DNA of 64,000 nt from Candidatus Bipolaricaulis sibiricus (lineage in GTDB: Bacteria; Bipolaricaulota; Bipolaricaulia; Bipolaricaulales; Bipolaricaulaceae). This document shows, one piece after another, positions 1-64,000 of the stretch (its first letter is position 1; each line of letters opens with the position of its first letter). Position numbers and translations under genes: made by a program. The notes under the pieces are model-generated. The model searched no databases and had not been told where the DNA came from. It saw only the letters and a program-made list of their open reading frames with translations. The DNA is taken from positions 1,637,656-1,701,655 of the forward strand of contig CP034928.1 in the NCBI GenBank assembly GCA_004102645.1, in the 5' to 3' direction.

Positions 1-1470
1 CTTCAGGACCTCGGCCTCGCCCACCTTGACCTCGCGGTACTCGGGCCCGAGGAGCCGGCGCAGGGCGCGCCCCACGTCCTGGGCAAGGTCATAGATGATG
101 TCGTAGGTCCGCACGGGGACGTTGCGCTGCTCCGCCAGCCGTGCTGCCTTCCCGTCCACCCGCACCGCAAACCCGACAACGAGAGGTTGGCCTTCCTCCT
201 CCGCCGAAGCGAGGAGGATGTCGGACTCGGTGACCGGCCCCACGCCAGCGTGAAGGAGTTGGAGCTCCACCCCATCGGCTTGGAGCGTCCCCAGCTCGTG
301 CCGCGCCGCGTCAAGGGCACCCGTGCTCGCCGCTTTGAGCACCACAACGAGCTTCTTCGTCTGGGCGACCTGGATTAGCTCCTCGAACGTCTTCGGAGCG
401 CGGACCGCCCGTCGCTCATCCGCGGTGACCCGCGCCCTCTCCGCCGCGATGCGGCGCGCTTCGTTGGGGTTCTCGATCCTCTCGACGACCTCTCCCGCCG
501 GGGGAACACCATCCAAGCCGAGGATCTGGACCGGCATCCCCGGTGTCGCCGCGGCGACACGCTCTCCCCGGTGGTCGAGGAGGGCTCGCACCCGCCCCCA
601 CGTGCTCCCCACCAGGATCACGTCCCGCTCCCGCAGGGTCCCGTTCTTGATCACAGCCGTGGCCAAGGGCCCCCGCGTCGGATCGAGGCTGGACTCGATG
701 ATCGTCGCCTCGAGCTTCCCATCTGGGTCCCCATAGATCCCCTCCATGTCCGCAACGAGGAGGATCATCTCCAGGAGATCATCCACCCCCTGTCCAGTGA
801 GGGCGGAGAGGGGGACGGTGACCGTTGTCCCTCCCCACTCCTCGGGGGTGTACCCAAGCTTGGCGAGGTCTTGGAGCACGCGGTCCTTGCTCACCCCAGG
901 CTTGTCCATCTTGTTGATCGCCACGATCATCGGCACCCCGGCGGCCTTGATGTGGTCCACCGCCTCCACGGTCTGGGCCATCACCCCATCGTCGGCAGCC
1001 ACGACGAGGACGGCGATATCCGTGACCTGCGCCCCACGAGCGCGCATCGCCGTGAACGCACGGTGCCCCGGAGTATCGATGAACGTGATCGCGCGCCCGC
1101 CCACGGTCGCTTGGTAGGCACCGATGGACTGGGTGATGCCGCCCGCTTCCCCTTCGGCGACATGGGCCGCGCGGATCGCGTCAAGAAGGGTTGTCTTCCC
1201 GTGATCGATGTGGCCAAGCACGGCCACGATGGGCGGGCGGGGCGCCCCCCGGGGCTTGGCGGGGGCCTTGGCCCTCTCGGGGGCCGGCGCCTCGGGGAGA
1301 GCGGGGGGAACCCTCTCGCGGAAGAACTCGCGGATGAGCTCCGCCTCCTCGTCGGTGATCGTGCTCACCGCCCGCAATCCGGGCATCCCCAGCTCGCCGA
1401 GCGCCTCCAGGAGGTCCCGGGACGGAACCCCGAGGTCACGGGCGATCTCGTACACGCGTTTCTTGGTCAA
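1..1470 (-). CDS. infB: Translation initiation factor IF-2 (3' end beyond window)
   Basis: GTPase that positions initiator tRNA on the 30S subunit. The 490 residues present hold a short N-terminal IF2_N-type helical domain ([13 protein letters not shown]), a Pro/Ala linker, then the G domain with G1 GHIDHGKTT at residues 86-94, G3 DTPGH and G4 NKMD, followed by domain II. The gene runs off the left edge, so the C-terminal tRNA-binding domain is not seen. The TTG start is chosen because GGAGGAGG lies just upstream and no ATG fits. The long N-terminal extension of enterobacterial IF-2 is absent. It follows rpmH by 19 bases in the rhomboid-rnhB-rpmH-infB run. Confidence 0.96.
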
Positions 1471-1489
1471 GTTCCTCCTCCGCCGTCCG

Positions 1490-1630
1490 TCAGACCGGCG
1501 TCAGCCGATGCCGTCCCTTCTTCCTCCTCCGGGCGAGCACGGCCCGTCCCGCCGGCGTCCGCTTGCGGGCCAGGAACCCGTGGACGCGGTACCTGCGCCG
1601 ACGATGGGGTTGAAAAGTGCGCTTGGGCAT
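1490..1630 (-). CDS. rpmH: Large ribosomal subunit protein bL34
   Basis: 46-residue, very basic ribosomal protein with the L34 signature: [17 protein letters not shown] at the start and [14 protein letters not shown] at the end. ATG start with GAGAAGGAGG a few bases upstream. In most bacteria rpmH precedes rnpA, yidC and jag; here it lies between rnhB and infB, while yidC and khpB are near 50 kb with no rpmH or rnpA beside them. Length matches the family (44-47 residues). Confidence 0.96.
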
Positions 1631-1651
1631 GAGTTCCTCCTTCTCATCCGC

Positions 1652-2347
1652 TCACCGTAACTTTGCCCATTCTCCCTTGGTTTCGTCCGGGGTGCAACTT
1701 CCACGGCATTCCCCGAGCCGCGGCGCAAGGAGATCCTGCACACATGCCCATCGTGTGCGGCAGATCGGAGGGAGGGTCCCCTCCTCCGCCAGCCACGAGG
1801 CGAGGTACTGCTGGACCTTGGGTTCAGCGGGATAACCCCACCCGAAGTCCCCAAACCGCTGGCGCAGGGCAACCACGTACCCATCCCGCACCACCTTCGC
1901 CAGCAGCGAGGCCGCAGCGACAGCCGGATGATCGCGGTCCGCCTTGGGGAAGGCATCGATGGTCGGAGGGGGAGAAGCGCACCGCGCGGAGAGGGCGGCC
2001 ACGAACCTCCCCACGGCAAGGGGGGCAACCGGGGCATCAACCACGACACGCTCCGGCCCCAGGCGGTCCACCAAGCTGGCCGCGGCAGCGAGCTCAAGTG
2101 ACGTCAAGCTGCCCCCATCCACGGCAGAGGCCGGGATGACCACCACCCTCCCCCGGGCGCCTGCGGCGGTCAGTGCCCTCACCACAGCGAGTCGCCTTGC
2201 GCGCGGCACGAGCTTCGAGTCCCGCACCCCCAGCTCCCACAGGCCCGCGAGGCCCTCCTCCACCACGCACACCCCAGCGACAACGAGCGGCCCCAGCACC
2301 GCCCCCCGTCCCGCTTCGTCGATCCCGAGAACCGCCCCCACCCTCAC
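1652..2347 (-). CDS. rnhB: Ribonuclease HII
   Basis: Cuts RNA in RNA-DNA hybrids, including single ribonucleotides left in DNA. 231 residues. The N-terminal catalytic motif GIDEAGRGAVLGP holds the Asp-Glu pair; further family blocks are RDSK, VVVDAP and DHPAVAAASLLAKVVRD. The frame is open further upstream, but a GTG start at 2347 is preferred: it overlaps the rhomboid stop as GTGA and puts the active-site motif near residue 8, as usual for RNase HII. Coupled to the rhomboid gene upstream and rpmH downstream. Confidence 0.94.
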   Translation of the reverse strand: MRVGAVLGIDEAGRGAVLGPLVVAGVCVVEEGLAGLWELGVRDSKLVPRARRLAVVRALTAAGARGRVVVIPASAVDGGSLTSLELAAAASLVDRLGPERVVVDAPVAPLAVGRFVAALSARCASPPPTIDAFPKADRDHPAVAAASLLAKVVRDGYVVALRQRFGDFGWGYPAEPKVQQYLASWLAEEGTLPPICRTRWACVQDLLAPRLGECRGSCTPDETKGEWAKLR

Positions 2348-3174
2348 CGCCAGTACCGACGGTCGCGCCGCCACCACGTCACGAGGCCCGGGGCTACCTC
2401 TCGACGCTTGAGGGGGAACACAAGGAGGGCTCCCGCGAGGAACCCCCCGATGTGCGCGAACCACGCCACCCCCTCCGCCCCCCCCAGATCAACCAGGCCC
2501 GAGAAGAGTTGCATCAGGAACCAGAACCCGAGCAGGATCAGCGCCGGGATCTCCACGAAATGGAAGAAGAAAAACAGCGGGACCACCGTCAGCACCCGGG
2601 CCCATGGGAAGAGAACGAGATAGGCGCCCAGCACGCCCGCGATCGCCCCCGAGGCCCCGATCATGGGCACCGTCGACCGGGCGCTTACCGCTGCCTGAAG
2701 CATCGCCCCCCCCACCCCAGCGAGGAGGTAGAAGAGGAGGAACCTCCACCGCCCGAGGGCGGCCTCGACGTTGTCCCCGAAGATCCACAGGTAGAGCATG
2801 TTCCCCAGGAGATGGAGCCACCCCCCGTGGAGGAACATCGAGGTGAGGATTGTGAGCCAGATCGGGAACGGCACCGTGGGAGCGAGGTCTGTCCCCAACC
2901 ACAGCTCGGCCGGGATGAGCCCGAAGCGGATCACGAACTGGTCGCGCTCCGTGATCGGGTAGAGGCAGCCCCGCCCGTACCTCCGGTACAGGAGGGGATC
3001 GAACCCGGGCGCGGGCTGGCCGAATGTACTCTCCCACGCGCAGCGATCGAGGAACACGAGCACGCGGTCGGAGTAGCTCAACGTGTAGAGGAAAGCGACC
3101 ATGTTGAGGGCGATGAGAACGATCGTGACGTAGGGCACGATCCCGCTCGGTCGGCCATCGCGCAACGGAATCAT
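2344..3174 (-). CDS. Rhomboid family intramembrane serine protease
   Basis: Integral membrane protease that cuts transmembrane substrates. 276 residues with about six or seven hydrophobic segments. The catalytic dyad is visible: GASGAIAG with Ser175 and AHIGGFLAG with His241; the conserved HGGWLHLLGNM block (116-126) and an N-terminal helix are also present. An 80-residue soluble stretch after the first helix resembles bacterial rhomboids with a periplasmic loop. First gene of the run leading to infB; TAGAAT some 35 bases upstream could be its -10. Substrate unknown. Confidence 0.92.
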   Translation of the reverse strand: MIPLRDGRPSGIVPYVTIVLIALNMVAFLYTLSYSDRVLVFLDRCAWESTFGQPAPGFDPLLYRRYGRGCLYPITERDQFVIRFGLIPAELWLGTDLAPTVPFPIWLTILTSMFLHGGWLHLLGNMLYLWIFGDNVEAALGRWRFLLFYLLAGVGGAMLQAAVSARSTVPMIGASGAIAGVLGAYLVLFPWARVLTVVPLFFFFHFVEIPALILLGFWFLMQLFSGLVDLGGAEGVAWFAHIGGFLAGALLVFPLKRREVAPGLVTWWRRDRRYWR

Positions 3175-3272
3175 CTCAGCTCCTCGCGTTCCATTCTAGC
3201 GCTCCTAAGGAGGGGGCGGTAGTTGTGCCTGCATCGCCTTCCCTATACCATGCCCGGACAAAGGAGGCGAAG

Positions 3273-4304
3273 GTGGAGCTTCTGCGCAAGCTGTCCGAAG
3301 CAGCGGGAATCCCCGGCCGGGAGGACGAGGTGCGGGGGATCGTTCGCGGCGCCCTGAAGGGGCACGTCGACACAATGGAGGTGGACAGGCTCGGGAACTT
3401 GATCGCCCACAAGCGAGGCAAGGGGCCGAAGGTGGTCGTGGCTGGACACATGGACGAGATCGGATTCCTCGTGTCCCACGTCGACGAGGAGACGGGGTTC
3501 CTGCGGATCGAGCCCGTGGGCGGATTCGACCCCCGCACCCTCATCGCCTCCCGGGTCACCGTCCATGCCCAGGGCGGTCCACTTACCGGCCTCATCGGAA
3601 CGAAGCCGATCCACATCCTCACCGAGGAGGAGAAGAAGAAGGAGATCCGCGTTCAGGACTTGTTCGTGGACGTCGGGGTCCCGGGGAAGAAGGTAGCGAA
3701 GAAGGTGCGGGTCGGTGACCCGGTGACCCTCGCCCAGTCGTTCACCCAGGTGGGGGACCTTGTCTCGGGGAAGGCTCTCGATGACCGGGTCGGCGTGTAC
3801 GTGGGGATCGAGGCCCTGCGCAGACTGAAGAGCCACCAGGCCGACGTGTACTTCGTGGGGACAGTCCAGGAAGAGATTGGCCTACGCGGGGCGCGGGCGA
3901 GCGCGTTCGCGATCGATCCCGACATCGGTGTGGCCCTCGACGTCACCCTCGCCTGCGACATGCCCGGGGTGTCCGCTCACGAGCAGGTCACAAAGCTCGG
4001 TAAGGGCGTGGCGATCAAGCTCAAGGACTCCGCGTCGATTTCCCATCCCGGCCTCGTACGGTTCCTTGTCGACCTCGCCGAGAAGAAGAAGATCCCGTAC
4101 CAGATGGAGATTCTCCCCCGTGGCGGAACCGACGCCGGCGCGATCCAGCTCGCGCGGGAGGGAGCGGCGGTGGTGACCCTGTCCGTGCCCACCCGGTACG
4201 TGCACTCCGTGGTGGAGGCCGCCCACGTCGAGGACATTGAGGCCGCGATCAAGCTCCTCACCGCGTTCCTCGAGACCTGCCACCAGGCCGAGCTCAAGCT
4301 GTGA
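3273..4304 (+). CDS. M42 family metallo-aminopeptidase
   Basis: Cytosolic, large tetrahedral-type aminopeptidase of the M42 (glutamyl aminopeptidase/deblocking) family; 343 residues, the family norm. Metal ligands appear in family order: VAGHMDEIGF, the bridging Asp in KALDDRVGVY, catalytic Glu-Glu in VQEEIGLRGA, Asp in ALDVTLA and the final His in RYVHSVVE. The frame opens upstream at 3225, but GTG at 3273 is chosen because AAAGGAGG precedes it at ideal spacing and the protein then starts VELLRKLSEAAGIPG like its relatives. Specificity cannot be read from sequence. Confidence 0.92.
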   Translation: MELLRKLSEAAGIPGREDEVRGIVRGALKGHVDTMEVDRLGNLIAHKRGKGPKVVVAGHMDEIGFLVSHVDEETGFLRIEPVGGFDPRTLIASRVTVHAQGGPLTGLIGTKPIHILTEEEKKKEIRVQDLFVDVGVPGKKVAKKVRVGDPVTLAQSFTQVGDLVSGKALDDRVGVYVGIEALRRLKSHQADVYFVGTVQEEIGLRGARASAFAIDPDIGVALDVTLACDMPGVSAHEQVTKLGKGVAIKLKDSASISHPGLVRFLVDLAEKKKIPYQMEILPRGGTDAGAIQLAREGAAVVTLSVPTRYVHSVVEAAHVEDIEAAIKLLTAFLETCHQAELKL

Positions 4305-4317
4305 CGGGTGACGAGGG

Positions 4318-5706
4318 ATGGGTGACGGAGATCAGAAGCGCGTGAACAGGGTCCTCTTCCACGACGTGGACGTGATCGCCACGTTCGACGCCGCGCGGCG
4401 CGAGCTGCGCGGCGGGTGGCTCCTCGTCGAGGGAAACCGAATCGCTGCCCTCGGTGAGGGGAGCCCACCGCGGGGTCCGTTCAGCGAGGTGGTCTCGGGC
4501 CGCGATCGGGTGATGATCCCAGGGATGGTGAACACTCACCATCACCTGTACCAAACCCTGTTCCGCGCCGTGCCCGGGGCCCAGGACAAGGAGCTCTTCG
4601 ATTGGCTTCAGTTCCTGTACGAGGTGTGGCGGGGGATCGACGAGGACGCGGTGCGCACCTCGGCAATCGTGGGGTGCGTCGAGCTTCTCCTATCGGGATG
4701 CACGACGACCACCGACCACCTTTACCTCTTCCCCCGCGGGAAGGAGAAGCTCACCGACCTCGAGATCGAGGCAGGGCGCGAGGTCGGAGTCCGTTTCCAT
4801 CCTACACGGGGCTCGATGTCCCTGTCCCGCGATGAGGGGGGCCTTCCCCCGCCGGATGTGGTCCAAAAGGATGAAGAAATCCTTCGGGACAGCGAGCGAA
4901 TCATCAGTCGGTGGCATGATCCGTCGCCGGGGGCGATGGTGCGGATTGCCCTCGCCCCGTGCTCGCCGTTCTCCGTGACGCGGGAACTTATGCGCGACAC
5001 CGCCAAACTGGCCCGGGAACATGGGCTCCTCCTCCACACCCACCTCGCCGAGACCACGGACGAAGAGGAATTCTGCCTCGCGAAGTTTGGAATGCGGCCC
5101 GTGGACTACCTGGAGAGCGTGGGCTGGCTCGCGGACGACGTATGGCTCGCCCACCTCGTCCACATCACCCCCCACGATATCACCACCCTCGCCCGGGCCG
5201 GGGTAGGGATGGCCCACTGCCCAACCTCGAACATGATCCTCGGGTCGGGGATCGCCCCCGTCCCAGAGGTCCTCCGGGCTGGGATGGCGGTCGGCCTAGG
5301 CGTGGATGGCTCGGCCTCGAACGACACCTCGAACATGATCCGCGAGGTGCGGCAGGCGATGCTCGTGGCCCGGGTTAAGTACGGAGCGAGGGCGATGTCC
5401 GCCCGCCAGGCGCTTGAGCTCGCCACCGTGGGCGGCGCGAGGGTCCTCCACTGGGACCAGGAGGTTGGCTCCCTCGAAGCGGGCAAGTGCGCGGACCTCT
5501 CGCTGTGGGACCTCTCCACCCTCGAGTTCGCCGGCGCGGCGGACCCCGTGGCCGCCATCGTCCACTGCGGGGCCCAGTACGCCGACCTGGTGATGGTGAA
5601 CGGGGAGTTCCGCGTCCGGGGAGGGCGGCTCGTAGAGGAGCGCCTGTACGATTTCGTCCCCCGCCAACGGGCGATCGCACAGAAGCTCGTCGGAGGAAGT
5701 GGATGA
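4318..5706 (+). CDS. 8-oxoguanine deaminase-like amidohydrolase
   Basis: Metal-dependent amidohydrolase closest by recall to 8-oxoguanine deaminases, which turn 8-oxoguanine into urate. 462 residues. Metal ligands: NTHHHLYQT near residue 75, HTHLAET, AHLVHI and GVDGSASND. Blocks FHPTRGSMSLS and LAPCSPFSVT match the 8-oxoguanine deaminase branch rather than plain guanine deaminase. An in-frame GTG at 4342 is an alternative start. It begins 14 bases after the M42 gene and overlaps the next ORF as ATGA. Would remove oxidised purines; substrate assignment is by motif only. Confidence 0.82.
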   Translation: MGDGDQKRVNRVLFHDVDVIATFDAARRELRGGWLLVEGNRIAALGEGSPPRGPFSEVVSGRDRVMIPGMVNTHHHLYQTLFRAVPGAQDKELFDWLQFLYEVWRGIDEDAVRTSAIVGCVELLLSGCTTTTDHLYLFPRGKEKLTDLEIEAGREVGVRFHPTRGSMSLSRDEGGLPPPDVVQKDEEILRDSERIISRWHDPSPGAMVRIALAPCSPFSVTRELMRDTAKLAREHGLLLHTHLAETTDEEEFCLAKFGMRPVDYLESVGWLADDVWLAHLVHITPHDITTLARAGVGMAHCPTSNMILGSGIAPVPEVLRAGMAVGLGVDGSASNDTSNMIREVRQAMLVARVKYGARAMSARQALELATVGGARVLHWDQEVGSLEAGKCADLSLWDLSTLEFAGAADPVAAIVHCGAQYADLVMVNGEFRVRGGRLVEERLYDFVPRQRAIAQKLVGGSG

Positions 5707-5984
5707 AGGTCGAGGTCCACGTGCTCTTCCCGTTCCGGGCCGAGATCGGCGAGGGACCGGTCTCCCTCGACCTCCCGTCCGGAGCGGACATCGCGGCGGC
5801 GGTTGGGGCGCTGGTGGAGCGATACCCCCACCTTCGGGGACGGATCTACGGATCCGACGGCCGGATCGGCCGCCACGTTTCGGCCCTCGTCAACGGGACC
5901 TCTATCCAGTTCAAGCAGGGACTCGCCACACCCCTATCTCACGGGGACGTCCTCACCCTTCTCCCGCCGGTAGGCGGGGGGTGA
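5703..5984 (+). CDS. MoaD/ThiS-like ubiquitin-fold protein
   Basis: 93-residue beta-grasp protein ending in PPVGGG, the exposed Gly-Gly tail that is adenylated and thiocarboxylated in MoaD/ThiS sulfur carriers. Early residues VEVHVLFPFRAEIG and the block HVSALVNGTSI are typical of the MoaD group. Overlaps the deaminase stop as ATGA, so translation is coupled. No MoaE, ThiF or ThiG gene is in the window, so it could serve molybdopterin synthesis, thiamin synthesis or another sulfur transfer; a molybdenum link to the neighbouring purine enzyme is only a guess. Confidence 0.75.
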   Translation: MKVEVHVLFPFRAEIGEGPVSLDLPSGADIAAAVGALVERYPHLRGRIYGSDGRIGRHVSALVNGTSIQFKQGLATPLSHGDVLTLLPPVGGG

Positions 5985-6034
5985 GGTTCCACCACCCAGG
6001 GATCTCAGCAGGGAGAACCGCGGTACCGCCGGCT

Positions 6035-6111
6035 TGGTGGGTGGTGCAGGAGTTGAACCTGCGACCCCGCGCACGTCAAGCGCGTGCTCTACCAAGCTGA
6101 GCTAACCACCC
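6035..6111 (-). tRNA. tRNA-Val (GAC)
   Basis: Cloverleaf of 77 bases with encoded CCA. Acceptor GGGTGG pairs with CCACCC, anticodon loop CTTGACGTG gives GAC (valine), and the T arm is GGTTCAACTCC. Third and last RNA of the tmRNA-tRNA-Cys-tRNA-Val minus-strand cluster. Confidence 0.96.
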
Positions 6112-6190
6112 GCAACATCGATTGACCGGTTCTCGGTGCAATGGTCCGACCGCTCTAACCTGCAACCGACCAACTCTGCGACCAGCTTCC

Positions 6191-6266
6191 TGGAGGCGGC
6201 GCCCGGATTTGAACCGGGGAATAAGGGATTTGCAGTCCCTCGCCTTTGCCGCTTGGCTACGCCGCC
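6191..6266 (-). tRNA. tRNA-Cys (GCA)
   Basis: Cloverleaf of 76 bases with encoded CCA and the U73 discriminator that is a cysteine identity base. Acceptor GGCGGCG pairs with CGCCGCC; anticodon loop CTGCAAA gives GCA (cysteine); T arm GGTTCAAATCC. Lies only 4 bases downstream of the tmRNA 3' end, so both are probably cut from one transcript. Confidence 0.96.
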
Positions 6267-6270
6267 CCTC

Positions 6271-6627
6271 TGGTGGAGGTGGGGGGAGTCGAACCCCCGT
6301 CCGAAAACCCCTCGGCTTCGGCTTCTACAAGCTTAGCCCGCGTTCTTGTTCTCGGGCGTCACGCTCCCACGGGCGGGATCGCTCGGCCCCCAGCCTCGTT
6401 GAGTTTCGTCCAGCCGGCCCAAGGCCAGCCACCTGGACTAGCCCGTCTTGTCGACGCCCGGCGGCACCCCACGGGCGGGGGAACCCCAGACGGCCTACGC
6501 CTAGTTCAGGGCGTAAGCAGGAACAGTTGCGTAGTCGGCATTTGTTTGCCGTTCCGCCGGATTTAGGAGGAGACGGCCCTCCGCTTGCTGCCTGGCCTCG
6601 GTGTTCCCGTCGAGACCGGTCACCCCC
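6271..6627 (-). ncRNA. ssrA: Transfer-messenger RNA (tmRNA)
   Basis: Rescues stalled ribosomes by trans-translation. One-piece tmRNA, about 357 bases. The tRNA-like half is clear: 5' GGGGGTG pairs with 3' CACCTCC before A-CCA, keeping the G3-U70 alanine identity pair; TCTCGACGGG near the 5' end and GGGTTCGACTCCC near the 3' end are the standard D-like and T-arm blocks. The tag frame is probably the one ending ADYATVPAYALN then TAG, with that stop in a hairpin loop (CTTACGCC/GGCGTAGG), but the resume codon is ambiguous. It overlaps the region upstream of comEC on the other strand. Confidence 0.95.
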
Positions 6628-6637
6628 AAGCTCCTGG

Positions 6638-6643
6638 ATTATA
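6638..6643 (-). promoter_or_regulatory. -10 element for tmRNA/tRNA cluster
   Basis: A perfect TATAAT on the minus strand ends 10 bases before the mature 5' end of ssrA. No strong -35 box is seen at 17 bases. It lies between ssrA and the divergent comEC start, so the two transcription units share about 40 bases. Confidence 0.6.
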
Positions 6644-6665
6644 CTCCCTGCGGAGGCGATGGCCA

Positions 6666-8198
6666 GTGGGACGAGCTCTTCTCCCCGGACTCGGGGCGGC
6701 GCTCGGGTTCGGGATCGCGTTCGGCTACCTTCTCACCCCCGGCCTCTCTGCGATGGCTGCAGCGGGAGGGGCCCTGATCGTCGCGGCAGCGCGGCGATCC
6801 CCCATCGCCCTGTGGGTGGCAGCGTGTGCGCTTGGCGCCGGTCTTGCCGTTCCAGAGACCCTTCCTTCCCACTACGCCTTCCAGCTCCCCAACCTCCGCG
6901 AGGTTACGGGCCGGGTTCTCGACATCCCCGAGCCACGCACGAAGAACGTCTCGTTCACCCTCTCCGTGGACACCCTTGGGGTGGACCTGCTGGCGTACGT
7001 CCCCCGTCATCCAGCAGTCGGACCTGGGGACCAGGTAAAGGTCATCGGCCGATGGGGACTGCCTCAGCCGGAAGGATGGCGGGCGGGTCTGGCCCGCCGC
7101 GGGATCCACGGGCTGTTCTGGGCAGACGAGGTTGAGGTTCTTGCACCGGGTCCGCCCTCGCTCGCCCGCTGGGCGTCCCACGTTCGACAGACCCTGCTTA
7201 GTCACCTGTACCGGGTGGCCCCAGAGGGGACCGAGCGTGCTTCCCCCGCACTGGACCTGCTTGCTGCGCTGCTCCTCGGAGCGCGGGGCATGTTCCCAAG
7301 CGAGGAACAACAGGCGTTCCGGACAGCTGGTGTGGCCCACGTCCTCGCTCTGTCCGGCCTTCACGTCGGGATACTCGTCGCCGGTGGATGGTGGCTCCTC
7401 GGCCTGGTGAGAGTACGCCCAGCGTGGCGGTACCTCGTCCTGGTCCCAGCGGTCGGGTTCTACGTGCTCGTCGGTGGAGCACGGGTATCGCTGATCCGGG
7501 CAGCGATCATGTTCGCAGTGCTTGGCTTGTTCTGGCTTCTGCTGGAGCGAGGGTGGGTTCTGCGTAGATGGCTCGATCCTGTCCAGGGGCTTGCGCTGGC
7601 GGCAACCGTCGTCCTCCTCGTCTGGCCATGGTCCGCTCTCGACACAGGTTTTCAGCTGTCGTTCCTTGCCACAGGGGGGATCGTCGTACTCCTTCCCGGT
7701 TGGACGGGGTCCGACCTGCGCCGCCGCCTTCCGGGTTGGACCCGAAGGGCTGCGGACCTTCTCGCGGTGACCCTGTGTGCCCAGGCGGGGGCCGTTCCCG
7801 TCATCGGGACCGTCTTCGGCCACGTGTCGCCGTACGGGATCCTGGCAAACGTCGTCCTCGTCCCGTGGACCGGCCTCCTCCTCTGGGGCGGGATTCTCGT
7901 CATCGCGCTTGCCGCGCTCCCGATCTCGCTTCCACTGACGTTCCTCGTCGAGGCCGTGCTCGTCGGTCCCTACTTGGCCATCGTCCAATGGGTGTCGGGG
8001 CTCCCCGGGGCCTCGCTCGTCGTCGGTCCGGGGTTTGGCGCGTGGTGCCTGTTGGCCGCGCTGGGCATTCTGCTCCTGCGTGTGATCGCGGAGGAGCCCG
8101 GTAGCCCGTGTGCGAGCCCGTCGCGTTGCCGCGGGCCGCGCGGAGAAGACCCACTCCGTGCGAAACGCGTGGCACCTCGTTCGCCCTCGGTGGGTTGA
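6666..8198 (+). CDS. comEC: ComEC/Rec2 family DNA-uptake channel, short form
   Basis: Inner membrane channel carrying single-stranded DNA into the cytoplasm during transformation. About 510 residues: two or three N-terminal helices, a DUF4131-type OB-like stretch (near residues 70-150), then the polytopic Competence domain with AHVLALSGLHVGIL, GARVSLIRAAIM and FQLSFLATGGIV blocks. The C-terminal metallo-beta-lactamase domain of long ComEC proteins is absent. The frame opens inside the tmRNA gene; GTG at 6666 is chosen because GGAGG sits 9 bases before it. dprA is 1.8 kb downstream. Confidence 0.9.
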   Translation: MGRALLPGLGAALGFGIAFGYLLTPGLSAMAAAGGALIVAAARRSPIALWVAACALGAGLAVPETLPSHYAFQLPNLREVTGRVLDIPEPRTKNVSFTLSVDTLGVDLLAYVPRHPAVGPGDQVKVIGRWGLPQPEGWRAGLARRGIHGLFWADEVEVLAPGPPSLARWASHVRQTLLSHLYRVAPEGTERASPALDLLAALLLGARGMFPSEEQQAFRTAGVAHVLALSGLHVGILVAGGWWLLGLVRVRPAWRYLVLVPAVGFYVLVGGARVSLIRAAIMFAVLGLFWLLLERGWVLRRWLDPVQGLALAATVVLLVWPWSALDTGFQLSFLATGGIVVLLPGWTGSDLRRRLPGWTRRAADLLAVTLCAQAGAVPVIGTVFGHVSPYGILANVVLVPWTGLLLWGGILVIALAALPISLPLTFLVEAVLVGPYLAIVQWVSGLPGASLVVGPGFGAWCLLAALGILLLRVIAEEPGSPCASPSRCRGPRGEDPLRAKRVAPRSPSVG

Positions 8199-8272
8199 GT
8201 CGGTCGGTTTGGAGGGTGGAACAGGTCGCTGTGTTCGCCCGACCTGTAGATCACCGGACCGCCCCACGGGGG

Positions 8273-8962
8273 CTAGATCAGAGCTTGATCGAGCGCCCAA
8301 TCGAACATCCGGGGGGTGAGGCGGCCGGTCTGGGTGTTCTGTCGCGAGGGGTGGTAGGAGGCGACGAGCGCGGGAAACGCGGTGCCCGGTTCGTGGCGTG
8401 CAGCGTGAGCGAACCTGGGCGCAGCGATCGTTCCACCGAGCGACCGCAGGACCCCAACACACCCGTCGAACGCGATCTTCCCGAGGGCGAGCACGGTTCG
8501 AACGTCTGACAGAACGGCCAGCTCATGAACCAGGTACGGCAGACAGCTCCGGATCTCCTGACCTGAGGGCCGGTTCCTCGGTGGGGCGCAGCGGACAACC
8601 GCGGTCAGGTACACGCCGCGCAGTCTCAGGCCATCGTCCCTGCAGCTCGACGTCGGCTGGTTGGCAAGCCCCGCCCGATGGAGGGCGCTCACCAGAAAGT
8701 CGCCCGCGCCCCGCGGCCCATCGCCGGTGAACATTCGCCCCGTACGGTTCGCACCGTGGGCAGCGGGGGCTAGACCCACGATGAGCAGACGTGCCCCCGG
8801 ATCGCCGAACCCGGGAACCGGACGGCTCCAGTAGGTCTCCGTACGGTAGGCGGGGCGCTTGACCCGAGCGACCTCTTCCCGGTGGGAGACAAGCCGAGGA
8901 CAACGCCGACAGTCGACCACCCGTTTGTCGAGATGAGCGAGAGCTAGTTCCCGATCGTCCAC
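8273..8962 (-). CDS. Uracil-DNA glycosylase, family 5 (UdgB type)
   Basis: Removes uracil and other deaminated bases from DNA. 229 residues. GLAPAAHGANRTGRMFTG is the family 5 motif, which lacks the usual polar catalytic residue of family 1-4 motif A. Four cysteines (CRRC near residue 18, Cys after VVR, Cys in RSCLPYL) can hold the 4Fe-4S cluster; ASYHPSRQN is the C-terminal His motif. Family 5 is most common in thermophiles, archaea and actinobacteria. Starts inside the end of the WD40 gene (19-base overlap), so the two are co-transcribed. Confidence 0.93.
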   Translation of the reverse strand: MDDRELALAHLDKRVVDCRRCPRLVSHREEVARVKRPAYRTETYWSRPVPGFGDPGARLLIVGLAPAAHGANRTGRMFTGDGPRGAGDFLVSALHRAGLANQPTSSCRDDGLRLRGVYLTAVVRCAPPRNRPSGQEIRSCLPYLVHELAVLSDVRTVLALGKIAFDGCVGVLRSLGGTIAAPRFAHAARHEPGTAFPALVASYHPSRQNTQTGRLTPRMFDWALDQALI

Positions 8963-9933
8963 AATCGGATCGTGTTGTCGCGCGAGGTCGTCACCACCCG
9001 AGCTCCGTCGGGAAAGACGATGAGACCCCAGATGCTGTCGCTATGCCCGGCGTGCTCGGAGACCATCGCCCGCGAGCCAACATCCCACACCTCCAACCGG
9101 TTCGAGAACCCACCGCAGAAGATTCGCTTACCGTCGGGAGAGAAGGCCATCACGTACAATGAACTCGCTCGCCCGCCACTGACCCTCTCCGCACGCAGCC
9201 GCACCGCCTCCTCCCAGGTGTCGGTGCGGTAGAGGCGGATCTCTCCAGGGTTGTTGACGCACCCCAGGAACTGCCCATCGGGGGAAAACGTGACGAAGTA
9301 CACGTTGATGCCGGCTTGGATCGGATCCCTACGCAGGCGCAACGAGTCCACGTCCCAGATCCGCACGTACCCATCGCATCCGCTCGTGGCCAGCGTGCGG
9401 CTGTCGGGGGAGAAGGTCACGCACCGCACCCACCCCATGTGTGCCCGGTCCTTGTTCTCGGCATCCACGAGTCGGGGCTCGATGAACAACCCGACCTCGA
9501 TCCATGTCGCGGTATCCCACAGGCGGACCGTGCCGTCGAACGCCCCCGACGCCAGAAGCGTCCCGTCGGGCGAGAAAGCCACCGACCACACAGAGAACCG
9601 GTGCGCGTATTTCTTGAACACGAGCTGCCCCGAGGCGATCTCCCACACGATGAGATGGCCGTCCTTGTCGCCCGCGGCGACGAACCGGCCGTTGGGAGAC
9701 ACAGCAAGCGAGACGACGAACGCCTCTGCTCCTCGCAGCGACTGAACGACCCGGCTCGGGCTCGCCCACGACCGGATTTCGACGGTGCGTCCCTGCCCCA
9801 CGGCGAACGTGTCCGCGCCCACCCGCGCCAAGGCGTGTTCGTCGAACGGCCCTTCGATCCCACCCTGGGCAGCCGCCGTGATCCCAAACGCCCCGCACAC
9901 AGTCAAGACCGAGACCGCCACCCATCGCATCAT
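8944..9933 (-). CDS. Secreted WD40 beta-propeller protein
   Basis: 329 residues: signal peptide (MMRWVAVSVLTVCGAFGI, cleavage near TAAAQ) then about seven WD40 blades, six of them obvious, e.g. VAFSPDGTLLASGAFDG, VRLWDTATW, VRIWDVDSL and IRLWTIGN. Likely an exported scaffold or binding propeller; partner unknown. The ATG start is supported by AGGAGG six bases upstream; the frame is open far upstream only as the antisense of dprA. Precedes the uracil-DNA glycosylase gene, an odd partner for an exported protein. Confidence 0.85.
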   Translation of the reverse strand: MMRWVAVSVLTVCGAFGITAAAQGGIEGPFDEHALARVGADTFAVGQGRTVEIRSWASPSRVVQSLRGAEAFVVSLAVSPNGRFVAAGDKDGHLIVWEIASGQLVFKKYAHRFSVWSVAFSPDGTLLASGAFDGTVRLWDTATWIEVGLFIEPRLVDAENKDRAHMGWVRCVTFSPDSRTLATSGCDGYVRIWDVDSLRLRRDPIQAGINVYFVTFSPDGQFLGCVNNPGEIRLYRTDTWEEAVRLRAERVSGGRASSLYVMAFSPDGKRIFCGGFSNRLEVWDVGSRAMVSEHAGHSDSIWGLIVFPDGARVVTTSRDNTIRLWTIGN

Positions 9934-9996
9934 CGCTGGCCTCCTAGGAGGCCATCCTACCCCATCCACACCAGATCCGGCTACCATCATCGGGCG

Positions 9997-11058
9997 ATGG
10001 ACCGCACGCTGGCCTGGGTGGGCCTGAACCTGCTCCCGTCCCTCACCCCGCGCCGCCGGGACCTCCTGGTGCGGAGGTGCGGAGGCCCGGTGGAGGGATG
10101 GCAGTGCCTGGAGGGACCCCTCCCCGACGATCTCCAGGAGGCGATCGGCGCCAAGGTTCTCTCCGAGTACAGGAGTGCCGATCCGGAACGGGAGCTGGAC
10201 CCGGCACGCCGCCGTGGGGCGCGGGTGATCACGGTGGACGACGCCGACTATCCCCCACCCCTGCGCGCCATCCCTGCAGCCCCACCAGTTCTCTACGTGC
10301 TCGGGAGCTGGGAGCCCGCCGATGTCCGGGCGGTGGCGGTCGTCGGCACCCGCCGATGCACGAGCTACGGGCGGCTCGTGGCGCGGAAGCTGGGGGCAGA
10401 GCTGGCCGCTCGCGGTGTCACCGTTGTGTCGGGACTCGCCCCGGGGATCGATGCCGCAGCCCACGATGGAGCGTTGACCGCTGGACGCACGGTGGCTGTC
10501 CTCGGGACCGGCTTGGGGAACCCGTACCCAGCAGGGAGCGAAGGGCGGATCGAGGGGATCGCTTCCCGCGGGGCCGTCATATCCGAGTTCCCCTGGACCA
10601 CACGCGGATCGCAGTGGACGTTCCCCCGTCGAAACCGCATCATCGCTGGCCTGTCCCAACTCGTGGTCGTGGTAGAGGCGCCAGAGCGATCAGGCGCTCT
10701 CATCACGGTGGACTACGCCCTCGCTCAGGGCAAGGACGTCCTCGCCGTACCAGGCCCCATCACGTCCGAGGCCTCGATGGGCTCGAACCGGCTGATCCAA
10801 GATGGGGCTAGACCCGTTCTCTGCGCTGGGGACATCTTGTCCGAGCTGGGGATGCCATCGTTGCCCCTTGCCTCCCCGCCGGCCCTCAAGCCCGAGGCCC
10901 AACGGGTGTACGACCTCCTGTCCCACGAGCCCCTCGACCCATCCGAGATGGTTGCCCAAACAGGCCTGTCACACGCAACGGTCGCCCGGATCTTGCTCGA
11001 CCTCGTCCTGTCCGGGCACGTCCACGAGCTGCCAGGCCGCAAGTACGTTCGGGCGTGA
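9997..11058 (+). CDS. dprA: DNA processing protein DprA
   Basis: Loads RecA on incoming single-stranded DNA during transformation. 353 residues. The Rossmann-like core has VVGTRRCTSYG, VSGLAPGIDAAAHDGAL, GSQWTFPRRNRIIAGLS and the SGALITVDYALAQGK block; residues from about 290 form the DprA winged helix (LSHEPLDPSEMVAQTGLS). An N-terminal helical part precedes the core. ATG at 9997 is chosen; the ORF is open upstream only as the shadow of the WD40 gene. Together with comEC it indicates a competence pathway. Confidence 0.94.
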   Translation: MDRTLAWVGLNLLPSLTPRRRDLLVRRCGGPVEGWQCLEGPLPDDLQEAIGAKVLSEYRSADPERELDPARRRGARVITVDDADYPPPLRAIPAAPPVLYVLGSWEPADVRAVAVVGTRRCTSYGRLVARKLGAELAARGVTVVSGLAPGIDAAAHDGALTAGRTVAVLGTGLGNPYPAGSEGRIEGIASRGAVISEFPWTTRGSQWTFPRRNRIIAGLSQLVVVVEAPERSGALITVDYALAQGKDVLAVPGPITSEASMGSNRLIQDGARPVLCAGDILSELGMPSLPLASPPALKPEAQRVYDLLSHEPLDPSEMVAQTGLSHATVARILLDLVLSGHVHELPGRKYVRA

Positions 11059-11190
11059 AGTGTAGTGTATGTTACAGATCAGGAGCGAATTCCTCGTTAT
11101 ACTCCTCCCGGCTGTCCCACGGGAGACGCCCCCGTGGGGCGCTTGCGATGGACAACTGAGGAGCCATGAGATGAACCAAGGGAGGCGACG

Positions 11191-13299
11191 ATGAGGAAAA
11201 CCCTGTTGTTCGTGGTATGGTGTGCCCTCGCTCTGACGGCGTGGGCGGCCCCGCAGCGGCTGGCGTTCATCCTTGACGCATCGGACTCGATGAACATCGG
11301 CCTTGACGGCGGCCCCACCCGGTTCGCGTGGGCCAAGGAGGCCTTGACGTTGGTTCTAGACGACCTCTCGGACGAGACGTCGTTTGCGGTCGCGGTGTTC
11401 GGCCACCGGATACCGAAGACGCAGGAGCCAGCAACGTGCCGTGACATCGAACTCATCGCGTCCTTGGGAACCTACGGCGCAGTGGATCGCGCCGTACTCA
11501 AGGCCACGATCGCCAACCTGGTTGCGATGGGGAAGACCCCGCTCGCCGAGTCGCTCCGATTCATTGCAGGAAGAGTCCCCGCACCGGCGCGCATTGTTCT
11601 GCTTACCGACGGAGGGGAGACGTGCGGGGGAGACCCGGTCGCGGAGGCGCGGCGCCTGTGCGCGTTGGGGTACACGGTAGATGTGGTTGGCTTGGCCCTC
11701 ACCCCCGCTGATGAGCAGGCACTCCGCGCGATCGCTGCAGCGGGGTGTGGCCAGTTTATCGTCGTAGCAGAACCGAAAGATCTTGTTCCGTTGTTCCGTG
11801 AATTTGTGATCCCGACGCCTCCGATTCCGGCGCCAACGATTCCGCACTGCCTCGCCACGTACAAGGTTGACCCCGCCATCGTCGCCCTGCTCCTGAAGCA
11901 TCTTCCCTATGCACCATGCACGGACCCGATGTGGCACGTGATCCTGTGCTTCCTCGAGCAGAACCCACCCGCCAAGATCATCGTCGGAACTGAAGGTGAT
12001 GACGTCCTGTTCGGAACGCCGGGCAACGACCTGATCCTCGGCCTGGGTGGCGACGATCAGATCTTCGGGTTCGCCGGGAACGATCTCCTCATCGGCGGCC
12101 CGGGGAACGACCTCATCCAGGGAGGCGATGGCGACGACCTCATTCTGGGTGGACCAGGCAATGACCTCCTGTTCGGCGGTGCCGGCGACGACATGATCTA
12201 CGGTGAGGATGGCGACGACCGGATCGAGGGCGAGGCCGGGAACGACAAGCTGTTCGGCGGTCCGGGCAACGACATCATCCTCGGCGGTCCTGGCTGCAAC
12301 GTGATCGACGGTGGCCCCGGGAAGAACTTCATCTACGATGAGGGAACGTGCGCCCCGCGGCCACTGGCTCCCGACTGCACGCCAGTCTGCGCGCCGCCTG
12401 TTCCCGCGACACCGAAGCCGACCATCTCCCCCACCTGCCAGGTCGCCCCGGAGATCAAGACGGTCGTCGAAGGAGGAAGCATTGTCCTGCGCGCAATCGT
12501 TCACGATCCCGACGGGGACCCGGTCCGGGTAACGTGGTCGGCTCCCAAGGGCCATTTCTCCGATCCACACGCGTTCGAGCCCACGTACTACGCGCCGTGG
12601 GTCAAGTCGTGCGATGGCGAACGGATCGAGATCACCCTCACAGCGGTCGACGCTTGCGGCGCGCAGGCAGTGGATAAGCTCGTTCTCCACGTGCTCAACG
12701 TGAACCATCCGCCAGTGGTGGACGCCGGGCCGGATCTCGCGGTGGACGAGGGCGGCAAGATCAGGCTCCTTGCCTCGGCCTGTGACCCTGACGACGATGC
12801 GTTGTCCTTCCTCTGGACGATTGGTTGTGGCCGCGGATCGCTCGACAACCCGCGGGCCCTTCAGCCGATCTACACAGCCCCGCTCACCTCGCGGTGTGAG
12901 GGAGAGACGGTCGAGCTCACCCTCACCGTGACCGACGCCTGCGGTGCGGTGGCCCAGGACACGGTGCGGATCCACGTGCGAAACCTGAACAAGCCGCCGT
13001 GGGCTGATGCCGGGCCCGACCTCCAGGTACCCGAGAAGGCGCAGATCATGATCCTCGGCCAGGCCGGGGACCCCGACGGCGAGAAGCTCACCGTCACCTG
13101 GTGGGCGAGCGCGGGGACCCTTCTCAACGCCGACACCCTGTGCCCGATCTTCGTCGCTCCCGAGGTCGAGGGCTGTGACCACATGCTGGTTACGGTCACC
13201 CTGTGCGTCATGGATCCGTGCGGCGCTGTCGCCCAGGACTCGCTTGTGATCAAGGTCCTCAACGTGAACCGGCCGCCGCAGGTCAAGGCAGATCCGTAG
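11191..13299 (+). CDS. Secreted VWA, RTX-repeat and PKD-like domain protein
   Basis: 702-residue exported protein, architecture: signal peptide (1-19), von Willebrand A domain (about 22-190) with intact MIDAS residues D29, S31, S33 and LLTDGGETCGG, a Cys-containing linker, an RTX/hemolysin-type calcium block of tandem GGPGNDLIxGG nonapeptides (about 262-385), then three PKD/cadherin-like repeats (about 415-505, 506-600, 605-700), each with NVNHPPxVDAGPD-type boundaries and a Cys pair (RCEGE and DACGA types). Probably a calcium-dependent surface adhesion or matrix protein. SD GGGAGG; TTATACT at 11099 may be a -10. Followed by a strong terminator, so monocistronic. No C-terminal anchor seen. 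Confidence 0.85.
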   Translation: MRKTLLFVVWCALALTAWAAPQRLAFILDASDSMNIGLDGGPTRFAWAKEALTLVLDDLSDETSFAVAVFGHRIPKTQEPATCRDIELIASLGTYGAVDRAVLKATIANLVAMGKTPLAESLRFIAGRVPAPARIVLLTDGGETCGGDPVAEARRLCALGYTVDVVGLALTPADEQALRAIAAAGCGQFIVVAEPKDLVPLFREFVIPTPPIPAPTIPHCLATYKVDPAIVALLLKHLPYAPCTDPMWHVILCFLEQNPPAKIIVGTEGDDVLFGTPGNDLILGLGGDDQIFGFAGNDLLIGGPGNDLIQGGDGDDLILGGPGNDLLFGGAGDDMIYGEDGDDRIEGEAGNDKLFGGPGNDIILGGPGCNVIDGGPGKNFIYDEGTCAPRPLAPDCTPVCAPPVPATPKPTISPTCQVAPEIKTVVEGGSIVLRAIVHDPDGDPVRVTWSAPKGHFSDPHAFEPTYYAPWVKSCDGERIEITLTAVDACGAQAVDKLVLHVLNVNHPPVVDAGPDLAVDEGGKIRLLASACDPDDDALSFLWTIGCGRGSLDNPRALQPIYTAPLTSRCEGETVELTLTVTDACGAVAQDTVRIHVRNLNKPPWADAGPDLQVPEKAQIMILGQAGDPDGEKLTVTWWASAGTLLNADTLCPIFVAPEVEGCDHMLVTVTLCVMDPCGAVAQDSLVIKVLNVNRPPQVKADP

Positions 13300-13324
13300 G
13301 ACCACGCACTCCTGGTGACCAAGG

Positions 13325-13357
13325 ACGGGGCCGCCCCCAGGCGGCCCCGTTTCTTGG
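13325..13357 (+). terminator. Rho-independent terminator after the VWA-RTX gene
   Basis: Perfect 11-bp stem ACGGGGCCGCC/GGCGGCCCCGT with a 4-base loop, followed by TTTCTTGGTT. It ends 26 bases after the VWA-RTX stop. The same 11-bp stem recurs at 19690-19714. Confidence 0.85.
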
Positions 13358-13376
13358 TTCAGGCACCCGGCGACGA

Positions 13377-13649
13377 TCAGCCCTTGCCCAGCCTATCCCT
13401 GATCTCGCCCAGCGTGTCGAGAATCCGAAACACCACGATGAGCAGCTCGCACCAGATGCGCACGCCGAGGGGCCCCAAGAGGATGACCAGGATTCCCGTG
13501 AGTACTGTCGTGCCGCCGCCGTACGTCGCCGATGCACCGCTGACGATGCTGACCAGCCCGACGATCACACAGGCGACGATGCCAACCCAGAAGATCACCT
13601 GGATCGCAACGGGGGTGATCATCTTCCGAAACGATAGATAGTCCTGCAT
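13377..13649 (-). CDS. DUF4282 small membrane protein
   Basis: 90 residues with two transmembrane helices (about 13-35 and 45-70) and the DUF4282 blocks YLSFRKMITPVAIQVIFW and VRIWCELLIVVFRI. Function unknown. ATG start with AAAGGAGG upstream; TATACT about 20 bases before the start is a candidate -10. It ends 20 bases from the terminator of the convergent VWA-RTX gene. Confidence 0.8.
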   Translation of the reverse strand: MQDYLSFRKMITPVAIQVIFWVGIVACVIVGLVSIVSGASATYGGGTTVLTGILVILLGPLGVRIWCELLIVVFRILDTLGEIRDRLGKG

Positions 13650-13685
13650 GTGTGCCTCCTTTGGCCGGAGTATAGGAACCCGGAT

Positions 13686-14255
13686 CTAGGGGAGACAACT
13701 CGACGCCGGGATGTCGGTGAGTCCCTCCGCGCACATGATCCGCTGCGGCGGACAGAACAGGGCCGGCAGCTCGGCGGCCACGGACTCCCCGATCGGGTTC
13801 CCTCCCCGCGCAAGAAAGTGGGCCAGATGCGCATGGAGGCACTTCACGCGCTGCCTGTTGCTCAGCCCGGCGATCCCCGTCTGCAGCCGGTCGAGAGCCC
13901 CGACCTTCCCGAGAAAACCCCGTTCTTCGGGCGACAGAAGGGCGGCTCGTTCCCGTCGGTAGCTCTCGTGCGCCTCCGCGTACCGACAGACGAGGTCAGG
14001 CTGCACCGCCAGGAGATCCTCGTACCTCCGCACCCCGCCTCCGGATTCCACACGCGCCACCTCGGCTGTCAGGTACGGGCACGATAGCCAGAACAGGGTC
14101 GGGAACACCCCGAACTCCGCTCCCTGGCGGTGGAGGGGGTGAGTGAGGATCACCTGAGGGTAGCCGTAGGGACAGCGGTGTGCCACGGCGACGGCACCCG
14201 TCGGAGGCCGCCCGATCTGTCGCTCGACAACCCTGCGATCCGCGGGAGAAAGCAC
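13686..14255 (-). CDS. DUF501 domain protein
   Basis: 189 residues. VERQIGRPPTGAVAVAHRC followed by CPYGYPQVI and FPTLFWLSCPYLTAEVARVE is the DUF501 pattern; the C-terminal half (YEDLLAVQPDLVCRYAEAHE onward, with NRQRVKCLHAHLAHFLA) is typical too, and the conserved Cys and His suggest metal or redox use. Function unknown. GTG at 14255 is chosen; TTG at 14261 would overlap the lplA-like stop as TTGA and is a close alternative. Last gene of the lipoate operon; in actinobacteria the family sits near eno, so the link with lipoate may be accidental. Confidence 0.75.
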   Translation of the reverse strand: MLSPADRRVVERQIGRPPTGAVAVAHRCPYGYPQVILTHPLHRQGAEFGVFPTLFWLSCPYLTAEVARVESGGGVRRYEDLLAVQPDLVCRYAEAHESYRRERAALLSPEERGFLGKVGALDRLQTGIAGLSNRQRVKCLHAHLAHFLARGGNPIGESVAAELPALFCPPQRIMCAEGLTDIPASSCLP

Positions 14256-14257
14256 GT

Positions 14258-14980
14258 TCAACCCGCTCCGCGGGCGGAAGCCAGGCGGATGTCCGCCAGC
14301 GCCCACTCGTGCAGAGAGATCGTCTCCATACCGGCCCGCCCTAGCGGGCGAAACGCAGCCAGAATGGTTCGTACTCCCTCTTCGATCGGGACCGCACGGC
14401 CGATGAGGGACCCCAGGTCGCCCACCACAGCCGGTCTCGAGGCGACACCGCGCGGGGAATAGCCCGGACGCAGGGCAAGGAGAAGCGTGTCCATTGGAAT
14501 CACGTCCGCCGCGAGAATGAGCGTTCCGTGGTGAAGAACAGCCCGTCGACGCAGCTGCGCTGACCCGGAGATCTTGCGGTCTCCGGCGAACACGGCTCCA
14601 TCGCGCGCATCCACCGGCAGACCCAGACGACGACGTACGGTCTGAGCGAGGTGGTCTGTGATTAGATCCTGGGACTCCCGCACAGAAGTCCATGGATCGA
14701 CAAGCGGGAGGCAAAGACTGAAGTTGAGGTTTCCGGGGTGATGGTAGACGGCACCGCCTCCCGACGACCGCTGCAGCACAGGGATCCTGAACTCTTTGCA
14801 GGCGGTGAGATCGGCTTCGTCCTCGATGCGCTGTCCGCGTCCCACGACCACGCACCGGGGGTTGCGCCAGATGCGCAGCGTGGGGGGCGAATTCCCGCAC
14901 GCCACCGCGGAGAGGATCGCCTCGTCCAAAGCAAGGTTGAGCGCGGGATCGCGGTAGGGGAGGTCGAGAAGGATCCTCAT
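14258..14980 (-). CDS. Lipoate-protein ligase A family protein
   Basis: 240 residues of the BPL/LplA catalytic fold. RSSGGGAVYHHPGNLNFS is the ligase glycine-rich motif and RKISGSAQ holds the lysine that contacts lipoyl-AMP. It lacks the separate C-terminal domain of E. coli LplA. It overlaps the lipA stop as ATGA. Beside LipB and LipA it may scavenge free lipoate or act as a lipoyl relay (LipM/LipL-like); motifs alone do not separate these roles. Confidence 0.82.
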   Translation of the reverse strand: MRILLDLPYRDPALNLALDEAILSAVACGNSPPTLRIWRNPRCVVVGRGQRIEDEADLTACKEFRIPVLQRSSGGGAVYHHPGNLNFSLCLPLVDPWTSVRESQDLITDHLAQTVRRRLGLPVDARDGAVFAGDRKISGSAQLRRRAVLHHGTLILAADVIPMDTLLLALRPGYSPRGVASRPAVVGDLGSLIGRAVPIEEGVRTILAAFRPLGRAGMETISLHEWALADIRLASARGAG

Positions 14981-15843
14981 CGCAGCGCCGCGTACGCTTC
15001 GGCGGCCCGGAACGAGGTTCGGGCGAACGGTGCCGCTACAACGGCCCCGAAACCGAGATCGCGCGCCCGGTCTTCCCAGTAGCGGAATTCCTGCGGTGTC
15101 ACGTAGCGCACCACGGGAACCTGGGCCGGCGTCGGGCGGAGGTACTGCCCGAGCACAACCACATCTACCCCCGCCGCCCGCAGGTCGGCGAGGGTTTCTC
15201 CGATTTCCGCATCGGTCTCTCCAAGCCCAAGGAGCAACGATGACTTGGTGACGATCCCCGGCGCGAGCTCCCTGAGGTGTCGCAGAACGTCGAGCGAGGT
15301 CACGTAGCTGGCGCGGGAATCCCGGACGGACAGACTCAACCGCTCCACGGTCTCCACGTTATGCCCTACGACGTGAGGACCGGAGCCTACCACCACCCTC
15401 AGTGCGTCCCGATCCCCCCCGAAGTCCGGGACCAGCGCCTCTACCCGTGCCTCGGGCACGACCTCCCGGACACGGCCGATCGTCGCTGCGTAGTGTGACG
15501 CCCCGCCATCGGGAAGGTCGTCTCGGTCCACCGACGTAAGAACCACGTACCGCAGATGAAGCTCGGACACCGCACGCGCAAGACGGGTCGGCTCCTCCGG
15601 GTCGGGAGGCGCGGGCCGGCCGTGACGAACCGCACAGAACCGGCAGGCACGGGTGCACACGTCGCCGAGGATCATGAACGTCGCCGTGCCGGCCCCCCAG
15701 CAGGCGGGAAGGTTGGGGCACCGTGCAGACCGGCACACCGTGTGGATCCTGTGCCTGTCCAGAACCTCGTCCACGCGGCGCGCCCCCCCCACGGCGGCCG
15801 TGGAGACCTCAACCCTTAACCAGTCAGGCTTTCGCTCATCCAC
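14977..15843 (-). CDS. lipA: Lipoyl synthase
   Basis: Radical SAM enzyme that inserts two sulfurs into octanoyl groups on lipoyl domains. 288 residues, the usual length. The auxiliary cluster ligands CRSARCPNLPACW and the radical SAM CTRACRFC are complete, as are LTSVDRDDLPDGGASHY and MKSSLLLG-type (here VTKSSLLLGLGET) blocks. The final RSSYHA-type tail appears as RTSFRAAEAY. Overlaps lipB upstream by 28 bases and the lplA-like gene downstream by 4. Confidence 0.96.
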   Translation of the reverse strand: MDERKPDWLRVEVSTAAVGGARRVDEVLDRHRIHTVCRSARCPNLPACWGAGTATFMILGDVCTRACRFCAVRHGRPAPPDPEEPTRLARAVSELHLRYVVLTSVDRDDLPDGGASHYAATIGRVREVVPEARVEALVPDFGGDRDALRVVVGSGPHVVGHNVETVERLSLSVRDSRASYVTSLDVLRHLRELAPGIVTKSSLLLGLGETDAEIGETLADLRAAGVDVVVLGQYLRPTPAQVPVVRYVTPQEFRYWEDRARDLGFGAVVAAPFARTSFRAAEAYAALR

Positions 15844-16511
15844 GCCGCGATCACCTCCTCGCTAGCCGGGCGGATCTCCTCACCCAACACGTCGGACACC
15901 GCTGCCCGCGCGGCTACCCACGCCTCACCCATCGAGACCGGCCGGTCAAGGGTATCCGCGATCGACACCGCCTTCGCTCCGGCGATCCCGCACGGGATGA
16001 TCCACTGAAAGCCGTCCGGGTCGAGATCCACGTTCAGGGCGAGCCCGTGCATTGTGACCCAATCTCGGACATGGATCCCCACCGCGCCGAGCTTGCCCCG
16101 CTCGTGCCAGACTCCGGGGAATCCCCTGCGGCGCTCCGCCTCCACCCCGAGTGAACGCGCGATGCGGATCATGATCTCCTCGAGGTCGGCCACGTAGCGG
16201 TGCAGGTCCTTTCCCCGCCCTCGTAGGTCGAGGATGGGGTACAGGACAAGCTGTCCCGGCCCGTGGTACGTGACATCGCCCCCCCGCTCTATCGCGACGA
16301 TCTCGACGCCGAAGGAGGCGAGCGTCTCGGGGGGAGCGAGGATGTGTGCCTCAGTTCCCCCTCGCCCAATCGTGATCACGGGATCGTGCTCCAGGGCTAG
16401 GACCGTGTCACGAATCCTACCGTCCCGGCGCAGTCGATGAAGATGGCGCTGAAGCTTCAGGGCCAACCCGTAGCGGACTCGGCCGAGATCAGCGTAGAGA
16501 AAAGAGCTCAC
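15816..16511 (-). CDS. lipB: Octanoyltransferase LipB
   Basis: Moves octanoate from acyl carrier protein to lipoyl domains. 231 residues. RGGDVTYHGPGQLVLYP is the substrate loop, HGLALNV a conserved block, and the catalytic Cys (IIPCGI) and Lys (GAKAVSI) are both present. Starts as ATGA on the stop of the free lipoyl-domain gene. Together with lipA and the lplA-like gene it gives a complete de novo lipoylation route. Confidence 0.95.
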   Translation of the reverse strand: MSSFLYADLGRVRYGLALKLQRHLHRLRRDGRIRDTVLALEHDPVITIGRGGTEAHILAPPETLASFGVEIVAIERGGDVTYHGPGQLVLYPILDLRGRGKDLHRYVADLEEIMIRIARSLGVEAERRRGFPGVWHERGKLGAVGIHVRDWVTMHGLALNVDLDPDGFQWIIPCGIAGAKAVSIADTLDRPVSMGEAWVAARAAVSDVLGEEIRPASEEVIAAWMSESLTG

Positions 16512-16741
16512 CCACTCCTCAGACGGGCGATCGTCTCGCCAGGCCGGGTCGACTCGCCGGAACCCACCAGAATCTGGTCAACGATGCCTGTGCCGGGCGC
16601 TTCGACCACAAACACCGCCTTGTCCGCCTCGACCTCGGCCACCGCGTCCCCGGTCTGAACCCGATCGCCCGGCCCGACGAGCCAGCGGACGAGCTGGACT
16701 CTCCCCACCTCTCCGAGGTCAGGCACGACGATGTCCATCAT
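16508..16741 (-). CDS. Free-standing lipoyl (biotinyl/lipoyl attachment) domain
   Basis: 77 residues forming one complete flattened beta-barrel lipoyl domain and nothing else: IVVPDLGEVGRVQLVRWLV at the N-terminus, the attachment Lys in EADKAVFVVEAP (Lys41), and a C-terminal PGETIARL strand. The DK pair favours lipoate over biotin (which uses MKM). The start has AAAGGAGG upstream. It is the first gene of the lip operon and overlaps lipB by 4 bases. It could be a swinging carrier for a 2-oxoacid dehydrogenase or glycine cleavage-like system whose other subunits lie elsewhere. Confidence 0.85.
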   Translation of the reverse strand: MMDIVVPDLGEVGRVQLVRWLVGPGDRVQTGDAVAEVEADKAVFVVEAPGTGIVDQILVGSGESTRPGETIARLRSG

Positions 16742-16787
16742 GACCTCCTTTCGGGTCCATTCTAAGGTCTGGGGCTGCCCAGGAACA

Positions 16788-16810
16788 GACCGCCCCGGTC
16801 TGGGGCGGTC
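16788..16810 (-). terminator. Hairpin between the Cys-rich gene and the lip operon
   Basis: Perfect inverted repeat GACCGCCCC-5-GGGGCGGTC just downstream of the minus-strand Cys-rich gene, followed by TGTTCCTGG. The T-tract is weak, so it may be a poor or Rho-assisted terminator. A TAGAAT (-10-like) for the lip operon lies about 20 bases further on. Confidence 0.5.
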
Positions 16811-16835
16811 CGCGCGAGCTCCGACAGGAGTGGGT

Positions 16836-17465
16836 TCAGGTCGTTGGGCGTTCGACAACCACCTCGGGTCCCATCCCCCCACACCCCCCGTCCTGCAGGG
16901 GGACATTGCACAGGCCTCGGTAGCAGGCACCGTTCGCTGGCAGGAACAGCCCGTAGGCAGTTGGGTCCTCTCCGTTCGCAGCCAACGCCCGCGCCACATA
17001 GTAGTCGCCGTGGATGAAGCGGAGCCACTGGTCCATCGCCCGCGTGACCTCGTCGGCTGGATACCCGTTGCGGACCAGATAGGACCCCAAGCCCCGCGCT
17101 GTACGGACCACGTTGCAGATGAGCCCGCCGCGCTCGCAACAGCAATGGGCGAGGGGGTTGTCGTCACAACACGGGGCGGCCAGCGGAGCGAGGGCGGCTT
17201 CAAGGATCTCTGCTTCCGTCGCCGTCAACCGAAGGGTGTCGTACCACATGGCGAACAACTGAGCATTCGTCCACGCGAGCGGGAGCCCGTACACCGTCGC
17301 TAGTCCCTCCTTGGGCACGTTCTCGGTGTAGAGCGGCGCGAGCGACAGAGCCCCTTTGGAAGAAGCCAAGGCTGCCATCCCCCCGGTGAGCACACTCCCC
17401 ACAACCACGAGGAGGATGCCCCTGCGGATGGCCCTACTCCTCACGCGGATCTCGCTTTCCAGCAT
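16836..17465 (-). CDS. Secreted cysteine-rich protein of unknown function
   Basis: 209 residues. An N-terminal transmembrane or signal segment (RGILLVVVGSVLTGGMAAL, about 15-33) is followed by a mature region with two cysteine clusters: CCDDNPLAHCCCERGGLIC near residue 100, and CYRGLC...GGCGG near the C-terminus. The clustering suggests metal or haem binding outside the cytoplasm; no known motif (such as CxxCH) is present. ATG start is supported by AGAAGGAGG. Not recognised by me beyond this. Confidence 0.65.
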   Translation of the reverse strand: MLESEIRVRSRAIRRGILLVVVGSVLTGGMAALASSKGALSLAPLYTENVPKEGLATVYGLPLAWTNAQLFAMWYDTLRLTATEAEILEAALAPLAAPCCDDNPLAHCCCERGGLICNVVRTARGLGSYLVRNGYPADEVTRAMDQWLRFIHGDYYVARALAANGEDPTAYGLFLPANGACYRGLCNVPLQDGGCGGMGPEVVVERPTT

Positions 17466-17628
17466 CGAACCTCCTTCTCATCCGTTCCGTGGGACTGTGA
17501 TCCTTGGTGGTGGAGAGGGTGTCGAGCGTGTGTGCAGGAAACATGAACGCGTTCAGGCGCCACCGGATTGCTCCCTGTGGATGGGCGTTGCGACCCTACC
17601 CCACTTGGGATGGATGGCGTGCGGAGCC

Positions 17629-17979
17629 CTAGAGAGGAAAGGCGCCGCCGACCTGGCCACGAGGCGCCTGATCCCGGGGCGCGTTCCCTGGATGGAGCTC
17701 AACGCCTGCCAGCCCCGCCAGCCGGCGCCGGTGCGCGGCAGCGTTCCTCAGTTCGCGGGTGGCAATGGCCTCGTACCGTTGGGCCACCAGATCCTCGCCC
17801 GGATCGGTGAGCTCGTTCAGACAACGCCGAACCCGTCGCGCCGCCTTGCGCCTCAGCTCGGCGAATGCCGCCCGTTCACGGTGGACCTTCGCCTGTTCCG
17901 CTTCGATCGGGTGATCCACGGGATGGAGCTTCCGGAACTGCTCGATCTCGTGGAGAGTCCACTGCCGAATCCTGGCCAT
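17629..17979 (-). CDS. Hypothetical helical protein
   Basis: 116 residues, mostly charged and predicted helical (ARIRQWTLHEIEQFRKLHP, EAEQAKVHRERAAFAELR), with no membrane segment. The C-terminal 25 residues are Pro/Gly-rich. The ATG at 17979 has GGAGGG about 9 bases upstream; a GTG at 18000 would start it next to the DUF4097 stop. It likely forms an operon with that lipoprotein gene. Function unknown. Confidence 0.5.
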   Translation of the reverse strand: MARIRQWTLHEIEQFRKLHPVDHPIEAEQAKVHRERAAFAELRRKAARRVRRCLNELTDPGEDLVAQRYEAIATRELRNAAAHRRRLAGLAGVELHPGNAPRDQAPRGQVGGAFPL

Positions 17980-18004
17980 GAGCGCGCGCCCTCCGTCCAC
18001 CCCG

Positions 18005-18874
18005 TCAGTCGGCGGCCTCGATCCGAATCGAACCGTTGCTCGTTCGGAGGTCCATCTCGGTCAGAGCAGGAGGATTGAGGACCGCGTTCCAGTCCTTTCC
18101 CTCCGTGTCACCCACCAGGGCAAGGTCCGAGGTGATGCTCCCGTTGCTCACACTAGCGCGGAACGCGATGGACAGACCCCTCGGCACCCGCACGACCACG
18201 CTGCCGTTGCTCGTTCGCAGTCGATGGGGGCCGATCCCTTCCGGGTGTCCGACGTAGTGGACCCAACCGTTGCTCGTCTCGCCGTCCACCCCGCCTTGCA
18301 CCCTCTCGAGGCGGATCTCGCCGTTCGAGGTGCGAACCGTGAGATCCCCCACGCGGTCTGCCACCGATACTCGGCCGTTGCTTGTCGCAAGGTATGCGGT
18401 GCCAGCGCCCCCTTGAAGCGCGATCGACCCGTTCGAGGTCCGCACCTCGACCTCTGCTTCTGCGGGAACCGTCACCTCGAAGTCAACACCGCCGTACCTC
18501 CCGACGTCGCCCGGTTGGTCTGCCTGCTGGTACCGAAGCGTGATCACGGGCCCATTCGCGGCCGCGGTGTATACAAGCTGCCCGAGCCGCCGTTCGGCCT
18601 CGGCCACGGTCCGCCCACGGCTGTGTCGGGTCACGGTCGCGGACGCGGTCTGGAGACCCAGTTCACCGCGAACAACGATGCGGCCATTCGACGACTCCGC
18701 AATCAGCCGCACAGGCCCGGCCACGGTGAACTCGTGGTGGTCCGCAGCGGTCGCCTCGGCACGGAACGCTCCCTCATCGCAGCCCGCCAGGCACAGTGCC
18801 ACCCCAGCCAACGCGAACCCGATTCCCCCCATCCGCAGCCGACGTCGTGTTCTGTCCAGGCTTCGCCTTGTCAC
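18005..18874 (-). CDS. DUF4097-type lipoprotein with SNG repeats
   Basis: Putative lipoprotein: a hydrophobic signal ends in the lipobox LAGC, then a beta-helix-like region in which SNG triplets recur at least eight times (ESSNGRIVVRG, RTSNGSIALQG, ATSNGRVSV, RTSNGEIRL, ETSNGWVHY, RTSNGSVVV, SVSNGSITS, RTSNGSIRI), the DUF4097 adhesin-like pattern. GTG at 18874 gives a signal with a basic N-region; ATG at 18832 is an alternative, and neither has a clear SD. Likely surface-anchored, function unknown. Confidence 0.7.
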   Translation of the reverse strand: MTRRSLDRTRRRLRMGGIGFALAGVALCLAGCDEGAFRAEATAADHHEFTVAGPVRLIAESSNGRIVVRGELGLQTASATVTRHSRGRTVAEAERRLGQLVYTAAANGPVITLRYQQADQPGDVGRYGGVDFEVTVPAEAEVEVRTSNGSIALQGGAGTAYLATSNGRVSVADRVGDLTVRTSNGEIRLERVQGGVDGETSNGWVHYVGHPEGIGPHRLRTSNGSVVVRVPRGLSIAFRASVSNGSITSDLALVGDTEGKDWNAVLNPPALTEMDLRTSNGSIRIEAAD

Positions 18875-18993
18875 ACTACATCGTACCGGTTGTGGTCGCT
18901 CGCGGCGACCCTGGCCGCACTCCACCGTGGGCGCTTGCCGGACCGCCGCCCACCGCCTAGAATGCCCTCTCATCTTCAGGGGAGGTGATCTGT

Positions 18994-19662
18994 GTGTTCA
19001 CCAAGAAGTGTGTGCTTTTCCTCGGCCTGTTGCTGACGCTGACGAGCGTGGCCCTGGCTCAGGGTGTGGAGATGCGGGTGTTCACGGTGGGAACGCGGAC
19101 GATCCACTGGTTCGCGAACACCACAGGGCAGACCGTCACCGGACTGCGCATCGCGTTCGACGAACCGGTGAAGCTCACCGGCAAGGTTGAGGTGTTCGGG
19201 GGGCTGCAGAACGTCACGGGGGTGAGCGAAGGAACTGAGTTCCTGTTCGTGGGCAGGGTTGCCCCGGGGGGATTCGTCGAGCTCCGCTGGGAGCCGATGA
19301 CCACCAACCCCGTCCTCGTGATGTGGATGAGTGGGGACCGGCCAGCGGGAATGCCCTACTTCGCCACCGTGTCTGCGCTCATCAAGGTGATCTCCGGCGG
19401 ACTCGTGATGCTTCGGGATGCTGATCCAATGGCATTCACGGCGCTGCTGACCGAGTTCTTCACCGTCAACGCCACGCTGGCGTCTTCCCTTGGACAACTC
19501 GGACTGAGCCCGGAGATCCTGAGCGGCATGCTCATGATCGCGCCGGCAGAGGGAGTCGAGAACCTCCTCACCACGCTCGTCAGCTCGTTCGGGCTCGACA
19601 CCGTGGACAAGTTCATGGAAGCGCTCGACTGGTCGATCATCTTCCAGGCCCTCGGTCTGTAG
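18994..19662 (+). CDS. Secreted protein of unknown function
   Basis: 222 residues with a clear signal peptide (FTKKCVLFLGLLLTLTSVALA, cleavage near AQG). The mature part begins with a beta-rich segment (MRVFTVGTRTIHWFANTTG, VKLTGKVEVFGGL) resembling the N-terminal part of the large secreted protein at 56.7-59.1 kb (both discuss an EFSEPAEI/AFDEPVKL-type strand), then a helical C-terminal half. GTG at 18994 is chosen because GGGGAGG precedes it by 8 bases; GTG at 18985 is too close to the SD. Ends before a strong terminator. Confidence 0.6.
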   Translation: MFTKKCVLFLGLLLTLTSVALAQGVEMRVFTVGTRTIHWFANTTGQTVTGLRIAFDEPVKLTGKVEVFGGLQNVTGVSEGTEFLFVGRVAPGGFVELRWEPMTTNPVLVMWMSGDRPAGMPYFATVSALIKVISGGLVMLRDADPMAFTALLTEFFTVNATLASSLGQLGLSPEILSGMLMIAPAEGVENLLTTLVSSFGLDTVDKFMEALDWSIIFQALGL

Positions 19663-19689
19663 ACACGCGCCTTCCACGGGACCACGATC

Positions 19690-19720
19690 ACGGGGCCGCC
19701 TGAGGCGGCCCCGTGTCTGT
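19690..19720 (+). terminator. Rho-independent terminator
   Basis: Perfect 11-bp stem ACGGGGCCGCC/GGCGGCCCCGT, loop TGA, then GTCTGTCGTC. The stem is identical to the one at 13325-13350. Confidence 0.75.
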
Positions 19721-19961
19721 CGTCAGCAGGGGGGATCCGCCGATCGGGCGCGGTGCACCCCCGCCCCGATGCCGAGCAGCGTGCACAACACGACCCGCCA
19801 GGAAGTCGCGCACGTAGTCCGGCCAGACGAACGAGTAGAGCATCGCCCCGCTGCTCCAGAAGAAGCTCGAAGGGACAGGAACCGCAGGCCGCGGGACCGC
19901 CGGATGGGCCCCACCCGCTCCCAGGATCCCCTCGGGGTTGCCCAGGCTGGGTCGGCAGCGG
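19721..19961. other. Gap with a possible broken membrane-protein remnant
   Basis: About 240 bases with no convincing gene. On the minus strand one frame reads MLYSFVWPDYVRDFLAG and a second, shifted frame continues WRVVLCTLLGIGAGVHRARS then stop; together these look like the end of a small membrane protein broken by a frameshift. Confidence 0.3.
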
Positions 19962-20819
19962 TCAGGGATGCGCACGCGACCGGCGGCAGGGGTCCGCAGC
20001 CGGAACCAGCCCGAGGGGGACAACCTCCAGGCCTCGCTCCCGCAGAGCATCCACAAACGGGTTGATCCCCAGGGAGTCGCTCGCAATGTGCCCGGTGACC
20101 ACGAGGTTCTTCCCGCAAGCCCCATACTCTCGGGAGAGCTGCCGCGCCACAGCCGGCTGGCAGTGAATGTAGACCAGCGTGTCTATACCGTGGTCGAAGT
20201 ACGCCTTGGCCACAGCGTACCCTCCGTTCGTCCCCGCTCCGTGGGCCACGGCCACCCGGCCCACGCGGTTTTCCTCCCGCCCCACAAGGCACTGGATGCG
20301 GGTGAGTGCGTTCCGGAACTCGCCGAATCGGTTGCAGAAGTGGGCAATGAGTTCAGCAACTGCGTCGCGGGGACTCAGCTCGCCTGCCGCTTCCGCCATC
20401 CGCCGTCGGCCGATCTCATCGAGCGGGGTGTGGATGTTCATGTACGCGACTCCGAGAGCCCGGGCAAGGGAGGGCAGCCGGTCGTAGTTCCGGGTCTGTC
20501 CCACCACACGATCCTCGAACAACCTCTCTTCGACTGCCGCCTGCGCCACGTCCCGGGGGACGCCAACCCGCACCATCAGCTCCACATGGCGAACGAACAC
20601 CTCGTCCATGTGCAGGACGGCCGTCCCCCCCGCCGGATGATGGGCCAGTGCGAGATCGAACCCCTGCTCTTTCGCCCACATGAGCTCCGGCCCCTCGAGA
20701 TCGATCCCGACCAGGACCCGTTGGATCGCCCGGCCTGGGCAGTAGATCGCCGTATCCGCAGGGACTTCAGTCAACCCTGCCATGCTGAGCGAGAGCTGCA
20801 GGATGTCTTCTGTGGTCAT
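19962..20819 (-). CDS. Nif3-like dinuclear metal centre protein
   Basis: 285 residues. Family features include LVGIDLEGPELMWAKEQ, LALAHHPAGG (a metal-binding His pair), NIHTPLDEIG, the central VAHGAGTNGGY and GHIASDSLG near the C-terminus. Nif3/YbgI proteins are hexameric or toroidal metalloproteins of uncertain role, sometimes annotated as GTP cyclohydrolase type 1-like. ATG at 20819 follows AAAGGGGG; TACAAT at 20842-20847 (minus) is a likely -10. The long upstream extension of the frame is antisense to the small rubredoxin-like gene and is rejected. Confidence 0.8.
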   Translation of the reverse strand: MTTEDILQLSLSMAGLTEVPADTAIYCPGRAIQRVLVGIDLEGPELMWAKEQGFDLALAHHPAGGTAVLHMDEVFVRHVELMVRVGVPRDVAQAAVEERLFEDRVVGQTRNYDRLPSLARALGVAYMNIHTPLDEIGRRRMAEAAGELSPRDAVAELIAHFCNRFGEFRNALTRIQCLVGREENRVGRVAVAHGAGTNGGYAVAKAYFDHGIDTLVYIHCQPAVARQLSREYGACGKNLVVTGHIASDSLGINPFVDALRERGLEVVPLGLVPAADPCRRSRAHP

Positions 20820-20863
20820 CGTTCCCCCTTTGAAGGACGGGATTGTACGGCTTCCTGGCCCGG

Positions 20864-20869
20864 TATAAT
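20864..20869 (+). promoter_or_regulatory. -10 element for the rubredoxin-like gene
   Basis: TATAAT 23 bases before the ATG at 20892. TTGTAC lies 15 bases upstream, a short spacer. The Nif3-like gene has its own candidate -10 on the other strand, so this is a divergent promoter region. Confidence 0.5.
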
Positions 20870-20891
20870 CCCCCCCTCGGGAGTGTGTGGG

Positions 20892-21002
20892 ATGCCCATA
20901 TGGTTGTGCACGGGGTGCGGGCAAGAGATCCGTGGGGGCTCGCGCCCGAAGACCTGCCCGCACTGCGGCGCCCCAAGGGACAAGATCGAGCGGTCAGAGT
21001 AG
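20892..21002 (+). CDS. Tiny rubredoxin-like (zinc ribbon) protein
   Basis: 36 residues with two CxxC knuckles, WLCTGCGQEI and KTCPHCGAPR, spaced as in the rubredoxin-like domain at the end of rubrerythrins. It would bind one iron or zinc. Independent evidence for a gene is the TATAAT box upstream and a 28-base hairpin (GAGGGCAG...CTGCCCTC) right after the stop. It may act alone as an electron carrier or be a detached rubrerythrin tail. Confidence 0.6.
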   Translation: MPIWLCTGCGQEIRGGSRPKTCPHCGAPRDKIERSE

Positions 21003-21054
21003 AGGGCAGAGCGGTATCGCCCTGCCCTCTCCCGCAGTCCCGTCTGCGACAGCT

Positions 21055-22749
21055 CTACTTGACCTCGACGATCCGGCCCTCGACCTCGGCGCGAATCGGG
21101 GTGTGCTGGCGCACGTAGTCGGCAAGCACGTCGGCATCCACGAAGGCGAGAACGACACTCTCCTTCGCGTTCCGGAACGACTCGAATCCGTCCCCGCCGC
21201 CCGCGAGGAAGTTGTTCGTGACAACCTTGTAGGTGGATGTCCTGCGAATGGGAGCGAATCCGTCTGCGGTAAGAACTTCGGCCGACACGATCCGTTGCCC
21301 CGCTGGGCGGGCGGGGTCCCACGTGAACCGCATCCCCGCAACATGAGGAAACCGACCCGCAACCTTCTCCACCTGAGAGACTCCGTTCTCAAGCGCCGCC
21401 AGAATCTGCTCGCCCGTAAGGGTGAGCACCACCAGATAGTTGCCAAACGGGAGAACCTCCAGCGCCTGGCCGAGCGTGATCTGTCCCATCGGGATGGACC
21501 CACGGATTCCCCCTCCGTTCTGAACGGCGATCTGGGCTCCAGCAGGGGCCGCCTTCCATAGCATCGCGTCGGCAATGAGGTTCCCAAGGTTCGTCTCCCG
21601 GGTTCGTACATGGCCACGTTCACCATCGAGGTCGACCTTCGTCTCCCCGATCACCTCGCCCTTCAACGCAGCGATCGGCTCGCGAAACACCGCGAGCTGC
21701 GCCTCGATCTGCGCGTTCATCGGCAACTTGTCCACGGGAATGAGCTCCCCCCTCCAGGACCTCAAGACGCCCCCGTCGTCGAAGGTCGCCTCCAACCAGC
21801 CAACGTGGAGGGCTCGCTCGCCTGCCTGGACGACCAGTGCTGGCACCACAGCGTCCACAACCGAGATCCGGTCGCGGATACCGGCCAGTGTGGCACTGCC
21901 GATCCCGCTCACCTTCGTGATGTCCTCGATCGTCTGGAACGGGCCGTGGGTCTGGCGGTAGTCGATGATCCGCTGTGCCAACGCCGGACCGATTCCCCGC
22001 AGGGTCTGCAGCTCCTCGGATGTCGCGGTGTTGAGGTTGACGAGGGTTCGCTCCACCACAGCCGGATACGTGTCGGGCAGCGTGTGGGAGTGCCCCCCGA
22101 CCACGATGTCGATGCCCGTCACCGAACGCGCGAGCTCGAGATCGCGCTCCCACCCCAGATGGCTGAGGGCCACGATCGCGTGAACCCCGAGCGCCGTCAG
22201 CTCGGCCACTGCTGTCCGGGCAGCGGCGAACGGATCGTGGATCTCGATGTTCGGTCCCGGGTTTGAACTCCACGACGTGCTCTCCGTGGTCAGGCCGAGA
22301 ATGCCCACCCGGCCACCGCCCGCCTCGACAACGATGTAGGGGACGATCCGCCCGTGGAGAAGGGGTTCCCCCGTGAAGTCGAAGTTGGCACAGAGGAGTG
22401 GGAAGCTCACCTGGTCGGCGAACTTGGCCAGACCCCGGGGGCCTTCGTTGAACTCATGGTTGCCCAACGCCATTGCCGTGAACCCCATCTGCTCCAGAAC
22501 CCACGCCTCTGCCAGACCTTTGTGCACCGTGTAGTACAAGGTGCCCATCACTGCGTCCCCCGCGTGGAGGAGCAGGGCGTCGGGAACCTGAAGCCGGATC
22601 TCGTCGATCAGTGACGCCTGGCGGGCCATGTTCTCAAGCTGGGAATGGGTATCGTTCGTGTGGAGAATGGTGACCGTCCAGTCCTGTGACCAGCCCCCCA
22701 CAGCCACGCTGATGGCCACAGCCGCTAGCAGGAACATCGTTCTCCTCAT
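21055..22749 (-). CDS. Secreted 5'-nucleotidase/metallophosphatase with internal ComEA-like HhH domain
   Basis: 564-residue exported enzyme of the UshA/2',3'-cyclic phosphodiesterase family: signal peptide (1-21), metallophosphatase domain with HTNDTHS (30-36), GDAVMGT, GNHEFN and GGHSHT (218-223), and the 5'-nucleotidase C-terminal domain (NLIADAMLW, NGGGIRGSIPMG, TNNFLAGGGDGF). Oddly, residues about 235-299 are a helix-hairpin-helix unit of ComEA type (NLNTATSEELQTLRGIG, then VSGIGSATLAGIRDRI), placed between the last metal-binding His motif and VQAGERALHVG. Start ATG follows AAAGGAGG. Likely periplasmic or extracellular; the HhH would give DNA affinity. PNP lies upstream in the same direction. 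Confidence 0.9.
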   Translation of the reverse strand: MRRTMFLLAAVAISVAVGGWSQDWTVTILHTNDTHSQLENMARQASLIDEIRLQVPDALLLHAGDAVMGTLYYTVHKGLAEAWVLEQMGFTAMALGNHEFNEGPRGLAKFADQVSFPLLCANFDFTGEPLLHGRIVPYIVVEAGGGRVGILGLTTESTSWSSNPGPNIEIHDPFAAARTAVAELTALGVHAIVALSHLGWERDLELARSVTGIDIVVGGHSHTLPDTYPAVVERTLVNLNTATSEELQTLRGIGPALAQRIIDYRQTHGPFQTIEDITKVSGIGSATLAGIRDRISVVDAVVPALVVQAGERALHVGWLEATFDDGGVLRSWRGELIPVDKLPMNAQIEAQLAVFREPIAALKGEVIGETKVDLDGERGHVRTRETNLGNLIADAMLWKAAPAGAQIAVQNGGGIRGSIPMGQITLGQALEVLPFGNYLVVLTLTGEQILAALENGVSQVEKVAGRFPHVAGMRFTWDPARPAGQRIVSAEVLTADGFAPIRRTSTYKVVTNNFLAGGGDGFESFRNAKESVVLAFVDADVLADYVRQHTPIRAEVEGRIVEVK

Positions 22750-22868
22750 CGTGTCCTCCTTTGGATCGAATCGAACCCGTTGACTGCCGGCTCCCTCCCC
22801 GCTCTCACCCCCTCTCTCCGCCGCAACCGCCCTCGCGAGGTCGCGCGCATCGTGCGCCAATCTCTTAG

Positions 22869-22896
22869 AATATACTTGTGTGTAAGCCTAGCGCAA
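22869..22896 (-). promoter_or_regulatory. Candidate promoter for the nucleotidase gene
   Basis: Minus strand: -35 TTGCGC, 16-base spacer, -10 TATATT, about 120 bases before the nucleotidase start. It lies in the AT-richer gap after the PNP gene. Confidence 0.5.
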
Positions 22897-22993
22897 CACA
22901 ACACCCAGGCTACAGGCTCAGCACGTGTTCAGAACGCTTACCGCGGCCTCCGAGACGAGTGGCCGGAATCCAGGCACGACGATCCGGGACAAC

Positions 22994-23803
22994 CTAGAGA
23001 CGCGGCACGAGAGCCGTGAGGAGGCGGCCCAGATCCGCGGCCCGACGGCGTGAGGTCTCGATGACCTCGTCGTGGGACAGGGGCGCGGGAGATACCCCTG
23101 CAGCGAGGTTCGTGACACACGAAATCGCCAAGACCCTCATTCCGGCATGACGGGCAGCGATTGCCTCGGGGACAGTGGACATCCCCACGAGGTCCGCCCC
23201 CAGTGCGCGAAACGCGCGGATCTCGGCTGGCGTCTCGTACGACGGACCCAGGGTTGCCAGGTACACCCCTTCCTTGAGGCCGATCCCCAGAGAACGCGCC
23301 ACGTCTCGCGCCGTCCTGCGCAGCGCGGGATCGTAGACCGCTGTCATGTCGGGGAAACGCGGTCCGAGGGGGTCCAGGTTTGCCCCCCGCAGTGGGTTGT
23401 CGCCGAGGAGGTTGACATGGTCGGAGAGGAGCACCAGATCCCCTGCCTCCAAACCATGGGCGATCCCTCCCGAGGCATTGGTGAGAACAAGCACGCGTAC
23501 CCCGAGCCGCGCGTAGACCCGAACAGAAAAAACGACATCGGCTAGCGGGTATCCCTCATAGTGATGGACCCGACCCCGCTGGACAAGGACAGTTCGTCCG
23601 GAGACAACACCCACAGCCACCTCACCGGCGTGGCCCGCCACGGACGGCACGGGAAAGCCCGAGATCTCGCGGAAGGATAGTACCCTCTCCTCCTCCAGGG
23701 GGAACACACTGGACAGCCCCGACCCCAAGACCACGGCCACCTCGGGCGTCCCCAGCCTGGAAAGCGCCTTCGCGGCCCGCTCGATGCGCTCCATCTCCTC
23801 CAT
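22994..23803 (-). CDS. Purine nucleoside phosphorylase
   Basis: Splits purine (deoxy)nucleosides with phosphate into base and (deoxy)ribose-1-phosphate. 269 residues, trimeric PNP family length. Motifs: VVLGSGLSSV, GRVHHYEGY (catalytic His), NASGGIAHGLEAGDLVLLSD, GPSYETPAEIRAF (base-binding region), GMSTVPEAIAARH and SCVTNLAAG. ATG at 23803 with GAAGGAGAG upstream; another ATG 9 bases on is possible. With the nucleotidase next to it, it suggests purine salvage. Confidence 0.93.
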   Translation of the reverse strand: MEEMERIERAAKALSRLGTPEVAVVLGSGLSSVFPLEEERVLSFREISGFPVPSVAGHAGEVAVGVVSGRTVLVQRGRVHHYEGYPLADVVFSVRVYARLGVRVLVLTNASGGIAHGLEAGDLVLLSDHVNLLGDNPLRGANLDPLGPRFPDMTAVYDPALRRTARDVARSLGIGLKEGVYLATLGPSYETPAEIRAFRALGADLVGMSTVPEAIAARHAGMRVLAISCVTNLAAGVSPAPLSHDEVIETSRRRAADLGRLLTALVPRL

Positions 23804-23859
23804 TCTCTCTCCTTCGCTCGATACTCGAACGGTCAACCGTTCAATCGGCAGCCGCAGTT

Positions 23860-24924
23860 CTAGAACCCATCCATCGTTCCCGTATACCCGTTCTTGAATC
23901 GCCCCAGGCCGAACTCGATCGCCCGAGCTCGTGCCTCCGCGATCCCCTTCACTCGGTCAAGCTGTCGCCGCGAGGCGCGATAGACCTTGTCCACAGTCCC
24001 AATCTCCTCGATCAGCCGTTCGATCACGGAGATCGGCAGACGGGGAACCTTGGACAGCAACCGATACCCTCGCGACGGAATGGGTTCCTCGACCTCCTGG
24101 TCGGTGGTGATCCCCAACGGGCGGAGGACGACGTCCGGACGTAGGGCGTCCTCGGCCGACAGGGCGAGGAGATCGTCGACGATCTCCTCGGCAGGACGAG
24201 GGTCCGACTTGAAGTCCCGCACCAGAAGCTCCATCTCCTCCCGCACTCCGCGCATGAGGGCGGTGAGGTGGCGCTCCGGAAGCTCCCGATGCACCCCCAG
24301 TTCGACGAGCGTCCGCTCCACGTCCCGCTCCAGCTCCATCATGTACAGGACGCGTTGGAGCACAGCCGCCACGTGAGACGGGAACACCCGCCGCTCGAAC
24401 TCCAGCTGGGCAAGTTCGGTGAGAAGCTCCCGCAGCTCCCGCCGGTACCGGTCAAGGATCTGCAGCGCCTGGGAAACCCGAGCCAAGAGGGTCTGGATGT
24501 CCTGGAGCTCATACCGCCAGTCGCCGTGGAACAGGGTCACCTGCCGGCTGTCCTCTGAGATCGCGATCACGAGCCGTTCGATCTCCCGCGCCACTTGCTC
24601 CGCCACGCGGTGGCGGGTTCCCGTCTCCTGAGAGGGGATGGCTGGGCTGGGGATGAGATGAGCGTTGGCATAGAGAATGGTCTTCAGGTCTTCGTCCACA
24701 ACCACGGCCCGGTCCATCTTCGACAGCTCGACAATCGCCTGGGGAGTGAACGGGGCGTTGAGCTCGAACCCCGCAGCGATGATCGGGCTAGCGGCGCTAC
24801 GGTCAGCGACGACGATGAGCCCACCCCGGCCAAACTGCACGATGCGGTCCACCGCTTCCCGCAGAGGGGTGCCCGGCGCGGTGCGCCGCAAGAACTCCAG
24901 CCGCGGATCCTTCTTCCCGCCCAT
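23860..24924 (-). CDS. disA: DisA, DNA integrity scanning / diadenylate cyclase, altered DGA motif
   Basis: DisA makes cyclic di-AMP from two ATP and scans for branched DNA. 354 residues with all three domains: DAC (1-145), central helical linker, and a C-terminal RuvA-like HhH (KVYRASRRQLDRVKGIAEAR). RHR is intact (TGTRHR, 104-106) but the DGA active-site motif reads D71-R72-A73 (KMDRAVVVDED), from a CGG codon at 24709-24711 where Gly is expected. This may lower or abolish cyclase activity. It starts directly after the radA stop in the clpC-radA-disA run, a neighbourhood common in Gram-positives. Confidence 0.92.
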   Translation of the reverse strand: MGGKKDPRLEFLRRTAPGTPLREAVDRIVQFGRGGLIVVADRSAASPIIAAGFELNAPFTPQAIVELSKMDRAVVVDEDLKTILYANAHLIPSPAIPSQETGTRHRVAEQVAREIERLVIAISEDSRQVTLFHGDWRYELQDIQTLLARVSQALQILDRYRRELRELLTELAQLEFERRVFPSHVAAVLQRVLYMMELERDVERTLVELGVHRELPERHLTALMRGVREEMELLVRDFKSDPRPAEEIVDDLLALSAEDALRPDVVLRPLGITTDQEVEEPIPSRGYRLLSKVPRLPISVIERLIEEIGTVDKVYRASRRQLDRVKGIAEARARAIEFGLGRFKNGYTGTMDGF

Positions 24925-24925
24925 G

Positions 24926-26254
24926 TCAGGTCAGCTCGAGCGCCTCCATCGCTTCCTGCAGGCTCTGTGCCTGTACCACCTCCAACGATAGCCGCTTGGG
25001 GAGGGGGCCCTTCGGCGCTACCGCCCGACTGAACCCGAGCTTCGCAACCTCGCGAAGCCGCTCGGGTCCCTTCCGCACAGGACGGATCTCCCCAGACAGA
25101 CCCACCTCGCCCAGGAGCACGGTGTCGGAAGCGATCGGTCTCCCTCGAACACTCCCCAGAATCGCCGCGCACACGCCAAGGTCGGCGGCGGGTTCCCGCA
25201 CATCCAGTCCACCGGCGACCGCGAGGTACACATCCATCGCCCGCACGTGCACCCCGAGGTACTTCTCGATTACAGCCAACAGAACGGAGGTTCGATTGAG
25301 GTCGAGCCCCGCTGTTCGACGCTGCGGGGGGCCAAACCCGCTTCCCGGGGCGATCAGTGCCTGGATCTCGACGAGGAGGGTCCGCGATCCTTCCAGCACA
25401 GGCACAATCGCTGCTCCTGGCTTCGGCACCCGATCCTGGGAGACAAAGAACAGCGAAGGGTTCGGAACCTCCGTGAGCCCGGTCGGCCCCATCTGGAGCA
25501 CAGCAACTTCGGCCGTGGATCCGAACCTGTTCTTGAGACAGCGCAACAGGCGGAGGTCCCCCTCCCGGACCCCCTCCAGCTGCACGGCCGCGTCCACGAG
25601 GTGCTCCACGGTCTTGGGGCCCGCGAACTCGCCCCCCTTCGTGATGTGGGAGACAAGAAAGGTGACGATCCCCAGCCCCTTGGCCAACCGGGCAAGCTGA
25701 GCAGCGGCCTCGCGCACCTGAGCAACACTCCCGATCTCCCCGCCCTCGGGACGGGCGAGCACCGTCTGGAGCGAGTCCACCACGAGCACGGCTGGCTCGA
25801 TCGCCTCCACCGCCCGCACGATCGGAAGGAGTTCCTGCTCAGCCTGCACATAGAGCATGGCATCGGAGATGCCCAACCGGTCCGCTCGCAGCTTGACCTG
25901 GGCCACCGCTTCCTCGCCCGACACGTAGAGGACCTTCCCGTGCCGCGCAGCAAGCCGGGAGGCGAGCTGGAGCAGCAGTGTGGACTTGCCCACGCCAGGC
26001 TCCCCCCCGAACAGGACCACGGTTCCGGGCAAGAGCCCGCCAAGCACCCGATCCACCTCGGGCATGCCCGTCACCAGGCGCTCGCCGGACAGAGCCGGGA
26101 CATCGGCCAGAGGCCGTGGAGGATCACCGCTGGCCGTTCCTCCCGCGGGTGAGGGGCCCGACGCCTCCTCGAACGTCTCCCACTTCCCACAGCCGGGGCA
26201 TCGGCCCAGCCACTTCGGAGACTGGTAGCCGCACTCCCGGCAGTGGAAGGGCAT
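24926..26254 (-). CDS. radA: DNA repair protein RadA
   Basis: ATP-dependent branch-migration helicase in recombination and transformation. 442 residues: C4 zinc finger (CRECGYQSPKWLGRCPGC, 5-22), RecA-like core with Walker A GEPGVGKST, the family-defining KNRFGST motif, and a C-terminal Lon-protease-like domain (DLGVCAAILGSVRGRPI). The ATG follows the clpC stop immediately (TAGATG) with its SD inside the clpC end. Beside dprA and comEC it fits a competence role as well as repair. Confidence 0.96.
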   Translation of the reverse strand: MPFHCRECGYQSPKWLGRCPGCGKWETFEEASGPSPAGGTASGDPPRPLADVPALSGERLVTGMPEVDRVLGGLLPGTVVLFGGEPGVGKSTLLLQLASRLAARHGKVLYVSGEEAVAQVKLRADRLGISDAMLYVQAEQELLPIVRAVEAIEPAVLVVDSLQTVLARPEGGEIGSVAQVREAAAQLARLAKGLGIVTFLVSHITKGGEFAGPKTVEHLVDAAVQLEGVREGDLRLLRCLKNRFGSTAEVAVLQMGPTGLTEVPNPSLFFVSQDRVPKPGAAIVPVLEGSRTLLVEIQALIAPGSGFGPPQRRTAGLDLNRTSVLLAVIEKYLGVHVRAMDVYLAVAGGLDVREPAADLGVCAAILGSVRGRPIASDTVLLGEVGLSGEIRPVRKGPERLREVAKLGFSRAVAPKGPLPKRLSLEVVQAQSLQEAMEALELT

Positions 26255-28666
26255 CTACTCCTTCCGCACCGTGATCTCCCCGTCCTGGGCTTGGGCGATC
26301 ACCCGGCACCCAGAGGGGAACTCCTTCGTCAGGATTCGCTCGGCGATCGGATCCTCCAGGAGGCGCTCGATCGCTCGCCCCATCGGACGGGCACCGTACT
26401 TCTCGTCGTAACCCCGCTCGGTGATGATCTCCCACGCCGAGGGGTCGAGAACAAGCTCGATCCCGTGTTCCTCGCGGAGGCGACTCCCTAGCCGACCGAT
26501 GAACAGGTCAGCGATCGCTTTCACTTGGTCCCGAGTGAGAGAGTGGAACACGATCACGTCATCGAGCCGGTTCAGGAACTCCGGCGAGAACTCCTTGCGG
26601 ACCTCGCTCATCACCCGCGCCTTCATGTCGCGATACGCCTGCTCGGACTCGACATCCGCGGTGCTGAACCCGACGCCGGTGCGGTCAACGATGAGCTTGC
26701 TCCCGACGTTCGAGGTCATGATGAGCACAGTGTTGCGGAAGTCCACCTTCCGCCCCTGGGAGTCGGTCAGAATGCCATCGTCCATGACCTGGAGAAGAAT
26801 GTTGAACACATCTCGATGGGCCTTCTCGATCTCGTCGAACAGGACCACGGAATACGGCCGACGGCGGACCGCCTCGGTGAGCTGGCCTGCCTCTTCGTAC
26901 CCCACGTATCCCGGTGGGGCCCCGACGAGGCGCGATACCGCGAATCGCTCTACGTACTCCGACATGTCGATTCGGATCAGAGCATCGTCGTCGCCAAAGA
27001 GGAAACCTGCCAGCGTGCGCGCGAGTTCGGTCTTCCCCACGCCAGTCGGCCCCAGGAAGAGGAACGACCCGATCGGGCGGCGGGGGTCCTTCACCCCGGC
27101 GTAGGCGCGGCGGATCGCACGGGCCACCGACTTCACTGCCTCATCCTGCCCCACGTACCGCTCGTGGATCTTCTCTTCCATGTGCACGAGCCGTGCCGTG
27201 TCCTCCTCCTGGAGGTGGCGGATCGGGATTCCCGTCCAGGCGGATACCGTCGCCGCTACCCGTTCCCCGGCCACCACCGGCACGGTCGGCTCGCGCCCTG
27301 CCTCCTCGAACTTCTTGAGCTCCTCGACCCTCGCGGTCCGTCGATCGCGGATTCGGGCGGCCAGCTCGTAGTTCTGATCGGCCACAGCAGCTTCCTCTTC
27401 GTCCTCGAGCCGCGTGATCTCCTCCAGCAGCTCCCGCGCCTCCGGGGGAAGCTCGGTCGCCGCCAAGCGCACCTTCGCCGCCGTCTCGTCGATGAGGTCG
27501 ATCGCCTTGTCGGGCAAGAACTGGTCGGTGATGTAGCGATCGGCAAGCCGCGCTGCCTGCCACAGTGCGTCATCCGTGATCTGAACCCCGTGGTGCTCCT
27601 CGTACCTTTGGCGCAGGCCGTGGAGGATCTTCACCGTGTCCTCGACAGACGGCTCATCCACGTACACCGTCTTGAAGCGGCGTTTGAGAGCCGGATCCTT
27701 CTCGATCGACTTGCGGTAGTCGTCGGGGGTTGCAGTTCCAATGCACTGCAGCGCTCCCGACGCCAGCGGCGGCTTGAGGATCGCCGAGGCATCGATGGCT
27801 CCCTCTGCCCCGCCTGCCCCTACCACAGTCTGGAGCTCGTCGATGAACAGGATGATGTTGTCCACGCTCATGACCTGGTTGAGGATCGTCTTCAGCCGCT
27901 GCTCGAATTCCCCGCGGTACTTCGTGCCGGCCACGATGCCTGCCATGTCGAGCTCGACGATTTCCTTCTGGGCCAGTGCTGAAGGGACATCGCCGGCTGC
28001 GATCTTTTGGGCGAGGCCTTCCACGATCGCCGTCTTGCCGACGCCGGATTCACCGATGAGGGCCGGGTTGTTCTTCTTCCGGCGGCACAGAATCTCCACA
28101 ACTCGTTCCAGTTCGCGGTCGCGGCCGATGACCGGGTCCAGGGCACCGCTCGCCGCCTCCTCGACCAAGTTGCGGCCGAACTCCCCGAGCTCCCCCGGAA
28201 GGCGGCTGTGGCTGGTCCGAACTCGGACCCCGCCTCTGCGTCCCAGAGCAAAGTGCTCACGGGCCGAGCGAAGATCGATCCCTTGTGCTCTCAGAATCTC
28301 CGCTGCCGTGCACTCTCCCTCGCGCAGGATTCCCAGGACGAGGTGCTCGGGCTCGATTGCCTCCACGCCGTCGCGCCGCGCCTCTTCGTAGGCGAGCTTC
28401 ATCACCCGCCGCAGGCGCTGCGTTGGCTCGAGCTCGTCCGGCGGTACGTGCACCTTGCCGCGCCCTTTCTGACGCTCGACGAACCGCACGATCCGCTCGT
28501 AGTTGAGCCCCTTGGAGTCCAGGAACCGCGCCACACGGGATCCCTCCATGCGCGCCGCAGCCAGGAGCAGGTGCTCGGTCCCCACGTACCGGTGGCGCCA
28601 GTCGCCCGCTTCTTCCTGAGACGCGGCCAGCAGTTTCATGGACTCCTTGGAGAATTTCTCGTACAT
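26255..28666 (-). CDS. clpC: ATP-dependent Clp protease ATP-binding subunit ClpC
   Basis: Hexameric AAA+ unfoldase that feeds ClpP. 803 residues: double Clp_N repeat (1-140), first AAA+ with Walker A GESGVGKT (205-212), a UVR-type segment in the middle (EEEAAVADQNYELAARIRD), second AAA+ with GPTGVGKT and SEYVERFAVSRLVGAPPGY, and a ClpB_D2 small domain. The UVR segment and neighbours (radA, disA) mark it as ClpC rather than ClpB or ClpA. No mcsAB or ctsR is next to it. Confidence 0.95.
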   Translation of the reverse strand: MYEKFSKESMKLLAASQEEAGDWRHRYVGTEHLLLAAARMEGSRVARFLDSKGLNYERIVRFVERQKGRGKVHVPPDELEPTQRLRRVMKLAYEEARRDGVEAIEPEHLVLGILREGECTAAEILRAQGIDLRSAREHFALGRRGGVRVRTSHSRLPGELGEFGRNLVEEAASGALDPVIGRDRELERVVEILCRRKKNNPALIGESGVGKTAIVEGLAQKIAAGDVPSALAQKEIVELDMAGIVAGTKYRGEFEQRLKTILNQVMSVDNIILFIDELQTVVGAGGAEGAIDASAILKPPLASGALQCIGTATPDDYRKSIEKDPALKRRFKTVYVDEPSVEDTVKILHGLRQRYEEHHGVQITDDALWQAARLADRYITDQFLPDKAIDLIDETAAKVRLAATELPPEARELLEEITRLEDEEEAAVADQNYELAARIRDRRTARVEELKKFEEAGREPTVPVVAGERVAATVSAWTGIPIRHLQEEDTARLVHMEEKIHERYVGQDEAVKSVARAIRRAYAGVKDPRRPIGSFLFLGPTGVGKTELARTLAGFLFGDDDALIRIDMSEYVERFAVSRLVGAPPGYVGYEEAGQLTEAVRRRPYSVVLFDEIEKAHRDVFNILLQVMDDGILTDSQGRKVDFRNTVLIMTSNVGSKLIVDRTGVGFSTADVESEQAYRDMKARVMSEVRKEFSPEFLNRLDDVIVFHSLTRDQVKAIADLFIGRLGSRLREEHGIELVLDPSAWEIITERGYDEKYGARPMGRAIERLLEDPIAERILTKEFPSGCRVIAQAQDGEITVRKE

Positions 28667-28679
28667 CGGCGACCTCCAG

Positions 28680-29252
28680 CTAGATTATACGGTCCGGCCC
28701 TCTCGTCTCACGGGAAAACCGATCGAGGGCCCCAACGATCCCCGATTGGAGGAACTCCCACGCCAGCTCGCTTGCCCAATCCACCGCCCGAGCCAAGGCC
28801 TCCACTTCCTCCCGGGGCGGGGGGGAGAGCACGTGATCCACCCAATCGCCACCATCCGCCGGGCGGCCGATACCCACACGGAGCCGGGGAACGTCGTCCG
28901 TTCCCAGCGCAGCAAGCACGGACTTCATCCCTCGGTGCGTCCCCGGTCCTCCGCCAGGGCGCAGCCGCAGCGCGCCCACGGGAAGATCCGCCTCATCGTA
29001 CACCACGAGAAGATCCTGCGGAGTGAGCGAGCCCTGCGCTAGAAGCTCGCGCACGGCGTCGCCGGATCGGTTCATGTAGGTTGACGGGCGAAGGAGATAG
29101 CCAGCAGAACTTCGGTAGACCTCCCCCCACGGCTGCACGCGACGTTTCCAGCCCCCTCGACCGATGAGGCGTTCGACAACCCAGAATCCGACGTTGTGGC
29201 GGCTGGCCGCGTACTCCGGACCGACGTTCCCGAGCCCGACGACTGCCCTCAA
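28680..29252 (-). CDS. pth: Peptidyl-tRNA hydrolase
   Basis: Frees tRNA from drop-off peptidyl-tRNA. 190 residues. Catalytic His in SRHNVGF (near residue 19), substrate Asn in TYMNRSG, Asp in VVYDEADLP and the HRGMKS block (usually HNGLKS) are all present. Overlaps the rplY stop by 4 bases, the usual rplY-pth coupling, and ends 13 bases before clpC. Confidence 0.95.
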   Translation of the reverse strand: MRAVVGLGNVGPEYAASRHNVGFWVVERLIGRGGWKRRVQPWGEVYRSSAGYLLRPSTYMNRSGDAVRELLAQGSLTPQDLLVVYDEADLPVGALRLRPGGGPGTHRGMKSVLAALGTDDVPRLRVGIGRPADGGDWVDHVLSPPPREEVEALARAVDWASELAWEFLQSGIVGALDRFSRETRGPDRII

Positions 29253-29896
29253 GCTGCGGGTGACTCCCCTCCCGCTGGCTTGGCCTCCTCGGACACGGCG
29301 CCCTCAGCCGGGACGGCCTCGGCCGCCTCCGCGGCAACCGGCGCCTCCACTTCGAGCGCTCGGCGCGCAGCGACGGTCACCACAGCATCCTCGGCAGGGA
29401 GACGGGGTTCAACGCCCTCCGGCCACGGAAGGTCCTTGATGAGAATCGAATCACCGATGCCGAGGGCGGAGACGTCCACCTCGATCCGGGGCGGCATCTT
29501 GGCGGGTACCGCCTGGACCGGGATGTAGCTGTGGAGGACCTCGAGAATCCCTCCATCCTTGATCCCTCGCGCCGTACCCCTGAAACGCACCGGAACGTTC
29601 ATCTCCAGAGGGCGGTCCGGATCGGCGACGTACAGATCGAGGTGCAGGAACTTCTGCGTGATCGGATGGACCTGGATCTCTTTGAGGAAGACGTGGTAGG
29701 TCTCCTTCCCGTCCACCTTCACCTCGACCGGGGTGGAGCGGGTCACGTGATCGAGCAGGTTCAGGAGCTCCTTCTCCGCGATGGAGACATGAAGGGAAGC
29801 CACCTCGGCGCCGTACAGCACGGCGGGGACGAATCCCTGACGGCGTAGGGCCCCCGCCTTGGTCGTGAGGGGCCGCCGCACTGCATTGACCATCAT
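29249..29896 (-). CDS. rplY: Large ribosomal subunit protein bL25 (CTC/TL5 type)
   Basis: 5S rRNA-binding ribosomal protein. 215 residues of the long two-domain CTC type: N-terminal L25 domain (RRQGFVPAVLYG, VHPITQKFLHLDLY) and C-terminal beta domain (PVRFRGTARGIKDGGILEV, IEVDVSALGIGDSI), ending in an Ala/Glu-rich tail. Of two adjacent ATGs the first is taken, with GGAGGAGG 6 bases upstream. Between prs and pth, a common bacterial order. Confidence 0.95.
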   Translation of the reverse strand: MMVNAVRRPLTTKAGALRRQGFVPAVLYGAEVASLHVSIAEKELLNLLDHVTRSTPVEVKVDGKETYHVFLKEIQVHPITQKFLHLDLYVADPDRPLEMNVPVRFRGTARGIKDGGILEVLHSYIPVQAVPAKMPPRIEVDVSALGIGDSILIKDLPWPEGVEPRLPAEDAVVTVAARRALEVEAPVAAEAAEAVPAEGAVSEEAKPAGGESPAA

Positions 29897-29912
29897 CCAG
29901 ATCCTCCTCCAC

Positions 29913-30947
29913 TTACACCGGCATGTACGCCAAGAGATCGGTGAGCGACTCGTGGCGGTTGATTCGGCGAATCGCATCCGCGAAGAACTCAGCGACCGAA
30001 ACGATTTCGATCTGTGGGGCCTTCCGGACCGCGTCGCGGTGAGCAATGGTATCGGTCACCAGCACCCGCTGCAACCACCGTGTGTTGAGTACCCGCAGCG
30101 CGTCCCCCGCGAACACGCCGTGGGTGCAGGCAGCGAACACCCGCTTCGCCCCGCTCCGCATGACCTCCTTCGCCGCGGTGACGAGGGTCTTGCCGCTCGA
30201 GAGGATGTCGTCCACCAGCAGAACGTCGCGACCGGAGACCCGCCCGATGACATCCTTGACGACGACTCGCTTCCGCTCCTCATCACGCTGCATCACGACC
30301 ACAGCCAGCGGAAGCTCCCCCCCAGCCTGCACGAGCTCTCCAAGCCGCTTCGCCATCCTCCGGGCACGCCACACCCCCCCCACGTCCGGGGACGCGACCG
30401 TGAGATTGTCCAGCCACTCCGGGTGATGGTCAGAGATGTACTTCGCCATCATCCGATCCGGGCGCAGGTGATCGAGAGGGACCTTGAAGAAGCCCTGAAT
30501 CTGCCCGGCATGGAGATCCATGGTCAGAACGCGGTTCACGCCCGCCGTTTCCAGAAGCTCGGCCACCAGCCGAGCCGAGATCGGAACCCGTCCCGTCATC
30601 TTCCGATCCTGGCGTGCGTACCCAAGGTACGGGATCACCGCGCAAATCTCGCGGCAAGACGCCCGCCGCAGCGCATCGACCAGCACGAGAAGTTCCATCA
30701 GGTGATCGTTCACGGGCGGAGAGGTGGGCTGGATGACGAACACATCCTTCCCGCGCACCGTCTGCTGGATCTGGACACGCACCTCTCCGTCGGGGAAGCG
30801 ACCTGGACCGTAGCAGAGGCCGCCCTCGCTGGGAGCGTCGGCTTCGCACAGCCGAACGCCGAGGATCTCCGCAATGCGCCTGGCCAGGGGCAGATTCGCT
30901 GTCCCCGAAAGGATCCGAACGTCATCCAATCCTCTTTGCTCAGTCAT
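29913..30947 (-). CDS. prs: Ribose-phosphate pyrophosphokinase
   Basis: Makes PRPP from ribose 5-phosphate and ATP. 344 residues, about 25 longer than usual (extra residues near EADAPSEGGLCYGP and WLDNLTVASPDVGG). Motifs: GRFPDGEVRVQI, IPYLGYARQDRK, TMDLHAGQIQGFF, and the PRPP loop LLVDDILSSGKT. It starts inside the glmU end (8-base overlap), giving the classic glmU-prs-rplY-pth order. Confidence 0.94.
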   Translation of the reverse strand: MTEQRGLDDVRILSGTANLPLARRIAEILGVRLCEADAPSEGGLCYGPGRFPDGEVRVQIQQTVRGKDVFVIQPTSPPVNDHLMELLVLVDALRRASCREICAVIPYLGYARQDRKMTGRVPISARLVAELLETAGVNRVLTMDLHAGQIQGFFKVPLDHLRPDRMMAKYISDHHPEWLDNLTVASPDVGGVWRARRMAKRLGELVQAGGELPLAVVVMQRDEERKRVVVKDVIGRVSGRDVLLVDDILSSGKTLVTAAKEVMRSGAKRVFAACTHGVFAGDALRVLNTRWLQRVLVTDTIAHRDAVRKAPQIEIVSVAEFFADAIRRINRHESLTDLLAYMPV

Positions 30948-32331
30948 GCGCTTCCCCTCCAGTGACTGTTTGGCGAGCCCAGTCCGTCTTCACGATCTCG
31001 GGAGCTCGCTCCAGAGCCAACGCGTACGGGGGAACATCGTAGGTGACCACAGAACCTGCGCCGATCACCGCTCCTTCGCCGATCCGAATGGGCGCGACCA
31101 GTGACACATTGCTGCCGATGAACGCACCACGGCCGATCTCGGTGCGGAACTTCTCCTTCGATCCAGGTCGGAAGTTGCAGGTGATGGCCCCGGCCCCGAT
31201 GTTCGTTTCCGCCCCAACCTCAGCATCGCCGATGTAGGCAAGGTGCCCAGCCTTCACCCCATCGCCGAGGACAGCCGCCTTCACCTCAACGAAGTTCCCT
31301 ACCTTGGCCTTCCGCCCGATCCGCGCGCCCGGGCGAAGGTGAGCGTACGGGCCCACGTTGGCCTCCGGGCCCACCGTCGCCCCCTCCACGACGGAGAGCC
31401 ATACCCGGGCCCCGTCCTCGATCTGGGAGTCCACCACGTAGGCCTGCGGCCCAACCGTGCATCCCGCGCCGACGACCGTGGCGCCGAGGAGATGGGTCCC
31501 CGGGTGGAGGACCGTGTCCTCGCCGACCGTGGCGTCGAGCGACGGGTAAACGGTCGCCGGGTCGACAACGGTCACCCCGTCTCGCATCCAAGCCGCGAGG
31601 ATCCTCCGCCGGAGGGCGCCCTCGACCTGGGCGAGGTCCAGCCGATCGTTCACCCCGCGCAGGGCGTCCGCCTCCGGCCACAGAAGCGCCGCAGCCTTCC
31701 CCGGGGGCGAGAACCAGGCCACGAGGTCGGTGAGGTAGAACTCGCCCTTCGCGTTGGCGGTGGTGAGCCCGGCGAGCGCCTCCCAGAGCTCGGGGGAGTT
31801 CTCCAGACACCAGATCCCGGAGTTCACCTCGCGAATCGCGCGCTCCTCCGTGGTGGCGTCCGACGCCTCCACGACCCGCAGAGGGCGTCCGTCGTCCCCC
31901 CGCGCCACGCGGCCGTAAGAGCCAGGATCGGGGGGCTCCATCGTGAGGAGGGACACCGTGGCCTTCCGCTCGTGGTGGAACCGAACGAGGGCCCGCAGGG
32001 CGTCCGCGGGGACGAGGGGAACGTCGCCGGGAAGGACGAGGAACGTGCGCGCGGCCACTGCTCCCCGCGTGGCGAACACGGCGTGGCCGGTGCCGCGGGG
32101 CTCCCCTTGGTCTACGAACGTGACCCTGTCGGCTGCAGACGTGGCCCGCACCTCCTCGCCCCCGTGGCCCACCACGACCACGACCCGGCGTGGGGAAAGG
32201 GAGAACGCCGTGCGCAGCACGTGCTCGAGGAGGGGAACGCCACACAGGGGGTGGAGGACCTTGGGGCGGCGGGAGCGCATACGCGTTCCCTTGCCCGCCG
32301 CCAGGACCACGATATCGAGCGAGTCGTCCAT
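30940..32331 (-). CDS. glmU: Bifunctional GlmU (uridyltransferase/acetyltransferase)
   Basis: Makes UDP-N-acetylglucosamine for cell wall and envelope. 463 residues. The N-terminal uridyltransferase has LAAGKGTRMRSRRPKVLHPL, and the C-terminal half is a left-handed beta-helix with hexapeptide repeats (VGPYAHLRPGARIGRKAKVG, HLAYIGDAEVGAETNIGAG) carrying the acetyltransferase His and Lys. ATG start at 32331. Upstream gene of the glmU-prs-rplY-pth run. Confidence 0.96.
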   Translation of the reverse strand: MDDSLDIVVLAAGKGTRMRSRRPKVLHPLCGVPLLEHVLRTAFSLSPRRVVVVVGHGGEEVRATSAADRVTFVDQGEPRGTGHAVFATRGAVAARTFLVLPGDVPLVPADALRALVRFHHERKATVSLLTMEPPDPGSYGRVARGDDGRPLRVVEASDATTEERAIREVNSGIWCLENSPELWEALAGLTTANAKGEFYLTDLVAWFSPPGKAAALLWPEADALRGVNDRLDLAQVEGALRRRILAAWMRDGVTVVDPATVYPSLDATVGEDTVLHPGTHLLGATVVGAGCTVGPQAYVVDSQIEDGARVWLSVVEGATVGPEANVGPYAHLRPGARIGRKAKVGNFVEVKAAVLGDGVKAGHLAYIGDAEVGAETNIGAGAITCNFRPGSKEKFRTEIGRGAFIGSNVSLVAPIRIGEGAVIGAGSVVTYDVPPYALALERAPEIVKTDWARQTVTGGEAHD

Positions 32332-32446
32332 CGACCGCTTCGACTATAGCCTCCCCGCGCTCCCCCTGCAAAACAGGGATCGAGGCGGGAAGCGCTGGCT
32401 TCCCGCCCCGGGCCCGGCCGGGGTCGAGCACGGAAGGACCGCGACC

Positions 32447-33139
32447 CTACTCTTGCGCTGCTGAGCGGAGCTGTTCGATCCAGGCCCGGTTCTCCTCGGA
32501 GTTCGGCGCCCCAGGGTTCGAACCGCCTGGCGCGTCTGGCCCCACAACCCACAGCGCCGGATCGTTGACCCCCACCACGCTCGTCCCCACGTACCCGGCC
32601 GCCTGGCCCCGCCCCACGTTCGGGATCTGGGGGAGCTGGCCCGACCGATCGGCGTAGGACAGGCCGTCCACGAGCCGCCCCTCGGCGTCGAGGAGGACGA
32701 GCGAGTCGCCCGTGTTCCCCAGGCCCGCCCACTGGGCGAGGACGAAGTAGTCGCCCGTGACCGCGGGAAGGACGAGGACGAAGTCCGCGGGGTCGACATC
32801 GTCGTCCGGGAAGTGCGGCGGGAGGTTGGGCCTGTCTCCGGCGTTGTAGAAGACGACCAACGTCCCCGCCCGCACCTCGGCCCACAAGGGGTGGTCGGTG
32901 AACGTGAGGTACACCCCACCCCGATCCAAGCCCTGGTGGTCGCGAAACACCCACCCCCGCAGGTCCACGGTGGACCCGGGCCCGGTCCCCACGACGAGTA
33001 GCTCCACCCACTCCCCGTTTCCGGCCCGGCCCTGGCCGAACGCGTGGATGACCACCTGGAGCGTCTCCTCCTGGGCAGCGCCCAGTACCACGGCCCCCGC
33101 AAGGAGGGCCCCCACCAGCCACAGCCGCTTCGTTCTCAT
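32447..33139 (-). CDS. Secreted lamin-tail-like (LTD) domain protein
   Basis: 230 residues. A signal peptide (RLWLVGALLAGAVVLGAA) is followed by a lamin-tail beta-sandwich: WVELLVVGTGPGSTVDLRGW, FYNAGDRPNLP, ALGNTGDSLVLLDAEGR-type (here AGLGNTGDSLVLLDAEGR) and a VDGLSYADRSG strand. LTD domains occur in secreted proteins and nucleases of many bacteria as binding modules; no catalytic domain is present. ATG at 33139 follows GAGGAGGTGACGCC. The C-terminal NSEENRAWIEQLRSAAQE may mediate contacts. Confidence 0.75.
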   Translation of the reverse strand: MRTKRLWLVGALLAGAVVLGAAQEETLQVVIHAFGQGRAGNGEWVELLVVGTGPGSTVDLRGWVFRDHQGLDRGGVYLTFTDHPLWAEVRAGTLVVFYNAGDRPNLPPHFPDDDVDPADFVLVLPAVTGDYFVLAQWAGLGNTGDSLVLLDAEGRLVDGLSYADRSGQLPQIPNVGRGQAAGYVGTSVVGVNDPALWVVGPDAPGGSNPGAPNSEENRAWIEQLRSAAQE

Positions 33140-33270
33140 GGCGTCACCTCCTCTCGGTCGCGTCCCTCCGACGCTCGACACCGCCGGCGGCCCGTTGAGC
33201 CCACACTAGCAGGCGGGGTCGGGGCCAGCAACCCCTCCCCGCCGCCCGCCGACCCAACGGGAGGCACCCC

Positions 33271-33447
33271 TCACCGACCGGCGGGGGCCCCAGAGAACGA
33301 CCCCGCGAGAAGCTCTCCCGGGCCGCAGAACCGCAGCAGCAACCTCTTGCCGTCCTCCGCGCTCACGGTGAGCCGGGCCCGCCCCGGGGCGGACAGGGGG
33401 CACCGCTGACGGTCTTCGGGCCCGGACCGGTCGTCCTCCGTCGTCAC
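33271..33447 (-). pseudogene. Crp/FNR gene fragment (5' part with internal deletion)
   Basis: A 59-codon open stretch whose end (LTVSAEDGKRLLL, FCGPGELLAGSFSGA) is nearly identical to residues about 68-96 of the intact Crp/FNR gene at 43354-44049, and whose start matches the bases just around that gene's start codon (GTGACGACGGAGGA). The cysteine-rich region between them is deleted and everything after SFSGA is lost. Not expected to be functional. Confidence 0.8.
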
Positions 33448-33538
33448 CTCCCCTGCCCGGAGTACACCGGCACAGGCCGGAGGTGGGTCCCGCCGCATCG
33501 CATCCATGAGCTCGGCTGGGGGATCGGCGTATCCCCTC

Positions 33539-35317
33539 TCAGCCCGCCGTCGGTGGGCTCTCCTCGGGAGCAGCCCTCCCCTCGTGTACCAGCTGCTTCT
33601 CGAACAGGGCGCGGTATGCCGGGCAGCGCGCAAGGAGCTCTTCATGCTTACCCTGACAGACAACCGATCCCTTCTCCAAGAGATACATCTGGTCCGCCAT
33701 ATGGATCGTGGAAAGGCGGTGCGCTACTACGACCAGCGTCGCCCCAAGATCCCGAAGCCTTTCGTAGATCTGCGCCTCGGTCTTCGAGTCCACGCCGGAG
33801 GTCGCCTCGTCCAAGATGAGGATCTTCGGCTTTCGGATCACCGCCCGGGCCAGAGCGATCCTTTGCCTCTCCCCATCGGAGAGCTTCGTCCCCCTCTCCC
33901 CAACGACGGTATCGTACCCCTGGGGCAGCGACATGATGAACTCGTGGATCCCCGCAATCTCTGCGGCCTCCACGATCTCGTCCTCAGTGTGTTCCCCACC
34001 GAGGGCGATGTTGTCCCGCACCGTCATGTTGAACAGGAACCCCTCAGCCGAGGAGAACGCGATCCCCTCCCGCAGGTCCCGCGTCCCGTACTCCTGGATG
34101 GGCCGGCCGTCGATCAGGATTTCGCCCTGTGTCGGCTGGTTGAACCCAAGAAGGAGGGAAACGAGGGTCGACTTCCCCGAACCGCTTTCGCCGACGACGG
34201 CGGTCATCTTCCCGGGCGCACAATCCAAAGTCACACCAAAGAGCACCTCTTTTGTGTCGTACCCTGCGCTGATGTTGCGAAAAGCAACAGCCGGCGAGGC
34301 CGAGAACGGAAGGCCTGGCCTTTCCTCCTCCGGCGGAAGGGCGAGAAGGCTCAACAGCCGCTTCCCCACCGGAATGATCTGCTGCTTGGAGTTGTTCCAG
34401 GCCACCAGCCCCTGTAGCGGCCCGTACAGGTTCCCCACGTACCAAAAGAAAGCGATGACGCTGCCCACGGACGTCCAGCCTCGGAGGGCGAAAACTGCTC
34501 CCACGATGAGGAGAACGATGGCCAGCACCTCGGCCGCCCGGGACAGCGCGGCCTCGGTGAGCTGACCGTACACCGCCGTTCGGCGGACTGAGTTGAACCA
34601 CCGGCTGACGTCCTGCTGAAAACCCAACGTGAAGAACCGCCCTCGATTGAACGCCTTGATGATCCTCAACCCGTCTATCTTCTCACGCAGCGATTCCACC
34701 GCCCTTTCCCATCCCTCCCGCTCGGCGTCCCACGCCATCCGCTGCCGCCAGTTGAGCCACCGGGTGCCGAGGAAGGACAAAGGCAGAATCCCCAAGGTGA
34801 GCACGGCGAGCCGCCACTCGAGCAGGAACAACACGGTGGCGGTCACGCTCACTTGCAGAAAGTTGACCACCAGCATCGGGTACAGGACCACGATGCCCCG
34901 TCCCAAGTACTGGGTGTGGTCGAGGATCCTGGACAGGTACTCCCCTGTCGTGTGCTTCTTGAGCTCGGTGAGGCGAACGGTCTGAAGATGGCCGTAGAGT
35001 TCTACAATGAAGCTCTTTGCCACACGGTTGTAGCTCACCTCAAAGTAGTAGCGCAGGTAGGTCTCGAGGGCCTTTCCGGTGACCACCACCAGCAGCAACC
35101 CCACGACGAGCTGTGGTTGGAAGGACCCCACCCCAAGCCCGTCCACGAACCGCCGAATCAGAAGTGGACTGAGCGCCCCAAGACCTATGCCCGCAAAACT
35201 GAGTACGCCCAGGGCAAGAAGCGTCCTCCACTCCCTGGCTGCCCGCATTCGAATGAAGCGAATGACGTCGGAGTCCCGAATCTCTCCTTCAACCGGAAAC
35301 GGAGGCGATCTACCCAT
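33539..35317 (-). CDS. ABC exporter, membrane and ATPase domains fused, unusual Q-loop
   Basis: 592-residue type I exporter half-transporter of MsbA/peptide-exporter kind: six transmembrane helices (about 30-320) then the ATPase with Walker A GESGSGKST, signature LSDGERQR, Walker B ILILDEATSG and switch His in VAHRLSTI. The Q-loop position reads FSSAEGFLF, with Ala where Gln is normal (residue 424). ATG at 35317 is chosen (GGGAGG 6 bases upstream). It overlaps the SPASM remnant by 8 bases, so both were one operon; with that partner, export of a modified peptide is the likely former role. Confidence 0.85.
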   Translation of the reverse strand: MGRSPPFPVEGEIRDSDVIRFIRMRAAREWRTLLALGVLSFAGIGLGALSPLLIRRFVDGLGVGSFQPQLVVGLLLVVVTGKALETYLRYYFEVSYNRVAKSFIVELYGHLQTVRLTELKKHTTGEYLSRILDHTQYLGRGIVVLYPMLVVNFLQVSVTATVLFLLEWRLAVLTLGILPLSFLGTRWLNWRQRMAWDAEREGWERAVESLREKIDGLRIIKAFNRGRFFTLGFQQDVSRWFNSVRRTAVYGQLTEAALSRAAEVLAIVLLIVGAVFALRGWTSVGSVIAFFWYVGNLYGPLQGLVAWNNSKQQIIPVGKRLLSLLALPPEEERPGLPFSASPAVAFRNISAGYDTKEVLFGVTLDCAPGKMTAVVGESGSGKSTLVSLLLGFNQPTQGEILIDGRPIQEYGTRDLREGIAFSSAEGFLFNMTVRDNIALGGEHTEDEIVEAAEIAGIHEFIMSLPQGYDTVVGERGTKLSDGERQRIALARAVIRKPKILILDEATSGVDSKTEAQIYERLRDLGATLVVVAHRLSTIHMADQMYLLEKGSVVCQGKHEELLARCPAYRALFEKQLVHEGRAAPEESPPTAG

Positions 35318-35687
35318 CGTTTTCCTCCCCACCACGGCTGGTGGTTATCCCCTTATTCATCTTGCCCAACAATCCGATCTTATGCCGTGCAATCACATAA
35401 GCCTTGATCAGGTTCTCCAACGCAACGTCGAAGAACGGCTTCTGGCAGTTGATGTGCTTCCAGCTGCCAGTCATCGCGCGACAGCCTCCATAGCATATCG
35501 GTCCGTATTTGCAGCTCAACGCGCAACGTGGCTCGTAGCCAACACCTTCATACCATTCCCAACCTAGCTCAGCTTGCCCTTGCGGACTCAGTCGGCCAAC
35601 GGGACGCCCTGGATCTTGCCGCTCCGGGTCTATCACTCTAAGCTTGAGTGCCACTAGTACAGCGGTGTGTTCCTCAGCGTCAATCAA
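35310..35687 (-). pseudogene. C-terminal SPASM remnant of a radical SAM peptide maturase
   Basis: 125 residues ending at 35310. The segment RCALSCKYGPICYGGCRA with a later INCQKPF carries the cysteine spacing of a SPASM auxiliary Fe-S domain, the C-terminal part of radical SAM enzymes that modify ribosomal peptides. The radical SAM CxxxCxxC domain, normally about 250 residues upstream, is absent: the frame simply begins in unrelated sequence next to the Crp fragment at 35714. Translationally coupled to the exporter. Could be translated from a TTG but cannot be a complete maturase. Confidence 0.7.
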
Positions 35688-35713
35688 CTAGCTGAACGAT
35701 TCCATTCATCTTA

Positions 35714-35945
35714 GCGAACGCAGAGGGCGAAGTAGGGTCTAGAACGAGGATTCTTCCGAGAGGAGGACATTCGTCAGCTGAGCTGGCGCAGGTGCTCGAC
35801 GTCCGCAAGGAAGACCCGCGGCGAGGCAACTTCGATCAACCCCTCGGCGCGCAGTAGCTGAACTTCCTCGCACGTCGCCTGCCGGCTCGCTCCGATCATC
35901 TCCGCCAGATCGCGAAGCGAAGGCGGGGTGCCAAACCACACTCGG
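35714..35945 (-). pseudogene. Crp/FNR gene fragment (3' part)
   Basis: About 190 bases are almost identical to 43295-43486, covering the last 45 or so codons of the intact Crp/FNR gene plus its 3' flank; similarity then falls to about 70 per cent and fades by about 35945. The stop (35774) is retained, the cNMP-binding half is missing. The near identity implies a recent duplication or gene conversion. Confidence 0.85.
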
Positions 35946-36013
35946 CTCTCCTCGGCATCGCCTCACTCTCTTCCTGGCAGTGCACCGTAGGGCGGAGTGG
36001 CGCTCGGTTCTCC

Positions 36014-36057
36014 TTGACAGTGTGGACTTATTGTCTACACTTGAGGACAGAATGTCC
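36014..36057 (+). promoter_or_regulatory. Promoter with overlapping operator palindromes
   Basis: -35 TTGACA (36014-36019), 16-base spacer, -10 TACACT (36036-36041). The spacer is part of an inverted repeat, AGTGTGGAC-5-GTCTACACT (36019-36041, 8 of 9 positions), and a second perfect repeat GGACA-3-TGTCC (36045-36057) covers the start codon. Suited to binding by the HTH domain of the gene it drives. Confidence 0.75.
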
Positions 36058-36639
36058 ACGCAAGGACTGGCTGAGGCCCTCTTCTCACGGACACGCCTTG
36101 CAGTGCTCCGGGAGTTGTGTCGGCCCGGACACCCCGAACTTCACCTACGCGAGATCGCGCGACGCACAGGCTTCGACAGCCGCGGGATCATGCGTGAGCT
36201 CCATCGCCTTGAACAGGTAGGCATTCTCAAGTCGCGAAGAGCAGGCCGCCAGTTGATGTACGCGATGAACCCGAGCTGCAGCATCTGGCCTGAACTGACG
36301 ATGCTCATTACAAAGACGGTCGGAATCGCAGACGTCATCCGGGAAGAGCTCGCTCCACTGGCTGATCGCATCGAGCTTGCGTACGTGTACGGCAGCTTCG
36401 CGGCAGGAGAAGCAGACACAGAGAGCGATGTTGACGTGATGGTCGTAGGTGACGTCGGCATACGTGACCTCGCCACGCCGCTCCGCCGTGCGGGGGAGAG
36501 ATTGGCGAGGGAGGTGAACGCCACCGTGTACTCCCCGCAGGCCTACCGCGACGAGCTAGGTAGACAGGGCAGTTTCGTCGCCCGAGCGCACACGGGGCCA
36601 AGGATCCCGCTTTTCGAAGGGCACGATGGGCCTGGATGA
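36052..36639 (+). CDS. HTH-nucleotidyltransferase fusion, MNT-type antitoxin
   Basis: 195 residues: an N-terminal winged helix (LRELCRPGHPELHLREIARR, then RELHRLEQVGILKSRR; about 10-75) and a C-terminal minimal nucleotidyltransferase with VYGSFAAGEADTESDVDVMV (GSx10DxD; about 120-195). The ATG lies inside an operator palindrome. MNT proteins of HEPN/MNT pairs silence their toxin by AMPylation, and HTH-fused versions repress their own promoter. It overlaps the HEPN gene by 14 bases. Confidence 0.85.
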   Translation: MSTQGLAEALFSRTRLAVLRELCRPGHPELHLREIARRTGFDSRGIMRELHRLEQVGILKSRRAGRQLMYAMNPSCSIWPELTMLITKTVGIADVIREELAPLADRIELAYVYGSFAAGEADTESDVDVMVVGDVGIRDLATPLRRAGERLAREVNATVYSPQAYRDELGRQGSFVARAHTGPRIPLFEGHDGPG

Positions 36640-37093
36640 TCTTGTGCGGCGCCGCCTGCTCCGTCCTCATGTTGCCGACCGAGCCGAGGTCAGATCGCTT
36701 CTTCTCGCAGCGCTACGGCGTTGCGAGGATGCTTCGAACCCATCCGTGCACGCGGAGACGCGTCTTGAGCAAGCCTACCACGCCGTGTTGTCCTGTGCGC
36801 TTGTGGCGCTGCGGGTGAAGGGCTACCGCCCCGGCCGGGGTGCCGGGATTCACGACTTGACCTTGCAGACCCTGGCCGAGACCCTGCAGCTTGAGCCCGA
36901 GCGCATCGACTACTACCAAGCCCTTCGTCGGCAGCGGCACCAGTGTCTGTACGAGGGATTCCGCGCCCTGACGGACGCTGACGTCAACGAAGCTGTCGGC
37001 GAGGCCCGCAGGCTTGTCGGGGAGACGATCAGCTGGCTACATAATCACCATTCGCGAGTCGCACCTGACGACCTTCCCGACGTCATCTCCTGA
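36626..37093 (+). CDS. HEPN-domain protein, probable toxin of the MNT pair
   Basis: 155 residues, all helical. HEPN features: RLEQAYHAVLSCALVALRVKG early, HDLTLQTLAETL in the middle, and an R...RxRH motif (YYQALRRQRHQCLYEG) in place of the usual Rx4-6H RNase motif, followed by the conserved Tyr. The final helix is DADVNEAVGEARRLVGETI. Coupled to the HTH-nucleotidyltransferase, the standard HEPN/MNT order. Activity depends on whether the RRQRH spacing still forms the nuclease site. Confidence 0.75.
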   Translation: MGLDDLVRRRLLRPHVADRAEVRSLLLAALRRCEDASNPSVHAETRLEQAYHAVLSCALVALRVKGYRPGRGAGIHDLTLQTLAETLQLEPERIDYYQALRRQRHQCLYEGFRALTDADVNEAVGEARRLVGETISWLHNHHSRVAPDDLPDVIS

Positions 37094-37178
37094 AGGCGAG
37101 CCATCCGTGCTGGAACACACCCTGCCAACGGGAACCGGCTCAGGAAGCACGGCCGCGAGCGGACGATCGCCGGGGTTC

Positions 37179-37982
37179 TCAGAATCCCTCGAGCCCGTGG
37201 CGACGGGCGCAGCGCTCGAAGCGGACGAGTGCCCACCAGCCCAACGCCACGTAGGCCACGGCCAGCGTCGCCAGGAGTCCGAGCTGGAGGCCCATGGGGA
37301 ACATGGCGGGTGTGCCCAGCCACAGGGCGCGCACGGCGTCGACCCCGTAGGTGAAGGGGAAGAGGTAGGACAGCGGGCGGAGGAACACCGGCAGAAACGC
37401 GATGGGAAAGAACACCCCACCGAGAAGAGGGGCCACATTCCCAGCCAGGCTTAGCAGCGACTCGGCGTCCTTGAAGCGGAGCGTCAGCCCAAACAGCAAG
37501 AACGCCATCCCGTAGGAGCCGATCACCGAGCACAGGAGCACAAGCAGAATACCTCCCACCGCGGCCGCGCCGGGCCATCCGCCAAAGGGCAGCACGAGGG
37601 CAATGGCGAGGATCGAGTGCACGGTCACGCCGAGGAGGCTACGGCCCGACCAGGCGAGGATCATCCCCATGCGGGAAAGGCGTGTCACAAGAAGGGACTC
37701 CAACACGCCCCAGCGCATTGCCGCCCGCAACGAAAACGCGATCGACCACACAGCTTCCACGTAGTTCCAATACACCGCGCCCAGGAGGAGGTACACGGCG
37801 TACCGCGCGGTGCCGGTCGCTTCGGCAAACGCCTCCAGATACCCGAGCTGCTCCCCCCAGTAGCCAAGAAGGAGCGCGGGAAGGGCGAGGAGAAGGGGAG
37901 TGGTGAACGACCCGTAGAACTCCGAGCGGTAGCGGGTCATGATGCGCAGGCTGTAGGCGAGGAACGCGAGCGCCGGCCGCAT
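37179..37982 (-). CDS. ABC-2 type transporter permease
   Basis: 267 residues with six hydrophobic segments, the ABC-2 permease fold; the loop GGVFFPIAFLPVFLRPLSYL and FPFTYGVDAVRALWLG are the family's conserved end. It starts 1 base before the second permease ends, so three genes (ATPase, permease, permease) form one coupled exporter operon reading leftward. Substrate (drug, lipid or polysaccharide) cannot be told. Confidence 0.85.
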   Translation of the reverse strand: MRPALAFLAYSLRIMTRYRSEFYGSFTTPLLLALPALLLGYWGEQLGYLEAFAEATGTARYAVYLLLGAVYWNYVEAVWSIAFSLRAAMRWGVLESLLVTRLSRMGMILAWSGRSLLGVTVHSILAIALVLPFGGWPGAAAVGGILLVLLCSVIGSYGMAFLLFGLTLRFKDAESLLSLAGNVAPLLGGVFFPIAFLPVFLRPLSYLFPFTYGVDAVRALWLGTPAMFPMGLQLGLLATLAVAYVALGWWALVRFERCARRHGLEGF

Positions 37983-37983
37983 G

Positions 37984-38742
37984 TCAGAACTCCCCCGTGG
38001 TCCCGGCGGCGCGCATCCGCCTTTGGGCGCGCCCCAGAAGCGCCCAACCGGCCACGCCGTAGGCGGCTCCCGAAAGAACGAGCCACAGCAGCTGATCGCC
38101 GACCACCTCTCCCCCGAGAAGCCTGCGGGCTGCTTCGATGCCGTAGCTGAGCGGGATCACCCGCGAGATGATCCACGCCGCCTGTGGAAGGACCTGCGGC
38201 GGCGCGGTCATCCCGGCCAGCCCCCCGAGCACGGTCTGCGTTCCCGCCCCCAGGTTCTCCGCCCGTTTGACCAGCAACACGAGCCCCGCGTAGGCCATGC
38301 AGAAGCCGCCCAAGCCTAAGCCCGTGAGGAGCATCACCCCCATGAACGCCGGCCACGGCAGGGGTAGCGGAATCCCAAAGGCAAACAGCCAGCCGACGAT
38401 CCCCGCGCTGATGTAAGCGTTGGTGAGCATCGCGCCGACCGCCTTCGCCCCAAGCACGGCGAGGAGCGACTTCGGTGTCACCAAGAGCTGCTCCAATACC
38501 CCTTCTTCCATCTCCTCGCCGATCCCGTGGCCCACCTCCCAGAACAAGGTGGAAAGCCAATACCAAAGGAGCAGGCCCACGGCCACCTGCGACTGGAAGT
38601 CGGGCCCGGTCCCGAAAAGCCGTGCCACCACCAGGTGCGGCGCCACGAGGAGCCCCGGGGACAGGGCCAGGTTGACGAGGTCCAATGGATAAGCGCGAAA
38701 GTCGAGGAGCTCCTTTCGCACAAGGGCGGCAAACCCTCTCAT
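37984..38742 (-). CDS. ABC-2 type transporter permease
   Basis: 252 residues, about six membrane helices, with VRKELLDFRAYPLDLVNLAL at the N-terminus and GLAGMTAPPQVLPQAAWIIS near the ABC-2 signature. ATG at 38742 overlaps the ATPase stop (ATGA), so the 18 residues upstream in the same frame are rejected. A heterodimer with the next permease is likely. Confidence 0.85.
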   Translation of the reverse strand: MRGFAALVRKELLDFRAYPLDLVNLALSPGLLVAPHLVVARLFGTGPDFQSQVAVGLLLWYWLSTLFWEVGHGIGEEMEEGVLEQLLVTPKSLLAVLGAKAVGAMLTNAYISAGIVGWLFAFGIPLPLPWPAFMGVMLLTGLGLGGFCMAYAGLVLLVKRAENLGAGTQTVLGGLAGMTAPPQVLPQAAWIISRVIPLSYGIEAARRLLGGEVVGDQLLWLVLSGAAYGVAGWALLGRAQRRMRAAGTTGEF

Positions 38743-39698
38743 CCTTCCTCCCCGGTGTCGAACGGTCGGCCGGTGAGCCGAAGGAATGCCTCCCACAGCC
38801 CCGATTCCACGATCTCCACGTTAACCAGGTGCACGCCCTCGGCCTGGATTTGGGCAAGAAACGCCGGCAAGCGGTCCACTGGAGCGGCCAGCGAAAACGA
38901 GCCGTCCCCGAGTTCGTGGACGTGGAGCCCTTCATCCACCTTGGGCCGGGAGCCGAGCGTCAGCACGGCGGTACGCTGCGTTCCAGAACGTGCTTTGATC
39001 TCGTCCGGCGTCCCGTCGGCGAGAAGCTCCCCCTCCTCGATGATGATGAGGCGCGTCGGGAGCCGCTCGGCCTCCAGCATGTTGTGGGTGGCCATGAGCA
39101 CCGTGGTGCCCTCGTCCCGCAGCGCCCGCAGCACCTCCCATACTTCCTCGACACCATGGGGATCGAGTCCTGTAGTGGGCTCATCGAGGATGAGGATTGG
39201 CGGGCGGTGCATGAGGGCCCGGGCGATGGCCAGGCGCTTGCGCATACCGCTGGAGAACTTCTCCACGGAGACGTCGGAAAAGCCCGAGAGGCCGACGAAC
39301 TCCAGCAGTTCCTCGGCCCGAGCGCGTGCCACCCGCCGCGGGATGTCATAGAGCCCGCCGAACAGGAGCAGGTTCTCCATCGCGGTGAGCTTCCAGTAAA
39401 GCGTGCGCTCTCCGGCGAGGACCACCCCGAGCTTGCGGCGCACCTTCGCCGGCTCGCGCAGGGCGTCGATCCCGTCCACCTCGACCTCCCCTCGGCTGGG
39501 AAGGAGGAGGGTGGCCACGATCTTGAGCAGCGTGGTTTTCCCGGCGCCGTTGCGGCCGAGGAGCCCCACGAACTCACCTCGTGCGATTGTGAGGTCGATC
39601 CCGCGCAGGGCCTCGATCTCCCGCCGCACCCCACGGCGGAAGAGCCCGGCCCTCTCGCGCACGATGTACGTCTTCGCCACTCCCCGAAAGCTGATCAT
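38739..39698 (-). CDS. ABC transporter ATPase
   Basis: 319 residues: ATPase core with Walker A GRNGAGKTT, Q-loop region VVLAGERTLYWKLT, a signature degenerate to FSSGMRKR, Walker B ILILDEPTTGLDP and switch ATHNMLEAE, then a 90-residue C-terminal extension typical of drug or polysaccharide ABC-2 exporters. First gene of the three-gene operon. A TTGACA on the minus strand at about 39768 with CAGACT 18 bases on is a possible promoter. Confidence 0.88.
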   Translation of the reverse strand: MISFRGVAKTYIVRERAGLFRRGVRREIEALRGIDLTIARGEFVGLLGRNGAGKTTLLKIVATLLLPSRGEVEVDGIDALREPAKVRRKLGVVLAGERTLYWKLTAMENLLLFGGLYDIPRRVARARAEELLEFVGLSGFSDVSVEKFSSGMRKRLAIARALMHRPPILILDEPTTGLDPHGVEEVWEVLRALRDEGTTVLMATHNMLEAERLPTRLIIIEEGELLADGTPDEIKARSGTQRTAVLTLGSRPKVDEGLHVHELGDGSFSLAAPVDRLPAFLAQIQAEGVHLVNVEIVESGLWEAFLRLTGRPFDTGEEG

Positions 39699-39910
39699 CC
39701 TGTCTCCAAAGGTCCGGAGTCCCCTACCAGCCCACCGCGCGCTCAGTCTGCCCCAAATGCGCTTGCACTGTCAAGCAAGCCTTTGCGCACGCGAGTGGGT
39801 GCATGAGGGTGGCGTCTCAGTTAAGGTGGGAGCGAGCTTCCGAGACAAGCCCCTTGCACCCTCTAGCACGCACATATCAGATGCTGGCTCAACACGCGCG
39901 CTCTAGCTAG
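39699..39910. other. Intergenic spacer before the IS481 element
   Basis: No gene. It holds the candidate promoter of the leftward ABC operon (TTGACA at about 39768-39773) and ends in the CTAG target copy at 39907-39910. Confidence 0.4.
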
Positions 39911-40244
39911 AATGTTCGGTTTCACAGTAGTGTTGGCAGGTGGAGGTACGAGGGGGTAGCAGGAGCGAGGGTCACCGCGGCAAGCTCACCGGGGATCCGA
40001 AAGAAACCTGGGAGGTAGCGCGATGACCCCTGAGGACACGGTACACGGTTTTCGGCTCCATGCACTCCGCCGAGCGGAGGAACTGGGCAACGTGAGCGCG
40101 GCGTGTCGAGAACTCGGTGTCAGCGCCGGGTTAGAACTGACCCACTGGCGCCGGTTTGGTTTTGACCCGCCCCCTGGCCAGGGCAACTTCTCGTCCTGTG
40201 GCAAGGACGGGAGGTGTCCAGAGGAGATGCTGGGAGGCGGGACG

Positions 40245-41465
40245 GTGAAACAGATGTACGAGCTGGCAGGTGGGGGACAGTCGATCCGTGGGATCGCCCG
40301 GAGCTTGGGGATCTCCCGCAACAGGGTGCGCAAGTACCTGCGGTCGCCGCAGGTGCCTACGCCCAGACCACGACCTGGGAGGGTCTCCAAGCTTGACCCC
40401 TACAAGGACTACATCCGGCAGCGGCTGGCGGAGGGGGTGGACAACTGTGTGGTGCTTCTGCGGGAGATCCGCGCCCGGGGGTACGCTCGGGGCCACTCGA
40501 TCCTCAAGGAGTTCGTGAAGCCGTATCGTTTGCCTCGGGCCCCACGGGCGACGATGCGCTACGAGACGGAACCAGGGGAACAGGCCCAAGTGGACTTCGG
40601 GCGCTACCGCTACCTGACCCCAGACGGACAGGAGCGCTGGGTGTGGGCGTTTGTGTGCCTGCTTTCCTGGTCCCGGGCCCTGTACGTGGAGTTCGTGGAC
40701 CGGGCCGACACCCCGACCTTCATCCGCTGTCACGCCCACGCTTGGGAGCACTTCGGCGGTGTCCCCCGGCGGTGCCTGTACGACAACACCAAGCTCGTGG
40801 TGGTGGGCCGAGATGAGGACGGGAAGCCTCGGTGGAACGAGCGGTTTCTCGACTTCGCCTTACGGGTGGGGTTCGAGGTGAAGCTGTGCCGACCGTACCG
40901 GGCTCAGACCAAGGGCAAGACAGAGCGTGGGGTGGGGTACGTGGAGGGGAACTTCTGGCCTGGGGCGCGGTTCACGGACTTGGGGGATCTCAACCGGCAG
41001 GTTCTGGCATGGATCGCCACCGTGGCTGACGTGCGGGTGCACGGGACGACCCACGAGCGGCCGGTGGACCGTGGGGCCCGGGAGCGGCCTCAGCTCGGCC
41101 CCCTGTTGCCCCGGGAGCGCCTGGTGCCGTTCCTGCGTGAGGAGCGCAAGGCAGGCCGAGACGCGTTTGTCCGGTGGAGCGGGTCCTGGTACGGAGTGCC
41201 GTGGCTGTGGGCAGGGAAGACGGTCCAAGTCCAGGCGGACAAGACCACGGTCCAGATCTTCGCTGGTGAGGAGAGGCTTGCAGTGCACCCTCGGGCAAGC
41301 TCCCCCGGCCGGCAGCTCATCGTGCCCGGGCAGTGGGACGGGCTACCGATGGGGGAGGAGAAGAAGCGCCGGAGTCCGGCGGCGCGGCAGCTGGCCACCG
41401 TGGAGGTGGAGGCGCGGTCGCTTGGGGAGTACGCGCGGATCCTGGAGGAGGTGACCGTCCGATGA
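40245..41465 (+). CDS. istA: IS21-family transposase IstA
   Basis: 406 residues: N-terminal HTH (QSIRGIARSLGISRNRVRKY), integrase core with the DDE residues (QAQVDFGRYRYL; YDNTKLVVV; KGKTERGVGYVEGNF), and a C-terminal beta domain (YGVPWLWAGKTVQVQ). The frame is open back to 40023 only because it runs into the IS481 transposase start; GTG at 40245 after GGGAGG gives the standard IstA start, with ATG 40227 as an alternative. Overlaps istB as ATGA. Confidence 0.92.
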   Translation: MKQMYELAGGGQSIRGIARSLGISRNRVRKYLRSPQVPTPRPRPGRVSKLDPYKDYIRQRLAEGVDNCVVLLREIRARGYARGHSILKEFVKPYRLPRAPRATMRYETEPGEQAQVDFGRYRYLTPDGQERWVWAFVCLLSWSRALYVEFVDRADTPTFIRCHAHAWEHFGGVPRRCLYDNTKLVVVGRDEDGKPRWNERFLDFALRVGFEVKLCRPYRAQTKGKTERGVGYVEGNFWPGARFTDLGDLNRQVLAWIATVADVRVHGTTHERPVDRGARERPQLGPLLPRERLVPFLREERKAGRDAFVRWSGSWYGVPWLWAGKTVQVQADKTTVQIFAGEERLAVHPRASSPGRQLIVPGQWDGLPMGEEKKRRSPAARQLATVEVEARSLGEYARILEEVTVR

Positions 41466-42268
41466 TCGCCGTAGCCAAGGCGCGGCAGTACCTAAAGGAA
41501 CTCAAGCTCACCCAGGCGGCCGAGGTGATGGAGAGCCGGCTGGAGGCTGCAGCCCAGAAGGAACTCCCGTACGCCGAGTTCCTGGTGGACCTCCTGGGGA
41601 TCGAGGCCCGAGCGCGTCGCGAGCGGTACCTCACCACACGCACCCGCCTGGCGCACCTTCCGTTCCACAAGACCCTCGAGGAGTTCGACTTCGCCTTCCA
41701 GCCGTCGATCGACGAGCGGCAGGTGCGGGAGCTGGGGACGCTGGCGTTCGTGGGGGATGCGGCGAACGTGGTGTTGCTGGGGCCGCCTGGGGTGGGGAAG
41801 ACCCACCTCGCGGTGGCGCTGGGGCTGCGGGCAATTGAGCAGGGCTACCGGGTGTACTTCGCCCGGGCCCACGATTTGGTGGAGGACCTGAGGCGGGCCC
41901 AGGCCGAGCACAGACTGGATCGCAGGCTTCGGGTGTACCTCGCGCCCAAGGTGCTGATCGTGGACGAGTTCGGGGTGTGGCCGTGCGGCCGGGAGGGAGC
42001 TACCGCCCTGTTCGCCCTCGTGTCGGCGCGGTACGAGCGGGGAAGCATCATCCTCACGTCGAACAAGGGGTTCGCTGAGTGGGGAGAGGTGCTGGGGGAC
42101 GAGGTGGTGGCGACAGCGATCTTGGATCGGCTCCTCCACCACAGTCACATCCTCAACGTCCGCGGGGAGAGCTACCGGCTGCGCGAGAAGAGACGAGCGG
42201 GCTTGTTCGGGCGGGCTGCGGGACGTTCACCCGAGCCTGCAACTGAAAGCGCACGCGAGGAACGATGA
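41462..42268 (+). CDS. istB: IS21-family helper ATPase IstB
   Basis: 268-residue AAA+ protein that assembles on target DNA and activates IstA. Walker A GPPGVGKTH, Walker B VLIVDEFGVW (usually DEFGYLP), sensor LTSNKGFAEWGE and C-terminal HHSHILNVRGESYRLRE are all intact. Start overlaps istA (ATGA). Confidence 0.94.
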   Translation: MIAVAKARQYLKELKLTQAAEVMESRLEAAAQKELPYAEFLVDLLGIEARARRERYLTTRTRLAHLPFHKTLEEFDFAFQPSIDERQVRELGTLAFVGDAANVVLLGPPGVGKTHLAVALGLRAIEQGYRVYFARAHDLVEDLRRAQAEHRLDRRLRVYLAPKVLIVDEFGVWPCGREGATALFALVSARYERGSIILTSNKGFAEWGEVLGDEVVATAILDRLLHHSHILNVRGESYRLREKRRAGLFGRAAGRSPEPATESAREER

Positions 42269-43353
42269 CAGGAGGGGGCGGGTCAATTCCAAGTCGGCCG
42301 AAGTGGGTCAGAAGTACACCGGCGTTGACACTCGGCATCTTGCGCACGGTGTTCTACCGGTGGAAGAAGCGCCTCCGGGCGTACGGGGCGGATGCTCTTC
42401 ATCCCCGACGAACGTCCGCTCGTCCCGGACGACCACCGCTGCTGGGTCTCGTGGAGGAACGGGCGATCGTAGCGACGGCGCTGGCGTGGCCGACGTGGGG
42501 ACCGAACCGGGTGTCGTTGCAGCTTGCACGACAAGGGGTCCACGTCTCCCCAAGCACGGTGTGGCGGGCGTTGCCGCGGATGGGGCTGGGACGTCGTGAG
42601 GCGCGGCTCCTGGCCGTGGAGGGGCATGCAGCGAAGACCGCGGGGCTCCTCACCGAGCGCACGCGACGGACCCTCCGGGGGGCCCGGCACGTAGCTGTCG
42701 ACGAACCCGGGGAGCTGGTGTGCCTGGACACGTTCTTCATCGGCAAGCTCGAGGGCGGGGGGCAGATGTGGCAGATCACGGCGTGCGATGCGGCGAGCTC
42801 CTACGCCTGGGCGAAGGTGATCCCGGCCCGCAACGCGGTGGAGGCAGCACGGTTCCTGGCCGAGGTGCTCGTTCCCCAGTTCGCCAAGGCGGGGGGAAGC
42901 TCCAGCGCGTGCTCACGGATCGGGGGAGGCGAGTTCAGGGGCGAGTTCGACCAAGCCTGCCGGGACCTGGGGATCACCCACTCGCGGACGAAGCCTCGGC
43001 ACGCGTGGGCGAACGGGTTCGCGGAGCGGCTCCGAGGGGACGATCCTCCACGAGCACTGGCGGGTGGCGTTCCGACGAAGGTACTTCACCCGCGCTCACC
43101 AACTGCAGCGGTTCCTCGTAGTGTTCCTGCGGTTCTACAACGAGGAGCGACCGCACCGAGGGTACCGGACGCAGGGACGCACTCCGGCCGAGGTGTTCTG
43201 GGGAGCGGCGGCTCACGCACCGGCCAAGGAGGCCTAACGTGTCAACAGCATTGCGGTACTGGACAGTCTAGGCGAACGACGGCGTTTGTCGAGGCGAACG
43301 CAGAGGGCGAAGTAGGGTCTAGAACGAGGATTCTTCCGAGAGGAGGACATTCG

Positions 43354-44049
43354 TCAGCTGAGCTGGCGCAGGTGCTCGACGTCCGCAAGGAAGACCCGCG
43401 GCGAGGCAACTTCGATCAACCCCTCGGCGCGCAGTAGCTGAACTTCCTTGCACGTCGCCTGCCGGCTCGCTCCGATCATCCCCGCCAGGTCCCCAAGCGA
43501 TAGCGGGAGGTCAATCCGCATCTTGGCACCCTCCCGTACCCCGTGCTCCTCGGCGAGGTCTAGAAGCACCCGCACCAGGCGCCGTCGGATGCTCGCGTAG
43601 GCTAGGTCCACCAAGCGCTTTGCCAGAACACGCTCCCTCTCCTCCCAGCGCAGGTGGGTCGCGGCGAGCAACTCCGGGTACCGCCGGCCAAGGTCCAGGA
43701 CGTGCTCGCGGGGGACGAACCCCACCACGCAGCGCGAGGCGGCGATCATCGAGAAGCAGTGGGCCCCAGAGAACGACCCCGCGAGAAGCTCTCCCGGGCC
43801 GCAGAACTGCAGCAGCAACCTCTTGCCGTCCTCCGCGCTCACGGTGAGCTTGGCCGATCCTCGGCAGAGGACGACCCACCCTATAGAGGGTGTTCCCTCG
43901 TGAACGATCGTCGTGCCCCTCTCGAACCGGACCCACTGGACGCGTGACGCGGACCTTCGGAGGGCCTTGGGTTCCACAGCCGAGAGAACACACCGGGGGC
44001 GGGAGGGACAGGAGGCACAGCCGACGGTTGTCGCGTCCGGTCCGGTCAT
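43354..44049 (-). CDS. Crp/FNR family regulator with N-terminal cysteines
   Basis: 231 residues: cyclic-nucleotide-binding fold (about 30-145; GTTIVHEGTPSIGWVVLCRG and KRLLLQFCGPGELLAGS) and a C-terminal winged helix (SLGDLAGMIGASRQATCKEV). The N-terminus has GCASCPSRPRC and a fourth Cys occurs in AHCFSM, arranged like the Fe-S ligands of FNR, so oxygen or redox sensing is likely. The ATG directly follows GGAGG, an unusually short SD spacing. Fragments of the same gene lie at 33271-33447 and 35714-35945. IS481 ends 86 bases after its stop. Confidence 0.85.
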   Translation of the reverse strand: MTGPDATTVGCASCPSRPRCVLSAVEPKALRRSASRVQWVRFERGTTIVHEGTPSIGWVVLCRGSAKLTVSAEDGKRLLLQFCGPGELLAGSFSGAHCFSMIAASRCVVGFVPREHVLDLGRRYPELLAATHLRWEERERVLAKRLVDLAYASIRRRLVRVLLDLAEEHGVREGAKMRIDLPLSLGDLAGMIGASRQATCKEVQLLRAEGLIEVASPRVFLADVEHLRQLS

Positions 44050-44178
44050 CCTCCGTCGTCACCCCTTGTGGCCGGGCCGTCTTCCTCTATTGAAGAGCAG
44101 CGCACGGATCCACATCGGGCAAGGGACCCAGCGCGACGGGCGAACCGCACTGAGCGCCCTGGCTGGCAGAGCTTTGCC

Positions 44179-44207
44179 TTGTGACCTGACCGGAGCCCAC
44201 CTATACT
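44179..44207 (+). promoter_or_regulatory. Promoter for trpS
   Basis: TTGTGA, 17-base spacer, TATACT, 22 bases before the trpS ATG. The rest of the 180-base gap between the Crp/FNR gene and trpS shows no other clear element. Confidence 0.7.
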
Positions 44208-44228
44208 TCCCGCCCCAGGGAGGGATCC

Positions 44229-45203
44229 ATGCGCATCTTCTCAGGCATCCAACCGACCGGCGCGCTTCACATCGGGAACTACTTCGGGGCGATCCGGCGC
44301 TGGGTCGAGCTCCAGGAGGGGAACGACTGCATCTACTCCATCGTCGACTACCACGCCCTCACGAACGAGGACACGGTGCCGGCCGAGCTCCGCGCGGCGC
44401 GGCGGGAACTCGCCCTCGACCTGCTTGCCTGCGGCGTGGATCCCGAACGCTCGATCCTCTACGTGCAGTCCGCGGTTCCCGAGCACACGGAGCTGTGCTG
44501 GATCTTGGGCTGTGTCGCCTCCTACGGCGACCTGACGCGGATGACCCAGTTCAAGGAGAAGTCCGCCCGCCAGGAGTTCGTCAACGGCGGGCTGTTCTAC
44601 TACCCCGTCCTTCAGGCCGCGGACATCCTCCTCTTCCACGCCGACCACGTCCCGGTGGGGGAGGACCAGGTCCAGCACCTGGAGGAGGCGCGGCGGATCG
44701 CGCGGCGGTTCAACTTCCGGTTCGGGGACACGTTCCCCGAGCCGGAGCCGATCGTCGGAGAGGGGGCACGGATCATGTCGTTGGCCGATCCGGCGCGGAA
44801 GATGAGCAAGTCCGCCGGTCCGGACCACTACATCGGCCTCATGGAACCGGAGGAGAGCGTTCGCAAGAAGGTCCGGTCGGCGGTGACCGACGTCGGGCTC
44901 ACCCCGGGCCAGGAGATGTCCCCCGGGGTGGCGAACCTGTTTTCCCTCCTTGAACTCGTGGCCCCAACCGAGGTCGTGGACACGTTCCGCCGCGACCACA
45001 ACGCGGGAAGACTCCTTTACCGCGACCTCAAGGAGGCGTTGTTCACCCACCTCGCGGGCGCCCTGCGCCCGATCCGCGAGCGCCGAGAGGAGCTCACCGC
45101 CCGCGGAGACGTGGACGAGGTCCTCGCCCACGGCGCTGGGCGGGCGCGGGCGATCGCCCGGGAGACGATGCGCGAGGTCCGCGCCCGGGTGGGACTCGAC
45201 TAG
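44229..45203 (+). CDS. trpS: Tryptophanyl-tRNA synthetase
   Basis: Charges tRNA-Trp. 324 residues, the compact bacterial form. Class I signatures: IQPTGALHIGNYFGA (HIGN) and RKMSKSAG (KMSKS). ATG with AGGGAGG upstream. Its stop overlaps that of the convergent nrdG-like gene by 4 bases. Confidence 0.96.
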   Translation: MRIFSGIQPTGALHIGNYFGAIRRWVELQEGNDCIYSIVDYHALTNEDTVPAELRAARRELALDLLACGVDPERSILYVQSAVPEHTELCWILGCVASYGDLTRMTQFKEKSARQEFVNGGLFYYPVLQAADILLFHADHVPVGEDQVQHLEEARRIARRFNFRFGDTFPEPEPIVGEGARIMSLADPARKMSKSAGPDHYIGLMEPEESVRKKVRSAVTDVGLTPGQEMSPGVANLFSLLELVAPTEVVDTFRRDHNAGRLLYRDLKEALFTHLAGALRPIRERREELTARGDVDEVLAHGAGRARAIARETMREVRARVGLD

Positions 45204-45991
45204 GCCCGTAGCTCCGTGCGGACCGGTCCCTGCAGCGCGGGAAGCAGCGCCCGCAATGCATCCGGGGCAAGGGCCGCGCGGGCGCGCCACGTCTCGTTCA
45301 CCAACCGCTTCCCCGCGGGGACGAAGAACGGCTGGAGCGCGTAGCGCCGGGCGCCGCGGATCTCGCCGGCGATCGCCACCAGGTCGTCCCGAGCGATCCC
45401 AGGGGCAACCGTGGTCCGGAACTCGTAGTCGGGGGCGCGGTCACGGACCACGGCCATCGACTCCCGAACCCGCGCCACGAAATCGGACATGTCCTCCGCC
45501 ACCGAACAACAGTCGGGGACAGGCGCCGAGATCGAGCAGCCCTCAGAGACAGACTCCGACGCTACAGGACGCACGCAGAGACCGGTGAACTCGGGGTACC
45601 GCGGGAACGGCGCCTTGACGTCGAGGGCCACGTAGTCCACGAGCCCGTCATCGAGCAGGGACCGGAGGACGTCGGGACGGGTCCCGTTCGTGTCGAGCTT
45701 GACGAGGAACCCCAGCTCTTTGAGCTCCCGCAGGAACACGGGGAGCTCGGCGTTGAGGGTGGGTTCTCCTCCGGTAACGACGACCCCGTCAAGAAATCCG
45801 ACCCGCTCGCGCAACAAAGCGAGGATCGCCCCCAACGGGACCCGCGGAAGACCCCCAGCAAGCTCGGGCAGGACGAGCTCAGCGTTGTAGCAGAACGGAC
45901 AGCGGAGGTTGCACCCCACCGTCCACACCACCGCGCTCACCTTCCCCGGGTAGTCGAGGAGGGAGAGAGGTTGGACGTGGGCAATCCGCAT
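45200..45991 (-). CDS. nrdG: Anaerobic ribonucleotide reductase activase (NrdG-type radical SAM)
   Basis: 263-residue radical SAM protein that makes the glycyl radical on NrdD. SAM cluster GCNLRCPFCYN (CxxxCxxC), VVTGGEPTL and KLDTNGT are present; an insertion with four extra cysteines (GLCVRPVASESVSEGC, PDCCSV; about residues 138-165) is unusual. It lies 3 bases after the glycyl-radical ORF, in an nrdD-nrdD'-nrdG operon. Confidence 0.88.
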   Translation of the reverse strand: MRIAHVQPLSLLDYPGKVSAVVWTVGCNLRCPFCYNAELVLPELAGGLPRVPLGAILALLRERVGFLDGVVVTGGEPTLNAELPVFLRELKELGFLVKLDTNGTRPDVLRSLLDDGLVDYVALDVKAPFPRYPEFTGLCVRPVASESVSEGCSISAPVPDCCSVAEDMSDFVARVRESMAVVRDRAPDYEFRTTVAPGIARDDLVAIAGEIRGARRYALQPFFVPAGKRLVNETWRARAALAPDALRALLPALQGPVRTELRA

Positions 45992-45994
45992 CGG

Positions 45995-46201
45995 TCAGCG
46001 GGTCGTGTCGTCTCCGAAGACGGGCCGGAACACCTTCCGGTCCTCGAACTCGGCCTGCTTGCCGGCGTTCCACTGCTCTACCGGACGGAGGTAGCCCACG
46101 ACCCGCGAGTACACCTCAGTCCGCCCCCGCTCCTTCGCCGGGATGACGGTCCCGTCCTCCAGAATTAAGTTCCCCTCTTCATCTTCACGACATGTGGGCA
46201 C
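45995..46201 (-). CDS. nrdD: Stand-alone glycyl-radical domain of anaerobic RNR
   Basis: 68 residues that match the C-terminus of NrdD: EVYSRVVGYLRPVEQWNAG with the radical Gly at residue 36 and GKQAEFEDRKVF after it. It is in a different frame from the main nrdD ORF, which stops at 46185. A GTG start at 46201 is preceded by AAGGAGGAG inside the end of nrdD, so it can be translated on its own. Either a true split enzyme or a frameshifted gene; the SD favours the split. Confidence 0.8.
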   Translation of the reverse strand: MPTCREDEEGNLILEDGTVIPAKERGRTEVYSRVVGYLRPVEQWNAGKQAEFEDRKVFRPVFGDDTTR

Positions 46202-48230
46202 AGACTCCTCCTTGAGCCTTCTGATGGAGCACGATCAGCTCTTCGTCGCACTTCGGGCAGAACCGCTTCTCACCGGGCAAGTAGCCGTGTCGGGGGCACA
46301 CCGAGAACGTCGGGGTCAGGGTAAGGTAGGGAATCCGGAACCTGTTCAGCACCTTGGCGACGAGAGACCTGACCGCTTCCGGCGAGGGCAGTCGCTCGCC
46401 GAGCCAAGCATGGAACACGGTCCCGCCTGTGTACTGGACCTGGAGACCCTCTTGCAGCTCCAACGCGCGGAGCAGGTCATCGGTGAAGTCCACCGGAAGC
46501 TGGGACGAGTTCGTGTAGTACGGCGCCGCCCCGCACTCCCGCACTGCCCGTTCGTTGGCAAAGTGGATCGCCGGGTTCTTCCGTTGGTCGAGCATCGCGA
46601 GCCGGTAGGCCGTGCCCTCGGCCGGGGTCGCTTCAAGGTTCCACAGCTCACCGGTCGCCTCCTGGAACCGGACGAGCGTGTCACGCATGAACCCCAGAGT
46701 TCTCTGAGCGAACCGAATGCCCTCTTCTTGGGCCAGGTTGACCCCGAGCAAGTTCAACGCTGCTTCGTTCAGTCCGATGACTCCAATCGTCGAGAAGTGA
46801 TTGGCCCAGTACTCTCCGTGCTGTTCCTTGACGGAAGACAGGTAGAACTTCGAGTACGGGTACAGCCCCTGCTCCGTGAGGCGCTCCAAGAGCTTGCGTT
46901 TGGTGATGAGCGATCGCCCCGCCGTCTGCATGAGCGCCTGCAGGCGCTCGAAGAACTCCTCCTCGCTCTTCGCGACGAACGCCAGCCGCGGCAGGTTGAG
47001 GGTCACTACACCGATCGAACCCGTCAGGGGGTTCGACCCGAACAGCCCACCCCCACGGCGTCGCAGTTCGCGCACGTCGAGCCGGAGCCGGCAGCACATG
47101 CTGCGAGCATCTTCCGGCTTCATGTCCGAGGAGAGGAAGTTCGCGAAGTAGGGAATCCCGTACTTGGCCGTCATTTCCCACATCGGAAGGAGGTCGGGGT
47201 CGTCCCACGGGAAGTCGGGGGTTACGTTGTAGGTGGGGATGGGGAAGGTGAACACCCTTCCCCGAGCGTCGCCCTCGGCCATCACCTCGGCGAGGGCGCG
47301 GTTGAACGTTCCCATTTCCCTCGTGAACTCGCCGTACGTGCCGAACGGCTGCCCCCCCACCAAGGCCGGCAGCCCCGCCATGTGCGCCGGCGGCCGGAGG
47401 TCGAGGGTGATGTTCGTGAACGGTGTTTGGAACCCCACGCGGGTGGGGACGTTCAGGTTGAAGACGAACTCCTGGAGAGCCTGCTTCACTTCGCGGTAGG
47501 ACAGCCCGTCGGCGGCGATGAACGGGGCGAGGAGGGTGTCCACGCCCGAGAACGCCTGCGCACCGGCGGCCTCGCCCTGCAGGGTGTACAGGAAGTTCAC
47601 CGCCTGCATGAGCGCGACGCGGAAGTGCTTGGGTGGCCGTGATTCGACCTTCCCCCGCGCCCCGCGGAACCCCTGCCGCAGGAGGTCCGCCAGGTCCCAC
47701 CCCACGCAGTACGGGCCTAGGGTGCCGAGGTCGTGGATGTGGAAGTCGCCCTCGGTGTGTGCCCGACGGATCGGCTCCGGGTACACCTTCGTGAGCCAGT
47801 ACTGGCCGATGATCTTCTCCGTAAGGAACACGTTCAGACCTTGGAGGGAGAACGCCATGTTCGAGTTCTCGCGCACCCGCCAGTCCTGGCCGTTGAGGTA
47901 GCTTCCTACAAGCTCGGGATCGACAAGTTCCTTGATCTCGCGGAGCTGCTTGTGCTGGTGGCGGTAGACGATGTACGCCCGCGCGGCGTCGGGCAGGCCC
48001 GCCGCCATGAGGACTTCCTCCACCGCGTCCTGGATCTCCTCGACATGGGGTGGGCCAAACAGCGGTCCGAAGCGGCTCGACAGCGTCTCCTCTACCCTGG
48101 TGGCGAGCCGCGCGGCAAGAGCGGCATCGTCGCGCCCCACCTCACACAAGGTGCGATGGATCGCCGACGCAATCTTCGTTGTCTCGAACGGGACGACGCT
48201 CCCATCGCGCTTCCGTACCTGTTCGATCAC
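46185..48230 (-). CDS. nrdD: Anaerobic ribonucleoside-triphosphate reductase, catalytic part
   Basis: Makes deoxynucleotides without oxygen. 681 residues: N-terminal ATP cone (VRKRDGSVVPFETTKIASAI), the ten-stranded barrel with MCCRLRLDVRELRRRGGGLF and ENSNMAFSLQGLN, and a zinc site (CPRHGY, FCPKCDEE). It ends QKAQGGVCAHMS before the glycyl-radical segment, which is on the next ORF. GTG at 48230 is chosen (AAGGAG 6 bases upstream); longer readings would run into the divergent rpsT region. Confidence 0.9.
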   Translation of the reverse strand: MIEQVRKRDGSVVPFETTKIASAIHRTLCEVGRDDAALAARLATRVEETLSSRFGPLFGPPHVEEIQDAVEEVLMAAGLPDAARAYIVYRHQHKQLREIKELVDPELVGSYLNGQDWRVRENSNMAFSLQGLNVFLTEKIIGQYWLTKVYPEPIRRAHTEGDFHIHDLGTLGPYCVGWDLADLLRQGFRGARGKVESRPPKHFRVALMQAVNFLYTLQGEAAGAQAFSGVDTLLAPFIAADGLSYREVKQALQEFVFNLNVPTRVGFQTPFTNITLDLRPPAHMAGLPALVGGQPFGTYGEFTREMGTFNRALAEVMAEGDARGRVFTFPIPTYNVTPDFPWDDPDLLPMWEMTAKYGIPYFANFLSSDMKPEDARSMCCRLRLDVRELRRRGGGLFGSNPLTGSIGVVTLNLPRLAFVAKSEEEFFERLQALMQTAGRSLITKRKLLERLTEQGLYPYSKFYLSSVKEQHGEYWANHFSTIGVIGLNEAALNLLGVNLAQEEGIRFAQRTLGFMRDTLVRFQEATGELWNLEATPAEGTAYRLAMLDQRKNPAIHFANERAVRECGAAPYYTNSSQLPVDFTDDLLRALELQEGLQVQYTGGTVFHAWLGERLPSPEAVRSLVAKVLNRFRIPYLTLTPTFSVCPRHGYLPGEKRFCPKCDEELIVLHQKAQGGVCAHMS

Positions 48231-48252
48231 CCGGGGCTCCTTCCCAGCGAAT

Positions 48253-48266
48253 GTAACCGGCGTTAC
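48253..48266 (-). promoter_or_regulatory. Palindrome upstream of nrdD
   Basis: GTAAC-CGGC-GTTAC, 23 bases before the nrdD start, just after a candidate promoter (minus strand TTGCCG, 17 bases, TAAGGT). Position suits an operator; the regulator is unknown and the sequence is not an NrdR box that I recognise. Confidence 0.35.
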
Positions 48267-48312
48267 CTTAGCCACGATTCGCGCGGCCGGCAAGAGGACC
48301 TTCGTCTCGACC

Positions 48313-48341
48313 TTGCACCCACAGCAGCGACGGGCTAACAT
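48313..48341 (+). promoter_or_regulatory. Promoter for rpsT-secF
   Basis: TTGCAC, 17-base spacer, TAACAT, 38 bases before the proposed AUU start of rpsT. Confidence 0.55.
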
Positions 48342-48378
48342 CCCCGCCGGCATTCGCGTTCGAAGGAGGAGATGCGCC

Positions 48379-48639
48379 ATTCCAATCAAACAATCGGCCA
48401 AACGGGAGGAGCGCAAGAGCCTGACCCGGCGTCAGCGCAATGACGCACGCCGAAGTGCAGTCAGGTTTTGGCGACGCAAGGTTCAGAAGCTGGTGGAGTT
48501 GGGAAACACGGGTGAAGCCCAGGCATCGTTGCCTCAGCTCCAGAAAGCGGTGGACAAGGCAGCGGCCCGCGGCGTGATCCATCCCAACCGCGCTGCGCGA
48601 ATGAAGGCCCGACTCGCCAAGTCCCTCCACCGTTCGTGA
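48379..48639 (+). CDS. rpsT: Small ribosomal subunit protein bS20 (AUU start)
   Basis: 86 residues: PIKQSAKREERKSLTRRQRN at the start and GVIHPNRAARMKARLAKSL at the end are the S20 pattern, and length is right. No ATG, GTG or TTG lies in frame near the start; ATT at 48379 is placed 7 bases after AAGGAGGAG, exactly where the S20 N-terminus begins (relatives start MPxIKSAKKR). The ATG just upstream is out of frame. AUU initiation is known for infC; E. coli rpsT uses UUG. Followed 13 bases later by secF. Confidence 0.88.
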   Translation: MPIKQSAKREERKSLTRRQRNDARRSAVRFWRRKVQKLVELGNTGEAQASLPQLQKAVDKAAARGVIHPNRAARMKARLAKSLHRS

Positions 48640-48652
48640 CCGAGGGCTGTCC

Positions 48653-49600
48653 ATGACCCGATTCGACTTCCTAGGCAAGGCGAAGTTCTTCGCTGGTCTG
48701 TCGGCCCTCTTGTTCACCGCAAGCATCTTGGTGCTCGTGACCATCGGCCTGCGGCCGGGAATCGACTTCACGGGAGGACTCCAGCTTACGGTGTTCTACT
48801 CGCCAGGCACCGACCTCTCCAACGACGCGATCCGGGGATACGTGGAGCCACTTCTTGCCGGCACGTCTCCTGCTCCCAGCCTGTACATTCAGACGGTCGA
48901 CGGCCAGCGGGACATCCCCAACCAAGGGATGACGCCCGTGCCAGGCAAGATCGTGACCATCCAGGGAGCAACGGACGAGCAGGAAGATCAGTTGCGGTTG
49001 GCGCTCACCGAGCCTGCTGCCGATTCCGGGATCCCCAGACCGATCGAGTTCAGCGTGACCGACATCGGCGCGCAGGTTTCCCGGGAGATCGTGAACCGCG
49101 CCTGGCAAGCGATCCTCATCGCTCTAGGCGCAATGATGGTCTACATCGCGTGGCGGTTTCGCCTCCGCTATGGGGTTGCAGCCGTGGTTGCGCTCATTCA
49201 CGACGTGGTGATTACGCTCGGGGTGTTCGCCGTGGCCCGGCTTGAGCTGAATCTTCCCGTCATCGCCGGTCTCCTCACCGTGGTCGGCTACTCACTCAAC
49301 GCCACGATCATCATCTTCGATCGTGTGCGGGAGAACGTCCGCACTGCTCGCAAGGCTTCGCTCGCTGAGAACATCAACCGAGCGATCGAACAGACTCTGA
49401 CCCGGACAATCAACACGGGGGCCACCACGCTCATCCCGATCATCATCCTGTTCGTGTTCGGGGGTCCGCCCCTGCGGGGGTTCGCCGTGGCGATGCTCAT
49501 GGGCGTGATTGCGGGGACTCACTCATCGCTGTTCGTCTCCAACCCCATCGTGTACGGGTGGAGTCTGGCCGCGGATCGGGCCCGGGCCCGACGGCGGTAG
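48653..49600 (+). CDS. secF: Protein translocase subunit SecF
   Basis: Part of the SecDF complex that uses proton motive force to help protein export. 315 residues, six membrane helices, large first periplasmic loop (about 35-145); GIDFTGGLQLTV, DIGAQVSREIVNRAWQA, VGYSLNATIIIFDRVREN and GATTLIPIIILFVFGG are conserved blocks. secD is not adjacent in the window, unlike most genomes. Transcribed with rpsT. Confidence 0.93.
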   Translation: MTRFDFLGKAKFFAGLSALLFTASILVLVTIGLRPGIDFTGGLQLTVFYSPGTDLSNDAIRGYVEPLLAGTSPAPSLYIQTVDGQRDIPNQGMTPVPGKIVTIQGATDEQEDQLRLALTEPAADSGIPRPIEFSVTDIGAQVSREIVNRAWQAILIALGAMMVYIAWRFRLRYGVAAVVALIHDVVITLGVFAVARLELNLPVIAGLLTVVGYSLNATIIIFDRVRENVRTARKASLAENINRAIEQTLTRTINTGATTLIPIIILFVFGGPPLRGFAVAMLMGVIAGTHSSLFVSNPIVYGWSLAADRARARRR

Positions 49601-49735
49601 TGGTTGAGTAGCTGCGTTCTCTTCTGGCTCTCCCGGGCTTGAGACGGAGGGATTCATGGCGCCGGGCGTCACGCTCGCTGCCCGTTCGCCCAGCTCTCCG
49701 AGCGGGCCCGGCGATGCCCGTGCTCAACCCACGTT

Positions 49736-50191
49736 TCAGTTGTCCGCAGGCTCGATGACCACGCGGCGGTTCTGGTCGCGGCCCACAGAGAAGGTGCGGA
49801 TCCCGGGGATTCCCGCCAGCGCCATGTGCACCACGCGGCGGTCGTCGGCGGGCATCGGGTCCAGCTCGACTCGCAGACCCTCGGCCACCACCTGAGCGGC
49901 CAGCTCCTGCACCCGGCGGGCAAGCTGCTCGCGGTGGGCAAGGAGCTCCCCATTGATGTCCACCACCACGGGAACGTCCAGTCCGTAGTGGGACTTGAGA
50001 TGAAGCCGCGTCAGGCGCGCCAGTGCCGTGCGAAACGAAGGGTCCCCAGACGGCAAGTAGCGCAGGGCTCCTTGGAAGTTCACACACACGCCTTCCCCTT
50101 CAAGGGAGACCTCGACCCGGCCCTTCTCTCCCAGTACGCGCAGGAGACCTTCGCCGAACGCCCGCGCCGCCTCAAGGAGTTGCGGCTGCAT
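49736..50191 (-). CDS. khpB: RNA-binding protein KhpB/Jag (KH-R3H)
   Basis: 151 residues: a short N-terminal part, a KH-like region (LKSHYGLDVPVVVDINGEL) and a C-terminal R3H domain (PADDRRVVHMALAGIPGIRT, SVGRDQNRRVVIEP). The Jag_N domain of longer Jag proteins is absent. Overlaps the yidC end by 20 bases; yidC-jag pairing is standard. Confidence 0.88.
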   Translation of the reverse strand: MQPQLLEAARAFGEGLLRVLGEKGRVEVSLEGEGVCVNFQGALRYLPSGDPSFRTALARLTRLHLKSHYGLDVPVVVDINGELLAHREQLARRVQELAAQVVAEGLRVELDPMPADDRRVVHMALAGIPGIRTFSVGRDQNRRVVIEPADN

Positions 50192-51647
50192 CCGGTGTGG
50201 GAGGGCGCCCCGTCTCGCGCGCCATCTCCAGGTCGAAGATGAACTGCTGACCGATCTGGAAGACCGTGGCCAGGAGCCAGTACCACCACAGCCCGGCCGG
50301 GAAGCTGAGGAAGAGCAAGGCCATGACGATGGGGAACACCCAACCGATCATCTGGGTTCCGCCCGTCGGCGGTTCGGGCATCCGCCGCTGGGTCAGCCAC
50401 TGCTGGAGGAGCTGCGCGCCCGTGGCCAGGACGATCATGATGTAGTACGGATCCGGCTGCGACAGATCCCGAAGCCAGAGGAACCCTGGCGAGACGTGGA
50501 TGAGCTCGGCGGAGTGCATGATCGCCTGCCAGAGGAGGATCAGAATCGGGAACTGCAGGATCAGGGGCAAGCACCCTCCGAGGGGATTCACCTTCTCCTG
50601 GCGATAGAGCTCCATCATCTGCTGCTGCAGGGTCTGGCGATCGTCCTTGTACTTCTCCTGGAGCTTCTTCAACTTGGGGGCCAACCGCTGCATTTTCGCC
50701 ATCGAACGGTACTGGTTGCGCATCAGCGGGTGCGTGATCACACGGGTGATGAGCGTGAAGAGAAGAATCGCCCATCCGTAGTTCCCAGTGAACCTGTAGA
50801 GCCACTCGAAGAACGTCATCACCCACACCAGGAACTGGGAGAAGAACCCCACCGGGGCTACGACCGCGATCCCCGCCTTCTCGAGGAGCACGTATCGGTT
50901 CCGCCCAGTGTAGAGAACACCTCGAACGTCGAGCCTCTGCGTAGCCTCCAGCCCAAACACAGGGTGCCCGGCCGCGTTCACGCCGAGAAACGGAACAGCG
51001 TTCCCCTCGTCCAGGCGCAGGAAGAAGACCCGATCGCTCGCCACCAATCCGAGGCCTTGGAAGCGGCTGTAGCTTCCCGGAGCGAGGGGCGCGCTGTACG
51101 CCTTGCCGTCGTAGAGGAACACAAGAGCTGGGGCATCGTTCCCCATCGGCCGGTGGCCCAGGATGACGCGGATCCGCTGCTCCGGCGCGGTGACCTGGAT
51201 CGCCACGTCCATCGTGTACAGCGCATCCCACCGCACCCGGAACTCCTTCGACCCCCGCAGATCGTCCCCCGTGTAAGTGAGGCGGATCAACGCCTGATCG
51301 GGCTCGGGAACCGTTGTCTCGACATCGTAGCGGCGCGCGTCCGTTGTGGCCTCGGCCAGCCACACCTCGAACGGCAGGCTCACTCCGAACGCCAGCGTCG
51401 GTCGAGCCCCGGTGCCCCAACCGGGAACCGCGTCGAGGGTCGCCGAGCCGTACGAAGCAAAGTGGACGAAGGCGCTTCGCAGTGTTCCACCCGTCTGGGA
51501 GAACTTGTACTGCAGGAGACTCGTCGTTACCCCTACGATCTCGGTCCCTTCCTCCGTCAGGCGAACGATCTCCACAGGTTGGGAGGCAGCGAACAACGAA
51601 CACGTCACGAGGAACAGGGCTCCGAGGAGGAAGATGCGCGCGTGCAT
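50172..51647 (-). CDS. yidC: Membrane protein insertase YidC
   Basis: 491 residues with an N-terminal signal/anchor, a large periplasmic beta domain (about 25-265) and the five-helix insertase core: LITRVITHPLMRNQYRSM (the hydrophilic-groove Arg), PLGGCLPLILQFPILILLWQ, and PAGLWWYWLLATVFQIGQQF. The periplasmic domain is the Gram-negative (diderm) type. No rnpA or yidD upstream; the divergent ribE begins 83 bases away. Confidence 0.95.
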   Translation of the reverse strand: MHARIFLLGALFLVTCSLFAASQPVEIVRLTEEGTEIVGVTTSLLQYKFSQTGGTLRSAFVHFASYGSATLDAVPGWGTGARPTLAFGVSLPFEVWLAEATTDARRYDVETTVPEPDQALIRLTYTGDDLRGSKEFRVRWDALYTMDVAIQVTAPEQRIRVILGHRPMGNDAPALVFLYDGKAYSAPLAPGSYSRFQGLGLVASDRVFFLRLDEGNAVPFLGVNAAGHPVFGLEATQRLDVRGVLYTGRNRYVLLEKAGIAVVAPVGFFSQFLVWVMTFFEWLYRFTGNYGWAILLFTLITRVITHPLMRNQYRSMAKMQRLAPKLKKLQEKYKDDRQTLQQQMMELYRQEKVNPLGGCLPLILQFPILILLWQAIMHSAELIHVSPGFLWLRDLSQPDPYYIMIVLATGAQLLQQWLTQRRMPEPPTGGTQMIGWVFPIVMALLFLSFPAGLWWYWLLATVFQIGQQFIFDLEMARETGRPPTPDAAATP

Positions 51648-51730
51648 AACCCCGCGACTTTACCGGGGAGAGTCCCCATCCTCAACGTGCCCTGTGCGGA
51701 GACGCACGGTAGACGTACACTCCCCCCGCC

Positions 51731-52300
51731 ATGTTCACCGGCATCGTGCGAACCCTGGGAGAGGTGGCCGAACGTTCTGCCTCCCGGCTCGTCGTCCGCG
51801 CGGAGGGGCTCGTTGTCCGTCCGGGCGACAGCCTGGCCGTGAACGGCGTCTGCCTCACCGTGGCCGAAGTGCACGACGACTATCTCCAGGCCCATCTCTC
51901 CGCAGAGACCGTCGCCCGGACAACCCTTGGCGACCTTCGCCCCGGGGACCCGGTGAACCTCGAGCCCGCCCTCCGCGCAGGCGACGAAATGGGGGGACAC
52001 GTCCTCCTTGGCCATGTGGACACGATCGGCAAGGTCTCCCTCGTCGAGCGACGAGGAGAGGACATCTTGCTCGGGATCGCGTTTGCCCCCCGCTACGACC
52101 CCCTCCTCGCCGACAAGGGGTCAGTCGGGGTCGACGGGATCAGCCTCACCCCGTTCGCGGTGAGCGAGGGCTCGCTTCGGTGCGCGATCGTCCCCTATAC
52201 GTGGAACCACACCAACCTCTCCGCGCGCCGGGTCGGGGACCGGGTGAACCTGGAGTTTGACATCCTGGCAAAATACGTGCTTGGGTGGAGGGAGCGGTGA
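51731..52300 (+). CDS. ribE: Riboflavin synthase alpha subunit
   Basis: Dismutates two 6,7-dimethyl-8-ribityllumazines to riboflavin. 189 residues, slightly short, with two lumazine-binding repeats ([30 protein letters not shown]), NGVCLTV and [17 protein letters not shown] 15 bases before the ATG may be a -10; the 80-base leader is too short for an FMN riboswitch. Starts the ribE-ribBA-(gap)-ribH set; ribD is not in the window. Confidence 0.94.
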
Positions 52301-53499
52301 AGCTAGCGACGGTCGAGGAAGCGGTGGAGGCGCTCCGCGCGGGCCGGATGATCATCGTCGTGGACGATGAGGACCGGGAGAACGAGGGCGACCTCGTGCT
52401 GGCGGCGGAGAAGGCAACTCCAGACGCGATCAACTTCATGCTCCGCGAGGGGCGGGGCCTGCTGTGTGTCCCCCTGCCGCGGGAATGGGCGAAGCGGTTG
52501 GAGCTTCGGCCGATGGTCGAGCCGCCCGAGGACAGCCACGAGACAGCGTTCACGATCTCCGTCGACGCCCGCCGCGGCGTGTCCACCGGGATCTCCGCCG
52601 CCGACCGGGCGCGGACGATCCTCGTCCTCGCCGATCCCACCAGCGGGCCGGAGGACCTCGCCCGCCCCGGCCACGTGTTCCCCCTCATCGCACGCGACGG
52701 CGGCGTCCTGCGCCGAGCCGGGCACACCGAGGCGACGGTCGACCTCTGTCGTCTCGCCGGGCTCCAGCCCGTGGGTGTGATCTGCGAGATCATGAACGAT
52801 GACGGGACGATGGCCAGGCTCCCCGAGCTCATCCGGTTTGCCGAGCGGCACGGCCTCCTCATCCTCACCATCGCCGACTTGATCGCGTACCGCAAGAAGC
52901 GGGAGAAGCTCGTGGAGCGGGTCTGCGATGCCGAGCTTCCCACGACGTTCGGTCAGTTCAAGGTCGTCACCTTCCGCGACATCCTCACTGGCCAGGAACA
53001 CCTTGCCCTCGTCAAGGGCGACGTGTCGGGGCAGGAGCCGGTCCTCGTGCGCGTCCACTCGGAGTGCCTCACCGGCGATGCCTTGGGGTCCCTGCGCTGC
53101 GACTGCGGGGACCAGCTCCGGTCAGCGATGGCCACCATCGAGCGCGAGGGACGGGGGGTCGTCCTCTACATGCGGCAGGAGGGGCGGGGGATCGGGCTGT
53201 TGGGCAAGCTGTGTGCCTACCACCTGCAGGACCAAGGCCTGGACACGGTGGAGGCGAACCTCCAGCTCGGGTACCCGGCCGACCTCCGCGAGTACGGGAT
53301 CGGGGCCCAGATGCTCGTTGACCTCGGGGTACAGCGGATCCGGCTCCTCACGAACAACCCCCGCAAGGTGGCCGGGCTCACCGGGTACGGCCTGGCGATC
53401 GTGGACACCGTGCCGATCGAGGTCGAGCCGAACCCGTTCAACCTGCGCTACCTCAAGGCGAAGAAGGAGAAGCTCGGCCACAAGCTGGACAAGGTGTGA
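52297..53499 (+). CDS. ribBA: Bifunctional 3,4-dihydroxy-2-butanone-4-phosphate synthase/GTP cyclohydrolase II
   Basis: 400 residues. RibB half (1-205) with [16 protein letters not shown] and [14 protein letters not shown]; RibA half with zinc ligands [18 protein letters not shown], the catalytic block [11 protein letters not shown] and [16 protein letters not shown] at 52297 is chosen as it overlaps the ribE stop (GTGA) and follows GGAGGG; the GTG 12 bases earlier is less likely. Confidence 0.95.
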
Positions 53500-53507
53500 G
53501 GCGTGTG

Positions 53508-53860
53508 CGCTCACCGCGGAGACGCAGAGGACGCAGAGAAGCCCCCAAGGCCGCTGCCCGCGGTCCGTGAGCCCCAGTCCGTCCGACCCCTCGAACTCTG
53601 GGCCTGTCGGGTCTCGGCGCTCTCGGTGGGGGGACGGGAGTCCGATCAACCGGGGGGACGCCGAGAACCCGGAGGAACCCCAGGCTCCCTGCCCCACCAG
53701 GGGCACGAAGGTCACCACGGGATCTGGAAGTTCTTGAGCAGGGAACTCTGTGGCTGCCGATCCGGATCGTTCCTTCGCGTCCCTGGCGCCGTTCGTGGTG
53801 GGTTTGGGGCTGGCTGTCCTCGGCGATCTCCGTGCGCTCGGCGGTGAGATCTGTCGAGGT
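53508..53860. repeat. Decayed dispersed repeats between ribBA and ribH
   Basis: About 400 bases without a gene. The left end reads CACCGCGGAGACGCAGAGG and the right end is an imperfect inverted copy (TCCTCGGCGATCTCCGTGCG), with smaller units between (GGGGACGCCGAGAACCCGGA; CTTCGCGTCCCTGGCGCCG). This is the 'accgcggagacgcagagg' family seen between genes of many bacteria. Confidence 0.6.
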
Positions 53861-53903
53861 GGATTCGCGGTATGCTACGGGCATCGGCTGTGAGGAGGAG
53901 ACG

Positions 53904-54371
53904 ATGGCGGTGTACGAAGGCAAGCTCGATGGCAAGGGCCTCAAGGTTGGGATCGCCGTGTCGCGGTTCAACGACCTCGTGACGAAGGAGCTTCTGGGCG
54001 GGGCGCTCGATCGGCTGCACCGGCTGGGGGTAGCGGAGAAGGACATCTCGGTGGCGTGGGTTCCGGGGGCGTTCGAGCTCCCCCGCGCCGTCCGCGCGCT
54101 GGGGGCGTCGAAGAAGTTCCACGGCGTGCTCGCCCTCGCCGCGGTCGTGCGGGGGGCCACCCCCCACTTCGAGTACGTGGCCGCCGAGGCCGCCAAGGGC
54201 CTGGCCAAGCTCAACCTCGACCTTCCCGTGCCGGTGGCATTCGGCGTCCTCACCGCCGACACGATGGACCAGGCCCTCGAGCGGGCGGGCGGCAAGGTCG
54301 GGAACAAGGGCGCCCAGGCCGCCGAAGCCCTTGTGGAGATGATCAACCTGGAGCGGGCGATCGGGAGATGA
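53904..54371 (+). CDS. ribH: 6,7-dimethyl-8-ribityllumazine synthase
   Basis: Penultimate riboflavin enzyme, forms an icosahedral or pentameric shell. 155 residues. VSRFNDLVTKELLGGALD, WVPGAFELP and VVRGATPHFEYVA (catalytic His) are conserved. ATG at 53904 after GAGGAGG; the frame opens 24 codons earlier but without an SD. Overlaps hisS as ATGA. Confidence 0.95.
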   Translation: MAVYEGKLDGKGLKVGIAVSRFNDLVTKELLGGALDRLHRLGVAEKDISVAWVPGAFELPRAVRALGASKKFHGVLALAAVVRGATPHFEYVAAEAAKGLAKLNLDLPVPVAFGVLTADTMDQALERAGGKVGNKGAQAAEALVEMINLERAIGR

Positions 54372-55747
54372 AGGTCGAGAGCATCCGCGGGATGCGCGAC
54401 ATCCTCCCCGAGGAGACCCCGCTCTGGCAGAAGCTGGAAGCGGAGATCCGGTCCGCGTTCGCCCTCTACGGCTACCGCGAGATCCGCGTCCCCCTTGTGG
54501 AGCGGGCCGAGCTCTTCTCCCGCGGGGTGGGAGAGGAGACGGAGGTGGTGGACAAGCAGATGTACGTGTTCCCCGACCGGAAGGGCCTCCTGCTCGCCCT
54601 GCGCCCCGAGGCGACGGCGTCCGTGGTCCGAGCGTACGTCGAGCACGGGCTCCACGCCAAGGGGGACCTCGCCAAGCTCTACTACCTGGGGCCGATGTTC
54701 CGCTACGAGAAGCCGCAGCTCGGGCGACAGCGCCAGTTCCACCAGTACGGGGTCGAATCGATCGGGTCGCTCGATCCGGCCCTCGACGCCGAGGTCATGG
54801 ACCTCGCCTGGCACCTCATGGAACGGCTGTTGGTCCGTGATCCGTCATCCGAGGTCCGTGATCCGGAACCCCCCGGCCTACCCACGGACAACGGACCACG
54901 GTCCACGGTCCCCGGACCACGGCCAACGGACCACGGTCAACGGTCCCCGGACCACGGTCTTCTCCTGCGGCTGAACTCGATCGGGTGCCGGGACGACCGC
55001 CCCCTGTACCGCGAGGCCCTGCAGGGCTACTTCGCGGCCCAGGCGGGAGACCTGTGCCCCGAGTGCCGGCGCCGGCTGGAGACGAACCCCCTGCGGATTC
55101 TCGACTGCAAGGAAGAAGGGTGCCGCGCCCTGTCGCGGGAGGCCCCGCGCTCCGTGGACCACCTCTGCCCGGAATGCGGTCAGCACTTCGCCGACGTGCA
55201 GGCCCACCTCGCCAGTCTCGGGCTCGCCCACGAGTTCGACCCAACCCTCGTCCGCGGCCTGGACTACTACACGCGCACCGTGTTCGAGCTCTGCTCGCGC
55301 GACCTCGGGGCCCAGGACGCCCTCCTCGGCGGCGGGCGGTACGACGGGCTGGTGGAACTCCTCGGCGGATCTCCCACCCCCGCGGTTGGGTTCGCGGGCG
55401 GGATGGAACGGCTGGCCATCGCCCTCTCCGCCCAGCAGGGCGTGGAAGGGGCGTCGGAATCCTCGCTCGACCTGTACCTCGTCCCGATCGGGGATGAGGC
55501 CAAACGCGAGGGAGCGAGACTCCTTGCGGCCTTGCGCCGGAGGGGCCTGTCCGTGGACACCGACTACATGGGGCGGTCCCTGCGCAAGGCGATGCAGGTG
55601 GCCGGCCGCAGCGCGCGCTACGCGGCGATCCTGGGACAGGACGAACTCACCCGCGGCGAGATCAAGCTCAAGAACCTCTCCTCCGGGGAGGAGAAACCGG
55701 TCCCCCTCCCGCAGTTCAGGACCGATCCGGGTGCATTCCTTCGCTGA
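54368..55747 (+). CDS. hisS: Histidyl-tRNA synthetase with repeat insertion
   Basis: Charges tRNA-His. 459 residues versus about 417 expected. Class II motifs are intact: motif 1 region, motif 2 LGPMFRYEKPQLGRQRQFHQ, HisA RGLDYYTRTVFE and motif 3 GFAGGMERLAIAL, then an anticodon-binding domain. Residues 156-197 are a low-complexity insertion rich in Asp, Pro, Gly and Arg, encoded by a DNA repeat, placed right before LRLNSIGC. It keeps frame, so the enzyme may tolerate it as a surface loop. Confidence 0.94.
   Translation: MKVESIRGMRDILPEETPLWQKLEAEIRSAFALYGYREIRVPLVERAELFSRGVGEETEVVDKQMYVFPDRKGLLLALRPEATASVVRAYVEHGLHAKGDLAKLYYLGPMFRYEKPQLGRQRQFHQYGVESIGSLDPALDAEVMDLAWHLMERLLVRDPSSEVRDPEPPGLPTDNGPRSTVPGPRPTDHGQRSPDHGLLLRLNSIGCRDDRPLYREALQGYFAAQAGDLCPECRRRLETNPLRILDCKEEGCRALSREAPRSVDHLCPECGQHFADVQAHLASLGLAHEFDPTLVRGLDYYTRTVFELCSRDLGAQDALLGGGRYDGLVELLGGSPTPAVGFAGGMERLAIALSAQQGVEGASESSLDLYLVPIGDEAKREGARLLAALRRRGLSVDTDYMGRSLRKAMQVAGRSARYAAILGQDELTRGEIKLKNLSSGEEKPVPLPQFRTDPGAFLR
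54833..54958. repeat. Palindromic repeat array inside hisS
   Basis: About 126 bases of degenerate units such as GGACCACGGTCCACGG, GGTCCCCGGACCACGG and, at the left, GTCCGTGATCCG, able to form hairpins. 42 codons, so frame is kept. Nothing like it occurs in other coding regions of the window. Confidence 0.75.
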
Positions 55748-55785
55748 CCCCCCTCAGAGCCATCAACCAGTCCCGATAGTCCCTA

Positions 55786-56060
55786 CCACCAAGACACCAA
55801 GGACACGAAGTACAACAGCACCGACGCCCCCCGTGGGTTCGCAGACCCTGTTCCCTTGGTGTCCTCGTGCCTTGGTGGTGAACCAAGTTGCCGTCTCACC
55901 GACGAGGATGCCCAATTCGGCTCCCACCCGTGAGCATACAAGGCTGCAAAGGGTGAGGTGACAACCGCCTGAGGTCCCCGACGAGCAACAAGGGTTCTCG
56001 TAGATGTACCCCATGCCACACCTTCGTGCCCTTGGAGTCCTTTGTGGTTTGGCGGGACGT
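55786..56060. repeat. Dispersed 'caccaagacaccaagg' repeats between hisS and GNAT gene
   Basis: The 316-base gap holds one plus-strand unit (ACCACCAAGACACCAAGG) and two inverted units (TTGGTGTCCTCGTGCCTTGG at about 55856; TTCGTGCCCTTGGAGTCC at about 56031). No gene is seen. The first two could pair as an imperfect hairpin of about 25 bp. Confidence 0.65.
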
Positions 56061-56063
56061 GCC

Positions 56064-56624
56064 CTATTCTGGTCTCGTAACCCGCTTCGCCATCAGGATA
56101 TCGGGCTTCCCGAACCCGTTGGCATCCGGGATCAGGCCCACCACCACGAACCCGCACTTCCGGTAGAACGCGAACGGGTGCCCTCCCACGTCCTCGATCC
56201 GCGCCGCCCACGAGAGAACGTCCGGGTAGAGGTCCACGCCGGAGAGGTTCGTCCGGCCGTCCTCGTCGTCTGTGCCGACGAAGATCGTGTCCACGCCCCG
56301 TTCACGGGCGAGACGCTCCAGGTCCGCGACCAGAGCCCGGCCGATCCCCTGCCGCTGCCGGTCCGGTCGCACCACGAGGGGGTGAAGCTCCCACACGTGG
56401 CCATGGTAAGAGGGGATCGCCTCGATCCAGCCGAGCACGTTCTCGTTCTCGTCCAGGGCGACGCGGCTGATCCGGTCCGGCCCCAGCGACTCCCGTACCT
56501 CCGCGAGGCCTTCTTCCAGCGTGTGCCAGGCGCTCGGGATGTGGGCAAAGCAGCGCACCCGAAGCTCCGCCGTCTGACGGATCGCCCGCTCGTTTCCTTC
56601 GGATAAACCGACGATCTTCATCAC
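56064..56624 (-). CDS. GNAT acetyltransferase, AAC(6')-like
   Basis: 186 residues of the GNAT fold: acetyl-CoA loop RPDRQRQGIGRALV, strand HGHVWELHPLVV and, near the C-terminus, FYRKCGFVVVGLIPDANGFG then KPDILMAKR. The GWIEAIPSYHGHVWELHPLV and GTDDEDGRTNL blocks recall aminoglycoside 6'-N-acetyltransferases and their chromosomal relatives; the natural substrate may be different. Two ATGs in a row at the start. A truncated paralogue lies at 60685-60777. Confidence 0.8.
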   Translation of the reverse strand: MMKIVGLSEGNERAIRQTAELRVRCFAHIPSAWHTLEEGLAEVRESLGPDRISRVALDENENVLGWIEAIPSYHGHVWELHPLVVRPDRQRQGIGRALVADLERLARERGVDTIFVGTDDEDGRTNLSGVDLYPDVLSWAARIEDVGGHPFAFYRKCGFVVVGLIPDANGFGKPDILMAKRVTRPE

Positions 56625-56702
56625 AAGGACTGCCTCCCCAGCAGCGGCACGTCGGCACAGTCTGGAGGGAAGGACATGCTGTTGCTCGGCGATGGCCCGC
56701 CA

Positions 56703-59090
56703 CTACTGACTTTCGACACGGATGGGAAACCACTGGGTCTCGTCATGCATACGCCATTCAGACGAGAGGTGAGCAACCTTCACATGGAGCAAAGGCCCCC
56801 GGAGATAGGGCTCGAGGAAGCGCTTGGCAAGCCTGATCTCAATGCGGTTTCCACTGTCGATGTTGTCTGAGACCCCGACCGCAGTCCACGTCGCTGAGCC
56901 CTCGGTGAACAGGCTCCCTCCGCTTGTCCAGTCACGATCCCTGGAATGCTGATTGGACAAGCGTAGTGTCAGGTCCGGAAACCGGTTACCCGTGATGTCG
57001 AAGAGTAGATCAAGATTAGCGGGATCGGTCGGTGGAGAAACGTACTCAACCATGAAGAACAGATAGGTCTCATCCTGTGTGTAGCTGACTCCAACTATGT
57101 CGTCTGGCCCTCTATTGTCGCCCTGAGGGTCTCTGATGACAACATATCCTCCTTCCCAGTCCTTGAAACTGCCGTCAATCACGATGACCTGAGGGCGTGT
57201 GTACCCCAAGAAGATCTGCTGGACTACGTCCTCCGCCTTCAGACGGAATGTGGACGTGTGTGTCTCCCTGCGCCCCCCTGCATACCACGGCGACACGGGG
57301 TAGCTATACCAGCCCGGGCCGAAGTACCCCTCCATCTGACGAAAGGCGATCGCATGGGAGTGATAGTACAAAGCCATATCACCGACGCTAGGCTTAGTCG
57401 GATCGTAAGTATCTGTAAGGGGACAAACGAGTCCGTGGACAGCGCATCCCTCTACCGCCACCACCCCGTTCTCCCACATCAGGAAGGGCTTGTTATGATA
57501 TCTCTGAAACGGCTGAAAGACCTGCCCAATGAGATCCTGCCATCCCAAGACCATCTGTGCAAGCGAAGGCCGGGCCACATCTGCCAATGGGTCCAGAGCC
57601 CACCCAGACAGACCGATCACATCGAAAGAATCCCAGAAGGGGGCTCGCAAGCTCGACTGGCCTGGGAAGAAATCAGGCTTGTGATGAGTCCCGTGGAACA
57701 AGGGGCCCGGGTAGATCCGGCGGGCCATTTTCGCGAGATCCTCGATGCCCTGGTTGAGGGCAGAGGCCTGTTGGGCTGTGTTTCTGTACTGATGGATTGA
57801 GCTGACCGCAGGGAACAGATCTACAGTCTCTACCCCCAGCTGAGCCCAGAAGACCAGCCTCTCCAACGTCAGCTGCGACAAGTTGTGAAGGAACTCCCCT
57901 AGCGGACGAGGAGAAGCTGAGTACAACTCTGTCCATTCACCGCCGTGGCTACCAACAGAGACCACCACTCCCACCATCACACTCATGCCAAGCCTGTGTG
58001 CCTCGTTGACAATGTAGGCTTCCTCGTGATCGCGCTTAGTCGGGCCCGCCGAGGCTCCTAGGTCATACAAGGCGCGGATGTCTGTAGCCTCCCTGCTCTC
58101 TATGTAGTACTCGTTCCACATGCGAACCCCGTCTGTGCCGACACCAAGAAGCTCCGCCAGATAGACGTCCACCAGCGCTAGCTGGGTACGCTGTCCCCAT
58201 GGCGGGAACACCAATTCGTTCATCCACATCGAAGCCAGGTCAACGTCCCTCCGAAACTCCATCGGTCTCCACCTGGAGAACCGCAGCGTCCGGTCAAGAA
58301 GCCCAAGGTCGGGCTTGTTGTACTGCCGCATGTGCTCCTCAGTCGACAGGATCCGGTTGATGTCGAGGATCACCCCCCACGGCACGAAGTAGTCCTTCTT
58401 CCCCTGAGGGTTCACGAGCGTCCGGTCACCGCAGAACACCACCACTGGGATCGCTACCCAGCTCTTGCGGCCGTCGGGGGCGCTCACGTGCAGCGCCACC
58501 TCTCCGTAGCCCTGCCACTCGGGGTTGTGCCCCCAGATGTAGAGCATCCCGTCCTCGATTGCTGTACCGATCCCCTCCGGGTGGCTCACCTCGAACGTCC
58601 ACGTGAGAGAGGAAACGGGGAGATCGCCGAGAACCGGGTAGAACGCGAGCTCGGGTACCCCGTGGAGGGGTAGGGCGAAGACCTTGTCCCGATCGGACAC
58701 GCCCTGCATCACGTAGGCGGGATGCGCGAAGAAGGCCGGGTTGAGGAGTTCGCCATGAACCTCCGGCCTCGCCTTCGGATCGGAGAACCCCAGGTTGGGC
58801 CGAGCGGACGACGGTGGGCTGGCGAACCACTCGATCCTCACCAGCCGGGCGGTGTCGGGCCGCCAGGTGAAGCTGAACCAGCCCCCGACAGCGACCTCCC
58901 CACCGCTCAGGACGATCACCGCGGCCGGGCCTTGGGGATCGCGCTGCGGGAAGCTCGGCCACATCGAGGTGATCTCCGCGGGCTCGGAGAACTCGATCCG
59001 CACCGCCCGCGCCACCGCGCCCGAGTCGTTCCGGTACATCGCCCCGGCCAGACACGTCCCCGCCAACCCCACGACCAGCACCATTGCCAA
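56703..59090 (-). CDS. Large secreted protein, glycoside-hydrolase-like barrel with C-terminal carbohydrate-binding-like domain
   Basis: About 795 residues. Signal segment (LAMVLVVGLAGTCLAG); an N-terminal beta domain (IRIEFSEPAEI-type strands); a middle part about 215-590 that looks like a TIM barrel with aromatic and acidic strand ends (GTDGVRMWNEYYIES, GVETVDLFPAVSS, DSFDVIGLSGWALDPLAD, NKPFLMWENG) suggesting an unclassified glycosidase; and a C-terminal domain beginning VIVIDGSFKDWEGG, the CBM9/DOMON-like pattern. The TTG start has GGGAG 8 bases before it; a better SD-ATG pair (59107) is in another frame, so an indel near the start is possible. Confidence 0.6.
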   Translation of the reverse strand: MAMVLVVGLAGTCLAGAMYRNDSGAVARAVRIEFSEPAEITSMWPSFPQRDPQGPAAVIVLSGGEVAVGGWFSFTWRPDTARLVRIEWFASPPSSARPNLGFSDPKARPEVHGELLNPAFFAHPAYVMQGVSDRDKVFALPLHGVPELAFYPVLGDLPVSSLTWTFEVSHPEGIGTAIEDGMLYIWGHNPEWQGYGEVALHVSAPDGRKSWVAIPVVVFCGDRTLVNPQGKKDYFVPWGVILDINRILSTEEHMRQYNKPDLGLLDRTLRFSRWRPMEFRRDVDLASMWMNELVFPPWGQRTQLALVDVYLAELLGVGTDGVRMWNEYYIESREATDIRALYDLGASAGPTKRDHEEAYIVNEAHRLGMSVMVGVVVSVGSHGGEWTELYSASPRPLGEFLHNLSQLTLERLVFWAQLGVETVDLFPAVSSIHQYRNTAQQASALNQGIEDLAKMARRIYPGPLFHGTHHKPDFFPGQSSLRAPFWDSFDVIGLSGWALDPLADVARPSLAQMVLGWQDLIGQVFQPFQRYHNKPFLMWENGVVAVEGCAVHGLVCPLTDTYDPTKPSVGDMALYYHSHAIAFRQMEGYFGPGWYSYPVSPWYAGGRRETHTSTFRLKAEDVVQQIFLGYTRPQVIVIDGSFKDWEGGYVVIRDPQGDNRGPDDIVGVSYTQDETYLFFMVEYVSPPTDPANLDLLFDITGNRFPDLTLRLSNQHSRDRDWTSGGSLFTEGSATWTAVGVSDNIDSGNRIEIRLAKRFLEPYLRGPLLHVKVAHLSSEWRMHDETQWFPIRVESQ

Positions 59091-59125
59091 CCCGACCGCT
59101 CCCTCATCGTCCCCTCCTCGCCGCC

Positions 59126-59154
59126 ATGATAGGCGCGGGCTCGTTCGCTGCCAA
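59126..59154 (-). promoter_or_regulatory. Promoter for the large secreted protein
   Basis: Minus strand TTGGCA, 17-base spacer, TATCAT, then GGCGGCGAGGAGGGG. The arrangement and flanks closely resemble the promoter at 60531-60559. Confidence 0.65.
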
Positions 59155-59440
59155 CAGTGGGAAGGCGTCGGGACCTTCATTCTTAGGGTCTTGTGGGCGA
59201 AGGCTGGCCAGCTTGTGAGCCTTGAGATGAACGTCTGGGTCTGGAGATTGCGGTGAACTCCCTAGCCAAGAACCCGGACTTCCTCCTCTCCCTCCCGATT
59301 CCTCCTCTCTTGGGAATGCGGGAGGCGCCTTCTGACAGCGGTCTCCTCTGTGCAACGCGACGCGGGATTGACCTCGGAAGGGTTCGCGGCTATCATCAGG
59401 TCGGACAGTACGACTTTCCTACGCAACGAGGAGGTGCGGG
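59155..59440 (+). promoter_or_regulatory. Gap holding the AbrB/PIN promoter
   Basis: 286 bases without a gene. At the right end TTGACC (59368-59373), a 17-base spacer and TATCAT (59391-59396) form a good promoter, followed by ACGAGGAGG as SD of the antitoxin gene. The rest shows nothing recognisable. Confidence 0.6.
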
Positions 59441-59734
59441 ATGCCGGTGGTGCGGGTGAAGCGGAAGTTTCAGGTCACGATCCCGGCCGAGGTCCGCAAG
59501 CGGCTCGACCTCGCGGAAGGCGACTACCTGGAGGTCACGGAAGAGGACAACCAGATCGTGCTCAAGCCGAAGGTGGTGCTCGACAAGCCCGATGAGAGGG
59601 CCTTGGCGCAACTGGAGGCGATCCTCGAGCGGATCCGCCAGCCTGGCGAGGTCTCAGAGGAAGAGGTCGAGAGGGACGTGCTCGAAGCGATCCGCACGGT
59701 GAGGAGAGATGCCCGTGCTCGCCGCCGTTCTTGA
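59441..59734 (+). CDS. AbrB/MazE-type antitoxin
   Basis: 97 residues. The N-terminal SpoVT-AbrB swapped-hairpin domain (VRVKRKFQVTIPAEVRKRLD, DYLEVTEEDNQIVLKPK) binds the promoter; the acidic helical tail (GEVSEEEVERDVLEAIRTV) would bind the toxin. Overlaps the PIN gene by 26 bases. Confidence 0.88.
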   Translation: MPVVRVKRKFQVTIPAEVRKRLDLAEGDYLEVTEEDNQIVLKPKVVLDKPDERALAQLEAILERIRQPGEVSEEEVERDVLEAIRTVRRDARARRRS

Positions 59735-60152
59735 CACAAGCGTCCTTGCGGCAGCCTTTCTCAAACCGGACGGGATCAACCGCGGGGTCCTGCTCCGGGC
59801 CGGGCGTGACTATCGGCTCGTCCTATCTGAGGCGATCCTCGAGGAGACGGAACGCGTGCTCATGACGTACAAGCGAATCCGCTCCCGCTATCCCTACGCC
59901 GACGACGAAGTCCGGGCGTTCATCCGCGCGCTGCGGGGCGTAGGTCAGCAGGTTGTCACAGCATGGCCCGAGGTCCGGGTGATCAGAGAGGATCCCGATG
60001 ACGACATGGTGCTGGGAGCTGCCCTGGCGGGCGGGGCGGACGTCATCGTCTCGAAAGACCACCACCTGCAGGCTCTGGGAAGCTACCAAGGGATCAGGAT
60101 CATGTCCACTCAGGAGTTCGTGCGGGTGCTCGAGCATGGCGAGTCGGGCTGA
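59709..60152 (+). CDS. PIN-domain ribonuclease toxin
   Basis: 147 residues. PIN acidic residues: LDTSVLAAAFL, the Glu in ILEETERVL, and the C-terminal EDPDDDMVLGAALAGGADVI with SKDHHL. This is the COG1569-like branch of PIN toxins (putative toxin-antitoxin component) rather than short VapC. Partner is the AbrB-type antitoxin upstream. Confidence 0.87.
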   Translation: MPVLAAVLDTSVLAAAFLKPDGINRGVLLRAGRDYRLVLSEAILEETERVLMTYKRIRSRYPYADDEVRAFIRALRGVGQQVVTAWPEVRVIREDPDDDMVLGAALAGGADVIVSKDHHLQALGSYQGIRIMSTQEFVRVLEHGESG

Positions 60153-60221
60153 TCGGCGCGCGAAAGACGGCTGGGGAGCCGGTCAGGAAGGAGCTGCCCG
60201 AGGGCGCCCGCAGGAGGTCTC

Positions 60222-60512
60222 TCATACCGGGATGGCCTCGCGGAGGACCCTGTCCCGGATGCGCGACTTCAGACCGCGGACCGTCACCACGTCCACCCGG
60301 CAGCCGAGCAGGATCTCAAGCTCCTGCTGAAGCCCGCCGAGGTCGAGCAGGGTGCGCCCCGGTTCGAGTTCCACCAGGAAGTCGACATCGCTCCCCTGAT
60401 CAGCCTGCCCACGCGCGACAGAGCCGAACACGCGCACGCTCCGTGCCCCGTGCTTTGTGCAGAGGCGCAGGATCCTCTCGCGCTTCTCCTTGACCCGAAC
60501 GTCCAGCATCAT
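60222..60512 (-). CDS. Minimal nucleotidyltransferase (MNT), no HEPN partner
   Basis: 96 residues: VRVFGSVARGQADQGSDVDF with the GSx10DxD catalytic motif, then LLGCRVDVVTVRGLKSRI and REAIPV, the usual end of stand-alone MNT antitoxins. A HEPN toxin gene normally follows within a few bases, but only 69 bases separate it from the convergent PIN gene. SD GGCGAGGAG before the two ATGs. Confidence 0.85.
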   Translation of the reverse strand: MMLDVRVKEKRERILRLCTKHGARSVRVFGSVARGQADQGSDVDFLVELEPGRTLLDLGGLQQELEILLGCRVDVVTVRGLKSRIRDRVLREAIPV

Positions 60513-60530
60513 CGCCGTCTCCTCGCCGCG

Positions 60531-60559
60531 ATGATAGGCACAGCCCTCGCGTCTGCTAA
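60531..60559 (-). promoter_or_regulatory. Promoter for the MNT gene
   Basis: Minus strand TTAGCA, 17-base spacer, TATCAT, then CGCGGCGAGGAGACG. Near-copy of the promoter at 59126-59154. Confidence 0.65.
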
Positions 60560-60684
60560 CAGGGGCCCAGACGCCTTGGGGTGAGGTTCAACATGAGCGC
60601 GTGACGAATGGCGCGCAGCTGCCCGAGGGGAAGAAGATCCGGATGCACGTGGCCTTGTGTGCGTTCTGCGCCCAGTGCGGCCCG

Positions 60685-60777
60685 CCCGCTGGGGATGTGG
60701 GCGAAGCACAGGACCAGCAGCTCCGCCGCCTGCCAGATCGCCCGTTCTCCCTGAGGACCAAGATCGGCGATCGCCAT
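60685..60777 (-). pseudogene. N-terminal remnant of a GNAT acetyltransferase
   Basis: 31 codons, MAIADLGPQGERAIWQAAEL then LVLCFAHIPSG, match the first 31 residues of the GNAT gene at 56064-56624 (ERAIRQTAELRVRCFAHIPS). The rest of the gene is gone. Confidence 0.7.
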
Positions 60778-61025
60778 CTCCCTTCCAGCGTACCGTCCTC
60801 CCACAGCCGGTGGTATGCCTTCGCCTACTGGGCGGTTGGTTGGCCTGATCGTCGCCGGATCACCGAGAACTGGGAGCCGATCTCGCTGGGGCCGGTTCCA
60901 ACGATCCCGTCCTCAGGAACCCGGTCCGGAGGGAGATGGCGATCACTTCGGAGCAAGGCTTGACTGCGGCGGGGGGGGGTACGCTACACTACGTTCGGGC
61001 CGATCCAAGTGGCCGGAGGTGGCAG
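60778..61025. other. Intergenic region before the FG-GAP genes
   Basis: No gene found. A G9 homopolymer (about 60971-60979) is followed by TACACT (60985-60990), with TTGACT at 60960-60965; the 19-base spacer makes this a weak promoter for the FG-GAP gene. G-tract length changes could alter its strength. Confidence 0.35.
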
Positions 61026-61712
61026 ATGAGGGACAGCCGACGGTTGGGCATCGTGGTGGCCGTGGCGCTCGCCGTGGCCGTGGGAGCCGGCGGAGCGTCT
61101 CCTGAGCGGCTTGTGCCGGCGTTCGGCGGGGCACTTCCCTTGTGGGAGCCTGAGGGCTCGCCGGTGGTGCTCCTTCCGGGGGCGGTGATGCAGCCGCCGG
61201 TGGACACGCCGCGGGCGATGGTCGTGGCCGACATCACCGGGGATGGCCGCGCCGAGCTGATCGTGGGCGGGGACTACCTCCACGTCCTCTCGCTCCGCGA
61301 CGCGGAGATCGCCAAGCACTACCTGACCGTGTTCGTGGGGGTGCGGAAGCCCGTGAGCCGGGGCGGGGGGCGGTTTGGGGTGAGGGCGCTGGCAGCGGGA
61401 GACGGGGATGGCCTTCCCGACCTCGTGGTGGCAACGCACGACGGGGAGCTGTGGGTCCTCAGGAACCACGCGCAGTGGAGCCAGCCAAGAAGCCCCGTGC
61501 TAGACATCGTCCCTTGTACATCCGCAAAACTGGCTTTGGATCCAGTCCTGGCCGGAAGATGTCATGTCATCAACCTGGCATCGTTGGTGGACCCGCTACG
61601 GATCCATTCTGAAGTGAGCTGCATAGGGCAATGGCACGTCAGCGGTCAGCACGGAGTACGAGAAAGCGTGGCCAGCTCTGTGATCAAAGGAGGTCTTGAT
61701 GCACCGGCCTAG
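61026..61712 (+). CDS. Secreted FG-GAP/VCBS-type repeat protein, probably shortened
   Basis: 228 residues: signal peptide (LGIVVAVALAVAVGAGGA) then two FG-GAP units (VVADITGDGRAELIVGG; LAAGDGDGLPDLVVATHDG) with the calcium-binding DxxGDG pattern of integrin-like propellers. A complete propeller needs seven; after about residue 155 the sequence (VPCTSAKLALDPVLAGRC onward) no longer fits, suggesting truncation by an indel or rearrangement. Overlaps the next gene by 14 bases. Confidence 0.65.
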   Translation: MRDSRRLGIVVAVALAVAVGAGGASPERLVPAFGGALPLWEPEGSPVVLLPGAVMQPPVDTPRAMVVADITGDGRAELIVGGDYLHVLSLRDAEIAKHYLTVFVGVRKPVSRGGGRFGVRALAAGDGDGLPDLVVATHDGELWVLRNHAQWSQPRSPVLDIVPCTSAKLALDPVLAGRCHVINLASLVDPLRIHSEVSCIGQWHVSGQHGVRESVASSVIKGGLDAPA

Positions 61713-63159
61713 GGTACGAGGAGGGCGTCGTAGTGTTGCGAGGAGCTCGATGCACAACGGTCCTGCGCTGGGAACCCTGGAGGGTCGGTCGGTTCGGCAG
61801 CTTGCAGCCTCGATCCTCATCCTGGTGGCTGTCTGTCTGGCTGGGCCGAGTGCTTGGGCTTTCGACCTCCCTAAGGACTGGTTACCCCCGGCGCTTGTCA
61901 CCTCCCGGCTCGAGATTGGCGAGCCCGTAGGCCTGCTTGCGGGCGACTTCAACGGGAATGGTATCACTGATCTGATGATCATCACAGACCTCAACCGTCC
62001 AGCCTTCTTTGAGCCGCCCTCGGGTGACTACGCTGTTCGATTCTTCCTTCTCCCGGGAGCCGAGCATGGATGGCAGGAGGAAGTGCTCGTCGGTACATTC
62101 GAGGCACCCGGTCGCTACCTGTTCGCACACGCCATCGCCTCGGGCGTTGACATCGACGGTGACGGGAACCAAGACGCTGTGGCTGTCTTGACCTTCGCGG
62201 CTGGGGCTCCTGTCGGCCTGGAGGTGGACACCCTCGAGACACACCTTGTCATCTTGTGGGGAGATGGCCATGGTTCCTTCGGGATGGACGACAGGCGTGT
62301 GGAAGCCGGTCTTCTTCCGCCCCTGTCGATCCTCCTCGGCGATCTCGACGGCGATGGTCGGGTCGACCTGGCCTACAACGACCCTCAGAACCTCGCGATT
62401 CGCGTCCTCTACAATCAGGGGGGTCGAGTATGGTCAGACCCCCACACCGTGGAGGTTGTCGGGCCAGAGGGTGCCCCGATCGAAGACGAGTGCATACTGA
62501 TCCCCATGACCTGTGCGATCGGCCGCGTTGACCCCACGCTGACGCAGGACACGGTTGCAGTCGTGGGACCCTGTCTGACCGACCAGGGTGACTACGTGCA
62601 GGCTCTGAGGTTCTTGGTTTCCTGCGGGGAAGACTGCTGGGACCTGTCTCCACTGGTTCAAACAGGCCCGGTCAGCACGAGCTTCGATACTGCGCTGGGG
62701 CACATCTTGGTCGGGGACGTCGATCGGGACGGGTGCGAAGACGTGGTGTTTACTCGGAGGATCTTCCTTCCTGAACAAGGAGCTGCACTGATGATACCAC
62801 CTATCATGGGAGTCTATCTGATGCCCTGCGTGCGCAGACCGGGACTCGAACCGCCAACCGAACTGGGTGCTGTCCACTCGGGGGGGTTCTTCTTCGCAAA
62901 GGCACTTCTGTCCGTCGATCGCACTCCTGACGGCCTGTGGAGGATTGTGGCCTTCGACCGAGATCAGAACTCGGTGGGTGTGTTGCACGTTCAGGGTGAG
63001 AGCGGCGGCTTGATCTCAACCTCGATCCCTGTGCGGGGAGTTGTTGTTGATGGGGTCACCATCGAGCGGGATGGCAGAAGGGAGATCGTTGTCGTCGCAT
63101 CACTGGACCTACGGAGTGGTGTCACACTCCTCAACGTGGTGACAAGGAGGTCACCATGA
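61699..63159 (+). CDS. Secreted FG-GAP/VCBS-type repeat protein
   Basis: 486 residues: signal peptide (about 22-54, QLAASILILVAVCLAG then AWAF) and several FG-GAP units with DFNGNGITDLMI, DIDGDGNQDAVAV, DLDGDGRVDLAY and DVDRDGCEDVVF calcium loops, forming a beta-propeller. AAAGGAGG 5 bases before the ATG. Ends in an ATGA overlap with the Cys-rich gene. Likely extracellular or surface-bound; ligand unknown. Confidence 0.78.
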   Translation: MHRPRVRGGRRSVARSSMHNGPALGTLEGRSVRQLAASILILVAVCLAGPSAWAFDLPKDWLPPALVTSRLEIGEPVGLLAGDFNGNGITDLMIITDLNRPAFFEPPSGDYAVRFFLLPGAEHGWQEEVLVGTFEAPGRYLFAHAIASGVDIDGDGNQDAVAVLTFAAGAPVGLEVDTLETHLVILWGDGHGSFGMDDRRVEAGLLPPLSILLGDLDGDGRVDLAYNDPQNLAIRVLYNQGGRVWSDPHTVEVVGPEGAPIEDECILIPMTCAIGRVDPTLTQDTVAVVGPCLTDQGDYVQALRFLVSCGEDCWDLSPLVQTGPVSTSFDTALGHILVGDVDRDGCEDVVFTRRIFLPEQGAALMIPPIMGVYLMPCVRRPGLEPPTELGAVHSGGFFFAKALLSVDRTPDGLWRIVAFDRDQNSVGVLHVQGESGGLISTSIPVRGVVVDGVTIERDGRREIVVVASLDLRSGVTLLNVVTRRSP

Positions 63160-63905
63160 TGCGGTTCCTCGCCAGCATGGCTGTCGTGGGAGTGCTGGGG
63201 GTTCTCAGTTGGAGCTGTCCCAGCTTCTGTCCAGGATGCAGCTCGCTAACCGGCTTCCACCTCTCAGAAACGCACCCGGTCCTCGGGCCAATCACGAAGC
63301 TGTGTGTTCGAGCAACGTGCGATGTTCGCCCGTGGTGTTTCGAGACCATCGTGACCACATGGTCGGGACCAATCCCCTGGACCACCTTCCTCCTATCTGG
63401 GTCGGAGTCCTCCTTCTTGACTGGGCCGGATGTGGATGCCTACGTGCGTAGTGGTGTGGCGACTGTTTGTGTGCGGCATGGCTACGAAGTGGTCATCCCA
63501 CTCGGCGGAGCAGGTGACCTGACTGGAAGGAAAGGGTTGATTATGCTTCCAGTCAGGGGGTTGCACGGGCAGTCTTGTATGGGCCCCTGCCCGTGCGATG
63601 GCAGATGGGTTAGGCCCATCGTCACCACTGTTGTCCGTCCGACCGATGACCCAAGAAGGCCGCAGGTACACATCTCGGCATTCGACCTCGACGGAGATCT
63701 GGTGTGCATTGGCCACCGTGGGCCTCTCTATGGGAGTCTTACAAGCCTGACCAGCGTCACGGGGCCTCGCCTCGAGACGGTCGCGCTTCACACCAGCTGC
63801 ATGGATGAGTACGTCTATGAGCCTCCAGCAAGATGCGATCCCTTTGTGGACTCCGTTGTCGGGTGGGCTAGAGTGTCCAGTACCGCAATGCTGTTGACAC
63901 GTTAG
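63156..63905 (+). pseudogene. Secreted Cys-rich protein, 3' end cut by IS481
   Basis: The native part is 63156-63871 (about 239 residues): signal peptide or lipobox-like start (FLASMAVVGVLGVLSWSC), then many cysteines (SCPSFCPGCSS, LCVRATCDVRPWC, SCMGPCPCDG, SCMDEY). The last codons (SSTAMLLTR) are read from IS481 DNA, so the true C-terminus is lost. Coupled to the FG-GAP gene upstream. No known family recognised. Confidence 0.6.
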
Positions 63906-64000
63906 GCCTCCTTGTCTGACGCGTGAGCCGCCGCTCCCCAGAACACCTCGGCCGGAGTGCGTCCCTGGGTCCGGTACCCGTGGTGCGGTCGCTCCTCGTT
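63872..64000 (-). mobile_element. IS481-family element, second copy (runs off window)
   Basis: Starts AGTGTCCAGTACCGCAATGC directly after CTAG (63868-63871) and matches the right end of the element at 39911-43267 in inverted orientation for its whole visible length. Confidence 0.92.
63902..64000 (-). CDS. IS481-family transposase, C-terminal end
   Basis: Last 32 codons and stop, beginning NEERPHHGYRTQGRTPAEVF. It differs from the copy at 43 kb at a few positions, and no frameshift is visible here. The rest lies beyond the window. Confidence 0.9.
   Translation of the reverse strand, partial: NEERPHHGYRTQGRTPAEVFWGAAAHASDKEA

Follow-up and report, generated by a model that had tools for sequence, protein, structure and literature searches.

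UshA-type 5'-nucleotidases shut over one nucleotide through a domain rotation of 96 degrees (PMC8475336), and UshA of V. cholerae is named, where McDonough 2016 is cited in PMC9273947, among the periplasmic phosphatases used on extracellular DNA and nucleotides. In ComEA, the phosphate is gripped by main-chain amides in the hairpins together with a small number of side chains; in the B. subtilis protein, K164 and K199 are critical (PMC9747964), and K63 and the second glycine of the GIG motif are critical for DNA binding by V. cholerae ComEA (PMC3879209). ComEA-derived (HhH)2 domains are joined to nucleic-acid hydrolases in DNaseTA of Thioalkalivibrio sp. K90mix and in lactamase-HhH proteins, and DNaseI acts better on DNA in salt when fused to an (HhH)2 taken from either B. 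subtilis ComEA or DNaseTA (PMC4777378). ComEA-like HhH domains are also combined with a phosphoesterase-fold enzyme in EEPD1 (9yi2), an animal protein with N-terminal HhH domains and an EEP nuclease that works at stalled replication forks. The closest natural and engineered analogues of the protein described below are DNaseTA and the ComEA-DNaseI fusion; in DNaseTA, however, the HhH is C-terminal and the partner is an EEP-fold nuclease, whereas here the HhH is internal to a predicted mononucleotidase of the Metallophos fold.

The window, which is the whole stretch of 64,000 nucleotides of Candidatus Bipolaricaulis sibiricus that was analysed, encodes a 5'-nucleotidase-like protein in which such a domain interrupts the chain. 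The features of its gene are as follows.

21055..22749 (-): ushA-like gene with the inserted HhH domain, 564 aa, ATG start, stop included
22755..22760 (-): Shine-Dalgarno sequence AGGAGG, 5' of the ATG at 22749, read from the sequence
22687..22749 (-): hydrophobic N-terminus MRRTMFLLAAVAISVAVGGWS, residues 1-21, likely Sec signal peptide (hydropathy; low pLDDT over residues 1-20)
22081..22671 (-): Metallophos catalytic domain, residues 27-223 (Pfam; metal-site residues D33, H35, D65, N97, H197, H220, H222)
22081..22098 (-): GGHSHT metal motif, residues 218-223, the last metal ligands ahead of the insertion
21850..22050 (-): inserted ComEA-type (HhH)2 domain, residues 234-300, between strands 230-235 and 301-308
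21175..21654 (-): 5_nucleotid_C substrate-binding domain, residues 366-525 (Pfam; R382, N411, R416, F435, D520)

The start at ATG 22749 was preferred over an upstream TTG at 22860 on account of its Shine-Dalgarno sequence, and the hydrophobic stretch that follows MRR at the N-terminus was recognised by hydropathy alone. A scan for promoters and terminators found none. The catalytic domain matches PF00149 with 47.2 bits (cut-off 21.5, E 4.6e-12) and the C-terminal domain matches PF02872 with 158.3 bits (cut-off 23.6, E 2.2e-46). In an alignment of 45 relatives, there is little or no variation at the metal ligands D33, H35, D65, N97, H98, H197 and H220 and at the substrate-clamp residues R382, N411, R416, F435 and D520. 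As judged from these matches, the product is a 5'-nucleotidase of the UshA/CD73 type with a likely signal peptide.

Residues 234-295 match the HHH_3 profile PF12836 with 75.8 bits (cut-off 27, E 2.9e-21), and the insert scores 76.7 bits against TIGR00426, the HhH region of ComEA (cut-off 53.1), but only 26.2 bits against T2SSK. The whole protein reaches 82.4 bits against the full ComEA model TIGR01259, below the cut-off of 152.35, and is not classed as ComEA because of this score and because the domain sits inside an enzyme. Sequence matches to the insert profile include EEPD1, ComEA, KIF22, Tex, TEFM, XPF and Hef, which are mostly nucleic-acid-binding HhH proteins. The hairpins of the domain are G252-I-G254 and G282-I-G284. 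The original prediction had placed a ComEA-like DNA-binding domain at residues 235-299 (21853-22047, minus strand) of an UshA-type 5'-nucleotidase, and the matches to HHH_3, TIGR00426, Metallophos and 5_nucleotid_C bear this out, with the three Pfam domains on one chain. Together with the predicted structure, they identify residues 234-297 as a complete tandem HhH domain of the ComEA type within an UshA-type enzyme.

The nearest solved relatives are the 5'-nucleotidase 2z1a of Thermus thermophilus (434 bits) and the ComEA structures 8dfk and 8dss. With 2z1a, as with UshA and CD73, the protein shares the two-domain fold and the active-site residues (about 50% identity, 477 residues); it differs in that 21 residues of 2z1a (248-268) are replaced by 74, the HhH included. 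HMMER aligned the two proteins up to residues 229 and 247, respectively, and resumed at residues 304 and 269. A full-length AlphaFold2 model built from 45 aligned sequences has a pLDDT of 92.1, with values mostly above 90 for the HhH region of 244-294, where helices are modelled at residues 244-247, 255-268, 274-279 and 285-294. The model superposes on 2z1a over 477 of 507 residues (Z 43.2, rmsd 3.3) and also on CD73. The insert occupies the turn of a beta-hairpin, formed by strands 230-235 and 301-308, a little past GGHSHT, where relatives that lack it have, by alignment, just a short turn such as YPTLTESASGDPVLVAT. The HhH domain thus projects, in the predicted structure, from an intact nucleotidase fold; the alternative that it is a segment of the standard UshA fold is ruled out by the alignment, the model and the 2z1a superposition, in agreement with the original suggestion that it loops out of the phosphatase. 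When modelled alone (pLDDT 79), the segment superposes on ComEA of Geobacillus stearothermophilus (8dss_B) with an rmsd of 0.9 A over 66 columns at 50% identity (Z 13.0), and 2duy and Tex are also near the top of its structural matches; PsbU and GspK (XcpX) are further structural matches with weak sequence matches. Like the DNA-binding domains of ComEA from G. stearothermophilus (8dss), B. subtilis (8dfk) and T. thermophilus (2duy), which are covered by TIGR00426, the insert is a complete tandem HhH without a connector helix. Unlike ComEA, it is embedded in an enzyme, with neither a transmembrane nor an oligomerization domain, and lacks the K164/K63 contact.

The occurrence of the junctions was surveyed with a 184-residue query that spans both of them in 389 genomes, comprising 100 of the phylum and 289 outside it. 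Matches across both junctions were obtained only in 22 genomes of one Bipolaricaulota family (genera g1, g5, g8, g10 and g12), and the insert is present in all 22 full-length relatives from this family; the remaining matches listed cover either the HhH alone, as ComEA, or the enzyme alone. No junction-spanning match was among those listed for the 289 genomes outside the phylum, and what the plasmid searches returned was either ComEA by itself or nucleotidases lacking the insert. The insert was likewise not found in nine full-length orthologues from another family (f2) or in others of the class, nor in the relatives from Meiothermus, Chloroflexota, Rhodobacterales and Thalassospira. The original prediction had called for a survey of relatives and would have been refuted by an insertion that is common among these nucleotidases and already described; in the genomes surveyed, the insertion is confined to this one family, and the literature searched yielded no description of a nucleotidase with an inserted ComEA-type HhH. 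A misassembly or frame artefact is ruled out by the same insert in independent assemblies. Two records of this set are unusual in other respects. DSBZ01000253.1 (L006/L032) carries two identical gene copies, tail to tail and about 100 bases apart, which are most likely a palindromic assembly artefact, and DYGJ01000017.1 (L005), whose title is Thermotoga sp., contains the complete Bipolaricaulota block clpC-radA-disA-pnp-ushA::HhH-nif3 at 74-92% identity and is probably a misassigned MAG.

In a tree of the host enzyme computed without the insert columns, the inserted proteins form one clade (SH-aLRT 99), and a single insertion in the ancestor of the family is therefore the simplest history. The span from GGHSHT to the following LG is a constant 100 residues in nearly all of the 22 genomes. 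The dN/dS of the HhH is 0.11-0.49 in the 14 closest pairs, which points to purifying selection similar to that on the enzyme. Its column entropy is intermediate, with the values of both enzyme domains on one side and those of the variable regions on the other. A chance resemblance to HhH is ruled out by the HHH_3 score, the dN/dS values and the retention of the domain in 22 genomes. The HhH tree is too short to name the donor, and trees built from 59-69 such domains give no answer as to whether it was the lineage's own ComEA. In the best of these trees the inserted copies fall into two groups, but a one-clade constraint is not rejected (p-AU 0.33); the clustering of inserts with ComEA of Chloroflexota and Bacillota is partly an artefact, as those loci were found via the peptide PFQTIEDI.

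The residues of B. subtilis ComEA were placed on the insert via the aligned Bacillus ComEA of locus L081, and those of V. cholerae via what we take to be the sequence of that protein, alongside the published study of its DNA binding. All 22 inserts retain G254, both glycines of hairpin 2 (the second being G284) and R292, the last of which corresponds to B. subtilis K199. The position that is K164 in B. subtilis and K63 in V. cholerae holds Leu, Ile or Tyr in every insert (22/22). Since it is also Leu in all 32 ComEA proteins of the same family, the absence of this lysine is not decisive and the residue does not define the domain family, and the insert is not inferior to the resident ComEA proteins except at the K193 position, which is Ala in 18/22 inserts versus Lys in 18/32 ComEA of the family. 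The first glycine of hairpin 1 is replaced by Arg (RIG) in seven inserts (L006, L007, L009, L011 and others) but in none of 47 ComEA domains, and this change could mark altered binding. The net charge of the inserted domain is near zero (mean -0.6). Taken at the level of these residues, nucleic-acid binding by the insert is plausible.

The neighbouring genes and the competence genes of the window are located as follows.

22994..23836 (-): purine nucleoside phosphorylase, upstream neighbour on the same strand (PRK08202, 338.8 bits, cut-off 218; synteny)
19962..20963 (-): DUF34/NIF3 protein, downstream neighbour, conserved in the genus
23860..24924 (-): disA (diadenylate cyclase), upstream
24926..26254 (-): radA/sms, upstream
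6585-8198 (+): comEC
about 10210-10818 (+): dprA

In the genus of the window (g1), the order is clpC-radA-disA-pnp-ushA::HhH-nif3, in which ushA::HhH directly follows the purine nucleoside phosphorylase gene. In g5, g8 and g12, a nucleoside phosphorylase resembling uridine phosphorylase is followed by ushA::HhH, a Bmp/PnrA-like binding protein, an ABC ATPase and a permease. The original prediction had proposed that the enzyme feeds the adjacent phosphorylase, and these phosphorylase and Bmp/PnrA importer operons of three other genera make the link to nucleoside salvage, as read from gene order, stronger than had been noted. The window genome encodes three Bmp genes at other sites. In Thalassospira (L028, L029, L046, L052, L055-L057, L060 and L064), an ushA without the insert is arranged divergently from an adjacent Bmp-type nucleoside ABC importer. 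This is an independent case of UshA linked with nucleoside import, so that the association goes with the enzyme itself whether or not the insert is present. The presence of comEC, dprA and radA in the window had also been pointed out and is correct, but a connection with the competence genes is not supported beyond their presence in the same genome; comEC and dprA lie 11-15 kb away on the opposite strand and are therefore not linked to this gene.

On these grounds, the protein is probably a periplasmic 5'-nucleotidase of nucleoside salvage that acquired its (HhH)2 once and is tethered by it to nucleic acid near the products of nucleases, a reading to which we assign a probability of roughly 0.6. 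We infer that the enzyme is exported and converts 5'-nucleotides to nucleosides and phosphate, and that an ancestor of the family gained the ComEA-type (HhH)2 in the beta-hairpin turn past the metal motif. The domain most likely holds the nucleic-acid backbone without sequence specificity. Such a tether would benefit the cell by keeping the enzyme where secreted nucleases free mononucleotides, so that more of these could be captured before they diffuse away; the nucleosides could then be imported via Bmp-type importers and split by phosphorolysis. The original prediction instead had the enzyme attack the ends of DNA, which is unlikely because UshA-type enzymes enclose one nucleotide (PMC8475336) and would act poorly on the end of a polymer; it is likelier that the enzyme is tethered close to the products of nucleases.

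The HhH might also be a protein-docking module that does not bind nucleic acid and attaches the nucleotidase to a periplasmic partner, be it the Bmp importer, a protein of a pseudopilus, the machinery of competence or a second copy of the nucleotidase. HhH domains serve in protein complexes in PsbU of photosystem II and in GspK/XcpX of the type II secretion pseudopilus, the ComE1 HhH of Pasteurellaceae binds fibronectin as well as DNA (PMC2601033), and the key DNA-contact lysine of ComEA is absent from the insert. The force of this last point is reduced by the ComEA proteins of the lineage, which lack the lysine as well; moreover, the backbone-binding glycines of the hairpins and R292 are retained and the insert is far nearer to ComEA (76.7 bits with TIGR00426) than to T2SSK (26.2 bits), and we regard docking as rather unlikely. 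Still less can be said for the insert as a neutral or purely stabilising passenger fixed by drift: its site is a tolerant surface turn whose length varies across the family in the alignment, but the HhH is under purifying selection like that of the enzyme (dN/dS 0.11-0.49), its signature residues are invariant over five genera and its length is near-constant, which largely refutes this idea.

A role in DNA uptake, in which the enzyme would ride incoming transforming DNA, salvage the nucleotides of the degraded strand and couple competence to nutrition, is improbable. A ComEA-type HhH binds DNA in the V. cholerae periplasm (PMC3879209), and comEC, dprA and a membrane-anchored ComEA, encoded at another site, are present in the same genome. 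Against this, no conserved linkage to com genes was seen in the flanks examined, where the conserved neighbours are genes of nucleoside salvage. To our knowledge, natural transformation has not been shown in Bipolaricaulota. It is likewise doubtful that a periplasmic, DNA-gripping HhH, which starts some 12 residues after the final metal ligand, passes nucleotides from DNA under degradation straight to the active site in uptake-coupled salvage; if true, this would tie DNA import of the competence type to nutrition by nucleosides in a phylum that is uncultured.

The protein has an apparently undescribed architecture, in which a competence-type DNA-binding domain is inserted into, not appended to, a mononucleotide phosphatase, and which was probably fixed once and is found in five genera. 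The known pattern of ComEA-type HhH combined with nucleic-acid hydrolases would now reach the step from nucleotide to nucleoside. The architecture offers a testable hypothesis of how Bipolaricaulota, which are poorly cultivated, use nucleic acid from outside the cell as food, and is relevant to whether DNA-uptake proteins and nutrient scavenging have common parts.

Several other genes of the window genome were recorded. A 638-aa protein (L184:64-1980 (-), G000:C1 about 452780-453091) with a likely signal peptide is a fusion of a staphylococcal-type nuclease (SNase) and a purple-acid-phosphatase-like Metallophos domain; it could be another secreted enzyme that degrades nucleic acids, which would fit with their digestion outside the cytoplasm. 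Genes for IS21-like and IS481/IS630-like transposases lie at 40023-43437 of the window, and a gene at 11191-13299 (+) encodes a 702-aa protein with a von Willebrand A domain, RTX-type repeats and bacterial Ig-like domains, which is probably a secreted surface protein.
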